Of a DNA stretch of 64,000 bases, positions 1-64,000 are shown one piece after another (position 1 is the first letter of the stretch; each line of letters opens with the position of its first letter). The notes under the pieces were generated by a model that was given only the letters and a program-made list of their open reading frames with translations, was not told the origin of the DNA and did no database searches. Made by a program: the position numbers and the translations under genes. The DNA is from an uncultured Gammaproteobacteria bacterium (GTDB lineage Bacteria > Pseudomonadota > Gammaproteobacteria > Steroidobacterales > XN24), in assembly GCA_947259915.1 (NCBI GenBank), contig CAMYOC010000026.1:1-64000 (forward strand), written 5' to 3'.

Positions 1-401
1 AGGTCGACCACGCGATCGACCAGCATTAGCTCGACACGCACACGGGCATACCGTGCGAGGAAATCGCTCACGACCGGCACAACATGTAGGCGGCCAAATT
101 CGACCGGCGCGGTCATCAGCAAGTCACCGCGCAACTCGCCTTCGGCCTGTCCCACCGCCCGCTCCGCTTCCTCCACATCGGCAAGGATGCGCCGGCAACG
201 GACCAGGTAGTCCCGGCCATCCGCGGTCAGGGACATCCGGCGGGTCGTCCGTTGCAGCAGCCGGGTCCCCAGATGGGTCTCCAGCGCCGCCAGCGTCCGG
301 ACCATCGTGGGCTGGGAGCGCTCGAGCACCTCGGCCGCCGCGGTCAGGCTGCCCTGATCGACGATCTCTACAAAGGCTCTCATCGCGGCCAGGCGGTCCA
401 T
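1..401 (-). CDS. LysR-family transcriptional regulator (C-terminal part outside window)
   Basis: The reverse strand from position 401 encodes a typical LysR N-terminus: an ATG start, then a winged helix-turn-helix over residues 1-60 (MRAFVEIVDQGSLTAAAEVL, then SQPTMVRTLAALETHLGTRL and LLQRTTRRMSLTADG), followed by the start of the effector-binding domain. About 133 residues are visible and the rest lies off the left edge. It is divergent from the VOC gene at 519 with about 117 bp between them, the usual arrangement for a LysR protein controlling its neighbour. The family call is secure; the effector and target are inferred from position only. An ATG six codons further in (MRAFVE) is an alternative start. 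Confidence 0.9.
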   Translation of the reverse strand, partial: MDRLAAMRAFVEIVDQGSLTAAAEVLERSQPTMVRTLAALETHLGTRLLQRTTRRMSLTADGRDYLVRCRRILADVEEAERAVGQAEGELRGDLLMTAPVEFGRLHVVPVVSDFLARYARVRVELMLVDRVVD

Positions 402-440
402 GGCGACCTATTTCTACATAAATTGCAGCAATAATATCAA

Positions 441-463
441 ATTATCGGTATTTATCCGAATTA
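441..463. promoter_or_regulatory. Candidate LysR operator in divergent AT-rich gap
   Basis: The gap between the LysR gene and the VOC gene is strikingly AT-rich compared with its surroundings. It contains an imperfect dyad whose clear core is TCGG-N7-CCGA (445-459), of the size LysR proteins usually bind. The assignment is by position and symmetry only. Confidence 0.3.
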
Positions 464-518
464 GATATATCGACAGACTACAGCCGTTCTTTGAAGCAAC
501 CTGAACAGGAGTAAGACC

Positions 519-926
519 ATGACCGACAACACAGCAAGAACCCTTGGCGCCCATCATGTGGGCCTGACCGTGCCGGACCTCGCGGCGGCCCGCACGTTCT
601 TTATCGACGCCCTGGGCTTTGACCAGGTCGGCGAGGTGCCGGACTACCCGGCCGTCTTTCTCAGCGATGGCTCGATCATGATCACCCTGTGGCAGGCCGA
701 AGATCCGGCCAGTGCGGTGGCCTTCGACCGGCGCAAAAACATCGGTCTGCATCATCTGGCGCTGCGGGTCGCGGACGAAGCGGAGCTGGGGCGTCTGGGC
801 ACCGAACTGGGCGCGCGGGACGACACCGAGGTCGAGTTCGAACCGGAAGGCCTGGGCAACAGCGGTCTGCGCCACATGATGTGTCGTGTCCCGGGCAATA
901 TCCGGCTCGAACTGATCGCGGCCTAG
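519..926 (+). CDS. VOC (glyoxalase/bleomycin resistance/dioxygenase) superfamily protein
   Basis: This is a 135-residue protein with the paired beta-alpha-beta-beta-beta pattern of the vicinal oxygen chelate fold. The opening strand AHHVGLTVPDL, the helix segment ARTFFIDALGF, the second-half strand GLHHLALRV and the closing IRLELIAA are all visible. His12/13, His78/79 and Glu131 sit where metal ligands occur in this family. An AGGAG motif lies about 8 bases before the ATG. The next gene starts 20 bp downstream, so the two are probably co-transcribed, perhaps under the divergent LysR gene. VOC proteins include glyoxalase I, extradiol dioxygenases and resistance proteins; the sequence alone does not say which applies. 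Confidence 0.85.
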   Translation: MTDNTARTLGAHHVGLTVPDLAAARTFFIDALGFDQVGEVPDYPAVFLSDGSIMITLWQAEDPASAVAFDRRKNIGLHHLALRVADEAELGRLGTELGARDDTEVEFEPEGLGNSGLRHMMCRVPGNIRLELIAA

Positions 927-945
927 CAGACAGGAGCACAGAACC

Positions 946-2616
946 ATGCAGTCGACACCAGCCCTCGATCGCGCCGACTCGCCGTTCCACACGGGCGAGC
1001 AGGCAGTCCAGATGCGTCTCGGCGTGCGCGACGCGATCGAGCCCTGGGCCCGGCAGGTGGTGCGCCCGCGCCTGCCGGAACAGCATCGTCGGTTCTATGG
1101 CCAGCTACCCTTTCTCGTCGCCGCCGCCCGCGACGATAAACAACGACCCTGGGTCACGCTGCTGGTCGGGCCACCGGGCTTTGTGCGTTCGCCGGATCCG
1201 GCCGGGCTGCAGATTGCCGCCGGCCCTCTGCCCGGCGATGCGCTCTCCGGCTCGCTGGTCGCCGGCGCCGAACTGGGTCTGCTCGGTATCGATCCCGAGA
1301 CCCGGCGGCGCAACCGGGTCAACGGAACGATCAATCAGGCCGGCGCCAGCGGGCTCGAACTCGAGGTGACACAGTCCTTTGGCAACTGTCCCCAGTACAT
1401 CACCGAGCGGGCCTGGCGGCGGGTGGAAGTCCAGCCGGATCAAGGGTCCGTCACCCATGGCCGGCAACTGGACGCGTCCATGCAAATGTGGATTTCCAAC
1501 GCCGACACCTTTTTTATCGCCAGCGGCTATCGTGACGGTGGCGATAGCGGCGATGACCCGACTCACGGCATGGACGCCTCGCATCGCGGCGGCGCCCCGG
1601 GTTTTGTCACCGTTGAGAGCGAGACGCGGCTGGTGTTCCCGGATTACGCCGGCAACAACCATTTCAATACCATCGGTAACCTGGTCATGGATTCGCGGGT
1701 CGGATTGCTGTTCGTCGATTTTGAGCAGGGCAGTCTGTTACAGATCAGCGGCAATGCGACCATCGACTGGGATTCCGCAGAAGTGGCCCGGTATCCGGGC
1801 GCGCAACGACTGGTGATCATCGATATCGATAGAATCGTGCGGCTCGACGATGTCCTGCCGCTGCGCTGGAGCGCGCCCAAAGGCTCGATCCGCTCATTGC
1901 GGCTGGCCGAGAAGATCAAGGAGAGCGAGGACGTGACCTCGTTTGTCTTTACCGCGCGTGACGGCGGTGAGCTGGCGGACTTCGAGGCGGGACAATATCT
2001 GCCGATCGAGATCCGTATCGATGGCCATGATCAGCCACTGAAGCGGACCTATTCGCTGTCCAATGGTCCGGGCGAAGGCCATTATCGGATCAGCGTCAAA
2101 CGTGAGCCGCTCGGCGTCGTCTCGCGTCATCTACATGACCATGTCGAAATCGGCGAGATCATCAGCTCATCCAGACCGGAGGGGGAATTTATCCTGCAAC
2201 CTGGCGGTGGACCCGTGGTTTTGATCAGTGCCGGTATCGGCCTGACACCGATGGTCAGTATGCTCCATGCCCTCGCCAGGGAATCCGGAGGCCGGCCGGT
2301 GTGGTTCGTCCACGGCGCCCGTGACGGCGCGCATCATCCGCTTGCAGACGAAGTGCGGCAGCTGGTCGCAGAACAACCGGACATGGGTCTGCAGGTCTTT
2401 TACAGCCAGCCCCGGACCGAGGATGTCCAGGGCCCGGACTATGACCGGGAGGGTCATGTGAGCATAGACCAGCTCGAGACAATGGTGCCGGCTCTGGATG
2501 CCGATTTCCATCTGTGCGGACCGAACCGTTTCCTGGCCGGGTTGACCGCTGATCTGGCCGCCCACGGGGTACCGCGGGAGCGTATCCATACCGAGACCTT
2601 CGGGCCGGCGGGCTGA
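946..2616 (+). CDS. Flavoprotein fusion: pyridoxamine 5'-phosphate oxidase-like domain plus ferredoxin-reductase-like domain
   Basis: The protein has 556 residues. Residues about 15-310 resemble the PNPOx-like FMN-binding family (SPFHTGEQAVQMRLGVRD near the start; the FNTIGNLVMDSRVGLLFVDF strand region near 245). Residues about 315-556 form a ferredoxin-NADP reductase-type module: the FAD motif RTYS near 367, the nucleotide-binding motif GIGLTPM near 429 and LCGP near 522. Many relatives, as I recall them, end in a plant-type 2Fe-2S ferredoxin domain; here the chain stops at HTETFGPAG with no cysteine cluster. It probably passes electrons from NAD(P)H through FAD to FMN and an unknown acceptor. 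It follows the VOC gene by 19 bp, suggesting one operon. Confidence 0.82.
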   Translation: MQSTPALDRADSPFHTGEQAVQMRLGVRDAIEPWARQVVRPRLPEQHRRFYGQLPFLVAAARDDKQRPWVTLLVGPPGFVRSPDPAGLQIAAGPLPGDALSGSLVAGAELGLLGIDPETRRRNRVNGTINQAGASGLELEVTQSFGNCPQYITERAWRRVEVQPDQGSVTHGRQLDASMQMWISNADTFFIASGYRDGGDSGDDPTHGMDASHRGGAPGFVTVESETRLVFPDYAGNNHFNTIGNLVMDSRVGLLFVDFEQGSLLQISGNATIDWDSAEVARYPGAQRLVIIDIDRIVRLDDVLPLRWSAPKGSIRSLRLAEKIKESEDVTSFVFTARDGGELADFEAGQYLPIEIRIDGHDQPLKRTYSLSNGPGEGHYRISVKREPLGVVSRHLHDHVEIGEIISSSRPEGEFILQPGGGPVVLISAGIGLTPMVSMLHALARESGGRPVWFVHGARDGAHHPLADEVRQLVAEQPDMGLQVFYSQPRTEDVQGPDYDREGHVSIDQLETMVPALDADFHLCGPNRFLAGLTADLAAHGVPRERIHTETFGPAG

Positions 2617-2719
2617 GCCCGTCAGGGCGGCCGATATTCAGACATCAGAGACGGTCGCCTGACCGCGCGGTCCTGCACCAGGCTTGTATGATAGGGGCCC
2701 CTTTTGATGCAGCGGACAA

Positions 2720-5023
2720 ATGAGACGCCCCGTCAGACTCGCCCTTTTTTTACTTGCGATCGTTACGGCGGCCGGCTGTGAGCGCGCGGGTGAAGACAAG
2801 CCCGGGCCCCAACCAGTAGTGCCCGTCGCCGCCGACGCCAGCTTTGTCGGAACCGCGGTCTGCGCTGGCTGCCACGAGGACGCGGCTGCAAGCTGGACCG
2901 GATCCCATCATGACCTGGCCATGCAGCCGGCGGACGCAACGACGGTGCTGGGTGATTTTGGCGACACCGGGTTCGAGTACGCCGGCGTCCGCTCCACCTT
3001 CGCTGCTCGAGACGGTAACTATTTTGTCCGCACCGACAGCGCCAATGGTGATCTGGTCGCATTCCCGATTGCCTACACCTTTGGCGTCGAGCCGCTGCAG
3101 CAATATCTGATCGAATTTCCGGATGGCCGGCTGCAGGCGCTTGGCATCGCCTGGGACACGCGACCAACAGACAAAGGCGGACAGCGCTGGTTTCATCTCT
3201 ACCCGGACGAAGCTGTCGACCACAGCGACGAGCTGCACTGGACGCGGATGAGTCAAAACTGGAACTACATGTGCGCCGACTGTCATTCCACCGGCTATCG
3301 CAAAAACTACGACGCAGCCAGCGACCGCTTCGACTCGACCTGGACCGACATCGACGTCGCCTGCGAGGCCTGCCATGGCCCGGGCTCGTCCCACGTGGCG
3401 CTGGCCGAATCTGAGCAGCTCGATCAGGCAAACGGACTGGTGGTGGCATTCGCTGCGCCAGACCGTCACTGGACCCGAGGGATCGGTGAACCGACCGCTC
3501 ACCTGGAAGGTGCCGGGGTGGCCGACACCCAGATCGAGGCCTGCGGGCAGTGCCACGCACGGCGGGCGCCGATCCGCACCGAGTATGCTCATGGCAAGCC
3601 GCTGACCGATTCCTACGTCCCCGCGCTGCTCACCGAGCCGCTGTATTTTCCGGACGGACAGATCCGCGACGAGGTCTATGTCTACGGCTCCTTTCTGCAG
3701 AGCAAGATGCATGCAAAGGGCGTGGTGTGTACCGACTGCCACGACCCGCACAGTCTCGAATTAAAGGCCCCGGGGAACGCGATGTGCGCGAGCTGTCACG
3801 CGCCGGATGTCTTCGATGTGACGTCTCACCATCGGCATGACACCGGCACGGACAAGCCGGGCTGTGTCGACTGCCATATGCCGTCGCAAGATTACATGGT
3901 GATCGACGGCCGCCGGGACCACAGCTTGCGCGTACCGCGGCCCGATCTGGCGGAGCAGCTCGGCGTCACCGACGCCTGCGCCGCCTGTCATGCGGATCGC
4001 CCCGAGGGCTGGAGCGCCGGCCAGGTCCGCGAGTGGCTCGGGGATGACGCGTCCGGCTATCAACGATTCGCGCTCGCGTTCCGCGCTGCGCAGACCGGCC
4101 AGGCCGACGCCGGGCAGCAACTCAAAGAATTGTTGGCATCGGCGGAGCAACCCGCGATCGTCAGGGCTACTGCGCTACAGCATCTTGCCGCTTATCCGGA
4201 TCAGACCAGCCTGCAACTCGCCGCCAGGTCGCTGCGTGACCCCGATCCGCTGGTCCGGCTCGGCGCGCTGGATGCGCTGGAGCCGATGCCCCCGGCCGCC
4301 AAACAATCGTTCCTGATCCCGGCACTGGATGACCCGATCAGATCGGTGCGTACCGAGGCTGCCCGCCAGCTCGCGGGTCTGTCACCGGCAGAACTCTCGC
4401 CCGGGCAACGGCAGCGCCTGCAGACAGTACTGGCTGAGTATGTCGCGATACAAAACGACAACGCGGACCGTCCCGAGGCACGGCTGAATCTCGGCATCCT
4501 CTACGCCCAGGCGGGTCAGCCGGAGACGGCGGAAAAACAATTCCGCGCGGCACTCACGCTACAGCCCGATTTCGAGCCGGCTTTCGTCAATCTGGCGGAC
4601 CTCTATCGCTCCGTCGGCGACGAGACCCAGGCCAAGAGCGTCCTGAGCAGCGGCCTCGAGCTTGTGCCCGACAGTGCGGCGCTGAATTACTCAATGGGGC
4701 TGTTGACGGTGCGGGCCGTTGGTGCCGAGGCAGCGCTGCCGTGGCTGGAACGGGCAACGGAACTGGCGCCCGGGAATACGCGCTATGCCTATGTGCTGGC
4801 CGTCGCGCTTAACGGTCTGGGCCAACCGGCCGACGCGATCGCGCTGCTGGAACAGGCACACGCCGATCGCCCCGCCGATGCAGATGTGCTCTTTGCGTTG
4901 GCGTCTTACCACCGGGAAGCGGGGAACAACGAGGACGCGTTGAGATACGCGACCGATCTGTTGATCCTGCAGCCGGACAACCGCAGCGTGCAGGCGCTTG
5001 TGGTGGAAATGTCGACGCAATAA
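2720..5023 (+). CDS. Octahaem c-type cytochrome lipoprotein with HEAT-like and TPR repeats
   Basis: The product has 767 residues. A signal peptide with a cysteine at residue 20 (TAAGC) suggests export and lipid attachment. Eight CXXCH haem-binding motifs follow, at residues 48, 185, 215, 275, 337, 356, 382 and 420. Residues about 460-560 look like short HEAT-type helical repeats (SLRDPDPLVRLGALDAL; DDPIRSVRTEAARQLAGL), and residues about 575-765 are TPR repeats (ARLNLGILYAQAGQPETAEK; ADVLFALASYHREAGNNEDA). The architecture matches cytochrome c554-like/TPR proteins of uncertain substrate. It stands alone, with no cytochrome maturation or quinol dehydrogenase gene beside it. A role in periplasmic electron transfer is inferred; the haem count is read directly. 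Confidence 0.88.
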   Translation: MRRPVRLALFLLAIVTAAGCERAGEDKPGPQPVVPVAADASFVGTAVCAGCHEDAAASWTGSHHDLAMQPADATTVLGDFGDTGFEYAGVRSTFAARDGNYFVRTDSANGDLVAFPIAYTFGVEPLQQYLIEFPDGRLQALGIAWDTRPTDKGGQRWFHLYPDEAVDHSDELHWTRMSQNWNYMCADCHSTGYRKNYDAASDRFDSTWTDIDVACEACHGPGSSHVALAESEQLDQANGLVVAFAAPDRHWTRGIGEPTAHLEGAGVADTQIEACGQCHARRAPIRTEYAHGKPLTDSYVPALLTEPLYFPDGQIRDEVYVYGSFLQSKMHAKGVVCTDCHDPHSLELKAPGNAMCASCHAPDVFDVTSHHRHDTGTDKPGCVDCHMPSQDYMVIDGRRDHSLRVPRPDLAEQLGVTDACAACHADRPEGWSAGQVREWLGDDASGYQRFALAFRAAQTGQADAGQQLKELLASAEQPAIVRATALQHLAAYPDQTSLQLAARSLRDPDPLVRLGALDALEPMPPAAKQSFLIPALDDPIRSVRTEAARQLAGLSPAELSPGQRQRLQTVLAEYVAIQNDNADRPEARLNLGILYAQAGQPETAEKQFRAALTLQPDFEPAFVNLADLYRSVGDETQAKSVLSSGLELVPDSAALNYSMGLLTVRAVGAEAALPWLERATELAPGNTRYAYVLAVALNGLGQPADAIALLEQAHADRPADADVLFALASYHREAGNNEDALRYATDLLILQPDNRSVQALVVEMSTQ

Positions 5024-5096
5024 GGGTGGGGGGCGCGCCGACAGGTGGGCCGGAGTCGTTTCAGCTCACCGCCGTCAACCCTGTGCCGGCGCGGTC

Positions 5097-6200
5097 TTAC
5101 TCGACGTTGATGACTATCTTGCCCCGGGCGCGTCCTGCTTCCGAGTAGCGGATCGCCTCCGGGACTTTGCTCAATGGATAACGTCGGTCGATGACCGGCG
5201 TCATCGTTCCGGCCTGCATCAGATCGGCGAGGAAGCTCAGGTCGTCGGGTCCGAGACGCGCCAGCAGCGTGATGATTTTCTGGTCCACGAACCACGACAA
5301 TACGAGCGCCTTGATCGGATTGACCAAAGGCGCGATCCATTTGCCCTTGGCTCCGCCGACCAGCACCAGCGTACCCTCGGGATTCAGGACGCGGCTGTTC
5401 GCAAACGGTGAGTGATTGCCGACCATGTCGATGATCAGGTCGTAACGTTGCCCGCTCCTGGTGTAATCCTCTTCGGTGTAATCAAAGACGTGATCCGCGC
5501 CGATCGACCGGACCATGTCCACATTGCGGGTGCTGCATACGCCGGTGACCTCCGCACCGAATGACTTGGCGATCTGCACTGCGAACGTACCGACACCCCC
5601 TGAGGCACCATTGATCAGGACTTTTTGTCGCCGCTTGACCTGCCCCTTGTCGCGGAGCGCCTGGAGTGCGGTGATTGCCGCGATCGGGACGGAGGCCGCT
5701 TGTTCCAATGTCATGTTGGCCGGCTTTGTCGCCAGCGCCCGATCCTCACGGATCGTCAGGTATTCGGCGAAGGCCCCGCCCGCCCCGCCAAATACCTCAT
5801 CACCTGGCTTAAAACGCGTGACCTTGCTGCCGACCGCCTCCACGGTCCCGGCAAAATCCACGCCAAGGCGCGTATCCTCAGGCGCGCCCAGACCGGACAT
5901 CAGACGCATGATATACGGTGAGCCTCTCATGTAGTGCCAGTCGAGGGGATTGACCGATGCCGCATGGATTTTTACCAGGACTTCATCGTCCGCGGGCGTC
6001 GGCTTTTCGGTGTCTGCAAATTCGAGCACATCGGGCGAGCCGTAGCAGCGATAAGCGATCGCCTTCATGGTCTCTGAGCCACTGGCGATCTGCGGAGCCG
6101 GCGGGCAAGCGGCATCGTGGCTGATGACAACAGCCAGCGCCGATATCGCGAGCGCCAGAAGAATCAGGAGGCCGAGCGGAATTTTGTAGCGTAGCTTCAT
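5097..6200 (-). CDS. Membrane-anchored NAD(P)-dependent zinc-less alcohol dehydrogenase / quinone oxidoreductase-like protein
   Basis: This is a medium-chain dehydrogenase/reductase of 367 residues. The catalytic fold starts at MKAIAYRCYGSPDVLEF, has the GroES-like motif HAASVNPLDWHYMRG and the Rossmann nucleotide motif INGASGGVGTFAVQIAKSFG, and ends GRARGKIVINVE. Zinc ligands of classical alcohol dehydrogenases are absent, as in the quinone oxidoreductase subgroup. Ahead of the enzyme lies a hydrophobic segment (residues about 6-26, GLLILLALAISALAVVIS) that should anchor it in the inner membrane, which is not typical of the family. I chose the ATG at 6200 because a GAGAG ribosome site precedes it; an upstream ATG at 6236 has none. 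The substrate is unknown. Confidence 0.85.
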   Translation of the reverse strand: MKLRYKIPLGLLILLALAISALAVVISHDAACPPAPQIASGSETMKAIAYRCYGSPDVLEFADTEKPTPADDEVLVKIHAASVNPLDWHYMRGSPYIMRLMSGLGAPEDTRLGVDFAGTVEAVGSKVTRFKPGDEVFGGAGGAFAEYLTIREDRALATKPANMTLEQAASVPIAAITALQALRDKGQVKRRQKVLINGASGGVGTFAVQIAKSFGAEVTGVCSTRNVDMVRSIGADHVFDYTEEDYTRSGQRYDLIIDMVGNHSPFANSRVLNPEGTLVLVGGAKGKWIAPLVNPIKALVLSWFVDQKIITLLARLGPDDLSFLADLMQAGTMTPVIDRRYPLSKVPEAIRYSEAGRARGKIVINVE

Positions 6201-6310
6201 TGTTTGATCTCTCGTCATCCGCTGGATGAACGCCATGCGACCCGAATGTATTGATGCAGCCTACACCGTGGCCATTTGAAAAGACCAGCTGGCGCACCGT
6301 AACAACGTAA

Positions 6311-6540
6311 TCGGCTGAATTCCACGTAGGCTCGGGCCAGGACCTTTGGACCTACTGCGCCGTCGCGAGCAGCGTACACAATGAAACCGACTTGCCGAGC
6401 TGTCAATCGACATCCATCGACGACTGGCATGGGATTCCGGAGAGGTCGTGTACGAGAAGTGGAACAGGGATACAGGCGTTGACGGATGGGGCGCGGAGAT
6501 GTGGTTCGGGCCGTGCACAAACAAGAACGGCGGCGTCTAA
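6311..6540 (+). pseudogene. Possible decayed gene fragment ending in the terminator
   Basis: This 320 bp stretch has no intact gene. Two short open segments on the plus strand, in different frames, both show GC-rich third positions like the real genes here: one over about 6311-6440 (reads EFHVGSGQDLWTYCAVASS) and one over about 6440-6540 (reads VVYEKWNRDTGVDGWGAEMW and stops at TAA 6538-6540). Joined by one frameshift they would give about 75 residues, and the stop lies in the loop of a strong terminator. No start codon or family is recognisable. This is a weak call that could be chance. Confidence 0.22.
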
Positions 6541-6559
6541 TACGCCGCCGTTCTTGTTT
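6519..6559. terminator. Strong bidirectional rho-independent terminator
   Basis: A perfect inverted repeat (left arm CAAGAACGGCGGCGT at 6522-6536, five-base loop, right arm at 6542-6556) is flanked by AAA on the left and TTTT on the right, so it can terminate transcription in either direction. On the minus strand it lies about 100 bp past the katG stop. The remaining sequence between katG and the dehydrogenase start shows nothing else convincing beyond the weak fragment noted separately. Confidence 0.85.
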
Positions 6560-6658
6560 TCATCAGCTACAAAACATTCTCGAAGCTCTTTTCATACTCT
6601 GACCCAATGCTCGAATGCAGCTACCTGGCACAGGCCTCAGAGCACGTTTGCCGTCGGA

Positions 6659-8926
<2,268 letters not shown>

Positions 8927-9017
8927 TTAGCACGCATCGCTCGCTTCGGGTCGGTCCTGAAGCGATGTACTGCACCGGCCGCGATGGGCTGATTTCTCAA
9001 ACGCACTGATGCCGGAC

Positions 9018-9823
9018 CTACTCGAATTCCATCGCCTCGAACACTATTCCTGCGTTCCGCGACGCCAGCTCTTCGAAAGTGTCGAGATCCGAATAGGCCG
9101 ACTGGTCAATCTTGTACGCGTCGTCCAGGGTGCCGCCCTCGTCCAGCAGTTTCTGCACCTCGCCACGCAGAAAGATCAGATAGTCCCTGGTGTATTGGGT
9201 CACGACGTCCACGTTGGTCGGCACGCCGTGACCCGGGATCACGACTTCCGGCTCGAGCGCCAGAAATTGCTCATAGGTCACCAGCCAGCCCTTTGTGTCC
9301 GTATTGTCAAAGATCGGCAGCAAGCGCTGATGAAATGCCATATCACCGGAGATCACCAGCTTTTGCTGCGGCAGCCACACCTGGATATCGCCAGGGCTGT
9401 GACCCGGTCCCAGGTACAGGGCTTCGATCCGGGTGCCACCCAGCTCGATCACGTACTGATCCTCGAAGGTGATGTCGGGCAACACGACTTCCGTACCCTC
9501 GGCCTTGTCGCGGTTGTAGCCTTGCATGCGGTTCAGCAGGCCGTACGCGCCCTCTTCGATTTCAGCTGCTGCGTCGACGTGGGCGATCACCGGCACACCC
9601 TGTTCCTGCCAGTAGTTCGAGCCCAGAGCGGCGTGCCCCTGGCCATACCTGAATTCTCATAAGTCGGGGGTGCCGTCGCACCGATCGACGACCAGACGCC
9701 CGGGATCACTTCGCGTGGCTCGTCGTAAAGCACCGACTCCGGGTACTTGTCGGGGATGCTCTGGTCGGCGGATGCGATGCCGGCGAACAAAAAGGTCACA
9801 AGTGCGGCAGCAAGGTGCTTCAT
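9018..9823 (-). pseudogene. Broken exported metallo-beta-lactamase-fold hydrolase gene (deletion plus frameshift)
   Basis: Two overlapping frames carry two ends of one protein. The 5' part starts at ATG 9823 after a GGGAGA ribosome site, encodes a signal peptide (MKHLAAALVTFLFAGIASA) and runs to PPTYENSG, then drifts out of frame to a stop near 9587. The 3' part continues in another frame as NGQGHAALGSNYWQEQGVPV and keeps the later MBL motifs (GPGHSPGD, SGDMAFHQR, PGHGVPT) to a normal end. About 45-50 residues (the first beta strands) expected between PPTYENSG and NGQGH are absent, with a non-multiple-of-three junction near 9645-9655. At the usual HxHxDH site the frame reads NGQGHA, so the metal site also looks divergent. 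No intact enzyme can be made. Confidence 0.8.
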
Positions 9824-9978
9824 CGGCTGGTCTCCCGGTTTGCCGGCGCGATTATAGCGCCGGCTGCTACGTGGGAACGTAGAACGTGCTGATTCCAATC
9901 GCCATCTTAGATCGCTTTTCCACTGGAACGGTTTGAGCCTGTTCTGCCATGGGAGCGTTAGGGACGCGGAGAACAATA

Positions 9979-10182
9979 CCGGAGAGATAGGCTCGAATCG
10001 CCTTACGGCGATCCTCGGGTCTGCGACCCGCCTCCGCTTCGCTGCGGCGCCCGGAGAGATGACTCGTCGCTTCGCTCCTCGCCCCTCAAGGGGGCCGCTC
10101 GCTCACTTCGTTCGCTGCGCGTTGTCTCGGCCGACTATGTCGGCCTCGGCTCGAACTGGTCGCCCTGACGGGCGACTGAGTT
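9979..10182. repeat. Hairpin-rich array (copy A) with tRNA-Arg 3'-end remnants
   Basis: The 420 bp between the broken MBL gene and tRNA-Arg has no gene. It holds CCGGAGAGAT (9979-9988) and GCGCCCGGAGAGAT (10047-10060), both identical to the 3' end of the neighbouring tRNA-Arg (10249-10262). Between and after them is a chain of small hairpins: ATCGCC/GGCGAT near 10000, GGGTC/GACCC near 10020, CCCC/GGGG near 10085, GCCGAC/GTCGGC near 10135, GTCGCCC/GGGCGAC near 10165. The block 10062-10155 is a diverged copy of the block at 10480-10565. It may be the decayed trace of extra tRNA-Arg copies. Confidence 0.7.
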
Positions 10183-10203
10183 CGAATCCTGAAACTCATC
10201 GCT

Positions 10204-10242
10204 AAATAGAAAAGGCCCACGCAAGGTGGGCCTTTTCTATTT
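10204..10242 (-). terminator. Rho-independent terminator after tRNA-Arg
   Basis: A perfect 17-bp stem (AAATAGAAAAGGCCCAC at 10204-10220 with its complement at 10226-10242, five-base loop) lies directly past the 3' end of tRNA-Arg on the minus strand, and the stem base supplies a U-rich tract on that strand. Confidence 0.85.
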
Positions 10243-10244
10243 AG

Positions 10245-10321
10245 TGGCGCGCCCGGAGAGATTCGAACTCCCGACCGCCTGGTTCGTAGCCAGGTACTCT
10301 ATCCAGCTGAGCTACGGGCGC
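10245..10321 (-). tRNA. tRNA-Arg (anticodon ACG)
   Basis: The reverse strand folds as a complete tRNA of 77 bases: acceptor stem GCGCCCG paired with CGGGCGC, D-arm AGCTCAGCTGGATAGAGT, anticodon stem CCTGG/CCAGG with loop CTACGAA (anticodon ACG, normally modified to ICG to read CGU/CGC/CGA), T-loop TTCGAAT, discriminator G and an encoded CCA. The order csrA, tRNA-Ser(GCT), tRNA-Arg(ACG) is the same as in Escherichia coli (csrA-serV-argV), which supports both calls. Confidence 0.97.
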
Positions 10322-10350
10322 TTTTTAACTTATGACCTGTAAATATATGA

Positions 10351-10441
10351 TGGCGGAGAGGGAGGGATTCGAACCCTCGAAGGGCTTTTAACCCTTACTC
10401 CCTTAGCAGGGGAGCGCTTTCGACCACTCAGCCACCTCTCC
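10351..10441 (-). tRNA. tRNA-Ser (anticodon GCT)
   Basis: A class II tRNA of 91 bases on the reverse strand: acceptor stem GGAGAGG with CCTCTCC, anticodon stem CTCCC/GGGAG with loop CTGCTAA (anticodon GCT, reads AGC/AGU), the long variable arm AAGGGTTAAAAGCCCTT that serine tRNAs need for recognition by seryl-tRNA synthetase, T-loop TTCGAAT, discriminator G and encoded CCA. It lies 29 bp upstream of tRNA-Arg and the two are likely cut from one transcript. Confidence 0.97.
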
Positions 10442-10479
10442 GTTCTGTTCTGTCCTGTTCGTTTCGGCCGGTCGGGATT

Positions 10480-10565
10480 ACTCGTCGCCTGCGGCTCCTC
10501 GCCCTGCGGGCCGGCGTCGCTTCGCGTCGCCGTTGTCTCGGCCGGCAAGCCGGCCTCGGCTCGAA
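10480..10565. repeat. Hairpin-rich repeat (copy B) fused to a truncated tRNA-Ser
   Basis: This 86-bp block shares four segments in order with copy A at 10062-10155: ACTCGTCGC, GCTCCTCGCCC, GTTGTCTCGGCCG and CGGCCTCGGCTCGAA. Between the shared segments are short stems that differ in sequence but keep pairing: GCCGGC/GCCGGC here against GCCGAC/GTCGGC in copy A; GCCC/GGGC here against CCCC/GGGG. It ends exactly on the TCGAA of a tRNA T-loop. Confidence 0.7.
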
Positions 10566-10633
10566 CCCTCGAAGGGCTTTTAACCCTTACTCCCTTAGCA
10601 GGGGAGCGCTTTCGACCACTCAGCCACCTCTCC
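10561..10633 (-). pseudogene. Truncated duplicate of tRNA-Ser(GCT)
   Basis: Positions 10561-10634 are identical over 74 bases to the 5' part of the intact tRNA-Ser 193 bp away: acceptor 5' strand, D-arm, anticodon arm (GCT), variable arm and T-arm 5' strand up to the T-loop TTCGA. The T-arm 3' strand, acceptor 3' strand and CCA are missing, replaced by the hairpin repeat, so it cannot form a normal tRNA. The perfect identity suggests recent duplication or gene conversion. Confidence 0.85.
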
Positions 10634-10675
10634 GTGTTTGTCTCTTCCGGCTCTCTATCCGCCAGCAGCGACGCG

Positions 10676-10681
10676 ATCATA
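10676..10681 (-). promoter_or_regulatory. Candidate -10 box of the tRNA transcript
   Basis: On the minus strand TATGAT lies 43 bp before the first tRNA-Ser copy and is followed by a GC-rich stretch (CGCGTCGC), as in stringently controlled stable-RNA promoters. No good -35 hexamer is seen at the right distance. The rest of the gap up to csrA (10682-10775) holds nothing I recognise. Confidence 0.35.
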
Positions 10682-10775
10682 CGTCCTTAAAGGGGAGATG
10701 ATGGGCCGGCCAGCCGCCAGAAGGGGGCGAATGATACCGGTGGATTCAGGACAGGTAAAGGGAGGTCCGGGCGGC

Positions 10776-10979
10776 TCAGGTGTCCCCGGATTGGGGTTCG
10801 GAATCGTCCTTGCCGGCCTCGCTTTGTATGCGCTCGTAGATCTCCTGGCGGTGCACGGAGACCGATTTCGGTGCGCTGATGCCGACCCGGACCTGGTTGC
10901 CCTTGACGCCCAGCACCGTCACGGTGACTTCGTCACCGATAACGACGGCCTCGCCGACACGCCTGGTTAATATGAGCAT
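10776..10979 (-). CDS. csrA: Carbon storage regulator, RNA-binding protein CsrA
   Basis: The product is a small dimeric RNA-binding protein of 67 residues that binds GGA-containing loops near ribosome sites and alters translation or stability of mRNAs for carbon storage, motility and biofilm formation. The sequence begins [20 protein letters not shown] and contains [20 protein letters not shown], the conserved strands and RNA-contact region of the family, then a short acidic tail. I chose the ATG at 10979 because it gives the universal MLILTR start; longer frames reach back to 11063. It follows lysC on the same strand by about 107 bp and precedes the tRNA genes, the order also found in E. coli. 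Confidence 0.96.
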
Positions 10980-11086
10980 GGTTCGTAAATCCCTGAATCC
11001 TTGCGATTTATTGTAAGCCATGTCTGCAATAAACACACTCTGGCTCACTCCCTGGCCCGTCAATGGGCCGTTTTGTCCACTTTCGC

Positions 11087-12322
11087 TCAGGTTCTCCGTC
11101 GACCGGCCGGTTGATCCAGCTCGAAGGCGCGATGGAGACTGCGAACCGCGGCGTCGATATCCTTATCGGCCACCAGCACGGAAATCTTGATCTCCGAGGT
11201 TGAGACCATCCTCACATTTATGTCCTCGGCAGCCAGCGCCTCAAACATGTGGCTGGCGATACCGGCATGGGTCCGCATGCCCACGCCGACCACGGATAAC
11301 TTCGCCACGGCGTCATTGCCCAGCACGTCCGCGGCGCCCAATTCCAACGCCGCTGCGCGGACCAGATCCATCGCCTGCGCGTAATCGGCCCGATCAACGC
11401 TGAAGCTGAAATCCACGCAGCCGTCGCGCGGCGCGTTCATCACGATCATGTCCACCTGGATACGGGCGGCCGAGACCGGACCCAGAATAGCGGCCGCCGC
11501 GCCGGGTCGATTGGGGACTCCGACCAGGGTGATCTCCGCCTCGTCACGACTAAAGGCGATGCCCGATACCAACGGTGCTTCCACGCCAGGCTCCTCAAAA
11601 CTGATCAGGGTCCCTGCGCCGCGTCCGCTCATGTGCAGGACGCGGACCGGGACATTGTATTTACCGGCAAATTTGACCGCGCGGATCTGCAGCACGCGCG
11701 AGCCCTGGCTGGCCAGCTCGATGATCTCCTCGAAGGTGATCCGCGACAAGCGGCGCGCCTCGGGAACGACCCGCGGGTCGGTAGTATAGATGCCGTCCAC
11801 ATCGGTGAGGATCTGGCACTCGTCGGCGCCCAGCGCCGCGGCCAGTGCCACCGCCGTGGTGTCCGATCCGCCGCGGCCAAAGGTGGTGATCTCACCCTCG
11901 GCATCCACTCCCTGAAACCCCGCCACCACCGGGATGCCGCCACTGGCCAAGTAGGCCCGGAGTCTCGAGGTCTCGACTTCGCGGATATGGGCCTTGGAAA
12001 ACACGCTGTCGGTGAGGATGCGGACCTGGCTGCCGAGAAACGAGCGGGCGTCGCAGCCGGCCTCGCGCAGTGCCATCGCGAACAGCGCCACGCTGACCTG
12101 CTCGCCCGCGGACAGCAACATGTCCAGCTCCCGCCGCGACGGCGAACCGGCGGTCTCGCGTGCAAGGCCAAGCAGCCGATCGGTCTCCCCGCCCATAGCC
12201 GAGACCACCACCAGCGGCCGTTGGCCGCCGGCCTTGCAGCTGGCGACGACCGCTGCCGCACTGCGTATGAGTTCCGGGGACGCGACCGAGCTGCCGCCGA
12301 ATTTTTGGATGACCAGGCCCAT
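11087..12322 (-). CDS. lysC: Aspartate kinase
   Basis: The enzyme phosphorylates L-aspartate with ATP, the first step toward lysine, threonine, methionine and diaminopimelate (the last also needed for peptidoglycan). The 411-residue protein opens with the kinase motif [16 protein letters not shown], has the ATP/aspartate region [20 protein letters not shown] and [14 protein letters not shown], and ends with two ACT regulatory domains (about 265-405: [39 protein letters not shown]). This is the monofunctional type without a homoserine dehydrogenase domain. It starts 22 bp after alaS and is followed by csrA, a common gammaproteobacterial arrangement. Confidence 0.96.
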
Positions 12323-12344
12323 GTGGCGGGTCGCCGCCGGAACC

Positions 12345-14975
12345 CTAGGCGACGCGTTCGGCGACGTACTGGCTGACGCGCGCCAGCGCCGCGTCCATGC
12401 CCCCGGGTTCGCTGCCGCCGGCCTGGGCCATATCCGGACGCCCGCCGCCCTTACCGCCTACCAGCCGGGCCACGTCGTTGACCAGATCGCCGGCCTTGAT
12501 CACGCTCATCGCATCCTTGCTCACACCGGCGACCAGACGGACTTTTCCATCCTCCACCGCGCCGAGCACCACGACTGCGCGACCGAGCCTTTGTTTGAGA
12601 CTATCCACCGCGTCGCGCAGCGCCCTGGCATCGGCACCGTCCACCCGGGCTGCGAGGACCTGGATATCTCCCACGGCCACGGCCTGTTCGGCAAGATCCT
12701 GCCCCTGGCCGCTGGCCAGTTGTCCCTTGAGTTTCTGCAACTCTTTTTCGAGCTGGCGACTACGCTGCGTCAGCTGGCGGACTTTTTCTTCGACGTCATC
12801 GCGGCCGCCTTTTACCAGATCGGCGATCCGCCGCAGCGCATCTTCGCCGGCGCGCAGCCAGTCCAGCGCGCGTTCGCCGGTGACCGCCTCGATGCGCCGC
12901 ACGCCGGAGGCAATACCGGCCTCGGAGACGATCTTTAGCAGACCGATGTCGCCGGCGCGGCTAACGTGCGTGCCGCCACAGAGCTCGGTGGAAAATCCTC
13001 CGAGCCTCAGCACACGCACCTGGTCGTCGTATTTCTCACCGAACAGGGCCATCGCGCCGGCGGCCACCGCATCGTCGAACGCCATCTCGGCCGTCTCGGC
13101 CTCGGCGTTGGCCTGGATCTGGTCGTTGACCAGGTCCTCGATCTGCGCCAGCTGTTCCGCAGTGACCGGCTCGAAGTGGGAGAAGTCGAAGCGCAGACGA
13201 TCCGGCGCCACCAGCGAGCCCTTCTGGCTCACATGCTCACCCAGCACCGCTCTCAATGCCGCATGCAGCAGATGAGTCGCCGAGTGATTTTGCACGATAG
13301 CTCGTCGGCGATCGGCGTCGACGCTGGCCTGGAGGCTGGCGCCGAGCGCTGGCTTTCCCTTCAAAACCCGACCGATGTGGGCATGGCCGTTGCCGGCCTT
13401 TTGCGTGTCCTCGATCCGGATCTCCACGCCGCTGCCGGACAGGACGCCGGTGTCTCCGACCTGGCCGCCGCTCTCGGCGTAAAACGGCGTGCGGTCGAGA
13501 AACACGACCACCTCATCCCCTGCGGCCACCGCCTCCACCGTCGCGCCGTCCTTGACCAGCAGCGTCACCGTGGCGTCCGCCTGCAGACAGTCATAACCGA
13601 GGAATTCGGTGACCGAACGCTCGGCCGCATCGCCGCTGCCGATCACCTTGGCGAGACCCGCCTGCAGGTCGCCGACCGCAAACTGGCTGCCGGCCCGGCC
13701 GCGCTCACGTTGGGCCGCCATCGCCCGGTCAAAACCGGCCTGATCGATGCCCAGCCCACGTTCGCGGGCGATATCCGCGGTCAGATCCAGTGGAAAGCCG
13801 TAGGTGTCATAGAGCTTGAACGCAGTCTCGCCGGGGATCTCCTCGCCACGCATCCCGCCGATCGCTTCTTCCAGGATCGCCATGCCCTGCTCCAGGGTCT
13901 CGGCGAACCGCTCCTCTTCCTGTTTGAGCACCCGCTCCACCTGGGCGCGGCTGGCATCCAGCTCCGGATAGGCCTCGCCCATCTGTTTATCGAGTGCCGC
14001 CACCAGCTGATAGAAGAACGGATCCTGCATGCCGAGCTGGTAGCCGTGGCGGATCGCGCGGCGGATGATCCGCCGCAGCACATAACCCCGACCTTCGTTG
14101 GACGGCAGCACACCATCGACGATCAGGAACGCGCAGGCACGGATGTGATCGGCGATCACCTTGAGCGAAGGGCTGTTCAGATCGCGCGCGCCAGTGGCCT
14201 CGGCCGCCGCCTTGATCAGGGCCTGGAACAGATCGATATCGTAATTGCTGTGCACGCCCTGCATCACGGCCGCCATGCGCTCGAGACCCATACCGGTGTC
14301 CACCGACGGTCTTGGCAGCGGGCTCAGCGTGCCGTCCGCGGCGCGGTCGTATTGCATAAAGACCAGGTTCCAGATCTCGACATAACGATCGCCGTCCTCA
14401 TCGGGAGATCCCGGTGGCCCACCCTCGACCTCCGGGCCATGGTCATAAAAAATTTCGGTGCACGGCCCGCAGGGACCGGTGTCGCCCATAGCCCAGAAGT
14501 TGCTGTCTGCGCCCAGGCGGGCGAAATGGGCCGGGTTCACGCCGATGTCGTTCAACCAGATCTCCGCGGCCTCCTCGTCCTCTTCGAACACCGTTACCCA
14601 CAGGCGATCGGCCGACAGACCCATCTCGACGGTCATAAACTCCCAGGCGAAACGGATCGCGTCGCGCTTGAAATAATCGCCAAAGCTGAAATTGCCGAGC
14701 ATCTCGAAAAACGTGTGATGACGGGCGGTATAGCCCACGTTCTCGAGGTCGTTGTGTTTGCCGCCGGCGCGCACGCAGCGCTGGGACGAACAGGCCCGGC
14801 TGTAAGACCGCTTGTCGATCCCGAGAAACACGTCCTTGAACTGGACCATGCCGGCGTTGGTAAACAACAGCGTGGGATCGTTACCGGGCACCAGCGGGCT
14901 CGACGCCACGATCTGGTGCTCGTGGCGGGCAAAAAAGTCCAGGAACCGGCTGCGTATGTCCGCGCTTTTCATCAT
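12345..14975 (-). CDS. alaS: Alanine--tRNA ligase
   Basis: The enzyme charges tRNA-Ala and hydrolyses mischarged Ser/Gly-tRNA-Ala. At 876 residues it has family length. The class II catalytic core is at the N-terminus ([20 protein letters not shown], then [15 protein letters not shown]), the editing domain carries the zinc motif [11 protein letters not shown] and the [13 protein letters not shown] pair near 560-670, and the C-terminal glycine-rich domain ends with [16 protein letters not shown] chose ATG 14975 ([11 protein letters not shown]); an ATG three bases on is equally possible, and the open frame extends 16 codons upstream without a ribosome site. It lies between recX and lysC on one strand. 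Confidence 0.97.
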
Positions 14976-15068
14976 CGGGCTATCTTCGATCCGGGCGTGT
15001 TGGGCGAAACAAAACCGTGCCAAAAAAGGAAAGACTACGGGCTGGACGCCCGCCTTGCCAACCCCCGC

Positions 15069-15535
15069 TCAGTCGTCGCCGCCGACCGCGGCCCGGATCT
15101 GCTCGGGCGCGAAGCCGCGGTATTGCAGAAATCGCATCTGTTTGGCCTTGTCCGGAAAATCGGCGGGCATGGCGGGACCGAATCGCTTGCGCCGGACCGC
15201 GGCCGCACAGGCGACCCAGTCGGTCCCGGCCTCGTCAAAGGCGATATCGATCAGGTCGCCACTGACGCCGCGCTCCTCGAGATCGCGCCGGATACGCATC
15301 GGTCCCTGGCCGCGGGCGGCGCGCGAGGCGATAAAGCTCTCGGCGAAACGCGCGTCGGAGAGGAGATTCTCGGCGACCAGGTCGTCGGTTACCGCGGCCA
15401 CGAGGTCCGCCGGCAGGCCGCGGCCTTCGAGACGCCGGATCAACTCCGTCCGCGCATACTCGCGACGCGCGAGCAGATTCATCGCGGCGCGGCGGACATC
15501 CGCGGCGGTGGCTTCTGCAGCCGGTTCGCCGCTCA

Positions 15536-15536
<1 letters not shown>
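15069..15536 (-). CDS. recX: Regulatory protein RecX
   Basis: RecX binds the RecA filament and limits its activity. This is a 155-residue, highly charged, all-helical protein with three-helix repeats (AAMNLLARREYARTELIRRL; FAESFIASRAARGQGPMRI; KAKQMRFLQYRGFAPEQI), the typical RecX pattern. Its ATG overlaps the recA stop codon in a TGATG junction, so translation is probably coupled to recA. The low conservation of RecX makes single residues uninformative; the call rests on repeats, size and position next to recA. Confidence 0.93.
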
Positions 15537-16582
<1,046 letters not shown>

Positions 16583-16693
16583 ATTCCATCCGCGTCTGGG
16601 GGAGTGATTGGGGTCCGCCGGCAGCCGACGGTCAAGGGAGGGATTATTCCACATAACCGGGCGGCAGGCAGCCGGGATTTTTGCCGTCGATGA

Positions 16694-17248
16694 CTAGTTT
16701 CCGGTCTGACTGGCACCCGGATCGACGCCGAGAGGCCAGCGTTTAAGCACCTGATAACGGGAACCGGGCTGACCGGCAAGAGATTCGATCAGCGCAAAAT
16801 CGGACACCGGCCAGTCAATCGGCGTCATCGGCCCGGTCCGCGCGCGCCCGCAGCGGCGCGCGATGGTCACGTGCGGCTTGAACGGCCGGGTCTCCGGCTC
16901 GATGCCGCAGGGCTCCAGCGCCCGCCACAGCGCGGCGGCCAGCGCCTCGATCTCTGCCGGCCAGACCGCAGGCGCCAGCCACAGGATGCCCGGACGGCGC
17001 CACCAGCCGATCCGGTCAAGGCGCAGCGCGAAGGGCTCTACGGCAATATCGGCGGCGGCTTCTGTCACACAGTCAGCGCGCGCTGTCGTCAGATTGCCCA
17101 AAAACGCCAGGGTCAGGTGCAGATTGTCCGCGGGGACCGGCCGACCCCCTGCGTCCTTGTGCGCCGCGCGCGCGGCCGCCGCCAGTTGTTGGCGCAGATC
17201 CGGATCCGGCCACAGACCAAAAAAGAGCCGCCGTTTTGCCTCGCTCAC
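16694..17248 (-). CDS. thpR: RNA 2',3'-cyclic phosphodiesterase (LigT/ThpR family)
   Basis: This 2H-phosphoesterase opens 2',3'-cyclic phosphates of RNA and can reversibly join some tRNA halves with 2',5' links in vitro. The 184-residue protein shows both catalytic HxTx motifs: HLTLAFLG (about 45) and HVTIAR (about 125). The N-terminal RRLFFGLWPDPDLRQQL is typical. Its start codon overlaps the pncC stop by 4 bp, so the two are translationally coupled. Linkage of thpR and pncC to recA is common in gammaproteobacteria. Confidence 0.93.
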   Translation of the reverse strand: MSEAKRRLFFGLWPDPDLRQQLAAAARAAHKDAGGRPVPADNLHLTLAFLGNLTTARADCVTEAAADIAVEPFALRLDRIGWWRRPGILWLAPAVWPAEIEALAAALWRALEPCGIEPETRPFKPHVTIARRCGRARTGPMTPIDWPVSDFALIESLAGQPGSRYQVLKRWPLGVDPGASQTGN

Positions 17249-17748
17249 AGGTCCCGCAGGCCGTCCAGGGCCACAGCGACCGTCTGTCGTCGCACCGCCT
17301 CCCGATCCCCCTCGAACTGCCGCCGCTCCGCTTTGACCATCAGGCCACCCGCGCCGATCACCGCCCAGGCAAACCAGACCAGACCCACCGTTTTGTCGGC
17401 GCTGCCGCCTGCGGGTCCGGCAATACCGCTGACCGCCACCGCCAGATCCGCGTCGCTGCGCCGCAGGACGCCCTCGGCCATCGCGGTCACCACCGCCTCG
17501 CTGACCGCGCCGTGTTCCACCAGCAGTGAGGCCGGTACGCCGAGCAATTCCTGTTTGGCGGCATTGCTGTAGCTGACGATCCCGTAACCGAACCAGTCGG
17601 AGCTGCCCGGCAGGTCTGTCAACACCTTGGCGATCCAGCCCCCGGTGCAGGACTCCGCGGTCGCCACCGTGCGCCCGCTGTCCCGTAACCGCTCGGCCAG
17701 GCGCACGGCGCGCTCAAAAAGGCTGTGGTCATCCGCTGGTATCAGCAT
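17245..17748 (-). CDS. pncC: Nicotinamide-nucleotide amidohydrolase PncC (CinA C-terminal domain type)
   Basis: The enzyme deamidates nicotinamide mononucleotide to nicotinate mononucleotide, returning NMN (made by DNA ligase) to NAD synthesis. The 167-residue protein is the stand-alone CinA C-terminal domain: VATAESCTGGWIAKVLTDLP with the catalytic Ser, GYGIVSYSNAAKQELLGV, and AVAVSGIAGPAGGSADKTVG. It overlaps thpR by 4 bp downstream. Upstream, the 46-bp gap to the glycosyltransferase gene is nearly filled by a pentanucleotide repeat, which may affect its expression. Confidence 0.95.
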   Translation of the reverse strand: MLIPADDHSLFERAVRLAERLRDSGRTVATAESCTGGWIAKVLTDLPGSSDWFGYGIVSYSNAAKQELLGVPASLLVEHGAVSEAVVTAMAEGVLRRSDADLAVAVSGIAGPAGGSADKTVGLVWFAWAVIGAGGLMVKAERRQFEGDREAVRRQTVAVALDGLRDL

Positions 17749-17768
17749 CCATCCCGCTCCCGATCAGA

Positions 17769-17807
17769 CTCAGCTCAGCTCAGCTCAGCTCAGCTCAGCT
17801 CAGCTCA
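17769..17807. repeat. Pentanucleotide microsatellite (CTCAG)7.8
   Basis: Seven perfect CTCAG units plus CTCA run from 17769 to 17807 (AGCTGAG on the minus strand). The repeat covers the last codons and stop of the glycosyltransferase gene and most of the 46 bp before pncC, ending about 20 bp from the pncC start. Because the unit is 5 bp, a change in copy number shifts frame, but the glycosyltransferase stop comes early within the repeat so its product would barely change. Confidence 0.95.
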
Positions 17808-18871
17808 CGATAGACATCCAGATTCCCGTCGACCATCGCGTCCACGGAAAATTCGGCGGCGACGATGCCCGGACCGGCCTGGCTGAGCCGCACGCGCAGA
17901 TTCTCGTCATCCAGGACCCACGCCAGCGCGGCCGCCAGCGCCGGTGTGCCCTCCCCTGGCACCAGCACTCCGTTCTCACCGTCACGGATGACTTCCGGGA
18001 TCCCGCCCACCGGCGTCGCCACCACCGGGACACCGGCGGCGGAGGCCTGCAGCAGGATCACGCCCAGGCCCTCGTCCCGGGCCGGGTGCACCAGCACCTC
18101 CAGATGTCCGAGGAACGCATCGAGATCGGGGCGAAATCCGACTGCCCGGACCCGGTCTGTGAGCCCCCGGTCCACGATCTCCTCGCTGATCTCATCCTCA
18201 AGCGGCCCCTGGCCGAACAGCAACACCTGGACCCGCGGGCGCTCCTCGAGCAACTCAGGCAGCGCCGCCAGCAGATCCGCGTGGCCCTTGCGGCGGATAA
18301 ATTGCGCGGCCATGCCGATCACCCGGTCTTTATCGGACAGACCAAACTCCTGCAAAAAGCGCGCGCGCTCCCAGGTCGTCCTGGGCGGCGGCGGCGCGGC
18401 GCTGTGGACCACGCGTACCTTGTCTGCCGGCACGCCGGCCCGGTCGAGTTCGGCGGCGATCGCGCGCGAGATGGTGATGACCCGATCGTAGAGCCGGTAC
18501 TTCAGCGGCGCGAGCCATCCCGGCTCAGGGTTGGTGACACGCCGCGACAGCACCACCGGCCGGCCGTGTCGGCGCGCTGCGATGGCGCCCAGCCAGTCCG
18601 CGCCCCGGCGGCTGTGCAGATGGACCAGGTCCGGCGCAAAACGCTCGATGCGGCGGCCGGCTCGACCGATAAAGCCAAAATCCAGATCGCCACGCATCGG
18701 CAGGTCATCGACGCTGACGCTGGCGGGGAAATCCTCACGCGCGATGGCGCTGCCCTGCGGGCACAGCAGCAGATTCTCAACCCCGCGGGTGGCCAGGCCT
18801 CGCAACAGCCAGACGACCTGGCGGCCGCCGCCGTAGAGGTACATGCCGGTCTCGATATGCAGGACTTTCAT
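17795..18871 (-). CDS. Glycosyltransferase family 4-type protein
   Basis: This is a GT-B fold sugar transferase of 358 residues. The N-terminal domain begins MKVLHIETGMYLYGGGRQVVWL with the glycine-rich acceptor loop; the C-terminal donor domain has VIGMAAQFIRRKGHADLLAAL, VQVLLFGQGPLEDEI and VHPARDEGLGVILLQASAAG. The usual EX7E pair reads E-X7-Q here (DEGLGVILLQ), as I recall for some subgroups. It is probably cytosolic and acts on a lipid-linked or cell-surface glycan; donor and acceptor cannot be read. Its 3' end lies in the pentanucleotide repeat, and it is divergent from mutS by about 106 bp. It is not an obvious member of a polysaccharide cluster. Confidence 0.88.
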   Translation of the reverse strand: MKVLHIETGMYLYGGGRQVVWLLRGLATRGVENLLLCPQGSAIAREDFPASVSVDDLPMRGDLDFGFIGRAGRRIERFAPDLVHLHSRRGADWLGAIAARRHGRPVVLSRRVTNPEPGWLAPLKYRLYDRVITISRAIAAELDRAGVPADKVRVVHSAAPPPPRTTWERARFLQEFGLSDKDRVIGMAAQFIRRKGHADLLAALPELLEERPRVQVLLFGQGPLEDEISEEIVDRGLTDRVRAVGFRPDLDAFLGHLEVLVHPARDEGLGVILLQASAAGVPVVATPVGGIPEVIRDGENGVLVPGEGTPALAAALAWVLDDENLRVRLSQAGPGIVAAEFSVDAMVDGNLDVYRELS

Positions 18872-18977
18872 CGGCTCAACCCGGGCCCAGTTCGGTTCAT
18901 GCTAGCACCGCTGGCGACCTTGCCGGCACCGGGTGCGGGGTCTAGGATGCCGCCTTTGTCGCCGCATCCGGTCACCC

Positions 18978-21566
18978 ATGCCGCCAGGTCCCAAATCCGC
19001 GTCCGCATCCAGCAGCAGAGCGCTGCACCAGCACACGCCGATGATGCGCCAGTATCTGGGCATCAAGGCGGAGTTTCCGGACGTGTTGTTGTTCTATCGC
19101 ATGGGCGATTTTTACGAGTTGTTTTATGACGATGCGCGGCGCGCGGCAGGGCTGATCGACATCACCCTGACCAGTCGCGGCAAGTCTGCCGGCGAGCCGA
19201 TCCCGATGGCCGGCGTACCGGTGCACACATTAGACACCTATCTGGCGCGGCTGGTGCGTAAGGGCGAGTCGGTGGCGATCTGCGAACAGATCGGCGACCC
19301 GGCCACCAGCAAGGGACCGGTCGAGCGCAAGGTGGTCCGCGTCGTCACCCCGGGCACGGTGACCGAGGATTCGCTGCTGGAAGCGCGTCGCGAGACCCTG
19401 CTCGGCAGCATCTGCCTCGGCCGCGACGGCATCGGGCTGGCCTGGCTTGATCTGGCCGCCGGTGATTTCCGCGTCACCGAGCTGGAGAACAGCGACGCCT
19501 TGCAGGCGGAGATGGAACGGCTGCATCTGGCCGAGTGTCTGGTCAACGAAGATGATCGTCTGCCGGACTGGTTAGAGGGCGTGCCGGGTGTGCGCCGCCG
19601 CCCGCCATGGCATTTTGAACTCGAGGCCGGTCGGCGGCTGTTGTGCAAACAGTTCGGCACCCGTGACCTCAGCGGTTTTGGCTGCGACGAGCTGGTCCCG
19701 GGTCTGCGCGCCGCCGGCTGTCTGATCCAGTATGTGGCCGACACACAAAAGACTGCCGTGCCTCACATCCGCGGGCTCAGCCGCGAGCTTCGGGACGACG
19801 CGTTGATCATGGACGCGGCCACGCGGCGCAACCTGGAGCTGGAGTTCAGCCTGTCCGGCCACCATCAGCACACCCTCGCCGGCGTGATGGACCGTGCGGT
19901 GACATCCATGGGCAGCCGTCTGTTGCGCCGCTGGATCAACCGCCCGCTGCGTGACCGTGATGTCCTCAATCTGCGCTATCAGGCGGTGGAAGCCTTACGT
20001 GCCGCCGGCGCCGTCGATCCGCTACAAGATGCGTTGCGCGCGATCGGCGACGTGGAACGGATCCTGGCGCGGGTCGCGCTGCGCTCGGCACGACCCCGGG
20101 ATCTGGCCCAATTGCGCACCGCGCTGAGCGCGCTGCCGGCGCTTAAGACCCGCCTCGCGGCCCTGGACTCGCCGCGGCTCGCCGCGCTGATCGCGGACTG
20201 CGGCGATCACGAGCCCAGCCGCGAGCTGCTGGCCGGTGCGCTGGTGGAGGCGCCGCCGATGCTGATCCGCGACGGCGGCGTCATCGCGACGGGTTTTGAC
20301 GAGGAGCTAGACCAGCTGCGCCGGATCAGCGAAGACGCGGACGCCTATCTGGCGGACTACGAGACCCGGGAACGGGCGCGCACGGGTCTGGCCAATCTGA
20401 AGGTCGGCTACAACCGGGTCCATGGCTACTACATCGAATTGAGCCGCGGCCAGGCCGACAAGGCGCCACCCGAGTACACGCGCCGCCAGACCCTGAAGGC
20501 CGCGGAGCGCTACATCACCGAAGAGCTCAAGGGCTTTGAGGACAAGGTGTTGAGCGCCCGGGAACGATCCCTGGCCAGGGAAAAGGCGCTGTATGAGTCG
20601 CTGTTCGACCGTCTGCACCAGGTGCTGGACGGGCTGCAGCGTATGGCCCGGGCACTGGCCGAAATCGACGTGCTGATCAATCTGGCGGAGCGCTCGGTCA
20701 GCCTGCAGCTGGTACAGCCGAACCTGAGTGACGAATCACGACTCGAAATCCGCGGCGGCCGCCATCCGGTGGTCGAACAGGTGCTGGACGCACCGTTCGT
20801 GCCCAACGATCTGGTACTGGACCCGGCACGTCGCATGCTGGTCATCACCGGACCGAACATGGGCGGCAAGTCCACCTATATGCGTCAGGCGGCATTGATC
20901 GCAGTGCTGGCCCACGTGGGCAGTTACGTGCCGGCGGACGCCGCGGTCATCGGGCCGGTGGACCGGATCTTTACCCGCATCGGTGCCGCCGACGATCTGG
21001 CCGGTGGCCGCTCGACATTTATGGTGGAGATGACCGAAGCGGCCAACATCCTCAACAACTCCACGGCATCGAGCCTGGTGTTGATGGACGAGATCGGCCG
21101 CGGCACCAGCACCTTCGACGGTCTTTCGCTGGCATGGGCCTGCGCCCACTATATCGGCGAGCGCATCGGCGCCTATACGCTGTTCGCCACCCATTATTTC
21201 GAGCTCACTGCGCTGGCCCAGGAGCTGCCCGCCTGCGCCAACGTGCATCTGGACGCCACCGAACACGGCGGCGGTATCGTGTTCCTGCATAGTGTCAAAG
21301 AAGGACCCGCGAACCAGAGCTATGGTCTTCAGGTCGCAGCCCTGGCCGGCGTGCCCCGCGGCGCGATCAAACGCGCCCGGGATTATCTGCAGGCGCTGGA
21401 GCGGCAGCGGGACACGGAGTCCGCTTCGCCCCAGGCAGAGCTTCCGCTTGCCGCACCCGCCTCGCCCCACCCGGCGATCGAGGTCCTGGCCGATGTGGAT
21501 CCGGACCGGCTGACACCGCGGGAAGCGCTGGATCTGATTTATCTGCTCAAAGACAAGCTGGACTAG
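18978..21566 (+). CDS. mutS: DNA mismatch repair protein MutS
   Basis: MutS recognises base mismatches and small loops and recruits MutL. The 862-residue product has the mismatch-contact Phe-X-Glu in GDFYELF (about 43-49), connector and clamp domains, the Walker A motif GPNMGGKST (about 625), the Walker B region [15 protein letters not shown] and the signature [12 protein letters not shown]. The C-terminal tail ([20 protein letters not shown]) is the tetramer-forming element of the gamma class. I chose ATG 18978; a GTG at 18933 is in frame but gives an arginine-rich extension unlike the family. It overlaps the convergent hydrolase gene by 3 bp at the stop codons. Confidence 0.97.
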
Positions 21567-22216
21567 CCAGCCGCGACCGCGTTTTCCGGGTCCGCAAAGA
21601 CGCCGGTCAGCAGAAAGCCGGCCGTGGCACGCGCCACCGTATCCGAGAACAGCATGCCGGTGTGGCTGACCGGCAGGATCAGTTCACCGGACGCGCCCTC
21701 GAGCCGCGTCTCTTCGACCCGTATGGTGCCGTCGCTGGGACCGTCAAAGCTGCCGAGGACCCGGCCCATGCCCACCGGCTTGTTGCCGGCGATCACACCG
21801 ATCTCTAGCCCGCCCGCGGATGGTTCCGGCAAGCCCTCCACCAGCGCGTCCAGACTGCCACCGGCCAGCCAGCCGCCGAGTAGTCCCAGACCGGCCAGGC
21901 GTTTGGCCGCCACCGAACCGCGCAGCGGCGGCCCCAACAGCACGATACGTCCAAAGCGTTCAGCCGGCAGCTTGTCAGTGGCGCTGAGTACCAGCAGGCC
22001 GCCGAGACTATGGGCGACCAGATCAACCGGCCCCGGCCCCTGTTCATCCAGAAATGCGACGAAGCGATCGACGTTGCTGGCAAAATTCCGGGTCACGGTC
22101 TCGTAGCTGAACTGCACGACCGGCCGCTGGCAATAGCGGCGCAGCCGGCGCCGCAAGACCCAGGCCTCGGGGCCACGATTCCACAGCCCGTGCACCATCG
22201 CGATGGGCGTTTTCAT
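21563..22216 (-). CDS. Alpha/beta hydrolase, lipase-like
   Basis: This is a 217-residue alpha/beta-hydrolase fold protein. The HGxW oxyanion-type start ([20 protein letters not shown]), the nucleophile elbow [10 protein letters not shown] with the catalytic Ser, and a C-terminal His in [12 protein letters not shown] are visible. The spacing resembles small esterase/PGAP1-like hydrolases that act on lipid or acyl substrates. There is no signal peptide, so it is probably cytosolic. It converges on mutS and shares no operon with it; upstream is an outer-membrane barrel gene 81 bp away. The substrate is unknown. Confidence 0.83.
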
Positions 22217-22297
22217 GACGATTCAGGCATGTCTTGAGACGCGACAAAACCACGGGTGCGCGGCTGATAACAGCGGCGCCGCGCCACGCAGCCTCGC

Positions 22298-23002
22298 TTA
22301 AAAGCTATACCGCGCTCCAACCGCCCAGGTGTCGATCTTGCCGATCTCGTAGCCGGCCTGGACGCCGATCCTGTCGGTGATCGAGTAGCGCGCGCCAAAT
22401 CCGAACAAGGTGTCGTCGTCGAACTGATTATCCGAATCGAGATCGACATCGCCGACAGCGGTGTAGCGACCGTAGGCAAATAATTCGACCGGCTCGAATG
22501 GATTGAAGCGCACACCGGCTTCGGCCCCCAGGCCGTTGTCATCGGTGTCGAAACTCTGCGAGATTCCGGAAAGACTGAAGCTGTCGAATTCGATGTAGTC
22601 ATAGCTCAGGCGGCCATAGACATCGAAGACCTCATTGACCGAATAGGCGTAACCCGCGCCCAGACGCCAGCGCACCACATCGAAGTCGCCGGAGGCCCGA
22701 ACCGGAGCACCGAGCACCGTGCCGCTGAAATCGGCGTCGTTCTTGCCCCGGGAATAGTCACCAAAGACATGCCAGTTGCGATAGAGCTCCCAGGCACCGG
22801 CGACTCTGAAGCCACCATCGTTGTCGGTATTGAAGCTGGCGTCGGTGTTCGCATCCTCGATCCGCGCTGAGATATCGGTGTCGATGTTGACGTACTCGGC
22901 CTCCACATAGGTATATGAGGCCTCTGCCGCGGCTGCCCCGGCCACCAGGCATCCGATTACGATACAAACAGCGCTCGACGCGTTGATCCGATTGCTTACC
23001 AT
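22298..23002 (-). CDS. Outer-membrane beta-barrel protein (OmpA/opacity-like fold)
   Basis: The 234-residue product has a signal peptide (hydrophobic stretch SSAVCIVIGCLVAGAAAAEA) and then alternating aromatic/polar strands with acidic loops (SYTYVEAEYVNID; WHVFGDYSRG; RLGAGYAYSVNEVFDVYGRL; LFGFGARYSITDRIGVQAGY), ending in a terminal Phe (ARYSF), the usual signal for the BAM machinery. It looks like an eight-stranded barrel. I chose ATG 23002 because AAGGAG lies 8 bases upstream. Function is unknown; loops are rich in Asp/Asn. The 200 bp between it and nudB hold nothing I recognise. Confidence 0.85.
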   Translation of the reverse strand: MVSNRINASSAVCIVIGCLVAGAAAAEASYTYVEAEYVNIDTDISARIEDANTDASFNTDNDGGFRVAGAWELYRNWHVFGDYSRGKNDADFSGTVLGAPVRASGDFDVVRWRLGAGYAYSVNEVFDVYGRLSYDYIEFDSFSLSGISQSFDTDDNGLGAEAGVRFNPFEPVELFAYGRYTAVGDVDLDSDNQFDDDTLFGFGARYSITDRIGVQAGYEIGKIDTWAVGARYSF

Positions 23003-23204
23003 CACTGTCGCTCCTTTGCCCGCGGTCGCTGCCCGCCTGGCGTTTCGAATGCCCTCTTGTCCGACCATTCTGTTCCAACCGTCCCGTTGCCGGCGCCTCG
23101 ATCTCGAGCTGCGCCATGGTCTCCGGGTCCATCGTCGCACAGGCGACCAACGACGTTAAAGCCAGCCTCGCGCCGCCGGCCTCCCTGCCTGATCTTCCCG
23201 CAGC

Positions 23205-23645
23205 TCAGCCGGCCGTCCCCAGCGCCTGCCGGATCGCGGCCGCATCCGTATGGGAGCTGGCCGCAGCCACCGCCTGCTCCACCTCCAGCCAGCGGAAACC
23301 GTTGTGTTCTGACGGGTTGAGCCGTGGCTCAATCGGGAGATCCAGACGGAGGGCAAATGCGTATTCCCGATTTTCGACCACGCCGGGCGCATACCGTTCG
23401 CGCCAGGCCGGGGCAATCGGGAAAGTCTGGACCAGGCTCAGATCTTGTATGCCAGCGCCGCTGAATCCGGTCTCCTCGGCCAGCTCGCGGACGGCGGCCT
23501 GGCGCGGCGTCTCGCCCGGCTCCAGACTGCCGGTCACCGACTGCCAGAAGCCCGTGGGCCGCACGCGTTCGAGCAGCAGAACCCGGTCCCGGGTGTGCAG
23601 CACCACCAGCACCGACTCCGGCCGTTTCCAGGCCGGGGCCGACAT
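23205..23645 (-). CDS. nudB: Dihydroneopterin triphosphate diphosphatase (Nudix)
   Basis: This 146-residue Nudix hydrolase shows the box GSLEPGETPRQAAVRELAEETG with its catalytic glutamates. The opening KRPESVLVVLHTRDRVLLLE and the tail EHNGFRWLEVEQAVAAASSH resemble NudB, which removes pyrophosphate from dihydroneopterin triphosphate in folate synthesis. Its ATG overlaps the aspS stop by one base, and aspS-nudB linkage is conserved in gammaproteobacteria, which supports the specific name over a generic Nudix call. Confidence 0.85.
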   Translation of the reverse strand: MSAPAWKRPESVLVVLHTRDRVLLLERVRPTGFWQSVTGSLEPGETPRQAAVRELAEETGFSGAGIQDLSLVQTFPIAPAWRERYAPGVVENREYAFALRLDLPIEPRLNPSEHNGFRWLEVEQAVAAASSHTDAAAIRQALGTAG

Positions 23646-25426
23646 CAGCTTTCGACCTTGGGCGTCCGTTTGAGCTGGATGCCCACCTCACGCAGCTGCG
23701 CGTCGGCCACCTGGCCTGGCGCATGGGTCAGCAGACAGGCCGCGGTCTGGGTCTTGGGAAACGCGATCACCTCGCGGATGCTAACGGCGCCAGCCATCAG
23801 CATCACGAGCCGGTCCAGACCAAAGGCGATGCCGCCATGCGGCGGCGCCCCGTAGCGTAGCGCCTCGAGCAGAAAGCCGAATTTCTCCTCGGCCTCGGCT
23901 GCGTCGATGCCCAGCAGGCGGAACACCGCGGACTGCATGTCCGAACGGTGGATACGGATCGACCCGCCGCCGATTTCCGAGCCGTTGACCACCATGTCAT
24001 AAGCGCGTGAGAGCAGCTTGCCGGGCTCCGCCTGCAAGGCTGCGGGATCAGTCAGCTGTGGCGAGGTGAACGGATGATGCAGCGAGATCCAGCGCTTGGC
24101 CTGTGCATCCCATTCGAACATCGGGAAATCGACCACCCACACCGGTCTCCAGCCGCCTTCCAGCAGCTCGAAGTCGACACCGAGACGGTCGCGCAGGGCG
24201 CCGATCGCATCGTTGACCACCCGCGCCTTGTCGGCGCCAAAGAAGATCAGATCGCCGGTCTCTGCGCCGGTCCGCTGCATGATCCCCGCCACCGCCTCGT
24301 CGGGCAGGAACTTGAGGATCGGCGACTGCAGACCGTCGCGACCGGCGCTGGCGTCATTGACCTTGATATAGGCCAGACCGCGGGCGCCATAGCGGCCGAC
24401 AAAGGCTGTGTACTCGTCAATTTCCTTGCGCGTCAGCCGCGCGCCGCCCGGTACCCGCAGCGCCGCCACCCGGCCCTCGGGGTCGGCGCCCGGACCGGCG
24501 AAGACCTTGAACTCTACTGCCGCCACCAGATCGCCGATCTCGACCAGCTCCAGCGGATTGCGCAGATCCGGCCGATCGCTGCCAAAGCGGTCCATCGCTT
24601 CTGCATAGCTCAGACGCGGGAATGGGTCGGGCAGCGCCACACCCAGCACGTCCTGGAACAGACCGCGGATCATGCGTTCCATGATGTCCATGATCTGCGC
24701 CTCGTCGAGGAACGAGGTCTCGATGTCGAGCTGGGTGAATTCGGGCTGACGATCAGCGCGCAGGTCTTCGTCGCGGAAGCAGCGCACGATCTGATAGTAG
24801 CGATCCAGACCCGAGATCATCAGTAGCTGTTTGAACAGCTGGGGCGACTGAGGCAGAGAAAAGAACTGGCCCGGATAGGTGCGGCTCGGGACCAGGTAAT
24901 CGCGCGCACCTTCCGGCGTCGAACGGGTCAGCATCGGCGTCTCTACGTCGATAAAACCCTCGGTGTCGAGGAACGCCCGCAAGGCCCGCGTGACCCGATG
25001 GCGCAGCATCAGGTTCTCGAGCATCGCCGGGCGGCGCAGATCCAGATACCGGTAGCGCAGCCGCAGTTCTTCGCTGGCCGGTTCGTCGTGGTGGAACGGC
25101 GGTGTTTCGGAGCGACTCACCACTTCCAGATCAACGGCCTGCAGTTCCACGGCGCCGGTGGCCATGTTCGGGTTCGCCGTGCCCTCGGGCCGCGCACGCA
25201 CCTTGCCGCTGACGCGGATCACATACTCCGAGCGCAGTTGCTCGGCCTCAGCGAACAGCTTGGCGTCGTCCGATGGATCGAACACGACCTGCAGCACCCC
25301 TTCCCGATCCCGCAGATCGATAAAGATGACGCCACCGTGGTCGCGCCGCCGGTGCACCCAGCCGACGGCGGTGACGGTCTGGTCGATGAGGGATTCGTTG
25401 ATCTGGCCGCAGTAGTGGCTACGCAT
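23645..25426 (-). CDS. aspS: Aspartate--tRNA ligase
   Basis: A class IIb synthetase of 593 residues. It has the N-terminal OB-fold anticodon-binding domain ([20 protein letters not shown]), class II motif 1/2 regions ([35 protein letters not shown]), the bacterial GAD insertion in the middle, and motif 3 ([15 protein letters not shown]) near the end. I chose ATG 25426 ([16 protein letters not shown]), preceded by GGAA. It lies between the DUF502 gene and nudB on one strand. Whether it is discriminating or also charges tRNA-Asn cannot be told from the sequence. Confidence 0.97.
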
Positions 25427-25492
25427 GTTGATTTCCAGGTTCCGCCGTCCCCGCAACCCGGACAATCGGGTACGGGCAAAAGGCGCAAGATG

Positions 25493-26143
25493 TTACGTTT
25501 GGCTTTCAGGCCGCGCAAGGGCGGCCACGTCCTCCGGACGGCTCCAGCGGGGCACCACCACGCCGAGCGAGATGATCATCCGCAGACCCTCGTCCACCGT
25601 CATATCCAGCTTGACCAGGTCTTCGCTGGGGACGAACAGGATAAAACCGGAGGTGGGGTTCGGCGTCGTCGGTATGAACACACAGACCACCTCGGACTCG
25701 GTCCTCGACTGGATCTCGGCCAGGTCGGTGGCCGTCTGAAAACACAGGCTCCATACGCCCTTGCGCGGATACTGGACCAGCATGACCCGTTTGAACGAGG
25801 TATCCCCGTCCGAGAGCACGGTCTCCGCCACCTGCTTGACCCCGGAATAGATCGAGCGCACCAGCGGGATGCGATTGACGATGGACTCGGAGAACGACAC
25901 CAGTTGGCGCCCGAAGAAATTCGCGGCCAGCAAACCGGTGATAAACAGGATCAACACTGACAGCAGCAGACCCAGCCCCGGGATCTTGAACCCGAGCAGT
26001 GTCTCTGGCTGATATGCGAGCGGGATCACCACCAGCGTGCGGTCCATCAGCTTGAGCAGGAACCTGACCACCAGCACGGTGACGATCAGCGGCACCCAGA
26101 TAACCACCCCGGTGACCAGATAGCGACGCAGTCTCTTGAGCAC
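25493..26143 (-). CDS. DUF502 family inner-membrane protein
   Basis: The protein has 216 residues with two membrane segments near the N-terminus (LVTGVVIWVPLIVTVLVVRF; GLGLLLSVLILFITGLLAAN) and a soluble C-terminal domain (PLVRSIYSGVKQVAETVLSD; VCVFIPTTPNPTSGFILFVP). These are the features of DUF502, a broadly conserved family of unknown function. It sits between a zinc-ribbon FmdB-type gene and aspS, a linkage I recall in many gammaproteobacteria. Its stop and the neighbouring starts leave short gaps, so co-transcription is likely. Confidence 0.9.
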   Translation of the reverse strand: MLKRLRRYLVTGVVIWVPLIVTVLVVRFLLKLMDRTLVVIPLAYQPETLLGFKIPGLGLLLSVLILFITGLLAANFFGRQLVSFSESIVNRIPLVRSIYSGVKQVAETVLSDGDTSFKRVMLVQYPRKGVWSLCFQTATDLAEIQSRTESEVVCVFIPTTPNPTSGFILFVPSEDLVKLDMTVDEGLRMIISLGVVVPRWSRPEDVAALARPESQT

Positions 26144-26151
26144 GAGACCGC

Positions 26152-26526
26152 CTAGCTTCCGCTGTCGCCGGATTTGGCCGCGGAGCTCTTGGCCGCCGCC
26201 TTTGTGGAGCTGTCGCCAGAGGCTTTGTCGGCGCTCTTGCCGGTCGCCTTGCCGCTGCCACCCGCCTTGCCCACGGAAGCGGATTTGTCGGCACCGCCCG
26301 ACTTGCCGCCGCCGGAGTCGTCGGAGGCAATATTGCGTCGATTCTTGTCCTTGAAATCGGTCTCGTACCAGCCGCTGCCCTTGAGACGGAATCGCGGCGC
26401 AGACACCAGTTTCTTTAGCGCGTCCTTACCGCAGGTCGGACAGTGCCGCAAAGGCTCGTCGCTGATCTTTTGCAGGGCGTCCAGCACGTGGCCGCAGTCC
26501 TGACATTCGTACTCATAGATCGGCAT
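26152..26526 (-). CDS. FmdB-family zinc-ribbon protein with low-complexity tail
   Basis: The 124-residue protein starts with the FmdB zinc ribbon: MPIYEYECQDCGHVLDALQK and LRHCPTCGKDALKKLVSAP, giving two CxxC pairs at about 8-11 and 29-32. Residues about 70-124 are a Gly/Ser/Lys/Ala tail with no predicted fold (GGGKSGGADKSASVGKAGG). The name comes from a gene linked to formamidase and acetamidase regulation; a regulatory role is only suggested. It is the first gene of the DUF502-aspS-nudB run and is divergent from the TPR-oxygenase gene. Confidence 0.9.
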   Translation of the reverse strand: MPIYEYECQDCGHVLDALQKISDEPLRHCPTCGKDALKKLVSAPRFRLKGSGWYETDFKDKNRRNIASDDSGGGKSGGADKSASVGKAGGSGKATGKSADKASGDSSTKAAAKSSAAKSGDSGS

Positions 26527-26687
26527 GGATCATAATTCCTGTGCAGAAAGGGACTGCCACCGATATCGGGACGGCTATCGATATTCCAAGGCGCGCCATT
26601 ATAGCCGCTGCGCGCCCCGGACCGCTTCGCGTGGCTATAATCCGGCGCTCGGGGGGCGCGCCCGGTCGCGTCGTCACCAGATCGGCC

Positions 26688-28334
26688 ATGGACAGGGATA
26701 CGGAGCAACAGCTACAGGCGGCGATCGCCCGCTATCAGGCCGGGTCGCATCAGGACGCCCTCGAGAGCCTGCGCGCCCTGCAACAGCGCCTGCCCGACGA
26801 CCTGCAACTGCGCTTCATCCTTGGCGCCATGGAGGTGCAGTCGGGCAACTTCAGCCAGGGGCGGCCCCACCTCGAGGCCGCCGCCGCCATGCAGCCCGGC
26901 CATCTGGAAGCGACAACGCTGCTCGGCAGCGCCTATCGTAGCCTCGGCGAAACAGGACCGTGGATTGCGCTTTGGGAGCGCTTTCAGCAGGCGCAGCCCG
27001 AAGATCCCGGAGGACACCTGGGTCTGGCCGAAGCATTGCTCCAGGCGGCCGAGCACGACCGGGCCGATCAGGAAATCGCCACGCTGTGTCAGCTGCTCGG
27101 GCCGGAGCCGGATCTGTTCCAGGCTATCGGCACGCTCTACCACACCGCGGGCCGCCCGGCAGACGCCATCGACTTTTATCGCAAGGGGCTGGCGCTGCGT
27201 CCCGATGACGAAGCCGGACGTCAGAACCTGGCAGCTGCGCTGCAGGAGAGCGGCGCCGATCATGAAGCGGAACAGATCTACCGCGATCTCCTGCGCCACG
27301 GCTCCGCCAGGCCGGATGTGCTGCGCAACCTCGGCACGATCTACAAGGACCGAGATGACCTGGACACCGCGCTGGATTTTTACGCCAAGGCCATGCAGCT
27401 GCGCCGACAGCGCCTGGACCAGGCCGAATTGTATCGGGCGGCCAGCGACCCGGCCCAGCGCCGGACCACGCTACATAGCCTGCGTCTGGAGCTCGAACAA
27501 CTGATACATCTCGCCGTCTGTGGCATCGCTGTAGAGGGCATCGAACGGCTGATCACCGGCTATCGTCAGGTGATCGACGAACTCATATCCCGCGGTGTGG
27601 AGGGGCAACGCATCCTGCTCGAGCCCGAGCAGTTCATGCAGATCGGCGAAGTGATGCAGCGCCTGGTTCATCTCGAGCCGACGCCAGCGCTGGCCGACGG
27701 CGCGCTCAATCCGGAGCTGGATGTGGAACGTATCCAGGCCGATTACAGGAACAGCGGTCCCGGCGTGGTGGTCGTGGATGACTTGTTGCGCCCGCAGGCG
27801 TTGACCGCGCTGCGGCGTTATCTGCATCGGTCCACGGTCTGGTTCGGTTACGGCAAGGCACGGGGTTATTGCGGGTCCTATATGGAGGACGGTTTCGGCA
27901 ACGCGCTGCTGCTGCAACTCGCCGGGGAGATGCGGCAACGCCTGCCGCAGATCGTCGGGCCCCACTTCCTCAACCAGATGTGGGCCTATATCTACGACCA
28001 GGCCATGGCCGGTATCACCGCCCACGCCGATCCGGCCGCGGTCAATCTCAACTTCTGGCTGACGCCCGACGAGGCCAACCTGGATCCGGAATCCGGTGGC
28101 CTGATCGTCTCGCTACGGGAAGCGCCTCGCGAGTGGAACTTCCACGAATACAACAACCGGCCCGAGGTGCTCGACCCCTATGTCAGCGGCGACAACCGGG
28201 TCGTCGTGCCCCATCGCTGCAACCGGCTGGTGATGTTCAACTCCAACCTGGTGCACAAGACCGATGACTTCCGTTTCAAACCCGGCTTCGAGAATCGCCG
28301 GATCAATGTGACCATGTTATTCGGGCGGCGCTGA
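26688..28334 (+). CDS. TPR protein with C-terminal 2-oxoglutarate/Fe(II) oxygenase-like domain
   Basis: The product has 548 residues. Residues about 1-260 are TPR repeats (GAMEVQSGNFSQGRPHLEAA; GTLYHTAGRPADAIDFYRKG; LGTIYKDRDDLDTALDFYAK). Residues about 340-548 look like a 2OG-Fe(II) oxygenase: the HxD pair in AGITAHADPAAVNLNFWL, a distal His in MFNSNLVHKTDDF and an Arg-containing RRINVTMLFGRR that would bind 2-oxoglutarate. Prolyl-hydroxylase-like protein modification is possible, but the target is unknown. I chose ATG 26688; a longer frame begins at 26541 with a low-complexity leader. The gene converges on clpB. Confidence 0.82.
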   Translation: MDRDTEQQLQAAIARYQAGSHQDALESLRALQQRLPDDLQLRFILGAMEVQSGNFSQGRPHLEAAAAMQPGHLEATTLLGSAYRSLGETGPWIALWERFQQAQPEDPGGHLGLAEALLQAAEHDRADQEIATLCQLLGPEPDLFQAIGTLYHTAGRPADAIDFYRKGLALRPDDEAGRQNLAAALQESGADHEAEQIYRDLLRHGSARPDVLRNLGTIYKDRDDLDTALDFYAKAMQLRRQRLDQAELYRAASDPAQRRTTLHSLRLELEQLIHLAVCGIAVEGIERLITGYRQVIDELISRGVEGQRILLEPEQFMQIGEVMQRLVHLEPTPALADGALNPELDVERIQADYRNSGPGVVVVDDLLRPQALTALRRYLHRSTVWFGYGKARGYCGSYMEDGFGNALLLQLAGEMRQRLPQIVGPHFLNQMWAYIYDQAMAGITAHADPAAVNLNFWLTPDEANLDPESGGLIVSLREAPREWNFHEYNNRPEVLDPYVSGDNRVVVPHRCNRLVMFNSNLVHKTDDFRFKPGFENRRINVTMLFGRR

Positions 28335-28425
28335 GACCGGGGGCAGCTTGCCGAGGCCGGTGGATCCCAGGGCACGCCGCCAGCGGGTCGCATCAGGCAA
28401 ACGACGTCCGTCGCCGTTTTCTGTT

Positions 28426-31002
28426 TCAGTCCTGCGTAAAGCTCAGACCCTGCTCGCCCGTATCCACGCGGATCACGCTACCCGGCTTGAACTCCCCGCG
28501 CAGGATCGCCTCGGCCAGCGGGTTCTCAACCTGCTGCTGAATCGCACGTTTGAGCGGCCGCGCGCCATAGACCGGGTCAAAGCCTGCCTCACCGATCCGG
28601 GTGCGCGCGGCGTCGGTCAGCCGGATCTGCATGTCACGCTCGGCCAGTCGCTGCTCGAGATAGGTCAGCTGGATGTCGACGATCTTGCGGATCTGCTCCA
28701 TGCCCAGCGGATGGAACACCACCACGTCATCGACACGGTTGATGAACTCGGGTCGGAAATGCTGGCCCACGACTTCCATGCATGCGGCCTTCATACGCTC
28801 GTAGTTGGCCTCTCCGGCGAGTTCTTGTATCCGCTGCGAACCGAGATTCGAGGTCATCACGATCACAGTATTGCGGAAGTCCACGGTGCGACCGTGGCCA
28901 TCGGTCAGCCGGCCATCGTCCAGCACCTGGAGCAGCACGTTAAACACGTCCGGATGAGCCTTCTCCACTTCATCGAGCAGGATCACCGAATAGGGTTTGC
29001 GGCGCACCGCCTCGGTCAGATGCCCCCCCTCCTCGTAACCGACATAGCCTGGCGGCGCGCCGATCAGCCGTGCCACGGAATGTTTTTCCATGAACTCGGA
29101 CATGTCGATGCGCACCATGGCGTCTGCGGAGTCGAACAGGAAGTTGGCCAGCGCCTTGGTCAGCTCGGTCTTGCCGACGCCGGTGGGACCCAGGAACAGG
29201 AACGAGCCGATGGGGCGGTTCGGGTCGGCGAGACCCGCGCGCGCGCGGCGGATGGCATTGGAGACCGTGACCACGGCCTCGTTCTGACCCACGACCCGGC
29301 GCTCGATAGCCTGCTCCATACGCAGCAGCTTCTCGCGCTCACCTTCGAGCATGCGTGACACCGGGATGCCGGTCCACTTGGATACGACTTCGGCGATCTC
29401 CTCGTCGGTCACCTTGTTACGCAACAGCTGGGGAGCCTCACCCTCCTGCGCTGCCGACGCCTTGAGCTGTTTCTCCAGCTCCGGGATCCGACCGTATTGC
29501 AGCTCGGACATGCGGCCCAGATCATTGGCTCGGCGCGCCGTTTCAAGCTCGAGGCGGGCTCGTTCCAGCTCCTCCTTGATATGCGCGGCGCCCTCGGTCG
29601 CGGCCTTCTCGCTTTTCCAGATCTCGTCCAGATCAGCAAATTCGCGCTCCAGCTCGCCGAGGTCGTTTTCCAGCGCCTCGAGACGCTTGATCGAGGCCTC
29701 GTCCTTCTCCTTGCGCAGGGCCTCGCGCTCGATCTTGAGCTGGATGATGCGTCGTTCCAGACGATCCATCGCCTCCGGCTTGGAATCGATCTCCATGCGG
29801 ATCCGTGAGCCGGCCTCGTCGATCAGATCGATCGCCTTGTCCGGGAGCTGACGATCCGAAATATAACGATGGGACAAGACGGCAGCGGCAACGATCGCCG
29901 GGTCGGTGATCTCGACCCCGTGATGGACTTCATAGCGCTCCTTGAGGCCACGCAGGATTGCAATGGTGTCCTCGACGCTGGGCTCCTCGACCAGCACCTT
30001 CTGGAAGCGGCGCTCCAGCGCCGCGTCCTTCTCTACATACTGACGGTATTCGTCCAGCGTGGTCGCACCCACGCAGTGCAGCTCACCCCGCGCCAGAGCG
30101 GGTTTGAGCATGTTGCCGGCATCCATCGCGCCCTCGGCCTTACCGGCACCGACCATGGTGTGCAGCTCATCGATAAACAGGATGACCTGACCTTCCTGGC
30201 GCGAGAGATCGTTGAGCACACCCTTGAGCCGCTCCTCGAATTCGCCACGGAATTTCGCGCCGGCGATCAATGCGCCCATGTCCAGCGCCAGGATACGCTT
30301 GCTCTTGATGCCCTCGGGCACCTCGCCGTTGACGATGCGTTGGGCCAGACCCTCGACGATGGCTGTCTTGCCGACGCCAGGCTCGCCGATCAGGACCGGG
30401 TTGTTTTTGGTGCGACGTTGCAGCACCTGGACGGTGCGACGGATCTCGTCATCGCGGCCGATGACCGGGTCCAGCTTGCCCTGCTCTGCCCGCTCGGTGA
30501 GATCCACGGTAAAACGTTCCAGAGCCTGACGCGTGTCTTCAGCGTTGGCGTCATCGACGGTCTTGCCGCCGCGCAGCTCTTCGATCGCTTTCTCCACCGC
30601 ACCCTTGACCACGCCGGCATCAGCCAGCGTCGCCGCCAGCGGACCCTTGTCTTCGAGCGCCGCAAGCAGAAACAGCTCGCTGGTGATGTACTGATCGCCG
30701 CGTTTTTGCGCCAGCTTATCGCTGAGGTTGAGCAGGCGGTTCAGATCCTGAGACAGATGCACGTCACCACCGGCGCCCTCGACTTTGGCCAGTCGGTCCA
30801 TCTGCTCGCCCAGACGCGAACGGAGTGCGTCCACCTTGGCGCCCGCCCGGCTCATCAGGTGACGCAGGGTGCCACCCTGCTGATCGAGCAGCGCGATCAT
30901 CAGATGGACCGGCTCGATAAACTGATTGTCCTGACCAAGCGCCAGGGACTGGGCATCAGCCAGCGCCATCTGGAACTTGGTTGTCAGCTTGTCCATCCGC
31001 AT
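28426..31002 (-). CDS. clpB: ATP-dependent disaggregase ClpB
   Basis: ClpB is a hexameric AAA+ chaperone that, with DnaK, pulls proteins out of aggregates after heat stress. The 858-residue protein has the N-domain, two Walker A motifs (GEPGVGKT about 205; GPTGVGKT about 605), the coiled-coil M domain between them (a long Glu/Arg-rich stretch about 410-530), and the second AAA+ C-terminal region ending [10 protein letters not shown]. It is third in rluD-pgeF-clpB, the same order as in E. coli. A GAGGGG lies upstream of ATG 31002. I saw no clear sigma-32 promoter in the 57 bp before it. Confidence 0.97.
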
Positions 31003-31059
31003 GATCGTTTTCCCCTCACTCGCTTACCCACCGGTAGATGGGGGGAGCCGGCGGCTTTT

Positions 31060-31839
31060 TCAAGCGCGCGGGTGTTCGCCCTCGCGCCAGATCAGCGTCG
31101 CCATGCGGCCACAGGCTCCGTCGCGCCGAAACGAATAGAAGCGATGGCTTTCCTCGAAGGTACAGGCCGCGGCGGCAGTGACCGACGCGACACCCAGCGC
31201 GATCAGCCGGCGCCGTGCCAGAGCCTGCAGATCGGTGTGCCAGCGGTCTCCCCGGCCAGCCCGGAAACAGACTGCAGCACCCTCATCTCCGGCCAAAAAA
31301 GCATCGCGCACTTCCGGACCGACCTCGAAGCGCTCTGTGCCGATGCATGGACCGAGCCAGGCGATCAGCTCAGCCGCGGGAACCACCATCGCTGTGACGG
31401 CCTGCTCGATGACGCCGGCTGCCAGACCGCGCCAGCCGGCATGGACTGCACCCACCCGGCTGCCGGCTTGGTCGGTGAGCAGCACCGGCAGACAGTCGGC
31501 GGTCAATACCGCGCACACCCGTCCGGAGCGAGAGGCGACCGCTGCATCGGCCCGAAGAACTTCGGTTTGTGAGTGATCGTCGTCCAGGTTCAGCACCTCG
31601 ACCCCATGCTGCTGGTCAAGCCACACGGGCTCGCCAGGGAGGCCGGCCGACTGGCGCAGACGGGCTCGATTCGCGCTGACCGCTGCCGGGTCGTCACCCA
31701 CATGGCGGCCAAGATTGAAGCTGGCGTAGGGTCCGGTGCTGACGCCGCCCAGCCGCGTTGTCGACAGGGCCCTGACCCCTGATGGCGCTGGCCAGCCCGG
31801 TTGCAAAAACCCGGTCTCAGGCATCTGCAGACCTGGCAT
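31060..31839 (-). CDS. pgeF: Purine nucleoside/polyphenol oxidase-like laccase-domain protein (PgeF/YfiH)
   Basis: This 259-residue DUF152/laccase-domain protein shows the conserved metal-site regions AVLTADCLPVLL, GAVHAGWRGLAAGVIE and HRFYSFRRDGACGRMATLIW. PgeF has been reported to correct peptidoglycan editing errors, and related proteins have purine nucleoside phosphorylase/deaminase activity, so the precise role is uncertain. Its start overlaps the rluD stop; two ATG codons (31839 and 31824) are possible. Position between rluD and clpB is conserved. Confidence 0.93.
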   Translation of the reverse strand: MPGLQMPETGFLQPGWPAPSGVRALSTTRLGGVSTGPYASFNLGRHVGDDPAAVSANRARLRQSAGLPGEPVWLDQQHGVEVLNLDDDHSQTEVLRADAAVASRSGRVCAVLTADCLPVLLTDQAGSRVGAVHAGWRGLAAGVIEQAVTAMVVPAAELIAWLGPCIGTERFEVGPEVRDAFLAGDEGAAVCFRAGRGDRWHTDLQALARRRLIALGVASVTAAAACTFEESHRFYSFRRDGACGRMATLIWREGEHPRA

Positions 31840-32779
31840 CCTGGGCCAGGACGTTCAGCAACTGGCGGAAGTCCCTGGGCAGTTCGGCCTCGAAGGCCAC
31901 GGTCTCGCCGCTGGCCGGATGCTGAAACGCCAGACGCCGCGCGTGCAGGGCCTGACGCCTGAATCCACGCAGGCTCTCGATCAACGCCGGCGTGGCGCCG
32001 GCAGGCAGCTGCAGACGCCCGTAGACCGGATCGCCCACCAGGGGATGCCCGGCATGGGCCAGATGCACACGGATCTGATGGGTGCGCCCGGTCTCCAGGC
32101 GGGCCAGCAGATGTGTATGGCCGCGGAAGCGCCGGATCACTCGATAATGGGTAACCGCCGGGCGTCCGCTGTTGCGTACCGTCATCCGCAATCTGTCTAC
32201 CGGATGACGGCCGATCGGTGCATCGACAGTGCCGCCGGCGGTCAGCACACCGCGGCAGACCGCTTCATATTCCCGGCGCACGCTGCGGACCTCGAGCTGG
32301 CGAACCAACGCCGCATGGGCGGTTTCCGTCGCCGCGACGACCATCAGACCGGTAGTGTCCTTGTCCAGCCGATGAACGAGGCCGGCGCGAGGCACTTCAG
32401 CCAGGGCCGGGCGATGGTGCAACAACGCGTTTTGCAAAGTCCCGGCCGGATTGCCTGCCCCCGGGTGGACCACCAGGCCCGCGGGTTTGTCGATGACCAG
32501 CACCTCGTCGTCCTCCCAGACGATCGAGAGGGGAATCCGTTGCGGAGCGATACTCACCCTGGGTTCGGGCTCGGCCAGCAGACGCAGCCGCTCGCCGGCG
32601 ATGACCGGGTCCCGCGGCCGCCGTTGTTCACCATTTACGGTGAGTTGCCCACCCAGGATCCATTGCTTCAAACGGCTGCGGGAGAAATCGGCAAACAGGT
32701 CAGCCGCGGCCTGATCCAGCCGGCGGCCACTCTGCTCTTCGTCTATCAGGGCTATAAACTCGCGGTTTTCAGTGCTCAA
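31817..32779 (-). CDS. rluD: 23S rRNA pseudouridine synthase RluD
   Basis: RluD converts uridines 1911, 1915 and 1917 of 23S rRNA (E. coli numbering) to pseudouridine. The 320-residue protein has an N-terminal S4 RNA-binding domain (SRSRLKQWILGGQLTVNG) and the catalytic motif HRLDKDTTGL with Asp139, then GRTHQIRVHLAHAGHPLVGD. The reading frame starts with TTG at 32779 (no ATG in range), preceded by GGGAAAGG. It is divergent from bamD, as in E. coli. Confidence 0.96.
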   Translation of the reverse strand: MSTENREFIALIDEEQSGRRLDQAAADLFADFSRSRLKQWILGGQLTVNGEQRRPRDPVIAGERLRLLAEPEPRVSIAPQRIPLSIVWEDDEVLVIDKPAGLVVHPGAGNPAGTLQNALLHHRPALAEVPRAGLVHRLDKDTTGLMVVAATETAHAALVRQLEVRSVRREYEAVCRGVLTAGGTVDAPIGRHPVDRLRMTVRNSGRPAVTHYRVIRRFRGHTHLLARLETGRTHQIRVHLAHAGHPLVGDPVYGRLQLPAGATPALIESLRGFRRQALHARRLAFQHPASGETVAFEAELPRDFRQLLNVLAQDARSADA

Positions 32780-32830
32780 GGATCCTTTCCCGGGCTATCG
32801 GCATGGGCCGAGCGAGCTCTGAGTTTACGT

Positions 32831-32836
32831 TATAAT
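32831..32836 (+). promoter_or_regulatory. Perfect -10 hexamer upstream of bamD
   Basis: TATAAT stands 41 bp before the bamD start in the 97-bp rluD/bamD gap. The -35 region at the right distance (CCGAGC) is poor, so an activator may be needed or the site may be weak. Confidence 0.5.
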
Positions 32837-32876
32837 CCGCCCCCACCCCGGTCACCTCAACGCCCCGGTAAATCAT

Positions 32877-33713
32877 TTGGACCCCCGCCTGACCAAGCTC
32901 GCCCGCTCTCTCCTGTTCGTGGTCTGTCTGGCCGCGGTCACCGCCGGCTGCGCCTCCAAAGGTGGTCGCAGCGTCAACCCGAACGAAGACGCGAGGGAGA
33001 TGTTCGATCGCGGTGAGCGGGCGCTTAATCTGGGTAACTTTGGCTACGCGGTGAGTAACTTCGAATACCTCACCGCCGTGTACCCGTTCAGCGAGTATGC
33101 GAAGCAGGCCCAGCTCGATCTGATGTATGCCTACTATCGAGCCGGCGAGCCCGAGTCCGCGCTGGAGGCGGCAGATCAGTTCCTGCTCGAAAACCCGACT
33201 CATCCGCGTATCGACTACGCCCACTACGTCAAGGGGCTGGTCAACTTCGAACGTTCGCGAGGTCCGCTGGAGAAGTTGTTCCGGGTCGATCAGAGTCAGC
33301 GCCCACAGGACAAGCTGGAATCCTCCTATCGCAGCTTCTCGGTGGTCGCCAACCAGTTCCCCGACAGCGCCTATGCCGAGGACTCGCGCCAGCGGATGGT
33401 CTATCTGCGCAACCAGCTGGCTCGCTACGAGATTCACATCGCCGACTATTATCTGCGCCGCGGCGCGTTTGTCGCCTCAGCGAACCGGGCCAGGAACGTG
33501 CTGCAGACCTACCCGCAGTCGGAATCGGTGGTCCCGGCCCTGCAGATCCTGGTCTCCGCGTACCGCCAGCTGGGTCTGGAGCAACTGGCGGCCAGTTCCA
33601 TGAGCGTGCTGCAGGAGAACTATCCGGATCGGGCGGTGGCCTACGGTGAACGCGGCTCCAAGCCAGAGGGCACGCTGATCGAGCGCTTTATCCTGCGTCG
33701 AAACCTGAAGTGA
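32877..33713 (+). CDS. bamD: Outer-membrane assembly lipoprotein BamD
   Basis: BamD is the essential lipoprotein of the BAM complex that inserts beta-barrel proteins. The 278-residue product has a lipoprotein signal (SLLFVVCLAAVTAGCASKGG with the lipidated Cys), then TPR-like repeats (MFDRGERALNLGNFGYAVSN; SAYAEDSRQRMVYLRNQLAR; ADYYLRRGAFVASANRARNV), the BamD hallmark. The start appears to be TTG 32877, because no ATG or GTG precedes the signal peptide in frame. It converges on nadE and the two coding regions overlap by 26 bp at their 3' ends. Confidence 0.95.
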   Translation: MDPRLTKLARSLLFVVCLAAVTAGCASKGGRSVNPNEDAREMFDRGERALNLGNFGYAVSNFEYLTAVYPFSEYAKQAQLDLMYAYYRAGEPESALEAADQFLLENPTHPRIDYAHYVKGLVNFERSRGPLEKLFRVDQSQRPQDKLESSYRSFSVVANQFPDSAYAEDSRQRMVYLRNQLARYEIHIADYYLRRGAFVASANRARNVLQTYPQSESVVPALQILVSAYRQLGLEQLAASSMSVLQENYPDRAVAYGERGSKPEGTLIERFILRRNLK

Positions 33714-35310
33714 TCGGGTAGCGCCAGTCGCGGCCGAAGGCCCGGCGGCTGACGCGGATGCCCGGCGGCGCCTGACGGCGTTTGTATTCGTTCTGTTTCA
33801 CCATCCCCAGCACCCGGCCGACGGTTGCGCGATCAAAGCCGCGGGCGACGATGTCATCAACGGAGCAATCCTCCTCGATAAAGGCGGACAGGATCGGATC
33901 CATGATTTCATAGGGTGGCAATGAGTCCGTGTCCTTCTGTTCGTGACGCAGCTCGGCCGAGGGCGGTCGCTCGATAATGCGGGCCGGGATCACTGCGCCG
34001 AGGCTGTTACGGTAATCAGCCAACCTGAACACCATGCTCTTGCTACAGTCCTTGATCGGCGCAAAGCCACCGGCCATATCACCGTAAAGGGTGGCGTAGC
34101 CCACCGCCATCTCGCTCTTGTTGCCGGTCGTCAACAGCATCAGGCCAAGCTTGTTGGAGATCGCCATCAAAATCATGCCGCGACAACGTGACTGGATGTT
34201 CTCCTCGGTGACATCTTCGTCGCGGCCGGCAAAGAGGTCCGCGAGCGCCTGGTTGACTGAGTGGAATATCGGCTCGATGGAGATCACATCATGGTGTACC
34301 CCGAGCCCGTCTGCCATGGCCTGGGCATCCGCCAGACTGATCCCGGCCGTGTAGCGGGACGGCATCATCACGGTCCGCACCCGGTCCGCACCCAGCGCAT
34401 CGACGGCGATCGCCAGCGTCAGCGCGGAGTCGATACCTCCCGACAGACCCAGCACAACCCCGGGGAAGCGATGCTTGTTCACGTAGTCGCGCACGCCCAG
34501 CACCAGCGCCTGATACACGCCCGATTCATCTTCGAGCATGGGCGCGATCGGACCGGGAAGCGGCCGCACCGCCGAGCCTTTGATCTCACAGTCGACCACC
34601 AGCATCGCGTCTTCAAACGCCGGAGCCCTCTGCACGACCTCGCCGTCGGCGGCCACCACCATCGAGCCGCCATCGAAGATGAGCTCGTCCTGGCCGCCAA
34701 CCATGTTGCAGTAGATCAGCGGCAGAGCGGTTTCCGCTACCCGCGCACGGATCACGTCTTCGCGGCGTCGCTGGCTGGTCGTGTCATAGGGGGACCCATT
34801 GATGACCAAAAGCACCTGCGCTCCGGCCTCCTGTGCTGCGCCCGCCGCGCCGCTGCGCCAGATGTCCTCACAGATCGTCACACCGCAGCGCACGCCGGCG
34901 ATCTCAACCACGCAGGCCTGGTCGCCGGCCGTGAAGTAACGTTGTTCATCGAAGACGCCGTAATTGGGCAGCAGCCGCTTGCGATAATTTGCGACCACAC
35001 GACCGTCGGCAATCAATGCGGCGCTGTTATAGATACGGTCATCCTCGTATTCCGGATAACCCACCAACAGCGAGATGCCCTCAACCTGGGCACATAATTG
35101 TTCGAGGGCTCGACCGACGCTGCGGCGCATATTGCCGTGGAACAGGAGATCTTCTGGCGGGTAGCCGCAAAGAGCCAGCTCCGGGAACACCACCAGATCT
35201 GCGCCGAACTCATCGCGCGCGGCCGCTACCTTGTGCAGGATCAGGGCGACGTTGCCCGCCACGTCGCCGACGACGGGGTTGATTTGTGCGATGGCGACCT
35301 TGAGCGTCAT
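33688..35310 (-). CDS. nadE: Glutamine-dependent NAD+ synthetase
   Basis: The enzyme amidates nicotinate adenine dinucleotide to NAD+, using ammonia tunnelled from glutamine. The 540-residue protein has an N-terminal nitrilase-type glutaminase with the catalytic triad Glu44 (FPELALCGYPPEDLL), Lys111 (YRKRLLPNYGVFDE) and Cys147 (VTICEDIW), and a C-terminal ATP-pyrophosphatase with LGLSGGIDSALT (about 285). It ends GRDWRYPITSGF. It precedes the convergent bamD end and follows sucD by 28 bp on the same strand, so it may be read through from sucCD. pncC in this window feeds the same pathway. Confidence 0.97.
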   Translation of the reverse strand: MTLKVAIAQINPVVGDVAGNVALILHKVAAARDEFGADLVVFPELALCGYPPEDLLFHGNMRRSVGRALEQLCAQVEGISLLVGYPEYEDDRIYNSAALIADGRVVANYRKRLLPNYGVFDEQRYFTAGDQACVVEIAGVRCGVTICEDIWRSGAAGAAQEAGAQVLLVINGSPYDTTSQRRREDVIRARVAETALPLIYCNMVGGQDELIFDGGSMVVAADGEVVQRAPAFEDAMLVVDCEIKGSAVRPLPGPIAPMLEDESGVYQALVLGVRDYVNKHRFPGVVLGLSGGIDSALTLAIAVDALGADRVRTVMMPSRYTAGISLADAQAMADGLGVHHDVISIEPIFHSVNQALADLFAGRDEDVTEENIQSRCRGMILMAISNKLGLMLLTTGNKSEMAVGYATLYGDMAGGFAPIKDCSKSMVFRLADYRNSLGAVIPARIIERPPSAELRHEQKDTDSLPPYEIMDPILSAFIEEDCSVDDIVARGFDRATVGRVLGMVKQNEYKRRQAPPGIRVSRRAFGRDWRYPITSGFDAG

Positions 35311-35338
35311 GGGTCGGCAGACTGAGCCGCAACCGCGT

Positions 35339-36211
35339 TCAGCTATCGAAGCACTGGAGCATGGCGCTTCCCAGTTCCGCCGGCGACCTCACTGTCTTCA
35401 CCCCGGCTTCTTCCAGCGCCGCGAACTTCTCCACCGCGGTGCCCTTGCCACCCGAGATGATGGCGCCGGCATGACCCATACGCTTGCCCGGCGGCGCGGT
35501 GACGCCGGCGATGTAAGCCACCACCGGTTTACTCAGGTTTGCGGCGATGAACTCAGCCGCTGCTTCCTCGTCGGTGCCACCGATCTCACCGACCATGACC
35601 ACGCCCTCGGTCTGCGGATCGCTCTCGAACAGCTCGAGACAGTCGATAAAGTCCATGCCGCGTACCGGATCGCCGCCGATGCCGATGCAGGTGGACTGGC
35701 CGAGTCCGTTACAGGTGGTCTGGTAGACCGCTTCATAGGTGAGCGTGCCGGAGCGGGAGACGACGCCGATCTTGCCCGGCTGGTGGATAAAGCCCGGCAT
35801 GATGCCGATCTTGCACTCACCCGGGGTGATGATGCCGGGGCAGTTGGGTCCGATCAGGCGACAATCGCGTTCGCGCAGTGCTGCTTTGACCCGCACCATG
35901 TCCATGACCGGTATGCCTTCAGTGATACAGACGACCAGACCGATGCCGGCATCGGCGGCCTCGAGGATCGCATCGGCGGCGAACGGCGCCGGCACATAGA
36001 TCATGCTCACATCGGCGCCGGTCTCGGCCACCGCGTCGCTGACCGTGTTGAACACGGGCCGGTCCATATGCGTGCTGCCGCCCCGACCCGGCGTGACGCC
36101 ACCGACGAGTTGGGTGCCGTATTCGATGCACTGCTGTGAATGGAAGCTACCCTGCTGACCGGTAAAACCCTGGCAGATGACCTTGCTGTCGCGGTTAACC
36201 AAAATACTCAT
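35339..36211 (-). CDS. sucD: Succinate--CoA ligase, alpha subunit
   Basis: This TCA-cycle subunit binds CoA and carries the phosphohistidine. The 290-residue protein has the CoA-binding start ([20 protein letters not shown]), [20 protein letters not shown], and the active-site His near 247 in [16 protein letters not shown]. It follows sucC by 20 bp on the same strand, forming the usual sucCD pair. Confidence 0.97.
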
Positions 36212-36231
36212 GACGTCTCCTCAGTGATCCT

Positions 36232-37386
36232 TCAGGCCGCGACGACTTTTCGAGCCGCGTCGGTCAAATCCTCCGCGGCGACAATGGCCAGACCGCTGTT
36301 GGCCAGCAGCTCCCTGCCCTTCTCGACGTTGGTGCCTTCAAGCCGGACCACCACCGGCACGCTCACACCTACCTCCCTGACCGCGGTGATCACACCCTCC
36401 GCGATCAGATCGCAGCGCACGATGCCACCAAAAATATTCACCAGGATCGCCTTGACCCCTTCGTTGGAGAGGATCAGCTTGAATGCCTCGGTCACGCGCT
36501 CGGCGGTGGCACCGCCGCCGACATCGAGGAAGTTGGCGGGTTCGCCGCCATGGAGCTTGATCAGATCCATGGTCGCCATCGCGAGACCGGCGCCGTTGAC
36601 CATGCACGCGATGTCGCCATCCAGAGAGACATAGTTGAGATCGTGCTCGCTGGCCTCGTTCTCCTTTTCGTCTTCCTGGCTGGGGTCGCGCCACTGGAGC
36701 AATCGCTTCTGTCGAAACAGCGCGTTGCTGTCCAGATTGATCTTGGCATCCAGCGCCACCAGCCTGCCGTCAGTAGTGACGATCAACGGGTTCACTTCGA
36801 CCAGGCTGGCGTCGCACTCGGTAAGCAGCTTGTACAGCGCCTGGACCATGGCAGTGAACTCGCCGATCTGGCTCTTTTCGAGTCCGAGCCCAAAGGCCAG
36901 CTTGCGCGCCTGATAGGGCATCAGGCCCGCCGCCGGATGCACCGCAACGCGGAATATCTTCTCCGGTTCGGTCGCGGCCACTTCTTCGATATCCATGCCG
37001 CCGGCTGCCGAGGCCATAAACACGACCTTCTCCTGGGCCCGGTCGATCAACAGGCTGAGATAGAGCTCGCGCTCGATAGCGGAACCGCTCTCGACCAACA
37101 CCGCGTTGATGGGCAGCCCGTCCGGACCGGTCTGATGGGTCACCAAACGCTGACCCAGCATGGCCTCGGCCGCTGCCCGGACTTCCGCCGGACTCTTGAC
37201 GAGCTTGACGCCCCCGCCCTTGCCACGGCCGCCCGCATGGACCTGGGCCTTGACCACCCACAGCGGTCCGCCCAGCTCTTCCGCCGCTTTGACTGCCTCA
37301 TCCGCAGAATGGGCAGGAAACCCCTGCGGGACCGGGATGCCGTATTCGGCGAACAGTTTTTTGGACTGATATTCGTGGAGATTCAT
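36232..37386 (-). CDS. sucC: Succinate--CoA ligase, beta subunit
   Basis: This subunit has the ATP-grasp nucleotide-binding domain and the succinate/phosphate site. The 384-residue protein starts [20 protein letters not shown] and has [36 protein letters not shown] and the conserved [21 protein letters not shown] chose ATG 37386, the normal family start; the frame extends to 37422. The gene is divergent from pilS across a 236-bp region that holds a long inverted repeat. Confidence 0.97.
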
Positions 37387-37478
37387 GGGACCACCCGGGT
37401 ACACGTGGAATTGCCGGAGCACCGGGTCCGTGGCGCCATTAAGAACGTCGGCGACGTGGAAGGGTCGCCGGTCGCCCG

Positions 37479-37527
37479 AAATACGCGCCTCGATCGGGGG
37501 TCCGGGGGGAAATCGAGGCGCGTATTT
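37479..37527. repeat. Long perfect inverted repeat between sucC and pilS
   Basis: AAATACGCGCCTCGAT (37479-37494) is repeated in exact inverse at 37512-37527, separated by a 17-base G-rich loop. It sits about 93-141 bp upstream of the sucC ATG and 96-144 bp upstream of the pilS ATG. Since both neighbours run away from it, it is not a terminator of either. It may be an operator, or a structure in a leader transcript. Confidence 0.85.
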
Positions 37528-37558
37528 TGGAGCAAAGCGCTGGTTTAGGCAAAAGCGC

Positions 37559-37586
37559 TTGCCCCTCGCGGTTGACCTCTTAGAAT
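37559..37586 (+). promoter_or_regulatory. Candidate sigma-70 promoter of pilS
   Basis: TTGCCC (37559-37564) and TAGAAT (37581-37586) are separated by 16 bp, and the -10 box is 36 bp before the pilS ATG. Both boxes are imperfect. Confidence 0.4.
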
Positions 37587-37622
37587 GGCCCGGAGCTTTT
37601 CAGCGGGGCATCGCCATCCACC

Positions 37623-39299
37623 ATGCCGGCAGCACACGTGTCCACGGTTAAGACCGAAGCGCCGATCGACGCGCGGGAGACCCGCAGCGCGGTGGCACCG
37701 GAGTTCGCGTGGCGAGTGCTGCGCCTGGTCAACATATTCCGCACCCTGGCCGCGGTGTTCCTGATGGCCATGTTCCTGGTGAATCAGGATCCGCGCCTGA
37801 TCGGCAACGCCCATCCGGATCTGTTCTTCGTCACCGCCCTGGCCTATTTCGTCTGCGGTGCGTTAAACGACTTTGCCGTCACCCAACGCTGGCCGTCGGT
37901 CATGGGTCAGAGTATCGGACAGGCGGTGGTGGACACCGCGGCATTGACCGTGCTGGCCCACGCCAGCGGCGGGATAGAAAGCGGCATAGCCAATCTGCTG
38001 ATCGTCAGTATCGGCGCCATCTCGCTGATCTGGGCCCGACCGCGGGCGGTGATGTTCGGCGCCATGGCGGCTATCGCGATTGTCTTCGAGCGATACCTGA
38101 GCATCCTCCAGGGCACCGCCACCCTGGCCGATTCGACCCCGGCCGGTGTGCTCGGTGGCATCCTGCTGTTTATCTCCGTTGCCGCACACCCGCTTGCCCG
38201 ACGCATCCAGGAGAGTGAGAACCTGGCCCGGCAGCGCGGCATCGATCTGGCCAATCTCGGCCAGCTCAACGACTACATCATCCGTAATCTGCGCGAGAGC
38301 ATCGTGGTCGTGGACGGCGACGACCGGGTGCGACTGATGAATGATGCGGCGGCCAAATATCTGGGCACGGATCGCGACCAGCGCGGTGTCTCGCTGGGGA
38401 GCATCTCGCCGCGCCTGCTGGAGCTCGCAGCCGCGTGGCGGCGCGGCGAGCGGGGCGAGACCCCGTCGTCGCCCTCGATCCTCGCCGCTGACGGCATCAC
38501 CGTGATCAACCCCTATTTTGCGCCGATCGGTGAGGGTCAGAGCGCGGCATTGATCATCTTTCTCGAGGACGCGTCGGCCCTGGCGGAGCGAGTACAACAA
38601 TCCAAGCTGGCCGCGCTCGGCCGGCTGTCGGCCAGCATCGCTCACGAGATCCGCAACCCGGTGGGCGCCATGAGTCACGCCGGACAGCTGTTGAGCGAGA
38701 GTGAGGCGCTGGGCAAGCAGGATCATAAGCTGACCGAAATCATCGAGACCAACGCGCGGCGGGTCAGCACCATCATCGATAATGTGCTGCAGCTTTCACG
38801 CCGCGACAACACCAGTCCGGAGCGGATTGATCTGGTGCCATGGATAGAGACTTTTGCCAATGAGTTTACGACCACCGCGCAGATCCCCCGGGACCGGCTG
38901 ATGGCCGTGGGCACGGCCAGCTCTGTCGAGGTACAGGTGGACCCGAGCCACCTGCATCAGGTGGTCTGGAATCTCTCTGAGAACGCGCTGCGCTACGGCA
39001 TGGCCATGGACAACCCGGACGGCACCATCGAACTGGTATGCGGCCGCCGTCTGGCCAACGACCGGCCTTTCCTGGAGATCCGTGACCGTGGGCCCGGCAT
39101 CCCCGACGCGACCCGCGATCGTATTTTCGAGCCGTTTTTCCGCGGTGCCGCTGCCGAACGCTCGGGCTCCGGTCTGGGTCTGTTTATCTCTCGCGAACTG
39201 TGCGAATGCAACCGCGCCGTCCTGGTCTACGAACCGAGAGCCGAGGGCGGCAGTATCTTCCGTATCATCTTTGCCGACCCCCAGCGCTGGGAGCCCTGA
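37623..39299 (+). CDS. pilS: Sensor histidine kinase PilS
   Basis: PilS senses pilin levels in the inner membrane and controls PilR. The 558-residue protein has an N-terminal set of membrane helices (about 30-195: NIFRTLAAVFLMAMFLV; GSVLLFISVA-like segments), a PAS-like region (about 210-320), a dimerisation/phosphoacceptor helix with His341 in LSASIAHEIRNPVGAMSHAG, and an ATPase domain with N, G1 (RDRGPGIPDATRDRIFEPFF) and G2 (GSGLGLFISRELCE) boxes. It sits 3 bp before pilR. Taken together with a sigma-54 promoter at pilA, the pilin-control role is well supported. Confidence 0.92.
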   Translation: MPAAHVSTVKTEAPIDARETRSAVAPEFAWRVLRLVNIFRTLAAVFLMAMFLVNQDPRLIGNAHPDLFFVTALAYFVCGALNDFAVTQRWPSVMGQSIGQAVVDTAALTVLAHASGGIESGIANLLIVSIGAISLIWARPRAVMFGAMAAIAIVFERYLSILQGTATLADSTPAGVLGGILLFISVAAHPLARRIQESENLARQRGIDLANLGQLNDYIIRNLRESIVVVDGDDRVRLMNDAAAKYLGTDRDQRGVSLGSISPRLLELAAAWRRGERGETPSSPSILAADGITVINPYFAPIGEGQSAALIIFLEDASALAERVQQSKLAALGRLSASIAHEIRNPVGAMSHAGQLLSESEALGKQDHKLTEIIETNARRVSTIIDNVLQLSRRDNTSPERIDLVPWIETFANEFTTTAQIPRDRLMAVGTASSVEVQVDPSHLHQVVWNLSENALRYGMAMDNPDGTIELVCGRRLANDRPFLEIRDRGPGIPDATRDRIFEPFFRGAAAERSGSGLGLFISRELCECNRAVLVYEPRAEGGSIFRIIFADPQRWEP

Positions 39300-39302
39300 T
39301 CC

Positions 39303-40634
39303 ATGGAGAAACCACTGGTCCTGGTCGTCGATGACGAGCCGGATATCCGCGAACTGCTCTCGATCACCCTCGAGCGCATGAAGCTGAGGGTAGAGACCAC
39401 CGAGGACCTGACCAGCGCCAGAAAGATGCTCGATAGTGGCCGGTTTCAGCTGTGCCTGACCGATATGCGGCTGCCCGATGGCGACGGTCTCGAACTGGTG
39501 GAATGGATCCAGGAAAAACATTCCGGCATCCCGGTAGCGGTAATTACCGCCCACGGCAATGTGGAGACAGCGGTGCGCGCGCTAAAAATCGGCGCCTTCG
39601 ATTTTGTGTCCAAGCCGGTGCAGGTGGGCGACCTGCGCAAGATCGTCGATACCGCGCTGCGGCTGGAGCGGTCGGAGACCGGAGCCGAGGGCGATACGCC
39701 CCTGATCGGTCAATCAAGCAGCATGGCGGACCTGCGCCGCCTGATCGCCAAGGTGGCGCGCAGCCAGGCGCCGGTGCATATCACCGGGGAATCCGGCACC
39801 GGCAAGGAACTGGTGGCACGGCTGATCCATGACAGCGGTCCGCGCGGGAAAGCCCCCTTTGCGCCGGTGAATTGTGGCGCGATCCCGACCGAACTGATGG
39901 AAAGCGAGTTGTTTGGCCACCGCAAGGGCAGCTTTACCGGCGCCACCGAAGACAAGGAGGGCATGATCCGCAGCGCCGAAGGCGGCACCCTGTTCCTGGA
40001 CGAGATCGGCGATCTGCCGCTGCATATGCAGGTCAAGCTGCTGCGCGTGATCCAGGAGCGATCGGTACGACCGGTCGGCGAAAACCGTGAGGTGCCGGTC
40101 GATGTGCGCTTTTTGAGCGCCAGCCACCGGGATCTGGGCAGCATGGTGGCACGCGGCGAGTTCCGCGAAGACCTGTTCTACCGGCTCAACGTGATCGAGA
40201 TATGCGTGCCGCCCCTGCGCGAACGGGAGGGCGACGTGCTGCTGCTGGCGGACCACATCCTCGCCCGTCTGGGCGCGGGCATGGACCTGTCCCCACCCGC
40301 GCTGACACGGTCGGCGCGACGAAAACTCAAGCAACACAGCTTCCCGGGCAATGTCCGGGAACTGGAGAACATATTGGAGCGGGCGCTGACGCTCAGCGAG
40401 GCAGGACGGATCGACGCGGACGATATACAGCTACGGACACCCCAGGCATCGACCGGGTCCGAAGCGGCAGAATCTGCGGACGGCGGCCTGGGTTCGCAAC
40501 TCGAAGACGTCGAGCGGGAGGCCATCGTCCAGGCGCTCGAGCAGACCCGTTACAACAAGACCGCGGCGGCCAAGCTGCTCGGGATCAGCTTCCGCGCGCT
40601 GCGTTACCGGATAAAAAAGCTGGGTCTGGAGTAG
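39303..40634 (+). CDS. pilR: Sigma-54-dependent response regulator PilR
   Basis: PilR activates pilA transcription by sigma-54 RNA polymerase. The 443-residue protein has a receiver domain with Asp54 ([10 protein letters not shown]), a central AAA+ domain with Walker A GESGTGKE and the sigma-54 contact loop GSFTGATED, and a Fis-type HTH at the end ([20 protein letters not shown]). In the loop the usual GAFTGA reads GSFTGA, a known variant. It follows pilS with a 3-bp gap, so they form an operon. Its likely target lies immediately downstream. Confidence 0.95.
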
Positions 40635-40652
40635 AAAAACAGCCGCCGCGAC

Positions 40653-40667
40653 TGACAATAATTGTCA
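40653..40667. promoter_or_regulatory. Perfect palindrome upstream of pilA, possible PilR site
   Basis: TGACAAT-A-ATTGTCA is an exact 15-bp palindrome, 19 bp after the pilR stop and about 110 bp before the pilA -24 element, the distance of a typical enhancer for a sigma-54 activator. A further TGTGAC half-like motif follows at 40671-40676. PilR as binder is inferred. Confidence 0.5.
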
Positions 40668-40776
40668 CTTTGTGACTTTGACTGCCGTTATTGGCGCCTC
40701 CGGCCGGCGTTTCCAAAACGCTCATCGCGACCATATAGCATTAATAATCAATAACTTATATTTGATTTGCCAGAAC

Positions 40777-40791
40777 TGGCACGTCATTTGC
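40777..40791 (+). promoter_or_regulatory. Sigma-54 promoter of pilA
   Basis: TGGCACG-TCAT-TTGC matches the -24/-12 consensus, with exactly 12 bp between the GG and GC pairs. It lies about 64 bp before the pilA ATG, giving a leader of about 50 bases. Confidence 0.9.
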
Positions 40792-40854
40792 TTTCTTCAT
40801 CGGGACAGGCGCAACGTCGCCGAATATTTGACACCCCCAGCGAGGAAACTGCAA

Positions 40855-41310
40855 ATGATGAAGAAACAACAGGGCTTTACCCTTATCGAACTGATGATCG
40901 TTGTCGCGATCATCGGCATTCTGGCCGCGATCGCGATCCCGGCCTATCAGGACTACACGGTCCGCTCCAAGGTGACGGAAGGTCTGAATGCGGCCGCCTC
41001 CGCCAAGACCTCGGTTGCGGATGCCTGGAACAGTCTGGGCGCGTTCCCGGCCACGCAGCTTGAGGCCGGTCTGGCCGCTGCTGCCGACTACAACACCGTG
41101 GCTACCGGTGGCTACATTCAGACGCTGGTCTACGCCTATGTCAGCGACACCTCAGGCACGATTACGCTGACATTCGACGGCGGTAACCTGGGCCTGCCCG
41201 CCGACGACACGATTATCTTTACCGGCACCACGACGGCAGCCGGCGGTGTGACCTGGGATTGCACAACTGGCTCGATGGTCGCCAAGTACAAGCCGGCCAA
41301 CTGCCGCTAA
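40855..41310 (+). CDS. pilA: Type IV major pilin PilA
   Basis: This is the structural subunit of the type IV pilus. The 151-residue prepilin has a short leader ending QQG, the cleavage site G7/F8, the conserved [20 protein letters not shown] helix with Glu at mature position 5, then a variable head. Two C-terminal cysteines (WDCTTGSM and ANCR) form the usual D-loop disulphide. I chose ATG 40855, with GAGGA 8 bases upstream; the next ATG is equally possible. It is cleaved by PilD, assembled by PilB and PilC, and transcribed from the sigma-54 promoter at 40777, consistent with PilS-PilR control. A terminator follows it at 41404. Confidence 0.95.
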
Positions 41311-41403
41311 AGTGCGAATGCTGCCGGTCGGCCCACGCGCCTGATCCTCCCCCCGGACCTTGCGTGCCCCCTCCCCCCAATCGGGCATGATCGGTAGATA
41401 GCC

Positions 41404-41440
41404 AAGGGCGCCGTTCCTCAGGGAACGGCGCCCTTTCTCA
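41404..41440 (+). terminator. Rho-independent terminator after pilA
   Basis: A perfect 14-bp GC-rich stem (AAGGGCGCCGTTCC at 41404-41417 with its complement at 41422-41435, four-base loop) is followed by TTTCTCATTTT. It ends the pilA transcript about 95 bp after the stop, keeping pilin expression separate from pilB. Confidence 0.9.
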
Positions 41441-41596
41441 TTTTGTGCGCCAGGTCCGTTTGCGATCTGGATTATGTGAGGTAGACTTCAAGGCCGTATC
41501 AGCCCCGATAAGGGATGTCGGCGCCCAGTAATTTCAGGGACATACAAGCGGGTCTTGATTATTGCCCGCGCTTCCACAGGCTTAGAGAGCGCAGCT

Positions 41597-43318
41597 ATGG
41601 TGGCCACCGTCACAGATCTCAATCTCCGAGGGCTCCCCCGCCGTCTGGTACAGGACGGGATTGTGGAAGAAGCCGCTCTGGAGACCGCCGGCGCCGAGGC
41701 GCGCAAAGAAAAGGTCTCGCTGGTCTCCTATCTGGTCGACAAACAGCTGGCCAACCCCCGCGATATCGCGGCCGCCGCCTCGCATGAATTTGGCGTGCCC
41801 ATCGTCGATCTCGAGGCGCTGGATCTCGATCTGGACGTGGTCCGGATGGTCGATCAAAACCTGCTCAGCAAACATCGGGTGCTGCCGCTGTTCAAGCGCG
41901 GACGGCGTCTGTTTGTCGGGTTGTCCGATCCCACCAATCTGCCGGCGGTGGACGAGATCAAGTTCCAGACCAGCATGGCGGTCGAGGCGGTGGTGGTCGA
42001 GGACGACAAACTTCGAGGCGCCCTGGATCGCGCATTGGAGGCCGCGGACACCACGTTCGAGTCTCTCGAAGACGACGACTTTGATCTCGACAACCTGGAC
42101 GTCAGTTCCGGGGATGACGAACCGGGTGAGGACATCACCCGCGCTGATGTCGAAGACGCACCGGTGGTCCGGTTCGTCAACAAGGTGCTGCTGGACGCAA
42201 TCAAGAAGGGCGCGTCGGACGTTCACTTCGAGCCCTATGAAAAGACCTTCCGTGTGCGCACCCGCATGGACGGCGTGCTCAAGGAAATCGCGCGGCCGCC
42301 GGTCGCCCTCTCCGGTAAGGTCGCTGCGCGCCTCAAGGTAATGTCGCGGCTGGATATCGCCGAGCGCCGCGTGCCGCAGGACGGCCGCATCAAGATGAAG
42401 TTGTCCAAGAACCGGGCGATCGACTTCCGCGTCAGCACGTGCCCGACTCTGTATGGCGAAAAGATCGTGCTGCGTATCCTCGATCCCAGCAGCGCCAAGA
42501 TGGGTATCGACGCGCTGGGCTACGAGGACTTCCAGAAGGATGCATATGTCGAGGCCCTGTCCAAGCCCTATGGCATGATCCTGGTCACCGGCCCGACCGG
42601 CAGCGGTAAGACCGTGTCGCTTTATACCGGTCTGAATATCCTCAATACGGAAGACCGGAACATCTCTACCGCCGAGGATCCGGCGGAAATCAATATGCCC
42701 GGGGTCAACCAGGTCAACGTCAACCCGAAAGTCGGGCTGACCTTCGCCTCGGCGCTCAAGGCGTTTCTGCGTCAGGATCCGGACGTGATCATGGTCGGCG
42801 AGATCCGCGATCTCGAAACCGCCGAGATCGCGATCAAGGCGGCCCAGACGGGCCATCTGGTGCTGTCGACGGTACACACCAATGACGCGCCGAAGACCCT
42901 GACCCGTATGGTGGACATGGGCGTCAAGCCCTACGCCATCGCCTCGTCCGTCAGCCTGATCATCGCCCAGCGTCTTGCGCGGCGTCTGTGCAGCAACTGC
43001 AAACAGCCAAAGGAAATACCTGCCGAGGCGTTGCTTGCGGAAGGTTTCACCAAGGAGCAGATCGACGCAGGCATCCGTGTCTACGCTCCGGTGGGCTGCA
43101 ACCAGTGCACGGATGGTTACAAGGGACGCGTCGGTATCTATCAGGTGATGCCGGTGACCGAGCAGATCGGCCGCATCATCATGGAAGGCGGCAACGCGAT
43201 ACAGATAGCGGACGTGGCCGCGCAGGACGGGATCTGGGATCTGCGCCGGGCAGGTCTGCAAAAAGTCATCAACAGCATGACCAGTCTGGAAGAGATCAAC
43301 CGCGTCACCATCGATTAG
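41597..43318 (+). CDS. pilB: Type IV pilus assembly ATPase PilB
   Basis: This is the hexameric motor that drives pilus extension. The 573-residue protein has an N-terminal MshEN/T2SSE-type domain (about 1-155), an acidic linker, the Walker A motif GPTGSGKT, the GEIRDLETAEIAIKAAQTGH Asp/His-box region and a four-cysteine zinc site (CSNCKQP and CNQCTDG). I chose ATG 41597 (MVATVTDLNL), with GAGAG upstream; an earlier TTG at 41555 is possible. About 160 bp separate it from the pilA terminator. It is followed by pilC and pilD. Confidence 0.95.
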   Translation: MVATVTDLNLRGLPRRLVQDGIVEEAALETAGAEARKEKVSLVSYLVDKQLANPRDIAAAASHEFGVPIVDLEALDLDLDVVRMVDQNLLSKHRVLPLFKRGRRLFVGLSDPTNLPAVDEIKFQTSMAVEAVVVEDDKLRGALDRALEAADTTFESLEDDDFDLDNLDVSSGDDEPGEDITRADVEDAPVVRFVNKVLLDAIKKGASDVHFEPYEKTFRVRTRMDGVLKEIARPPVALSGKVAARLKVMSRLDIAERRVPQDGRIKMKLSKNRAIDFRVSTCPTLYGEKIVLRILDPSSAKMGIDALGYEDFQKDAYVEALSKPYGMILVTGPTGSGKTVSLYTGLNILNTEDRNISTAEDPAEINMPGVNQVNVNPKVGLTFASALKAFLRQDPDVIMVGEIRDLETAEIAIKAAQTGHLVLSTVHTNDAPKTLTRMVDMGVKPYAIASSVSLIIAQRLARRLCSNCKQPKEIPAEALLAEGFTKEQIDAGIRVYAPVGCNQCTDGYKGRVGIYQVMPVTEQIGRIIMEGGNAIQIADVAAQDGIWDLRRAGLQKVINSMTSLEEINRVTID

Positions 43319-43374
43319 ACGAGCCCGGCCGGTAACGGCGCGGGATATGACGACACAGCAAAGGCGAGCAACTC

Positions 43375-44589
43375 ATGGCAGAAACCGCAGCCAAACAACA
43401 TCCCTTCAACTGGGTCGCCAAGGACGTCCGCGGCGCCCAGATCAAAGGCAAGTCCATGGCAGCCAACGAAGCGGCGGTACGCGCGACGCTGCGTCGGCAG
43501 GGTCTGGTGCCCACCAGCATCCGCAAGCAGAGCCAGCTGTTCAACCCGCAAAAAAAGATCACCACCGAAGACATCTCCATCTTCAGCCGTCAGCTGGCGA
43601 CCATGATGGCGGCCGGCATCCCGCTGGTGCAGGCCTTCGACATCGTCGGTGCGGGACACGAAAACCCGAGCATGCAAAAGCTCATCATGAACATCAAACA
43701 GGACATCGAGGGCGGCTTGACGCTGGCCGAGGCGCTGGCCAAGCATCCGATGCAGTTCGATGACCTGTTCGTCAACCTGGTCAACGCCGGCGAGCAGGCC
43801 GGTGCCCTGGAGACGCTGCTGGACAAGGTCGCCACCTACAAGGAAAAGACCGAAGCCATCAAGAAGAAGATCAAGAAAGCGCTCACCTACCCGGCCGCCG
43901 TGGTCGGCGTGGCGGTCATCGTTACAGCGATTCTGTTGATCTACGTGATCCCGCAGTTCGAGAGCCTGTTCCAGGGTTTTGGCGCGGACCTGCCGACATT
44001 CACCCGAACCGTGGTGAACCTGTCATTGTTCGTCCGCACCAAGGGCTGGATAATCGTGGGCATAGTCGCCGCCGGCGTCTGGTCTTTCGCCTACTTCCGC
44101 AAGCGCTCGCGCGCCTTTCATCGTCTGATCGACAGGATAACGCTGAGGCTGCCGATCATCGGCGACATCATGCGCAAAGCCGCCATCGCCCGCTTCTCGC
44201 GGACACTATCGACGATGTTTGCGGCTGGCGTGCCGCTGGTCGAGGCGCTGGAGTCGGTGGCCGGCGCAACCGGCAACATCGTCTATCAGGAAGGCGTCCT
44301 CGGCATCAGGGAAGAGGTTGCCACTGGTCAGCGCCTGCAACGCTCGATGGAGATGACCGATCTGTTCCCGAACATGGTGATCCAGATGGTGGCGGTCGGC
44401 GAAGAGTCAGGCTCGCTCGACGAGATGACGGGCAAGGTCGCCGACTTCTATGAAGCCGAAGTGGATGCGGCCGTCGACTCCCTGAGCAGCCTGCTGGAGC
44501 CGATGATCATGTCGATCCTCGGCGTCCTCGTCGGCGGTCTGGTGGTGGCCATGTATCTGCCGATCTTCAAGATGGGTAGCGTCATCTAG
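43375..44589 (+). CDS. pilC: Type IV pilus inner-membrane platform protein PilC
   Basis: PilC organises the inner-membrane assembly of pilins and couples to PilB. The 404-residue protein has two repeated T2SSF domains (about 65-190: ISIFSRQLATMMAAGIPLVQ; about 270-395: ARFSRTLSTMFAAGVPLVEA) and membrane helices (YPAAVVGVAVIVTAILLIYV; MIMSILGVLVGGLVVAMYLP). It starts 57 bp after pilB and precedes pilD. Confidence 0.96.
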   Translation: MAETAAKQHPFNWVAKDVRGAQIKGKSMAANEAAVRATLRRQGLVPTSIRKQSQLFNPQKKITTEDISIFSRQLATMMAAGIPLVQAFDIVGAGHENPSMQKLIMNIKQDIEGGLTLAEALAKHPMQFDDLFVNLVNAGEQAGALETLLDKVATYKEKTEAIKKKIKKALTYPAAVVGVAVIVTAILLIYVIPQFESLFQGFGADLPTFTRTVVNLSLFVRTKGWIIVGIVAAGVWSFAYFRKRSRAFHRLIDRITLRLPIIGDIMRKAAIARFSRTLSTMFAAGVPLVEALESVAGATGNIVYQEGVLGIREEVATGQRLQRSMEMTDLFPNMVIQMVAVGEESGSLDEMTGKVADFYEAEVDAAVDSLSSLLEPMIMSILGVLVGGLVVAMYLPIFKMGSVI

Positions 44590-44650
44590 ACAGCCGGATG
44601 GCGGCCGGCGCGGAGCCGGCAGTCGAGCCGCAGACGCGGGAAGGACGAGT

Positions 44651-45541
44651 GTGCAAAGCCTTGCGTTCCTCGGTAACCAGCCGGCAATTTTTGTCTCTCT
44701 GATATTCATCCTCGGACTGCTGGTCGGCAGCTTCCTGAACGTGGTCATCCACCGGCTGCCACTGATGCTGCAGCGTGACTGGCGTGCGCAATGCGCGAGT
44801 CTGCTGGACCAGCCCCCCCCGACCGAAGAAACCTATAATCTGGTCGTACCCCGTTCCGCGTGCCCGCATTGTGGCCACGTCATCGGCGCGCTGGAGAACA
44901 TCCCGGTGCTCAGCTATCTGGCGTTGCGTGGCCGCTGTTCGGCCTGCAAGGCGCGGATCTCGCCGCGCTATCCGCTGGTCGAAGCGCTGACCGCCGCGCT
45001 CTCCGCCGTCGTCGCCTGGCATTTTGGACCCGGCTGGGTCTGCGTATTCGCGCTGGTCGTGACCTGGTCATTGTTGACTCTGACGGCCATCGACCTGGAT
45101 CACAAACTCCTGCCCGACATCATCACCCTGCCCTTGTTATGGCTCGGCCTGCTGGTCAGCCTGTTCGGATTTGGCTGGGAAGGCCGGCCGGCGTTCGCCG
45201 ATCTGCGCAGCGCCGTGATCGGCGCAGCGGCCGGTTATCTCTCGCTGTGGCTGCTCTACCATGCCTTCCGGCTGCTTACCGGCAAGGAAGGCATGGGTTA
45301 CGGCGACTTCAAGCTGCTTGGCGCGCTCGGCGCCTGGTTGGGCTGGCAGGGCCTGCCGTTGATCATCCTGTTGTCGACGGTCGTGGGTGCGGGTCTCGGC
45401 GTGGTGATGATCATCGCCGGCAAGCGGGACCGCCAGACCCAGATTCCGTTCGGACCGTATCTGGCCGCGGCCGGCTGGATCGCGATGCTCTGGGGCAACG
45501 ATATTACCCGCGCCTATCTGTCCATCTCCGGGCTCGACTGA
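44651..45541 (+). CDS. pilD: Prepilin peptidase / N-methyltransferase PilD
   Basis: This inner-membrane enzyme cuts the prepilin leader and methylates the new N-terminal Phe. The 296-residue protein has zinc-binding cysteine pairs (CPHCGHVIGALENIPVLSYL and CSACKARIS), the aspartate motifs TAIDLDHKLLPD and GYGDFKLLGALGA, and about eight membrane helices. The start is GTG 44651. It is 4 bp from coaE, and with pilB and pilC completes the set needed to process PilA. Confidence 0.95.
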   Translation: MQSLAFLGNQPAIFVSLIFILGLLVGSFLNVVIHRLPLMLQRDWRAQCASLLDQPPPTEETYNLVVPRSACPHCGHVIGALENIPVLSYLALRGRCSACKARISPRYPLVEALTAALSAVVAWHFGPGWVCVFALVVTWSLLTLTAIDLDHKLLPDIITLPLLWLGLLVSLFGFGWEGRPAFADLRSAVIGAAAGYLSLWLLYHAFRLLTGKEGMGYGDFKLLGALGAWLGWQGLPLIILLSTVVGAGLGVVMIIAGKRDRQTQIPFGPYLAAAGWIAMLWGNDITRAYLSISGLD

Positions 45542-45545
45542 GCCC

Positions 45546-46205
45546 ATGTCCGCGCCTCCAGCCGCTGACCGCCGGCCCATGATCGTCGGCCTGACCGGTG
45601 GTATCGCATCGGGCAAGACGCTGGTGGCGGAGTGCTTCGCCGAGCGTGGCGTCACGGTGCTGGATACCGATGTCATCGCCAGAGAGGTCGTCGCAGCTGG
45701 CTCGCCGGGTCTCGGTCAGATCCGCGATGCGTTCGGCGATGCAGTGCTTGCCGAAGATGGCTCGCTCGATCGGGGACGCCTGCGCTCGCAGGTATTCGCC
45801 GATCCCGAGGCCAGACGCAGGCTGGAAGCCATCACCCACCCCCTGATCCGGCGCGAGCTGGAATGTCGCGCTGCAGCAGCCGGGGGCGGCTACCAGATTC
45901 ACGTGATCCCGTTGCTGGTCGAAGCGGGTCTGCAGGACCAGGTCGACCGGGTGCTGCTGGTGGACTGCCCGGAGACGCTACAAATCAGCCGCTTGCGAGC
46001 CCGGGACGGCGAAACGCAACAGAGTGCCCACCGCATACTCGCCGCCCAGGCTTCCCGGGAAGACCGCCGCTCCGTCGCCGATGACATCCTGCTGAATGCC
46101 GGTGATCGGTCTGTGCTGACGGAGGCCGTGGCGACGCTGGACCGGACCTACAGACGCCTGTCCGCGGCTGGCGAATACGGCAGCCCGGGTCTGCGTTTGC
46201 CGTAG
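45546..46205 (+). CDS. coaE: Dephospho-CoA kinase
   Basis: This enzyme phosphorylates dephospho-CoA, the final step of coenzyme A synthesis. The 219-residue protein has the P-loop GLTGGIASGKT (about 15-25), DTDVIAREVVAAGSPGLGQI, HPLIRRELE and the lid RLRARDGETQQSAHRILAAQ. Its position directly after pilD and before zapD and yacG is conserved in gammaproteobacteria. Confidence 0.96.
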   Translation: MSAPPAADRRPMIVGLTGGIASGKTLVAECFAERGVTVLDTDVIAREVVAAGSPGLGQIRDAFGDAVLAEDGSLDRGRLRSQVFADPEARRRLEAITHPLIRRELECRAAAAGGGYQIHVIPLLVEAGLQDQVDRVLLVDCPETLQISRLRARDGETQQSAHRILAAQASREDRRSVADDILLNAGDRSVLTEAVATLDRTYRRLSAAGEYGSPGLRLP

Positions 46206-46232
46206 GCCCCGCTGCTGATGGAGAATGACCGG

Positions 46233-47036
46233 ATGAGCTCCAGACCCGCCGATATCCACAATCCGGAGCAGGCGGCCACCATGGTCACCTACGAGCAGCC
46301 GCTCTCGGAGCGGATGCGCACTTTCTTGCGGCTCGAGTTCCTGGCCCAGCAGACCAACCATCATTCCCTGGATCCCGCCGCCTCGAGCAGTCGGGCCGCG
46401 ATCGCCAGCCTGCTCGAGATCCTCACCATCCTCGGTCGCGGAGACCTCCGCGCCGACGCGATGAAGGAACTCGAACGCCAGGCGTCGACGATGGAGATGT
46501 ATGCCAACACGCCGGGGGTGGACAGGAAACGGCTGGACTCCCTGCTGGATCGCGTCACCAAACTCCGCGCGCGGCTGACGGAATCGGGCGCCCAATACGC
46601 ACAACCGTTGAAGGAGTCCGAGTTTCTCAGCGCAATCAAGCACCGCAGCGCGATCCCCGGGGGCACCTGCGAATTCGATCTGCCGGATTTCAAGCACTGG
46701 CTGAATCTCCCCTACGAGGATCGCGTCAGTGACTTCCAGATCTGGTTCTCCGCGATCAAGCCACTGTGCGACTCGGTCTCACAGCTTTTATGGATGACCC
46801 GTGAGAGTTCTCCGGGCGAACCGCAGCAGGCACGCAAGGGCCTGTTCCAGCATTCCATCGAGCGCGGCGCCCCGAGCCAGCTGTTGCGCGTGTCGCTGGC
46901 GGCTCCGGCCGCCGTCTACCCCGAGATCAGCGGCAGTCAGCACCGTTTCACCATCCGCTTCTATAGCTGGAGCGGGATCGAGCGCCGCCCGGTCCAATGC
47001 AGCGACGATGTCGAGTTCCTTCTCGCCTGCTGCTGA
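46233..47036 (+). CDS. zapD: Cell division protein ZapD
   Basis: ZapD cross-links FtsZ filaments in the Z-ring. The 267-residue protein resembles ZapD/YacF: the N-terminal VTYEQPLSERMRTFLRLEFL, FDLPDFKHWLNLPYEDRVSD in the middle, and the RFTIRFYSWSGIERRPVQCS end. I chose ATG 46233, which has GGAGA upstream; ATG 46218 is 15 bp earlier without one. Association with yacG and coaE is conserved, and the target FtsZ is also encoded in this window. Confidence 0.93.
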   Translation: MSSRPADIHNPEQAATMVTYEQPLSERMRTFLRLEFLAQQTNHHSLDPAASSSRAAIASLLEILTILGRGDLRADAMKELERQASTMEMYANTPGVDRKRLDSLLDRVTKLRARLTESGAQYAQPLKESEFLSAIKHRSAIPGGTCEFDLPDFKHWLNLPYEDRVSDFQIWFSAIKPLCDSVSQLLWMTRESSPGEPQQARKGLFQHSIERGAPSQLLRVSLAAPAAVYPEISGSQHRFTIRFYSWSGIERRPVQCSDDVEFLLACC

Positions 47037-47047
47037 GCGGTTAGCCG

Positions 47048-47257
47048 ATGTCTGCGCAGGGATCGATCTTCCATGTCACGTGCCCCACCTGCGGCACCAG
47101 CGTGCCCTGGAACGCCTCAGCCGTATGGCGTCCGTTTTGTAGCGAGCGGTGTCGATTGCTGGATCTGGGTGCCTGGTTTACCGAGGAGCGCAGCATCCCT
47201 GTAGCCGAGCACCCGGCAGATCCCGATTCCGTCGATGCGGATGCCGAGCGGGACTGA
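47048..47257 (+). CDS. yacG: DNA gyrase inhibitor YacG, zinc-binding
   Basis: This is a 69-residue zinc-ribbon protein with four ligands, Cys12, Cys15, Cys31 and Cys35 (TCPTCG and FCSERC), followed by the conserved [16 protein letters not shown]. coli YacG binds GyrB and inhibits DNA gyrase. It lies 11 bp after zapD in the zapD-yacG pair and converges on the Nudix gene. Confidence 0.95.
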
Positions 47258-47280
47258 GCAGTCCGACACGGGTCACCCGC

Positions 47281-48240
47281 TCACTCCCACAACGCGCTGA
47301 TAGCCGCCACGCCCTGCGCGCCGTGACGCCACGCCGGCTCCAGCATGGTCTGCACCATCCCACCGATGGCGTAGACGGGTAACGGCAACGGCTCGGTCAA
47401 TTCCGCGAATCGTCCCCAGCCGATGCCGGGTGCACCGGGATGGCTGGCCGTGGCGAGCACCGGGCCGAGGACCGCATAGTCGGCGCCAAGGCGGACAGCC
47501 TGCGCCAGCTCCTCCCGGTCATGACAGGACATGCCCACCCACCTGGCTGCAGGCTTTGCATCGGCCGTCAGGTCGCGCCAGCAGCGCACCGGCAGATGGA
47601 TCCCGTCGGCACCGCTGGCCACGACCACCGGCATCACGCGGTCGGGTTCGCCGTTGATCACCACCGGCACCGCACGCGGGCGGCAGTATTCAATGGCGAT
47701 CGACGCAAGCGCACCGAGTTCGCGCTGGTCGGCCCACGGCGCCCGCAACTGTAGCAACGTCGCACCGCGCTCGAGCACGCGCGCCACGCGCCGACGGAAG
47801 TCCGCCAGATCTTCGTAACGCCCGGTCACCGCGCACAGAGAGCCGAGAGCCAGGGCGCTGAGGATAGGCCGGTCGGCGGGCAACAGCGGCTTGCGATCCA
47901 GCTCGCCGGGCGCCACCCAGTCCAGCGTCTGGCCCTCCAGTCCGCGCGCGTGCCCCTCGAACTGCAACACCCGCCAGACGTCGAGGTCGATTTCCCGATC
48001 CGGGTAGACATGTCGGTAACGGATCAATGGGCGCGCCTGCAACAGGCGCAGACCGAGTTCCTCACTCAGCTCCCGATCCAGCCCCGCCAGCCGGGACTCA
48101 CCTGGATCGAGCTTGCCGCCCGGGAATTCCCAGGCATCGGCCATGTGCTTGCCAGGTGGGCGCTGGCAGATAAGCACCCGGCCGTCGGCGTCACTGAGGA
48201 CGCCGGCGACGACATGCAGCGTCGGCAGCGATCGAATCAA
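47281..48240 (-). CDS. MutT-like 8-oxo-dGTP diphosphatase fused to a thiamine-phosphate-synthase-like domain
   Basis: The product has 319 residues in two parts. Residues about 1-130 are a Nudix domain of the MutT type (VVAGVLSDADGRVLICQRPP; the Nudix box GGKLDPGESRLAGLDRELSE), which sanitises 8-oxo-dGTP. Residues about 140-319 resemble the ThiE/TenI TIM barrel (TLLQLRAPWADQRELGALAS; VINGEPDRV; DGIHLPVRCW; YAVLGPVLATASHPGAPGIG; VYAIGGM). This fusion is known in Gammaproteobacteria next to secA; the second half may be a regulatory or inactive relative of thiamine phosphate synthase. It is 10 bp from the secA stop. Confidence 0.9.
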   Translation of the reverse strand: MIRSLPTLHVVAGVLSDADGRVLICQRPPGKHMADAWEFPGGKLDPGESRLAGLDRELSEELGLRLLQARPLIRYRHVYPDREIDLDVWRVLQFEGHARGLEGQTLDWVAPGELDRKPLLPADRPILSALALGSLCAVTGRYEDLADFRRRVARVLERGATLLQLRAPWADQRELGALASIAIEYCRPRAVPVVINGEPDRVMPVVVASGADGIHLPVRCWRDLTADAKPAARWVGMSCHDREELAQAVRLGADYAVLGPVLATASHPGAPGIGWGRFAELTEPLPLPVYAIGGMVQTMLEPAWRHGAQGVAAISALWE

Positions 48241-48250
48241 GGCCGGTAGT

Positions 48251-50983
48251 TCAACTCAAACGGCCGTGACAATGCTTGTATTTCTTGCCCGAGCCACAGG
48301 GGCAGGCTTCGTTCCGTCCGACCTTGGGATGGTCGCGCACAAACGGTTCATGGGGGGGGGCCGCCGCGTCGCCGCCTTGGGCCGCGGCAGCCTGGCCCGG
48401 TCCTGCCGGAGCGCTGCTGGCGGTGGCTGCCGGGGCCTCCGCGTGCTGGAACTTCATCTTCGCCGCCGCTCGCCGCTGGCGCTCCAGCGCCTCGACTTCT
48501 TCCTCGGTGCGGATCTGGACCCGACTCAGGATGCTGACCGTATCGTGCTTCACACGATCCAGCATCTCGGAGAACATCTGGAACGCTTCGCGCTTGTATT
48601 CCTGTTTCGGATTCTTCTGAGCATAGCCGCGCAGATGTATGCCCTGGCGCAGATAGTCCATCGCCGCCAGATGTTCCTTCCACTGGGTGTCGAGCTGCTG
48701 CAGCATTACCGCCTTCTCGAAGTGGCGCATCACCGGTTCACCGATGGTCTCGACCTTCTCGTCATAGAGCCGTGTCACTTCCTCGATGACCCGATCGCGG
48801 ATGCTTTCCTGATCGAGAGCGGGCTCCTTTTGTAGCCACTCTGCGATCGGCAGACCGGCGGCGAAGTCGCTCTCCAGGGTCCGCTCCAGGCCTTCGACAT
48901 CCCACTGCTCCTCGACGCTCTCCATCGGCACATATTGCTCGACCAGATCCTGCAGCACTTCTTCACGGAGCCCGACGATCCAGTCGGCGATGTCCTCGGC
49001 GGCCATGAGCTCACTACGCTGCTGGTAGACCACCTTGCGCTGGTCGTTGGCCACGTCGTCGTACTCGAGCAACGATTTGCGGATATCGAAGTTGTGCGCT
49101 TCCACCTTGCGTTGGGCGCGCTCGATCTGACGCGACAACAGCCGGCTCTCGATCGCCTCGCCCTCGCGCATGCCGACACGCTCCAGTAGGGCCTTGGTCT
49201 TCTCCGGCTCGCCGAAGATCCGCATCAGATTGTCTTCCAGCGAAAGATAGAAACGGCTCGAACCGGGATCCCCCTGGCGGCCGGAACGTCCGCGCAGCTG
49301 GTTATCAATCCGCCGGGACTCGTGGCGCTCGGTGCCGATGATGTGCAGACCCCCGGCTGCGACCACATCGCCGTGTCGCTGCGCCCACTCTTCCTTGCCG
49401 GACGCCGCATCCTCTTGCTCGGCGCGGGCGCCGTGCACGTCGGTGCCGGGGCTGCCGCCGAGCACGATATCGGTGCCGCGACCCGCCATATTGGTGGCGA
49501 TAGTGATCGCCCCGGGGCGACCCGCCTGGGCGACAATCTCAGCTTCGCGGGCGTGCTGCTTCGCGTTGAGAACTTCATGGGTCATGCTGCGTTTGCGCAG
49601 CAGGCCGGACAGATACTCGGAGGTCTCGATGGACGTGGTACCCACCAGCACCGGCTGTGCGCGCTGATGACAATCCTCGATGTCCTCGATGATCGCGTCG
49701 AACTTGTCCTTCTGTGTCAAATAGACCAGGTCGGCACCATCCTGACGCACCATGTCTTTGTGGGTCGGGATGACCACGACTTCGAGACCGTAAATCTGCT
49801 GAAACTCGAAAGCCTCGGTGTCGGCGGTGCCGGTCATACCCGACAGCTTCTGGTACATGCGGAAATAATTCTGGAACGTAATCGACGCCAGCGTCTGGTT
49901 CTCCTGGCGGACCTGGACACCTTCCTTGGCCTCGATGGCCTGATGCAGACCGTCTGACCAGCGCCGGCCCGGCATGGTGCGACCGGTAAACTCGTCGACG
50001 ATGACCACTTCACCGTCCTTGACCAGGTATTCCACGTCCCGCCGGTAAACGCCGTGAGCACGCAGCGCGGCGGAGAGATGCTGCATCAGACCGATGTTGG
50101 CGGCGTCGTATAGGCTCTCTCCCGCCTTGATCAAACCACCGCGTGACATCAGCTCCTCGACCCGGGCGTGGCCGTCCTCGGTAAGAAACGCCTGTTTCGA
50201 TTTCTCGTCGATGGAGTAGTCGCCCGGGCCCTCGGGCTCGCTTTGTACCTTGAGCTTCGGGACCAGTTTGTCCACCTTGTTGTACAGCACGGTATCTTCT
50301 TCCGACGGCCCGGAAATGATCAGCGGTGTCCGCGCCTCGTCGATGAGGATCGAGTCGACTTCGTCGACCACCGCAAACCAAAGCGCCCGCTGCACGCGGG
50401 TCTCGAGGCTGAATGCGAGATTGTCGCGAAGATAATCGAAGCCGAATTCGTTGTTGGTGCCGTAGGTGATGTCGGCCGCGTAGGCCGCGCGCTTGGTCTC
50501 GGGATCCAGACCGCTGCGGATCACGTCCACGGTCAATCCCAGGGTCTCGAAGATCGGGCGCATCCACTGCGAGTCACGGCTGGCCAGGTATTCGTTGACC
50601 GTAACGATATGCACGCCCTCACCCGGCAGCGCATTGAGGTAGGCGGCGAGGGTCGCCACCAGGGTCTTGCCCTCGCCGGTGCGCATCTCGGCGATCTTGC
50701 CGAAGTGCAGCACCATGCCGCCGATCAGCTGCGCATCAAAGTGACGCATCCCGAGGCTGCGCACACTGGCCTCGCGCACACAGGCAAACGCCTCGACCAA
50801 CAGATCGTCGAGCGCGGAGCCAGCGGCCAGCTTTTGGCGGAATTCCTCCGTCTTGGCGCGAAGCTGTTCGTCGCTGAGAGCCTGGATCGAGGGTTCCAGG
50901 TCGTTGATTTGTCGTACCAGGCGACCGTACTGCTTCAGCAGGCGTTGATTGCGGCTGCCGAAAATTCCTGTGAAAATAGACAC
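48251..50983 (-). CDS. secA: Protein translocase ATPase SecA
   Basis: SecA drives preproteins through SecYEG. The 910-residue protein has the Walker A motif MRTGEGKT (about 100), the DEAD-type [20 protein letters not shown], the preprotein-binding and helical scaffold domains, and a C-terminal SecB/lipid-binding zinc motif ([24 protein letters not shown]8CH). The start is GTG 50983, preceded by GGGAG. No upstream SecM-like arrest peptide gene was found; the 137 bp to the M23 gene look empty. Confidence 0.97.
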
Positions 50984-51120
50984 TTATGCTCCCAAGAGGC
51001 ATGTTGGCAGGGCGTCACGCGGGTGCCGCCGTCGATTATGCTGCCGCCATTACGGCAAAGCCCGTTATTTTACGGCCTGCGGGGTGGGCGGGAAACAGCG
51101 CCGGAGCAGGCGCCGCGCAA

Positions 51121-52029
51121 TCAGCGCTGCACGTACTTCAGCGGATTGACCTTTTGCCCATGCTTGAGGACTTCGAAATGGACGTGGGGCCCGGTGGCGC
51201 GCCCTGACTTGCCCATGCGCGCGATCTCCTGACCTTTCTTGACCGTATCACCCACGGCCACGAGATTTTCCTTGTTGTGCGCATAGCGGGTCACCAGGCC
51301 ATTGCCATGGTTGATCTCCACCATGGTGCCGTACCCGTAACGCTTGCCGGACCAGGTGACGACGCCCGAGGCGACGGCAAGAACGTCGACCCCTTCATTA
51401 CCGGCAAAATCGACGCCGGCATGGAACTTCTGTTTGCCCGAGAACGGATCGGTGCGCTTGCCGAAGTAGGACGACAACCAGCCCGAACTGATCGGCCGGC
51501 CCTCGGGCACGCGATCCCGACTCAGGCGGCGGTTCGACAGCACTCGCTCCAGTACCGTCAGCTGATCGGCACGATCGTCGATCTGCAGCGCCAGGTCGTC
51601 GAGCATGGTATCGAGATCGTTGGCCTCGACCGAGAGACCGGAATCACCTGTCTCGGGTCCACCGCGGGCGGGCGGGTCGTCAAAATTGAACTCTCCTTCC
51701 TCCAGATCCGCCATGGAGACCAGACGCCGTCCGAGCGCATCGAGGCGGACCACGTGAGCGTTGAGCTGGCCCATGCGCACCGCCAGCGCATCCAGATTGG
51801 CGCGCGCTTCAGCGTCAAGATCGCTTATCTTCGCCTGCTGTGCCTCGACCTCGGCGCGCATCTGCTCGACCGCGTCGGCGGTGAGAGCGTTATCACTTCC
51901 TCCGGCGATCATGCTGCCGGCCACAAAGACCAGGCCCAGCACAAAAATACATAATGCCGCAGGAACAATGCCGGTAAGCCGGATCTGGCGGGCATCGCCG
52001 CGGCGACGAGAGTAGATGATCAGGTGCAT
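51121..52029 (-). CDS. M23-family metallopeptidase (LytM domain), inner-membrane anchored
   Basis: The 302-residue protein has an N-terminal membrane segment (about 20-45, GIVPAALCIFVLGLVFVAGS), a coiled-coil region (about 55-160, rich in Glu/Gln/Asp/Leu) and a LytM domain with the zinc motifs HAGVDFAGNEG (HxxxD) and GPHVHFEVLKHG (HxH). It probably cuts peptide cross-links in peptidoglycan or activates an amidase. It sits beside secA, a recurrent gammaproteobacterial position, and is divergent from dciA. Confidence 0.92.
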   Translation of the reverse strand: MHLIIYSRRRGDARQIRLTGIVPAALCIFVLGLVFVAGSMIAGGSDNALTADAVEQMRAEVEAQQAKISDLDAEARANLDALAVRMGQLNAHVVRLDALGRRLVSMADLEEGEFNFDDPPARGGPETGDSGLSVEANDLDTMLDDLALQIDDRADQLTVLERVLSNRRLSRDRVPEGRPISSGWLSSYFGKRTDPFSGKQKFHAGVDFAGNEGVDVLAVASGVVTWSGKRYGYGTMVEINHGNGLVTRYAHNKENLVAVGDTVKKGQEIARMGKSGRATGPHVHFEVLKHGQKVNPLKYVQR

Positions 52030-52307
52030 GGGGTCAGCCGCGCAGAGATGACATATTGCCCGGCGACCTGCGGCATGCAGGTGACATCTTCGGAATGGAG
52101 CGGCTGGCTCCCCAAATTATTCTCCGCGCGCGACCGTGATTGGCTCATAAGCCATTGATTCATAACCGGTAACCCCGCTGTCTTAGGTTTCCTGCCCGTA
52201 GACCGGAAGTTTTGCGTCGCCATCTTTCGATGGCTTTGCCTTTGTCAGTCCAGCAGAATATGCACAAATCTGTCTCCCAGCTCAAGGACTTAGCTCTCAC
52301 CCTGACC

Positions 52308-52610
52308 ATGGCGCCCGGACGACCCAAATCGCTAAAGGACCTGCTCGCCGCCAGCAGCCTCTCTCGCCTGGTCGAACAGGCCAGCGCGACAGATGTCCTG
52401 ACCCGCCGGGTACAAGCCCTGCTGCCGGCCGAGATCGCGCCCCATGTCCTCGGCGCTAATCTGCGCGATCAGCGGCTGATCGTACTGGTCGATGCCGCCG
52501 TCTGGGCTGCCCGTGTTCGCTTCGAAGCCGCCACGCTGCGGCGTGGGCTGAGCGAAAGCCACGACGTGGCGCCGTCGACGGTCTCGGTCAAGGTGCGACC
52601 GGCACGCTGA
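52308..52610 (+). CDS. dciA: DciA-type DUF721 protein (replicative helicase loader/operator candidate)
   Basis: The product has 100 residues from the chosen start. The DUF721 core is visible: RPKSLKDLLAASSLSRLVEQ, LLPAEIAPHVLGANLRDQRL and LIVLVDAAVWAARVRFEAAT. DciA is the ancestral helicase loader or operator in bacteria lacking DnaC. No start has a clear ribosome site; ATG 52308 gives the family-like beginning, but TTG 52212 or ATG 52230/52260 would lengthen it. In the 280-bp gap upstream a hairpin GCCATC-TTTC-GATGGC (52219-52234) is the only feature. It converges on lpxC with 9 bp between stops. Confidence 0.75.
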   Translation: MAPGRPKSLKDLLAASSLSRLVEQASATDVLTRRVQALLPAEIAPHVLGANLRDQRLIVLVDAAVWAARVRFEAATLRRGLSESHDVAPSTVSVKVRPAR

Positions 52611-52619
52611 GTATCTTGC

Positions 52620-53528
52620 TCAGACGGCAATGGGTGCCGTGTACGAGATTGGCGTGTCGGCCAGATCGGTGAAGGTAACGGCCTCCCAACAATCCCGTCT
52701 CACCACCAGGCTGCGCAACAGCATATTGTTGAGGCCGTGGCCCGATTTGTAGCCACTGAATTCGCCGATCAGAGTGTGGCCGAGCAAGTACAGATCGCCG
52801 ATCGCGTCGAGGATCTTGTGGCGCACGAATTCGTTCTCATAACGCAGCCCGTCTTCATTGAGAATCCGGTAACTATCCAGCACTACCGCGTTGTCCAGAC
52901 TGCCGCCCATGACCATGTTGCGTGAGCGCAGATTCTCCAGATCACGCATAAAACCGAAGGTGCGGGCGCGGGCAACTTCCTTGAGATATGAAGTCGAAGA
53001 GAAGTCCATCGAGGCCCGCCGCTGATGGGCCTTGAATATGGGGTGATCGAATTCGATCTCGAAGTTGACTTTGAAGCCGTCAAAGGGATCCAGCCGGGCC
53101 CACTTGTCACCATCTTCCACAACCACCGGCCGTTTGATCCGGATAAATCGCTTGGGCACATTCTGCTCGACAATACCGGCGGCCTGGATCAGGAATACGA
53201 ATGGCGCCGCACTGCCATCCATGATCGGTACTTCCGAGGCGCTCAGCTCCACATAGGCGTTGTCGACCCCCAGTCCCGCGAGGGCGGATAACAGATGTTC
53301 CACGGTGGCCACGCGCACGCCGTCCTCGATGAGCGTCGTGCCGAGCATGGTGTCGCCGACATTGTCAGACTCAGCGCGGATCTCCGCTATCGGATCGAGG
53401 TCCGTGCGACGGAATACGATGCCGGTGTTGGCCGGCGCCGGCGCGAGCGTGAGGAATACCTTTTCGCCCGTGTGCAGGCCGACCCCCGTCGCCCGGATCG
53501 GGTCTCTTAACGTCCGCTGTTTGACCAT
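52620..53528 (-). CDS. lpxC: UDP-3-O-acyl-N-acetylglucosamine deacetylase LpxC
   Basis: This zinc enzyme catalyses the first committed step of lipid A synthesis. The 302-residue protein starts [20 protein letters not shown], has the metal ligand region [40 protein letters not shown], and [20 protein letters not shown] with its His/Asp ligands. I chose ATG 53528, preceded by GGGGA; the frame extends to 53552. It follows ftsZ by 204 bp, the usual gammaproteobacterial order. Confidence 0.97.
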
Positions 53529-53694
53529 TTTTGTTATCCCCTGTGGCCACACCGTCTTCGGTGAGCCCGCCCGCCGGGACGGCCCCTGCGGCCAAATCCC
53601 GGTTCCCCCTGAACCGACGGCATCCAGACGATCCCCAAATAATGCTCAGCCGTCGGCCCGGCGATTCCGCTCCATGTCGAAATTCGCGCCGGGC

Positions 53695-53703
53695 AGTATA
53701 CCA
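53695..53703 (-). promoter_or_regulatory. Candidate extended -10 promoter for lpxC
   Basis: On the minus strand TGGTATACT (extended -10) lies about 167 bp before the lpxC ATG, in the ftsZ-lpxC gap. No strong -35 box is present, as expected for extended -10 promoters. E. coli has an lpxC promoter in a similar place. Confidence 0.4.
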
Positions 53704-53732
53704 TGTTGCACTGCACCATAGTGCGGAGAGGC

Positions 53733-54875
53733 TCAGTCAGCCTGTCGCCGCAGGAAAGCCGGGATATCCAGCAGCGAATCATCCTCGGGTAATCCCGCCA
53801 GGCCATCACCCGCCGCTCGCCGCGTGCGTTGCACTGCCGGCCGCTCGAGACTGTCCCAGTCGGGGCGATCCTTGGGATTCCTGCGCACCACCCTGACCTC
53901 GGGCTGCTGACGCACGACCGATCGGCCAAGACCGGTGGCGACCACGGTGACACGCATTGATCCGGTCATCTCCGGATCGATCACGGTGCCGACCACGACC
54001 GTTGCGTCATCCGAGGCGAAGTCCTTGATGGTCTTGCCGACGATGTCGAACTCGCCGATGGAAAGATCCATCCCCGCAGTGACGTTGACCAGCACGCCGT
54101 TGGCGCCCGACAGGTCGATGTCGTCCAGCAGCGGACTCGACACCGCTGCCTCCGCGGCCTCGACAGCCCTGTCCTCGCCGCTGGCCTCACCGGTACCCAT
54201 CATGGCCATGCCCATCTCAGACATGACCGTGCGCACGTCGGCGAAGTCGACATTGATCAGACCCGGCCGGGTGATCAGTTCGGCGATGCCCTGGACCGCG
54301 CCCTGGAGCACCTGGTTGGCGGCGCAGAACGCATCCAGCAGAGTGGTCTGTGCGCCCAGCACCGTCAGCAGTTTCTGGTTCGGGATCGTGATCAGAGAGT
54401 CGACGTATTTCGACAACTCGCCGATGCCCTGCTCGGCGATACCGCGGCGTTTGCCGCCCTCCATCTCGAACGGCTTGGTGACCACCGCAACGGTCAGGAT
54501 GCCGAGCTCGCGGGCCACCTGTGCAACCACCGGCGCGGCGCCGGTACCGGTTCCACCGCCCATACCGCCGGTGATGAACAGCATATCGCTGCCTTCGATG
54601 ACTTCCTGGATGCGATCGCGATCCTCCATTGCCGCCTGACGGCCGACTTCAGGATTGGCGCCGGCACCCAGCCCCTTGGTGATATTGCACCCGATCTGCA
54701 ACGCCATCTTGACGTTGGATTTCTTGAGCGCTTGTGCATCGGTGTTGGCGCAGATGAAATCCACACCCTCGATACCCGATGCGATCATGTGCGACACGGC
54801 ATTACCTCCGCCCCCGCCCACACCCAGAACCTTGATCACCGCGTTCTGACTGAATGAGTCCATTAACTCAAACAT
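53733..54875 (-). CDS. ftsZ: Cell division protein FtsZ
   Basis: FtsZ is the tubulin-like GTPase that forms the Z-ring. The 380-residue protein has the GTP loop GGMGGGTGTGAAPVVAQ, the VLGVGGGGGNAVSHM N-terminal loop, the T7-type loop LINVDFADVRTVMSEMG and the conserved tail DIPAFLRRQAD that binds FtsA and ZipA. I chose ATG 54875 with GGGAGAG upstream; an earlier in-frame start at 54935 is unlikely. It follows ftsA by 38 bp. ZapD, encoded in this window, bundles its filaments. Confidence 0.98.
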   Translation of the reverse strand: MFELMDSFSQNAVIKVLGVGGGGGNAVSHMIASGIEGVDFICANTDAQALKKSNVKMALQIGCNITKGLGAGANPEVGRQAAMEDRDRIQEVIEGSDMLFITGGMGGGTGTGAAPVVAQVARELGILTVAVVTKPFEMEGGKRRGIAEQGIGELSKYVDSLITIPNQKLLTVLGAQTTLLDAFCAANQVLQGAVQGIAELITRPGLINVDFADVRTVMSEMGMAMMGTGEASGEDRAVEAAEAAVSSPLLDDIDLSGANGVLVNVTAGMDLSIGEFDIVGKTIKDFASDDATVVVGTVIDPEMTGSMRVTVVATGLGRSVVRQQPEVRVVRRNPKDRPDWDSLERPAVQRTRRAAGDGLAGLPEDDSLLDIPAFLRRQAD

Positions 54876-54913
54876 GTTTGACTCTCCCTCTCTGTGAAGT
54901 GACTCTTTCCATC

Positions 54914-56149
54914 TCAAAAACTCCCCTGAAACCACGCTTTCATCCGTTCAACAATGTCCTTCAAACCGCCGCTGATCGGGGCTTCCCCGGAGCGCCGTTC
55001 CTGATCCTCCTGGCCGTATAACAACAAGCCGACGCCGGTGGCGTGAATCGGATTACGCACTACATCCACCAGACCACTGACGTGCTGCGGGATGCCCAGA
55101 CGCACCGGCAGGTGGAAGACCTCCTCCGCCAGTTCGACCGCGCCCTCCATCTTCGAACTACCACCGGTGATCACCACGCCCGCGGCGACCAGTTCCTCGA
55201 ATCCACTGCGGCTCAATTCGTCACGCACCAGCGAGAACAGCTCCTCATAGCGGGGCTCGACGATCTCGGCCAGGGTCTGGCGCGCCAGCCTGCGTGGCGG
55301 CCGGTCACCGACGCTGGGAACCTCGATGGTCTCGTCAGGATTGGCGAGCTGTGACAACGCACAGGCGTACTTGATCTTGATCTCTTCCGCGTACTGGGTC
55401 GGCGTGCGCATGGAAACCGCGATGTCATTGGTGACCTGGTCGCCGGCGATCGGTATCACCGAGGTATGACGGATGGCGCCGCCCGAGAACACCGCGATAT
55501 CGGTGGTGCCACCACCGACGTCGACCAGACACGCGCCGAGTTCCTTCTCATCCTCGGTGAGCACCGAGTAGCTGGACGCCAGCTGCTCCAGCACGATGTC
55601 CTCGACCTGTAGCCCGCAGCGCTGTACGCACTTGACGATGTTTTGGGCCGCGCTCTCGGCGCCGATCACCATGTGGACCTTGGCTTCGAGCCGTACGCCC
55701 GACATGCCGATAGGCTCGCGGATACCCTCCTGGTGATCGATGATGAATTCCTGCGGCAGGATATGGAGGATCTTCTGATCCGCCGGGATCGCCACGGCAC
55801 GCGCGGCGTCGATAACCCGGTCCACATCATCCGACTTCACTTCCTTGTCACTGATCGCGACGATGCCGTGGGAATTCAGACTGCGCACGTGGCTACCGGC
55901 GATGCCGGTGTACACGCTGTGGATCTCGCAACCCGCCATCAGCTCCGCTTCCTCGATCGCCCGCTGGATCGAGGCCACGGTTGATTCGATGTTGACCACC
56001 ACGCCCTTCTTCAGACCGCGGGATGGATGGCTACCGACACCGATCACTTCGATAGCGCCGTCGTCGCGGACTTCACCGACGATGGCAACTACCTTTGATG
56101 TGCCGATATCCAGGCCGACGATCAGGTTCTTGGCTGCTCGCCTAGACAT
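54914..56149 (-). CDS. ftsA: Cell division protein FtsA
   Basis: FtsA is the actin-like protein that tethers FtsZ to the membrane. The 412-residue protein has phosphate and nucleotide loops (LIVGLDIGTSKVVAIVGEVR; LVDVGGGTTDIAVFSGGAIR; VITGGSSKMEGAVELAEEVF), the 1C domain insertion, and a C-terminal amphipathic helix (IVERMKAWFQGSF). I chose ATG 56149 with AGGAA upstream; the open frame extends over the ftsQ gene and is not a real extension. It overlaps ftsQ by 8 bp. Confidence 0.97.
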   Translation of the reverse strand: MSRRAAKNLIVGLDIGTSKVVAIVGEVRDDGAIEVIGVGSHPSRGLKKGVVVNIESTVASIQRAIEEAELMAGCEIHSVYTGIAGSHVRSLNSHGIVAISDKEVKSDDVDRVIDAARAVAIPADQKILHILPQEFIIDHQEGIREPIGMSGVRLEAKVHMVIGAESAAQNIVKCVQRCGLQVEDIVLEQLASSYSVLTEDEKELGACLVDVGGGTTDIAVFSGGAIRHTSVIPIAGDQVTNDIAVSMRTPTQYAEEIKIKYACALSQLANPDETIEVPSVGDRPPRRLARQTLAEIVEPRYEELFSLVRDELSRSGFEELVAAGVVITGGSSKMEGAVELAEEVFHLPVRLGIPQHVSGLVDVVRNPIHATGVGLLLYGQEDQERRSGEAPISGGLKDIVERMKAWFQGSF

Positions 56150-56927
56150 CTTTATCGTTTCCTTTCTGTTCTCTGTTGACTGGCTGTTCGGCATCGACCC
56201 AGGCCACGGTAAAACCCCGCGTATAGCGCAGATCGATATATCTGGCGCGCCCATCCCGTGCCGCCAGCAGCGGCACCGCGAGCCGCACGAGACGTTCGAA
56301 TCGATGTTCGAAGTCTTCGCGACCGAAACGTACTTCGAGCCCGCTGCCGAACACGATGCGCCACGCGCCACGCTCATCCAGGCGCACGCCGGTCAGCAGG
56401 TGCCCGGCCTCGGCCAGCGGACCGCGCATCTCCAGATAGCGCCGTGCAACCCGGACTTCCGTACCGGCTGGCCCATACAGGCTCGGCAGCTCGGCCGGGA
56501 TATGGCGGGCCGACTCGATAAACAACTCACCCCGGGTGTTGAGCAGACCCTGGTCACGCCAGCGGGCCGCAGGTGTCTGCTCGGTGATGGTCAGCACCAG
56601 CTCGGCCGGCCAACGGCGATGGACACGGGCCTCTTCCACCCAGGACAATTTCTCAACCCGGCGCTGCAGTTTTTCCAGGTCAGCGCTGAGGAATCCGACA
56701 CCTGCCAGATCGCCCATCGCGGCCTCAACGGCGACCGGTGAGATGCGCTCGAATTCACCGGACAGCGTGATCGCGTTGATCGGACGATCCAGCACCTCGA
56801 TCGCGCCCCACAACAGCACGCCGCCAATGACCAGCACCGCGGCAACGGAAACCAGCGTCCGCAGTTGTGTCAGCGGCAGCTTGAGCCGCGGTTTGGTCTC
56901 GCGCGTGCGTTTACGGTTACGTGCCAT
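56142..56927 (-). CDS. ftsQ: Cell division protein FtsQ
   Basis: FtsQ is a bitopic divisome protein that links early and late proteins (FtsB, FtsL). The 261-residue protein has a basic cytosolic tail (MARNRKRTRETKPRLKL), one membrane helix (about 26-45), a POTRA domain (NAITLSGEFERISPVAVEAA) and a beta domain. I chose ATG 56927, which overlaps the ddlB stop by 11 bp. The ftsA start lies within its end. Confidence 0.94.
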   Translation of the reverse strand: MARNRKRTRETKPRLKLPLTQLRTLVSVAAVLVIGGVLLWGAIEVLDRPINAITLSGEFERISPVAVEAAMGDLAGVGFLSADLEKLQRRVEKLSWVEEARVHRRWPAELVLTITEQTPAARWRDQGLLNTRGELFIESARHIPAELPSLYGPAGTEVRVARRYLEMRGPLAEAGHLLTGVRLDERGAWRIVFGSGLEVRFGREDFEHRFERLVRLAVPLLAARDGRARYIDLRYTRGFTVAWVDAEQPVNREQKGNDKDV

Positions 56928-57888
56928 CAGCAACGCCCCCGACACGTTCACCCATGCTGGTTTCCAGAATCCGCCATACCAGTTCGCCGAAATCGATGCC
57001 GGCCTCACTGGCGCCCATGGGCACCAGGCTGTGAGAGGTCAGTCCCGGAACCGTGTTCACCTCGAGAAAACTCGGCACTGCATCCGCGCCCATGAGGAAA
57101 TCCACCCGGCCCCAGCCGCTGGCACCGACAGCCTCGAACGCCGCCAGCGCGGCACCGCGACACGCCTGCTCCGTCTGCGAGTCCAGACCGCTGGGGCAGA
57201 AATATCTGGTCTCGTCAGAGAAATACTTGGCGTCGTAGTCGTAGAACACGTGGGGCGTCTCGATCCGGATGATCGGCAGCGCCTCGCCCTGAAGCACGGG
57301 TACCGAATACTCCGCTCCCGTCACCCAGGTCTCCGCCAGCACACAGGCGTCGTGCTGCCGTGCCAGTCGCCAGGCGGCCTCGAACTGATCGGGCGCATCC
57401 ACCTTGCTCATGCCGACGCTGGAACCCTCGCCCGCCGGCTTGACGATCAGCGGCAGGCCCAATTGCTCGATCAACCTCGGCCCATCTCCGGCCTCTGTGA
57501 CAAGTTCGAAGGCCGGCGTCGCCAGACCCGCCGCGAGAAACAGTTGTTTGCTGCGCAGTTTGTCCATCCCCAGCGCCGAGCCCAGCACGCCGCTGCCGGT
57601 AAACGGCAGCCCGGCGGTCTCCATCGCGCCCTGGATGGTGCCGTCTTCTCCACCGCGGCCGTGGAGCGCGATCCAGGCGCGGTCGAAGCGCTGCGTCCGC
57701 AGTCGCGCGATAATGTCCGGACCAGGATCCAGGTCATGTGCATCCACGCCGCGGCGACGCAATGCTTCCAGCACTGCCTTGCCGGTCATCAGCGAGATGT
57801 CGCGCTCGGCGGAGCGGCCACCCATCAGCACCGCGACCCGACCAAAGTCGGCTGCCGCCTCGACCGGATACCGGTGCTCCGTGGTCAT
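56917..57888 (-). CDS. ddlB: D-alanine--D-alanine ligase
   Basis: This enzyme makes the D-Ala-D-Ala dipeptide used by MurF. The 323-residue ATP-grasp protein has VAVLMGGRSAERDISLMTGK, IALHGRGGEDGTIQGAMETA, LPLIVKPAGEGSSVGMSKV and the C-terminal FLEVNTVPGLTSHSLVPMGA. It overlaps murB by 4 bp (ATGA) and ftsQ by 11 bp. Confidence 0.96.
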   Translation of the reverse strand: MTTEHRYPVEAAADFGRVAVLMGGRSAERDISLMTGKAVLEALRRRGVDAHDLDPGPDIIARLRTQRFDRAWIALHGRGGEDGTIQGAMETAGLPFTGSGVLGSALGMDKLRSKQLFLAAGLATPAFELVTEAGDGPRLIEQLGLPLIVKPAGEGSSVGMSKVDAPDQFEAAWRLARQHDACVLAETWVTGAEYSVPVLQGEALPIIRIETPHVFYDYDAKYFSDETRYFCPSGLDSQTEQACRGAALAAFEAVGASGWGRVDFLMGADAVPSFLEVNTVPGLTSHSLVPMGASEAGIDFGELVWRILETSMGERVGGVADGT

Positions 57889-58773
57889 GGCCGTTCTCCC
57901 AGCACGCGCACTTCCGTCTGCATACGCACACCGTGGATGCGTTCCACAACCGAACGCACATGGTCGATGAGCTGCTCGATATCGGCAGCGCTGGCGTCTC
58001 CGGTGTTGATGATGAAATTCGCGTGTTTGTCCGACACCCGGGCACCGCCGATGCTGAAACCTTTGAGACCCGCCGCCTCGATCAACCGGGCCGCATAGTC
58101 ATCGGGGGGATTGCGGAATACCGAACCGCAGCTGGGTTCACCGATCGGCTGGGTCTCCTTGCGCCGCGCCAACAGCTTGCGGATGGCGTCGGGATCGCCG
58201 CTGCCTTCGGATTCGAACTCCAGATCAGCGGCGAGGAACCACTCCGGAGCCGGGCCCCGCACCGAGCGGTAGCCGACGCTGAACTCGGACGGCATCCGTC
58301 GATGACGACGCCCCTGCCGGTCGATGACCTCGACAGCCACCACATGACGCCAGGTCTCGCCGCCAAAGGCGCCCGCGTTCATCGCCAGCGCGCCACCGAC
58401 GGTTCCCGGGATGCCGGCGAAAAACTCCGCCTGTCCGAGACCCCAACGCGCGCAATGACGCGCGAGCTTGGCGCAAGGCACGCCGGCTTCGACGCGCACA
58501 TGGTTGCCGTCCAGCCGTTCGATACCATCCAGCACCCGATGGGTCGCGATAATCGTGCCGCGCACACCGCCGTCCCTGACCAGCAGGTTGCTGCCGAGAC
58601 CGACCCAGTGCACCGGCTCATCCGCGGGCAGCGCGGCGAGGAAGCGCGACAGATCGTCGATACCCGCGGGTCGATAGTAACGATCCGCCGGACCACCGAC
58701 GCGCCAGGACGTGTGCCTGGACATGGGTTCGCCCAACATCAGTTCGCCACCGAAATCGTCGCTGCGGATCGCT

Positions 58774-58781
<8 letters not shown>
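57885..58781 (-). CDS. murB: UDP-N-acetylenolpyruvoylglucosamine reductase
   Basis: This FAD enzyme reduces the enolpyruvyl ether to UDP-MurNAc with NADPH. The 298-residue protein has the FAD regions [16 protein letters not shown] and [20 protein letters not shown], the catalytic Ser in [12 protein letters not shown], and [20 protein letters not shown]. This is the short type without the extra loop. I chose ATG 58781, which has GAGGT upstream and overlaps murC by 8 bp; GTG 58790 is in frame but less likely. Confidence 0.95.
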
Positions 58782-60185
<1,404 letters not shown>

Positions 60186-60189
<4 letters not shown>

Positions 60190-61280
60190 GGGGCGACCTC
60201 CGTGCCGGCGGCGCCAAGACACGCAGCGATGATGGTGTCGAGTGCTTCGGGTCTGGCCCGCTCCCGCGCCCTGGCGCCCATCTCCGCCAGTCGCCCACGA
60301 TCCGACAGCAGCCCCTGCAGCAGTTGCGCCAGCGACGCCGCGGAGAGTTGCGTCTCGGGCAGCAATATTGCCGCGTCATGGACGCTGAGATATTCGGCGT
60401 TGCGCGTCTGATGATCATCGACCGCCGCCGGGAATGGAATCAGGATAGCGCCCAGTCCGGCGGCGGCCAGTTCCGAGACGGTGAGCGCGCCGGACCGGCA
60501 GATGGCGAGATCCGCCCAGGCGTAGGCCTGCGCCATATCGTCGATAAACGGCGTTACACGGGCATCCACGCCGGCCTGGCGGTACGCAGCGGCCGCTACG
60601 TCGAGCGTGCGCTCACCGGTCTGATGCAGGATCTCCGGTCTCAGCGCAGCGGGCAGCAGCGCGATGGCGGCGGGCACGTCCTGGTTGATGCGCAGCGCAC
60701 CCTGACTGCCGCCAAAGACCAGCAGCCTGGCGCGATCATGGGGCGCCGCCAACCGCGATTGTGGGGCCTCGATCGCCGCGATCTCCGGCCGCACCGGATT
60801 GCCGACCGCGGTGGTGTCACGGCGATCGTCGATACTGCCGGGAAAGGCCTCGAGCACGCGGGTCGCCAGCCGGGCCAGCAATCGGTTGGTCAGACCCGCC
60901 ACCGCGTTTTGCTCATGGATAAGCAACGGCCGGCGGGTCAGCCAGGCGGCCACACCGCCCGGGCCACTGACAAAGCCGCCCATGCCGAGCACCGCACGTG
61001 GACGCAGACGCAGCATCAGCGCCAGCGATTGGGTCAATGCCAGCAGCAGTCGGAACGGCGCGAGCAAACGAGTCCACAGGCCCTTGCCGCGGAGCCCGCC
61101 TACCGAAACGATATGCAACGGCACGCCGGCCTCGGGCACGAGTCGCGCCTCCAACCCGCGTCGCGTGCCGAGCCAGGCGACCGGGACGCCGCGTTCCATC
61201 AGACCGCGAGCGACGGCCAGACCAGGGAATACGTGACCGCCGGTACCGCCCGCCATGATCAGTATGGGCCGCAGGTTCAT
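60186..61280 (-). CDS. murG: UDP-GlcNAc--lipid I N-acetylglucosaminyltransferase
   Basis: MurG adds GlcNAc to lipid I to make lipid II at the inner face of the membrane. The 364-residue GT-B protein begins [20 protein letters not shown], with [35 protein letters not shown] and a C-terminal donor site [21 protein letters not shown] chose ATG 61280, preceded by GGAGGTCGTC, which overlaps the ftsW stop by 4 bp. A longer open frame through ftsW is not real. Confidence 0.97.
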
Positions 61281-62449
61281 GACGACCTCCCGCGGCTGCG
61301 GTTGGGCGGCCGATTGCATTCCGCGCTGGCCCGCAGCACCAGTCCGATGGCGGCACAACAGACCACCAGCGAACTGCCACCAAAACTGACCAGCGGCAGG
61401 GTCAGCCCCTTGGTCGGCAGCATGCCCATGTTGACCGCGATGTTGATCGCGGCCTGAGCGCCCAGCCAGCTGCCGATACCGAAACTCAGACAGCCGGCAA
61501 AGATGTGTCCGCGATCGATGCAGCGCGCCGCCACGGTCAGTGCACGCCAGACCACCAGCCCGTAAAGCAACACCAGCGCGATGACCCCGATCAGTCCGAG
61601 CTCTTCGGCGTAGACCGCGAACACGAAGTCGGTGTGCGCCTCCGGCAGGTAGAACAATTTTTGCACGCTGCCGCCCAGACCCACACCGATCCACTCGCCG
61701 CGGCCGATGGCGATCAGGGATTGTGTGAGCTGGAAACCGGCGTCATAGGGATCCGCCCAGGGATCCATAAACGCGGTCAGACGCCGCACCCGGTATGGCG
61801 AGGTCAGCGCCAGCGCGGCCAGTGCCAGCAGCGCGGTCGCGGCCAGTGAGAAGAAATAGCGAAGCCGCACGCCGCCGGCAAAAAGAACCCCGAGACAGGT
61901 GGCGAACAACACCGTGGCGGCGCCGAAATCCGGCTCCGCCAACAACAACACGCAGGCGGCAGCGACAATCCCGACCGGCTTCATAAAGCCGCCGAGCGTC
62001 TCTGCCAGCACTTTGGAACGGCGCGTCACGTAGGACGAGATAAAGATCAGGATCATCAGCCGGGCCGGTTCGGACACCTGCAGATTGACCGGGCCCATGG
62101 GCAGCCAGCGCGTGCTGCCGTTGACCTCCCTGCCGACACCGGGAATCAACACCATCAACAGCAGCACGAAAGCGCCCAACAGCAGGAAGAAGGCGCCGCG
62201 CTCCCACACGCGCAGCGGGATCAGATAACACACGGCCGCCGCGACCCCGCCTGCCCCAAGGTAGAGGCTCTGACGGATCAGATACTGGAACGGCGCACCC
62301 AGCTCCCGGTCAGCGCTGGTGATGGAGGCCGAGGTGACCATGATCAGGCCCAGAGTCACCAGCGCCAGTGTCGCCCCGGTCAGCCAGGGATCCAGCTGGC
62401 GGCCCGGAGGCAGCGGCAGGGCCTGGGTTGCGCGTCGTGCGGCGCTCAT
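61277..62449 (-). CDS. ftsW: Peptidoglycan glycosyltransferase FtsW
   Basis: FtsW is the SEDS polymerase that makes septal glycan from lipid II. The 390-residue protein has about ten membrane helices, the catalytic-loop region MDPWADPYDAGFQLTQSLIA with its Asp, the motif STRWLPMGPVNLQVSEPARL, and HTDFVFAVYAEELGLIGVIA. Start and stop overlap the flanking murD and murG by 4 bp each, so the region is one tightly coupled operon. Confidence 0.96.
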   Translation of the reverse strand: MSAARRATQALPLPPGRQLDPWLTGATLALVTLGLIMVTSASITSADRELGAPFQYLIRQSLYLGAGGVAAAVCYLIPLRVWERGAFFLLLGAFVLLLMVLIPGVGREVNGSTRWLPMGPVNLQVSEPARLMILIFISSYVTRRSKVLAETLGGFMKPVGIVAAACVLLLAEPDFGAATVLFATCLGVLFAGGVRLRYFFSLAATALLALAALALTSPYRVRRLTAFMDPWADPYDAGFQLTQSLIAIGRGEWIGVGLGGSVQKLFYLPEAHTDFVFAVYAEELGLIGVIALVLLYGLVVWRALTVAARCIDRGHIFAGCLSFGIGSWLGAQAAINIAVNMGMLPTKGLTLPLVSFGGSSLVVCCAAIGLVLRASAECNRPPNRSRGRSS

Positions 62450-63831
62450 GAAAGCAGACTCCGCACCGAAGTGCTAAAGATGTCGCCCCGTTCCGCATAG
62501 CTGCGGAACATATCGAGGCTTGAACAGGCCGGCGCAAGCAGCACCGTATCGCCTGCCTGACCCAGATGCGCGGCCGCCTTGACTGCGCTCGCCATGTCCT
62601 CAACGAGCGTGACCGGACACACGCCATCGAGGGCGTCGGCGAGCTGCGCCGCATCCCGACCGAGCAACACGGCGGCCCGTGCCCGTCCGCGCAATGCCGA
62701 GGCCAGTGGCGCGAACGCCTGCCCCTTGCCATCACCGCCGGCGATCAACACGATCGGCCCGGGCAAGCCGGCGATCGCGGCCACTGCTGCACCCACGTTG
62801 GTCGCCTTGGAATCGTCGATCCAGCGCATACCCAGCACGTCTGCGACCGGCTGCGTACGATGCGGCAATCCGCGGAAGCGGCGCAGGGCCGACAACATCG
62901 GACCCATCGGCAGACCCAGTGCATCGCCCATGGCCAGCGCCGCCAGCGCATTGGCCACGTTGTGCAGTCCTGCCACGCCTAGTTCGGCAGCAGGCATCAG
63001 CGCCGTCTCGCCCTGAGCAAGAAGCAGGTCTTTGCCCGAACCGATCACGCCGAAATCGCCATCCGTGGCAACATCGAGGCCAAAAGTCACGATGCGGGCC
63101 TGGCCTTTGCTCATCGCCATGACCAGCGGATCCTGGCGGTTGACGACGACGACCCGGGCGCCGCGGAAGATGCGCGCCTTGGCGGCGGCATAGGCGTCGA
63201 GCGAACCATGCCGGTCGATGTGGTCCGCCGAGACATTGAGCACCGCGGCCACCGCCGGTTGCAACGATCGGGTCGTCTCGAGCTGGAAGCTGGAGAGTTC
63301 CAGGACGAACAACTGCGGCGGCGATCCCTGCAACAGGTCCAGGGCCGGCGTGCCCAGATTGCCGCCGGCCAGCACGCGCTGTCCGCAGGCCTCGGCCATG
63401 GACGCCAGCATCGTGGTGACGGTGCTCTTGCCATTGGAGCCGGTAATCGCCGCCACCGGTTGCGTCACATCCAGCGCGAACAGTTCGATATCGCCGATGA
63501 CCGGCAGCCCCCGGCCACGAGCCTGAGCCACCAGTGGCAGCTCGGGAGTCAGACCCGGGGACACCACGACTTGCACGGTATCCGCCGGCAGCTCGGCCTC
63601 GAGCGTGCCGGTCAGGATCTTCGCCTCGGGCACCAGCTGCCTCAGCCGGGCGGCGCCGGGCGGCTCGTCCCGGCTGTCGAGCACCATGATCGAGAAACCG
63701 GCCCTGTCCAGATAGCGAGCGCAGGACAGACCGGTGGCACCCAGCCCGAGCACGACGCAGGTGCCACGACCAGCCGCCGAGCGGCTCTCGCAATCGGTGG
63801 ACTCGGGATGATTGAGGCGGTTTTCGATCAT
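62446..63831 (-). CDS. murD: UDP-N-acetylmuramoylalanine--D-glutamate ligase
   Basis: This Mur ligase adds D-Glu to UDP-MurNAc-L-Ala. The 461-residue protein has the N-terminal [20 protein letters not shown], the P-loop [54 protein letters not shown] and [20 protein letters not shown]. It overlaps mraY upstream by 3 bp (its ATG in the mraY stop) and ftsW downstream by 4 bp. The first 18 residues form a short leader ahead of the Rossmann fold. Confidence 0.96.
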
Positions 63832-64000
63832 CGCAATTTCAGCGTCGCCAGCCCGACCAGAACCAGAACCACGGTGATGATCCAGAAGCGGACGATCACC
63901 TTGGGTTCGGCCCAGCCCTTGAGCTCGAAATGATGATGCAGCGGTGCCATGCGGAAGATGCGCCGGCCAGTCAGTCGGAACGACGCAACCTGCAGGATCA
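63828..64000 (-). CDS. mraY: Phospho-N-acetylmuramoyl-pentapeptide-transferase (C-terminal end only)
   Basis: The last 57 codons of mraY run in from the right edge. The conserved [20 protein letters not shown] motif, near the phosphosugar/undecaprenyl-phosphate site, and a final membrane helix ([19 protein letters not shown]) identify it. MraY transfers phospho-MurNAc-pentapeptide to undecaprenyl phosphate to make lipid I. The stop codon overlaps the murD start. The rest lies outside the window. Confidence 0.95.

Follow-up and report, generated by a model that had tools for sequence, protein, structure and literature searches.

What are the two related chains of hairpins that flank serine and arginine tRNA genes in the genome of an uncultured gammaproteobacterium? 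We analyzed a window of 64,000 nt (the whole stretch of DNA studied), in which a sequence-only reading had described two such blocks, sharing four segments and joined to tRNA fragments, as an element without a recognizable name. Both blocks were found at that position on the minus strand, as matches to a covariance model (R1, see below) at 10475-10566 (copy A) and 10057-10156 (copy B), and the four common segments occur in the same order in each (TTCGAGCCGAGGC, GCCGAGACAACG, GGGCGAGGAG and CGACGAGT). The element does have a name: both blocks are RtT elements (Rfam RF00391; the 178-bp repeats of Escherichia coli tyrT), here with Ser and Arg as hosts. To our knowledge, RtT has been known for decades at the E. 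coli tyrT locus and its function is still unsettled. On the minus strand, the locus reads alaS, lysC, csrA, an interrupted tRNA-Ser(GCT) with copy A, an intact tRNA-Ser(GCT), tRNA-Arg(ACG), a terminator-like hairpin, copy B and a 3' piece of tRNA-Arg, with the following features:

10561 to 10633, minus strand: 5' portion of the second tRNA-Ser(GCT), which copy A interrupts behind A58; 73 nt, comprising a 72-nt run identical to the intact tRNA-Ser, plus A58
10479 to 10560, minus strand: RtT core of copy A, four hairpins between A58 and nt 59 of the interrupted tRNA-Ser(GCT); R1 82.1 bits
Within 10479 to 10560, minus strand: copy A hairpins H1 (GGCCGGC/GCCGGCC), H2, H3 (GCCC-GCA-GGGC) and H4
10465 to 10478, minus strand: 3' flank of copy A; ATCCC equals the tRNA from nt 59, degenerate beyond (GACCGGCC)
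10351 to 10441, minus strand: intact tRNA-Ser(GCT); ARAGORN, and Rfam tRNA at 62.9 bits
10245 to 10321, minus strand: intact tRNA-Arg(ACG); ARAGORN, and Rfam tRNA at 64.3 bits
10208 to 10240, minus strand: terminator-like hairpin AAAAGGCCCACC/GGTGGGCCTTTTC in the interval from tRNA-Arg to copy B, as read in the sequence
10151 to 10192, minus strand: 5' arm of copy B, GGATTCGAACTC, an inner hairpin (GTCGCCC/GGGCGAC), then AGTTCGA, likewise as read
10061 to 10150, minus strand: RtT core of copy B (long-H2 class), downstream of tRNA-Arg(ACG); R1 57.8 bits, Rfam RF00391 14.4 bits
10044 to 10060, minus strand: 3' flank of copy B, ATCTCTCCGGGCG, equal to tRNA-Arg from nt 59 on and diverging after
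9979 to 10048, minus strand: putative degenerate, partial third RtT copy with H2-H4-like hairpins, ending in TCGAG-CCT-ATCTCTCCGG, proposed from the sequence alone

The partial third copy was absent from the sequence-only reading, and the R1 search of the window gave no match to it. The 73-nt piece of tRNA-Ser scores 28.1 bits as a tRNA with cmscan (10571-10627), and when the core of copy A is excised ARAGORN calls a tRNA-Ser(gct). Other features of the window include an apparently split metallo-beta-lactamase-like gene at 9018-9976 (minus strand; overlapping frames 9587-9976 and 9018-9596, a frameshift that is either real or an assembly error), a KatG-type catalase-peroxidase with an apparent N-terminal signal sequence at 6659-8887 (minus strand) and a c-di-GMP-I riboswitch at 52165-52250 (minus strand, 77 bits).

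The Rfam model RF00391 matches copy A at 38.6 bits (E 8e-6, over 10462-10604) and copy B at 14.4 bits, both below its cut-off of 45. Relatives retrieved with the window sequence exceed that cut-off (71.5, 64.8, 48.8 and 47.6 bits), and E. coli tyrT contains four matches at 133-138 bits with the same anatomy as the window copies. R1 was built from 26 short-H2 copies ranging from E. coli to Thiohalobacter, including copy A and one E. coli copy, and joins the window copies to the RtT family; it finds copy A at E 3e-21 (a training member) and copy B at E 2e-14 (outside the training set), and the next-best match in the window reaches 15.6 bits. The window elements contain the hairpin chain between a T-loop GTTCGA and AATCC. 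The family to which the window belongs includes Thioalkalivibrio sp. XN8 (the same contig as G004), which makes the organism a gammaproteobacterium. Like the window copies, E. coli RtT has this hairpin order, a GTTCGA start and an GAGTAATCC end, and both carry a tRNA 3' end as flank and have, where copies are in tandem, a unit of about 174-187 nt. They differ in hosts (Tyr in E. coli, Ser and Arg in the window), in that copy A lies inside a tRNA gene without an inverted arm, and in the scores below the Rfam cut-off. The E. coli tyrT repeats had been taken by the sequence-only reading for a different sequence, a view that the Rfam matches here and the E. coli anatomy overturn; an origin by chance or low complexity is ruled out by further copies, synteny and covariation.

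Four hairpins in a row, about 75-100 nt in all, make up the RtT core. Copies A and B share the order GTTCGA-GCCGA-H1-CGAGACAACG-H2-H3-GAG-H4-CGAGT-nATC and are identical in 79 of 104 aligned columns. Their stems differ yet pair, as had been proposed: H1 is GGCCGGC/GCCGGCC in A and GGCCGAC/GTCGGCC in B, and H3 is GCCC/GGGC in A and GCCCC/GGGGC in B. Taken singly, the window copies gain little in folding over shuffles (z about -1); the structural case draws its strength from the comparison among copies. Two-sided changes occur in 16 of 27 pairs of the 26-copy alignment, with none of 500 shuffles as good. They occur in 25 of 26 pairs among 122 distinct copies, where 91% of cells are paired compared with 30-40% when the structure is slid; this set was aligned to the model, hence leans towards it, and a few members are also in the training set. 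Covariation across the class is overwhelming, which bears out the suggested selection on structure; the further copies and the covariation among homologues, for which a search had been advised, are both present. Tandem G.A pairs flank H1 and H4, two helices that are paired in R1 but mostly unpaired in the Rfam structure, and the outer H4 pair alternates between C-G (76) and U-A (37).

RtT copies are found mainly beside tRNA genes. The window genome holds eight R1 copies at E <0.003, each immediately next to a gene for a tRNA or tmRNA that has the same orientation: Ser(GCT), Arg(ACG), Gln(CTG), Ser(CGA), Ser(GGA), Arg(CCG) twice and tmRNA. The tmRNA copy (L092, G000:C24:44376-44474) lies directly behind its gene, with the tmRNA 3' end on both sides. 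R1 matches occur in about a third of a gammaproteobacterial sample (89 of 276 genomes, compared with 18 over the Rfam cut-off), and also in another class of the phylum, chiefly in one family. Eleven pattern matches outside Gammaproteobacteria had no tRNA nearby and were taken as chance. Among 260 distinct copies, 196 follow a same-strand tRNA or tmRNA at a distance of up to 450 nt (median 81 nt), 24 are only upstream of one, 36 have none called and two have one only on the opposite strand. Hosts across the class are Ser, Arg, Gln, Tyr, Lys, Pro, tmRNA, Glu, Val, Asp and Thr. Where copies stand in tandem, unit lengths cluster at 174-187 nt, as in the E. coli repeats. RtT-bearing E. coli genomes have 1 to 9 RtT places (median 2), and therefore copy number changes.

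The boundaries of the core coincide with positions in the host tRNA. The 18 nt after the core match nt 59-76 of the copy's own tRNA at 18 of 18 positions in 102 of 196 copies, while the median against other tRNAs is 10 matches (own versus other, p 4e-24). The TCGAA ends noted earlier are the T-loop TTCGA on the opposite strand, and the reported joints to tRNA fragments proved correct: copy A to 73 nt of tRNA-Ser, with a 3' flank limited to ATCCC, and copy B to ATCTCTCCGGGCG, the 3' end of its own tRNA-Arg. The 5' side varies. In copy B, GGATTCGAACTC is the reverse complement of a T-arm region, close to that of tRNA-Arg, and forms a 12-nt near-complement to the tRNA 3' end; this layout is also seen in relatives and in the Rfam RtT model, and such pairing is above control across the family. 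Copy A has no arm and has the tRNA 5' part in its place. The inverted 5' arm is not explained by a simple insertion model.

In the usual arrangement, the intact tRNA gene is closely followed by a repeat of its 3' end, and the core interrupts the T-loop of that repeat behind A58; in other cases it lies inside an extra full tRNA copy, as copy A does, or follows A21 of a D-loop. Excision between A58 and nt 59 gave an ARAGORN tRNA call in 20 copies, of which seven were dropped for overlap with an intact tRNA, leaving 13 with window copy A included. Several interrupted copies, copy A among them, have broken 3' ends. D-loop cores were found in extra tRNA-Ser copies at G(G)T(C/T)GA^A (L143, L152, L161, L201, L058 and L048), spanning at least four families; in L143 both flanks are exact. 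In L048 the D-loop and T-loop are both filled, and the tRNA joined after removal of both cores (pieces 1-24, 24-75 and 76-93) is identical at 92 of 93 positions to the intact tRNA-Ser(GGA) of the same genome. At the locus from csrA to tRNA-Ser, one relative is empty (G006, 86 nt), whereas the window genome (G000), G005 and G003 have 296-401 nt with one or two copies; G290 also has one or two there. The core occupies TCGA^A-like sites in tRNA and tmRNA loops as a discrete unit, and the filling of two different loops together with presence and absence at one locus argues for past insertion. Two arrays show further arrangements. L102 (G162) has three identical tandem units, each an upstream stretch plus an RtT-cut 5' part of tRNA-Gln(TTG), before one intact tRNA-Gln, and in L068 (Leclercia adecarboxylata, LR590464.1), beside two intact tRNA-Tyr genes of the same array, RtT splits the T-loop of a full tRNA-Tyr gene whose 3' end is perfect.

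Whether the selected fold is RNA or a DNA cruciform had been left as alternatives by the sequence-only reading; selection on the fold stands, and on the choice between the two the evidence is mixed, leaning to DNA. GNA triloops make up 349 of 795 hairpin caps (44%), a share that is 2% in shuffles and zero or 1% in the rRNA of E. coli; GNRA caps account for 7% and UNCG for none. GNA loops on G-C stems form extraordinarily stable DNA minihairpins (PMC4686876). DNA parameters gave a better folding z-score than RNA parameters for 50 of 60 copies. G-U pairs outnumber A-C mismatches (138 versus 58, p 1e-8), an excess that fits a folded strand on the tRNA side, possibly RNA; the ratio in tRNA T-stems is far higher (48:2). 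Tandem G.A motifs are typical of RNA, and one has been mentioned in RtT (PMC7657543). The annotation of rttR in E. coli is that of a small RNA, which begins where tRNA-Tyr ends and runs to the CCACCA of the repeat; in Actinobacillus, RtT RNAs beside tRNA-Asn and tRNA-Lys give Northern signals and are cited as stress-linked (PMC4986893). Of 148 first copies, 55 are separated from their tRNA by a terminator-like site, and the structure behind such sites is kept as well as elsewhere. RNA abundance was accordingly rejected as the keeper of structure, with the reservation that read-through could still occur.

The enzymes and vehicles considered for movement gave little. The window genome has one PF01797 (Y1 transposase) match, and Y1 co-occurs with RtT (OR 3.4, p 1e-4), but this association is weak and barely exceeds the rve control (OR 2.2) in specificity, and 14 of 89 RtT genomes lack Y1, which leaves Y1 a doubtful partner. 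Reverse transcription as a motor was rejected on the absence of RVT_1 from the window genome and of any RVT association with RtT across the sampled genomes. The phage search found no RtT apart from one Salmonella record, and the few plasmid matches are all on non-mobilisable records; with nearly no RtT in either, carriage by phages or plasmids was also set aside. Copy similarity is 0.726 for the same tRNA in related genomes and 0.702 for different tRNAs in one genome, and inheritance is therefore largely vertical. Together with the near absence from phages and plasmids and the lack of a convincing partner enzyme, this argues against frequent movement now.

On balance, we think it somewhat more likely than not that RtT is a structured, non-coding repeat that is specialised to tRNA loops, spreads by exact insertion and yields RNA as a by-product. 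Identity and insertion points are read directly from the copies, while the mode of movement we infer. RtT would insert exactly, without target duplication, and would survive only where an intact tRNA copy remains; it could then be amplified in tandem through the repeated tRNA ends. Its fold may be read by some enzyme, quite possibly as single-stranded DNA, and the RNA known from E. coli and Actinobacillus would then arise as tRNA transcripts are processed, whether or not it is of use. The tRNA-adjacent copies, own-tRNA flanks, tRNA restored on excision, D-loop copies, empty and filled csrA locus, covariation and GNA caps favor this reading; that no mobilising enzyme has been identified, the few phage and plasmid copies, the largely vertical inheritance and the G-U excess count against it. 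A sharper version can be offered tentatively, in which RtT would be a minimal mobile element of tRNA genes, working as single-stranded DNA folded into GNA-capped minihairpins and inserting without target duplication at TCGA^A-like sites in the D- and T-loops of tRNA and tmRNA, with the E. coli rtT RNA as a transcribed by-product.

The same material has been weighed against other origins. One alternative is a functional trailer RNA, released from the primary transcript of a tRNA operon by cleavage at tRNA-like 3' ends and active in trans, for example in the stringent response. It would account for rttR, the stress-linked Actinobacillus signals (PMC4986893), the 138:58 G-U excess, the tandem G.A motifs (including that in PMC7657543) and the largely vertical inheritance, yet we consider it unlikely, though deserving serious attention: structure is equally well kept behind the terminator-like sites of 55 of 148 copies, caps are of the GNA type (44%) and not GNRA (7%) or UNCG (none), DNA-parameter folding is stronger in 50 of 60 copies, and a regulator is not expected inside tRNA genes. 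Recombination or gene conversion between tandem tRNA ends, with no present insertion activity and only ancestral units having moved, fits the tandem units of about 174-187 nt and the match of interrupted copies to their own genome's intact tRNA, as if converted; because RtT starts GGTTCGA, the 5' part of a tRNA would become joined to it by unequal crossover at a T-loop. Exact-ended D-loop copies in several families, one with both loops filled, are hard to obtain by T-loop crossover, and the many tRNA types and tmRNA as hosts also count against such by-products, which we regard as distinctly unlikely.

Two further origins are much less credible. If RtT units were relics of integrases whose attachment sites are tRNA 3' ends, and the flanking 18 nt were the attachment repeat, this would account for the likeness to integration scars of the direct repeat (nt 59 to the 3' end) and of the occurrence at tmRNA. 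The terminator and inverted arm differ per tRNA, so that one unit did not simply hop, and the D-loop is an unusual attachment position for integrases; this origin is very improbable. An intron-like RNA removed from precursors of functional interrupted tRNAs would agree with insertion without target duplication and with the near-perfect tRNA left by double excision in L048, but an intact tRNA copy adjoins or exists elsewhere in the genome where checked, and several interrupted copies, including copy A, have broken 3' ends. On these two grounds we set it aside as very improbable.

Set beside known systems, the preferred reading of RtT as a loop-specialised repeat finds likenesses and differences. 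Actinobacillus pleuropneumoniae Arrc20 and Arrc21 resemble the window copies as RtT next to non-Tyr tRNAs, but in the accessible part of the report they are placed upstream of tRNA-Asn and tRNA-Lys and studied as trans-acting RNAs, with no loop insertion described there (PMC4986893). Short palindromic units of REP/RAYT and IS200/IS605-type elements suggest a possible working mode for RtT. REP/RAYT hairpin units are read as single-stranded DNA; in contrast, no RtT-specific transposase was found, and RtT is tied to tRNA loops. The literature searched, with the primary RtT paper (Boesl and Kersten, 1991) outside our reach, held no account of RtT insertion in tRNA loops, and as far as it shows, loop insertion and DNA-type caps are apparently undescribed.

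These results give RtT an anatomy whose boundaries are exact, supply empty as well as filled sites for comparison, and show hosts across many tRNA types and tmRNA. Annotation of tRNAs near RtT loci can include interrupted genes. The DNA-type hairpin caps give a sharp prediction that separates a mobile DNA from a regulatory RNA, and the exact insertion points make the old question of the nature of RtT testable.
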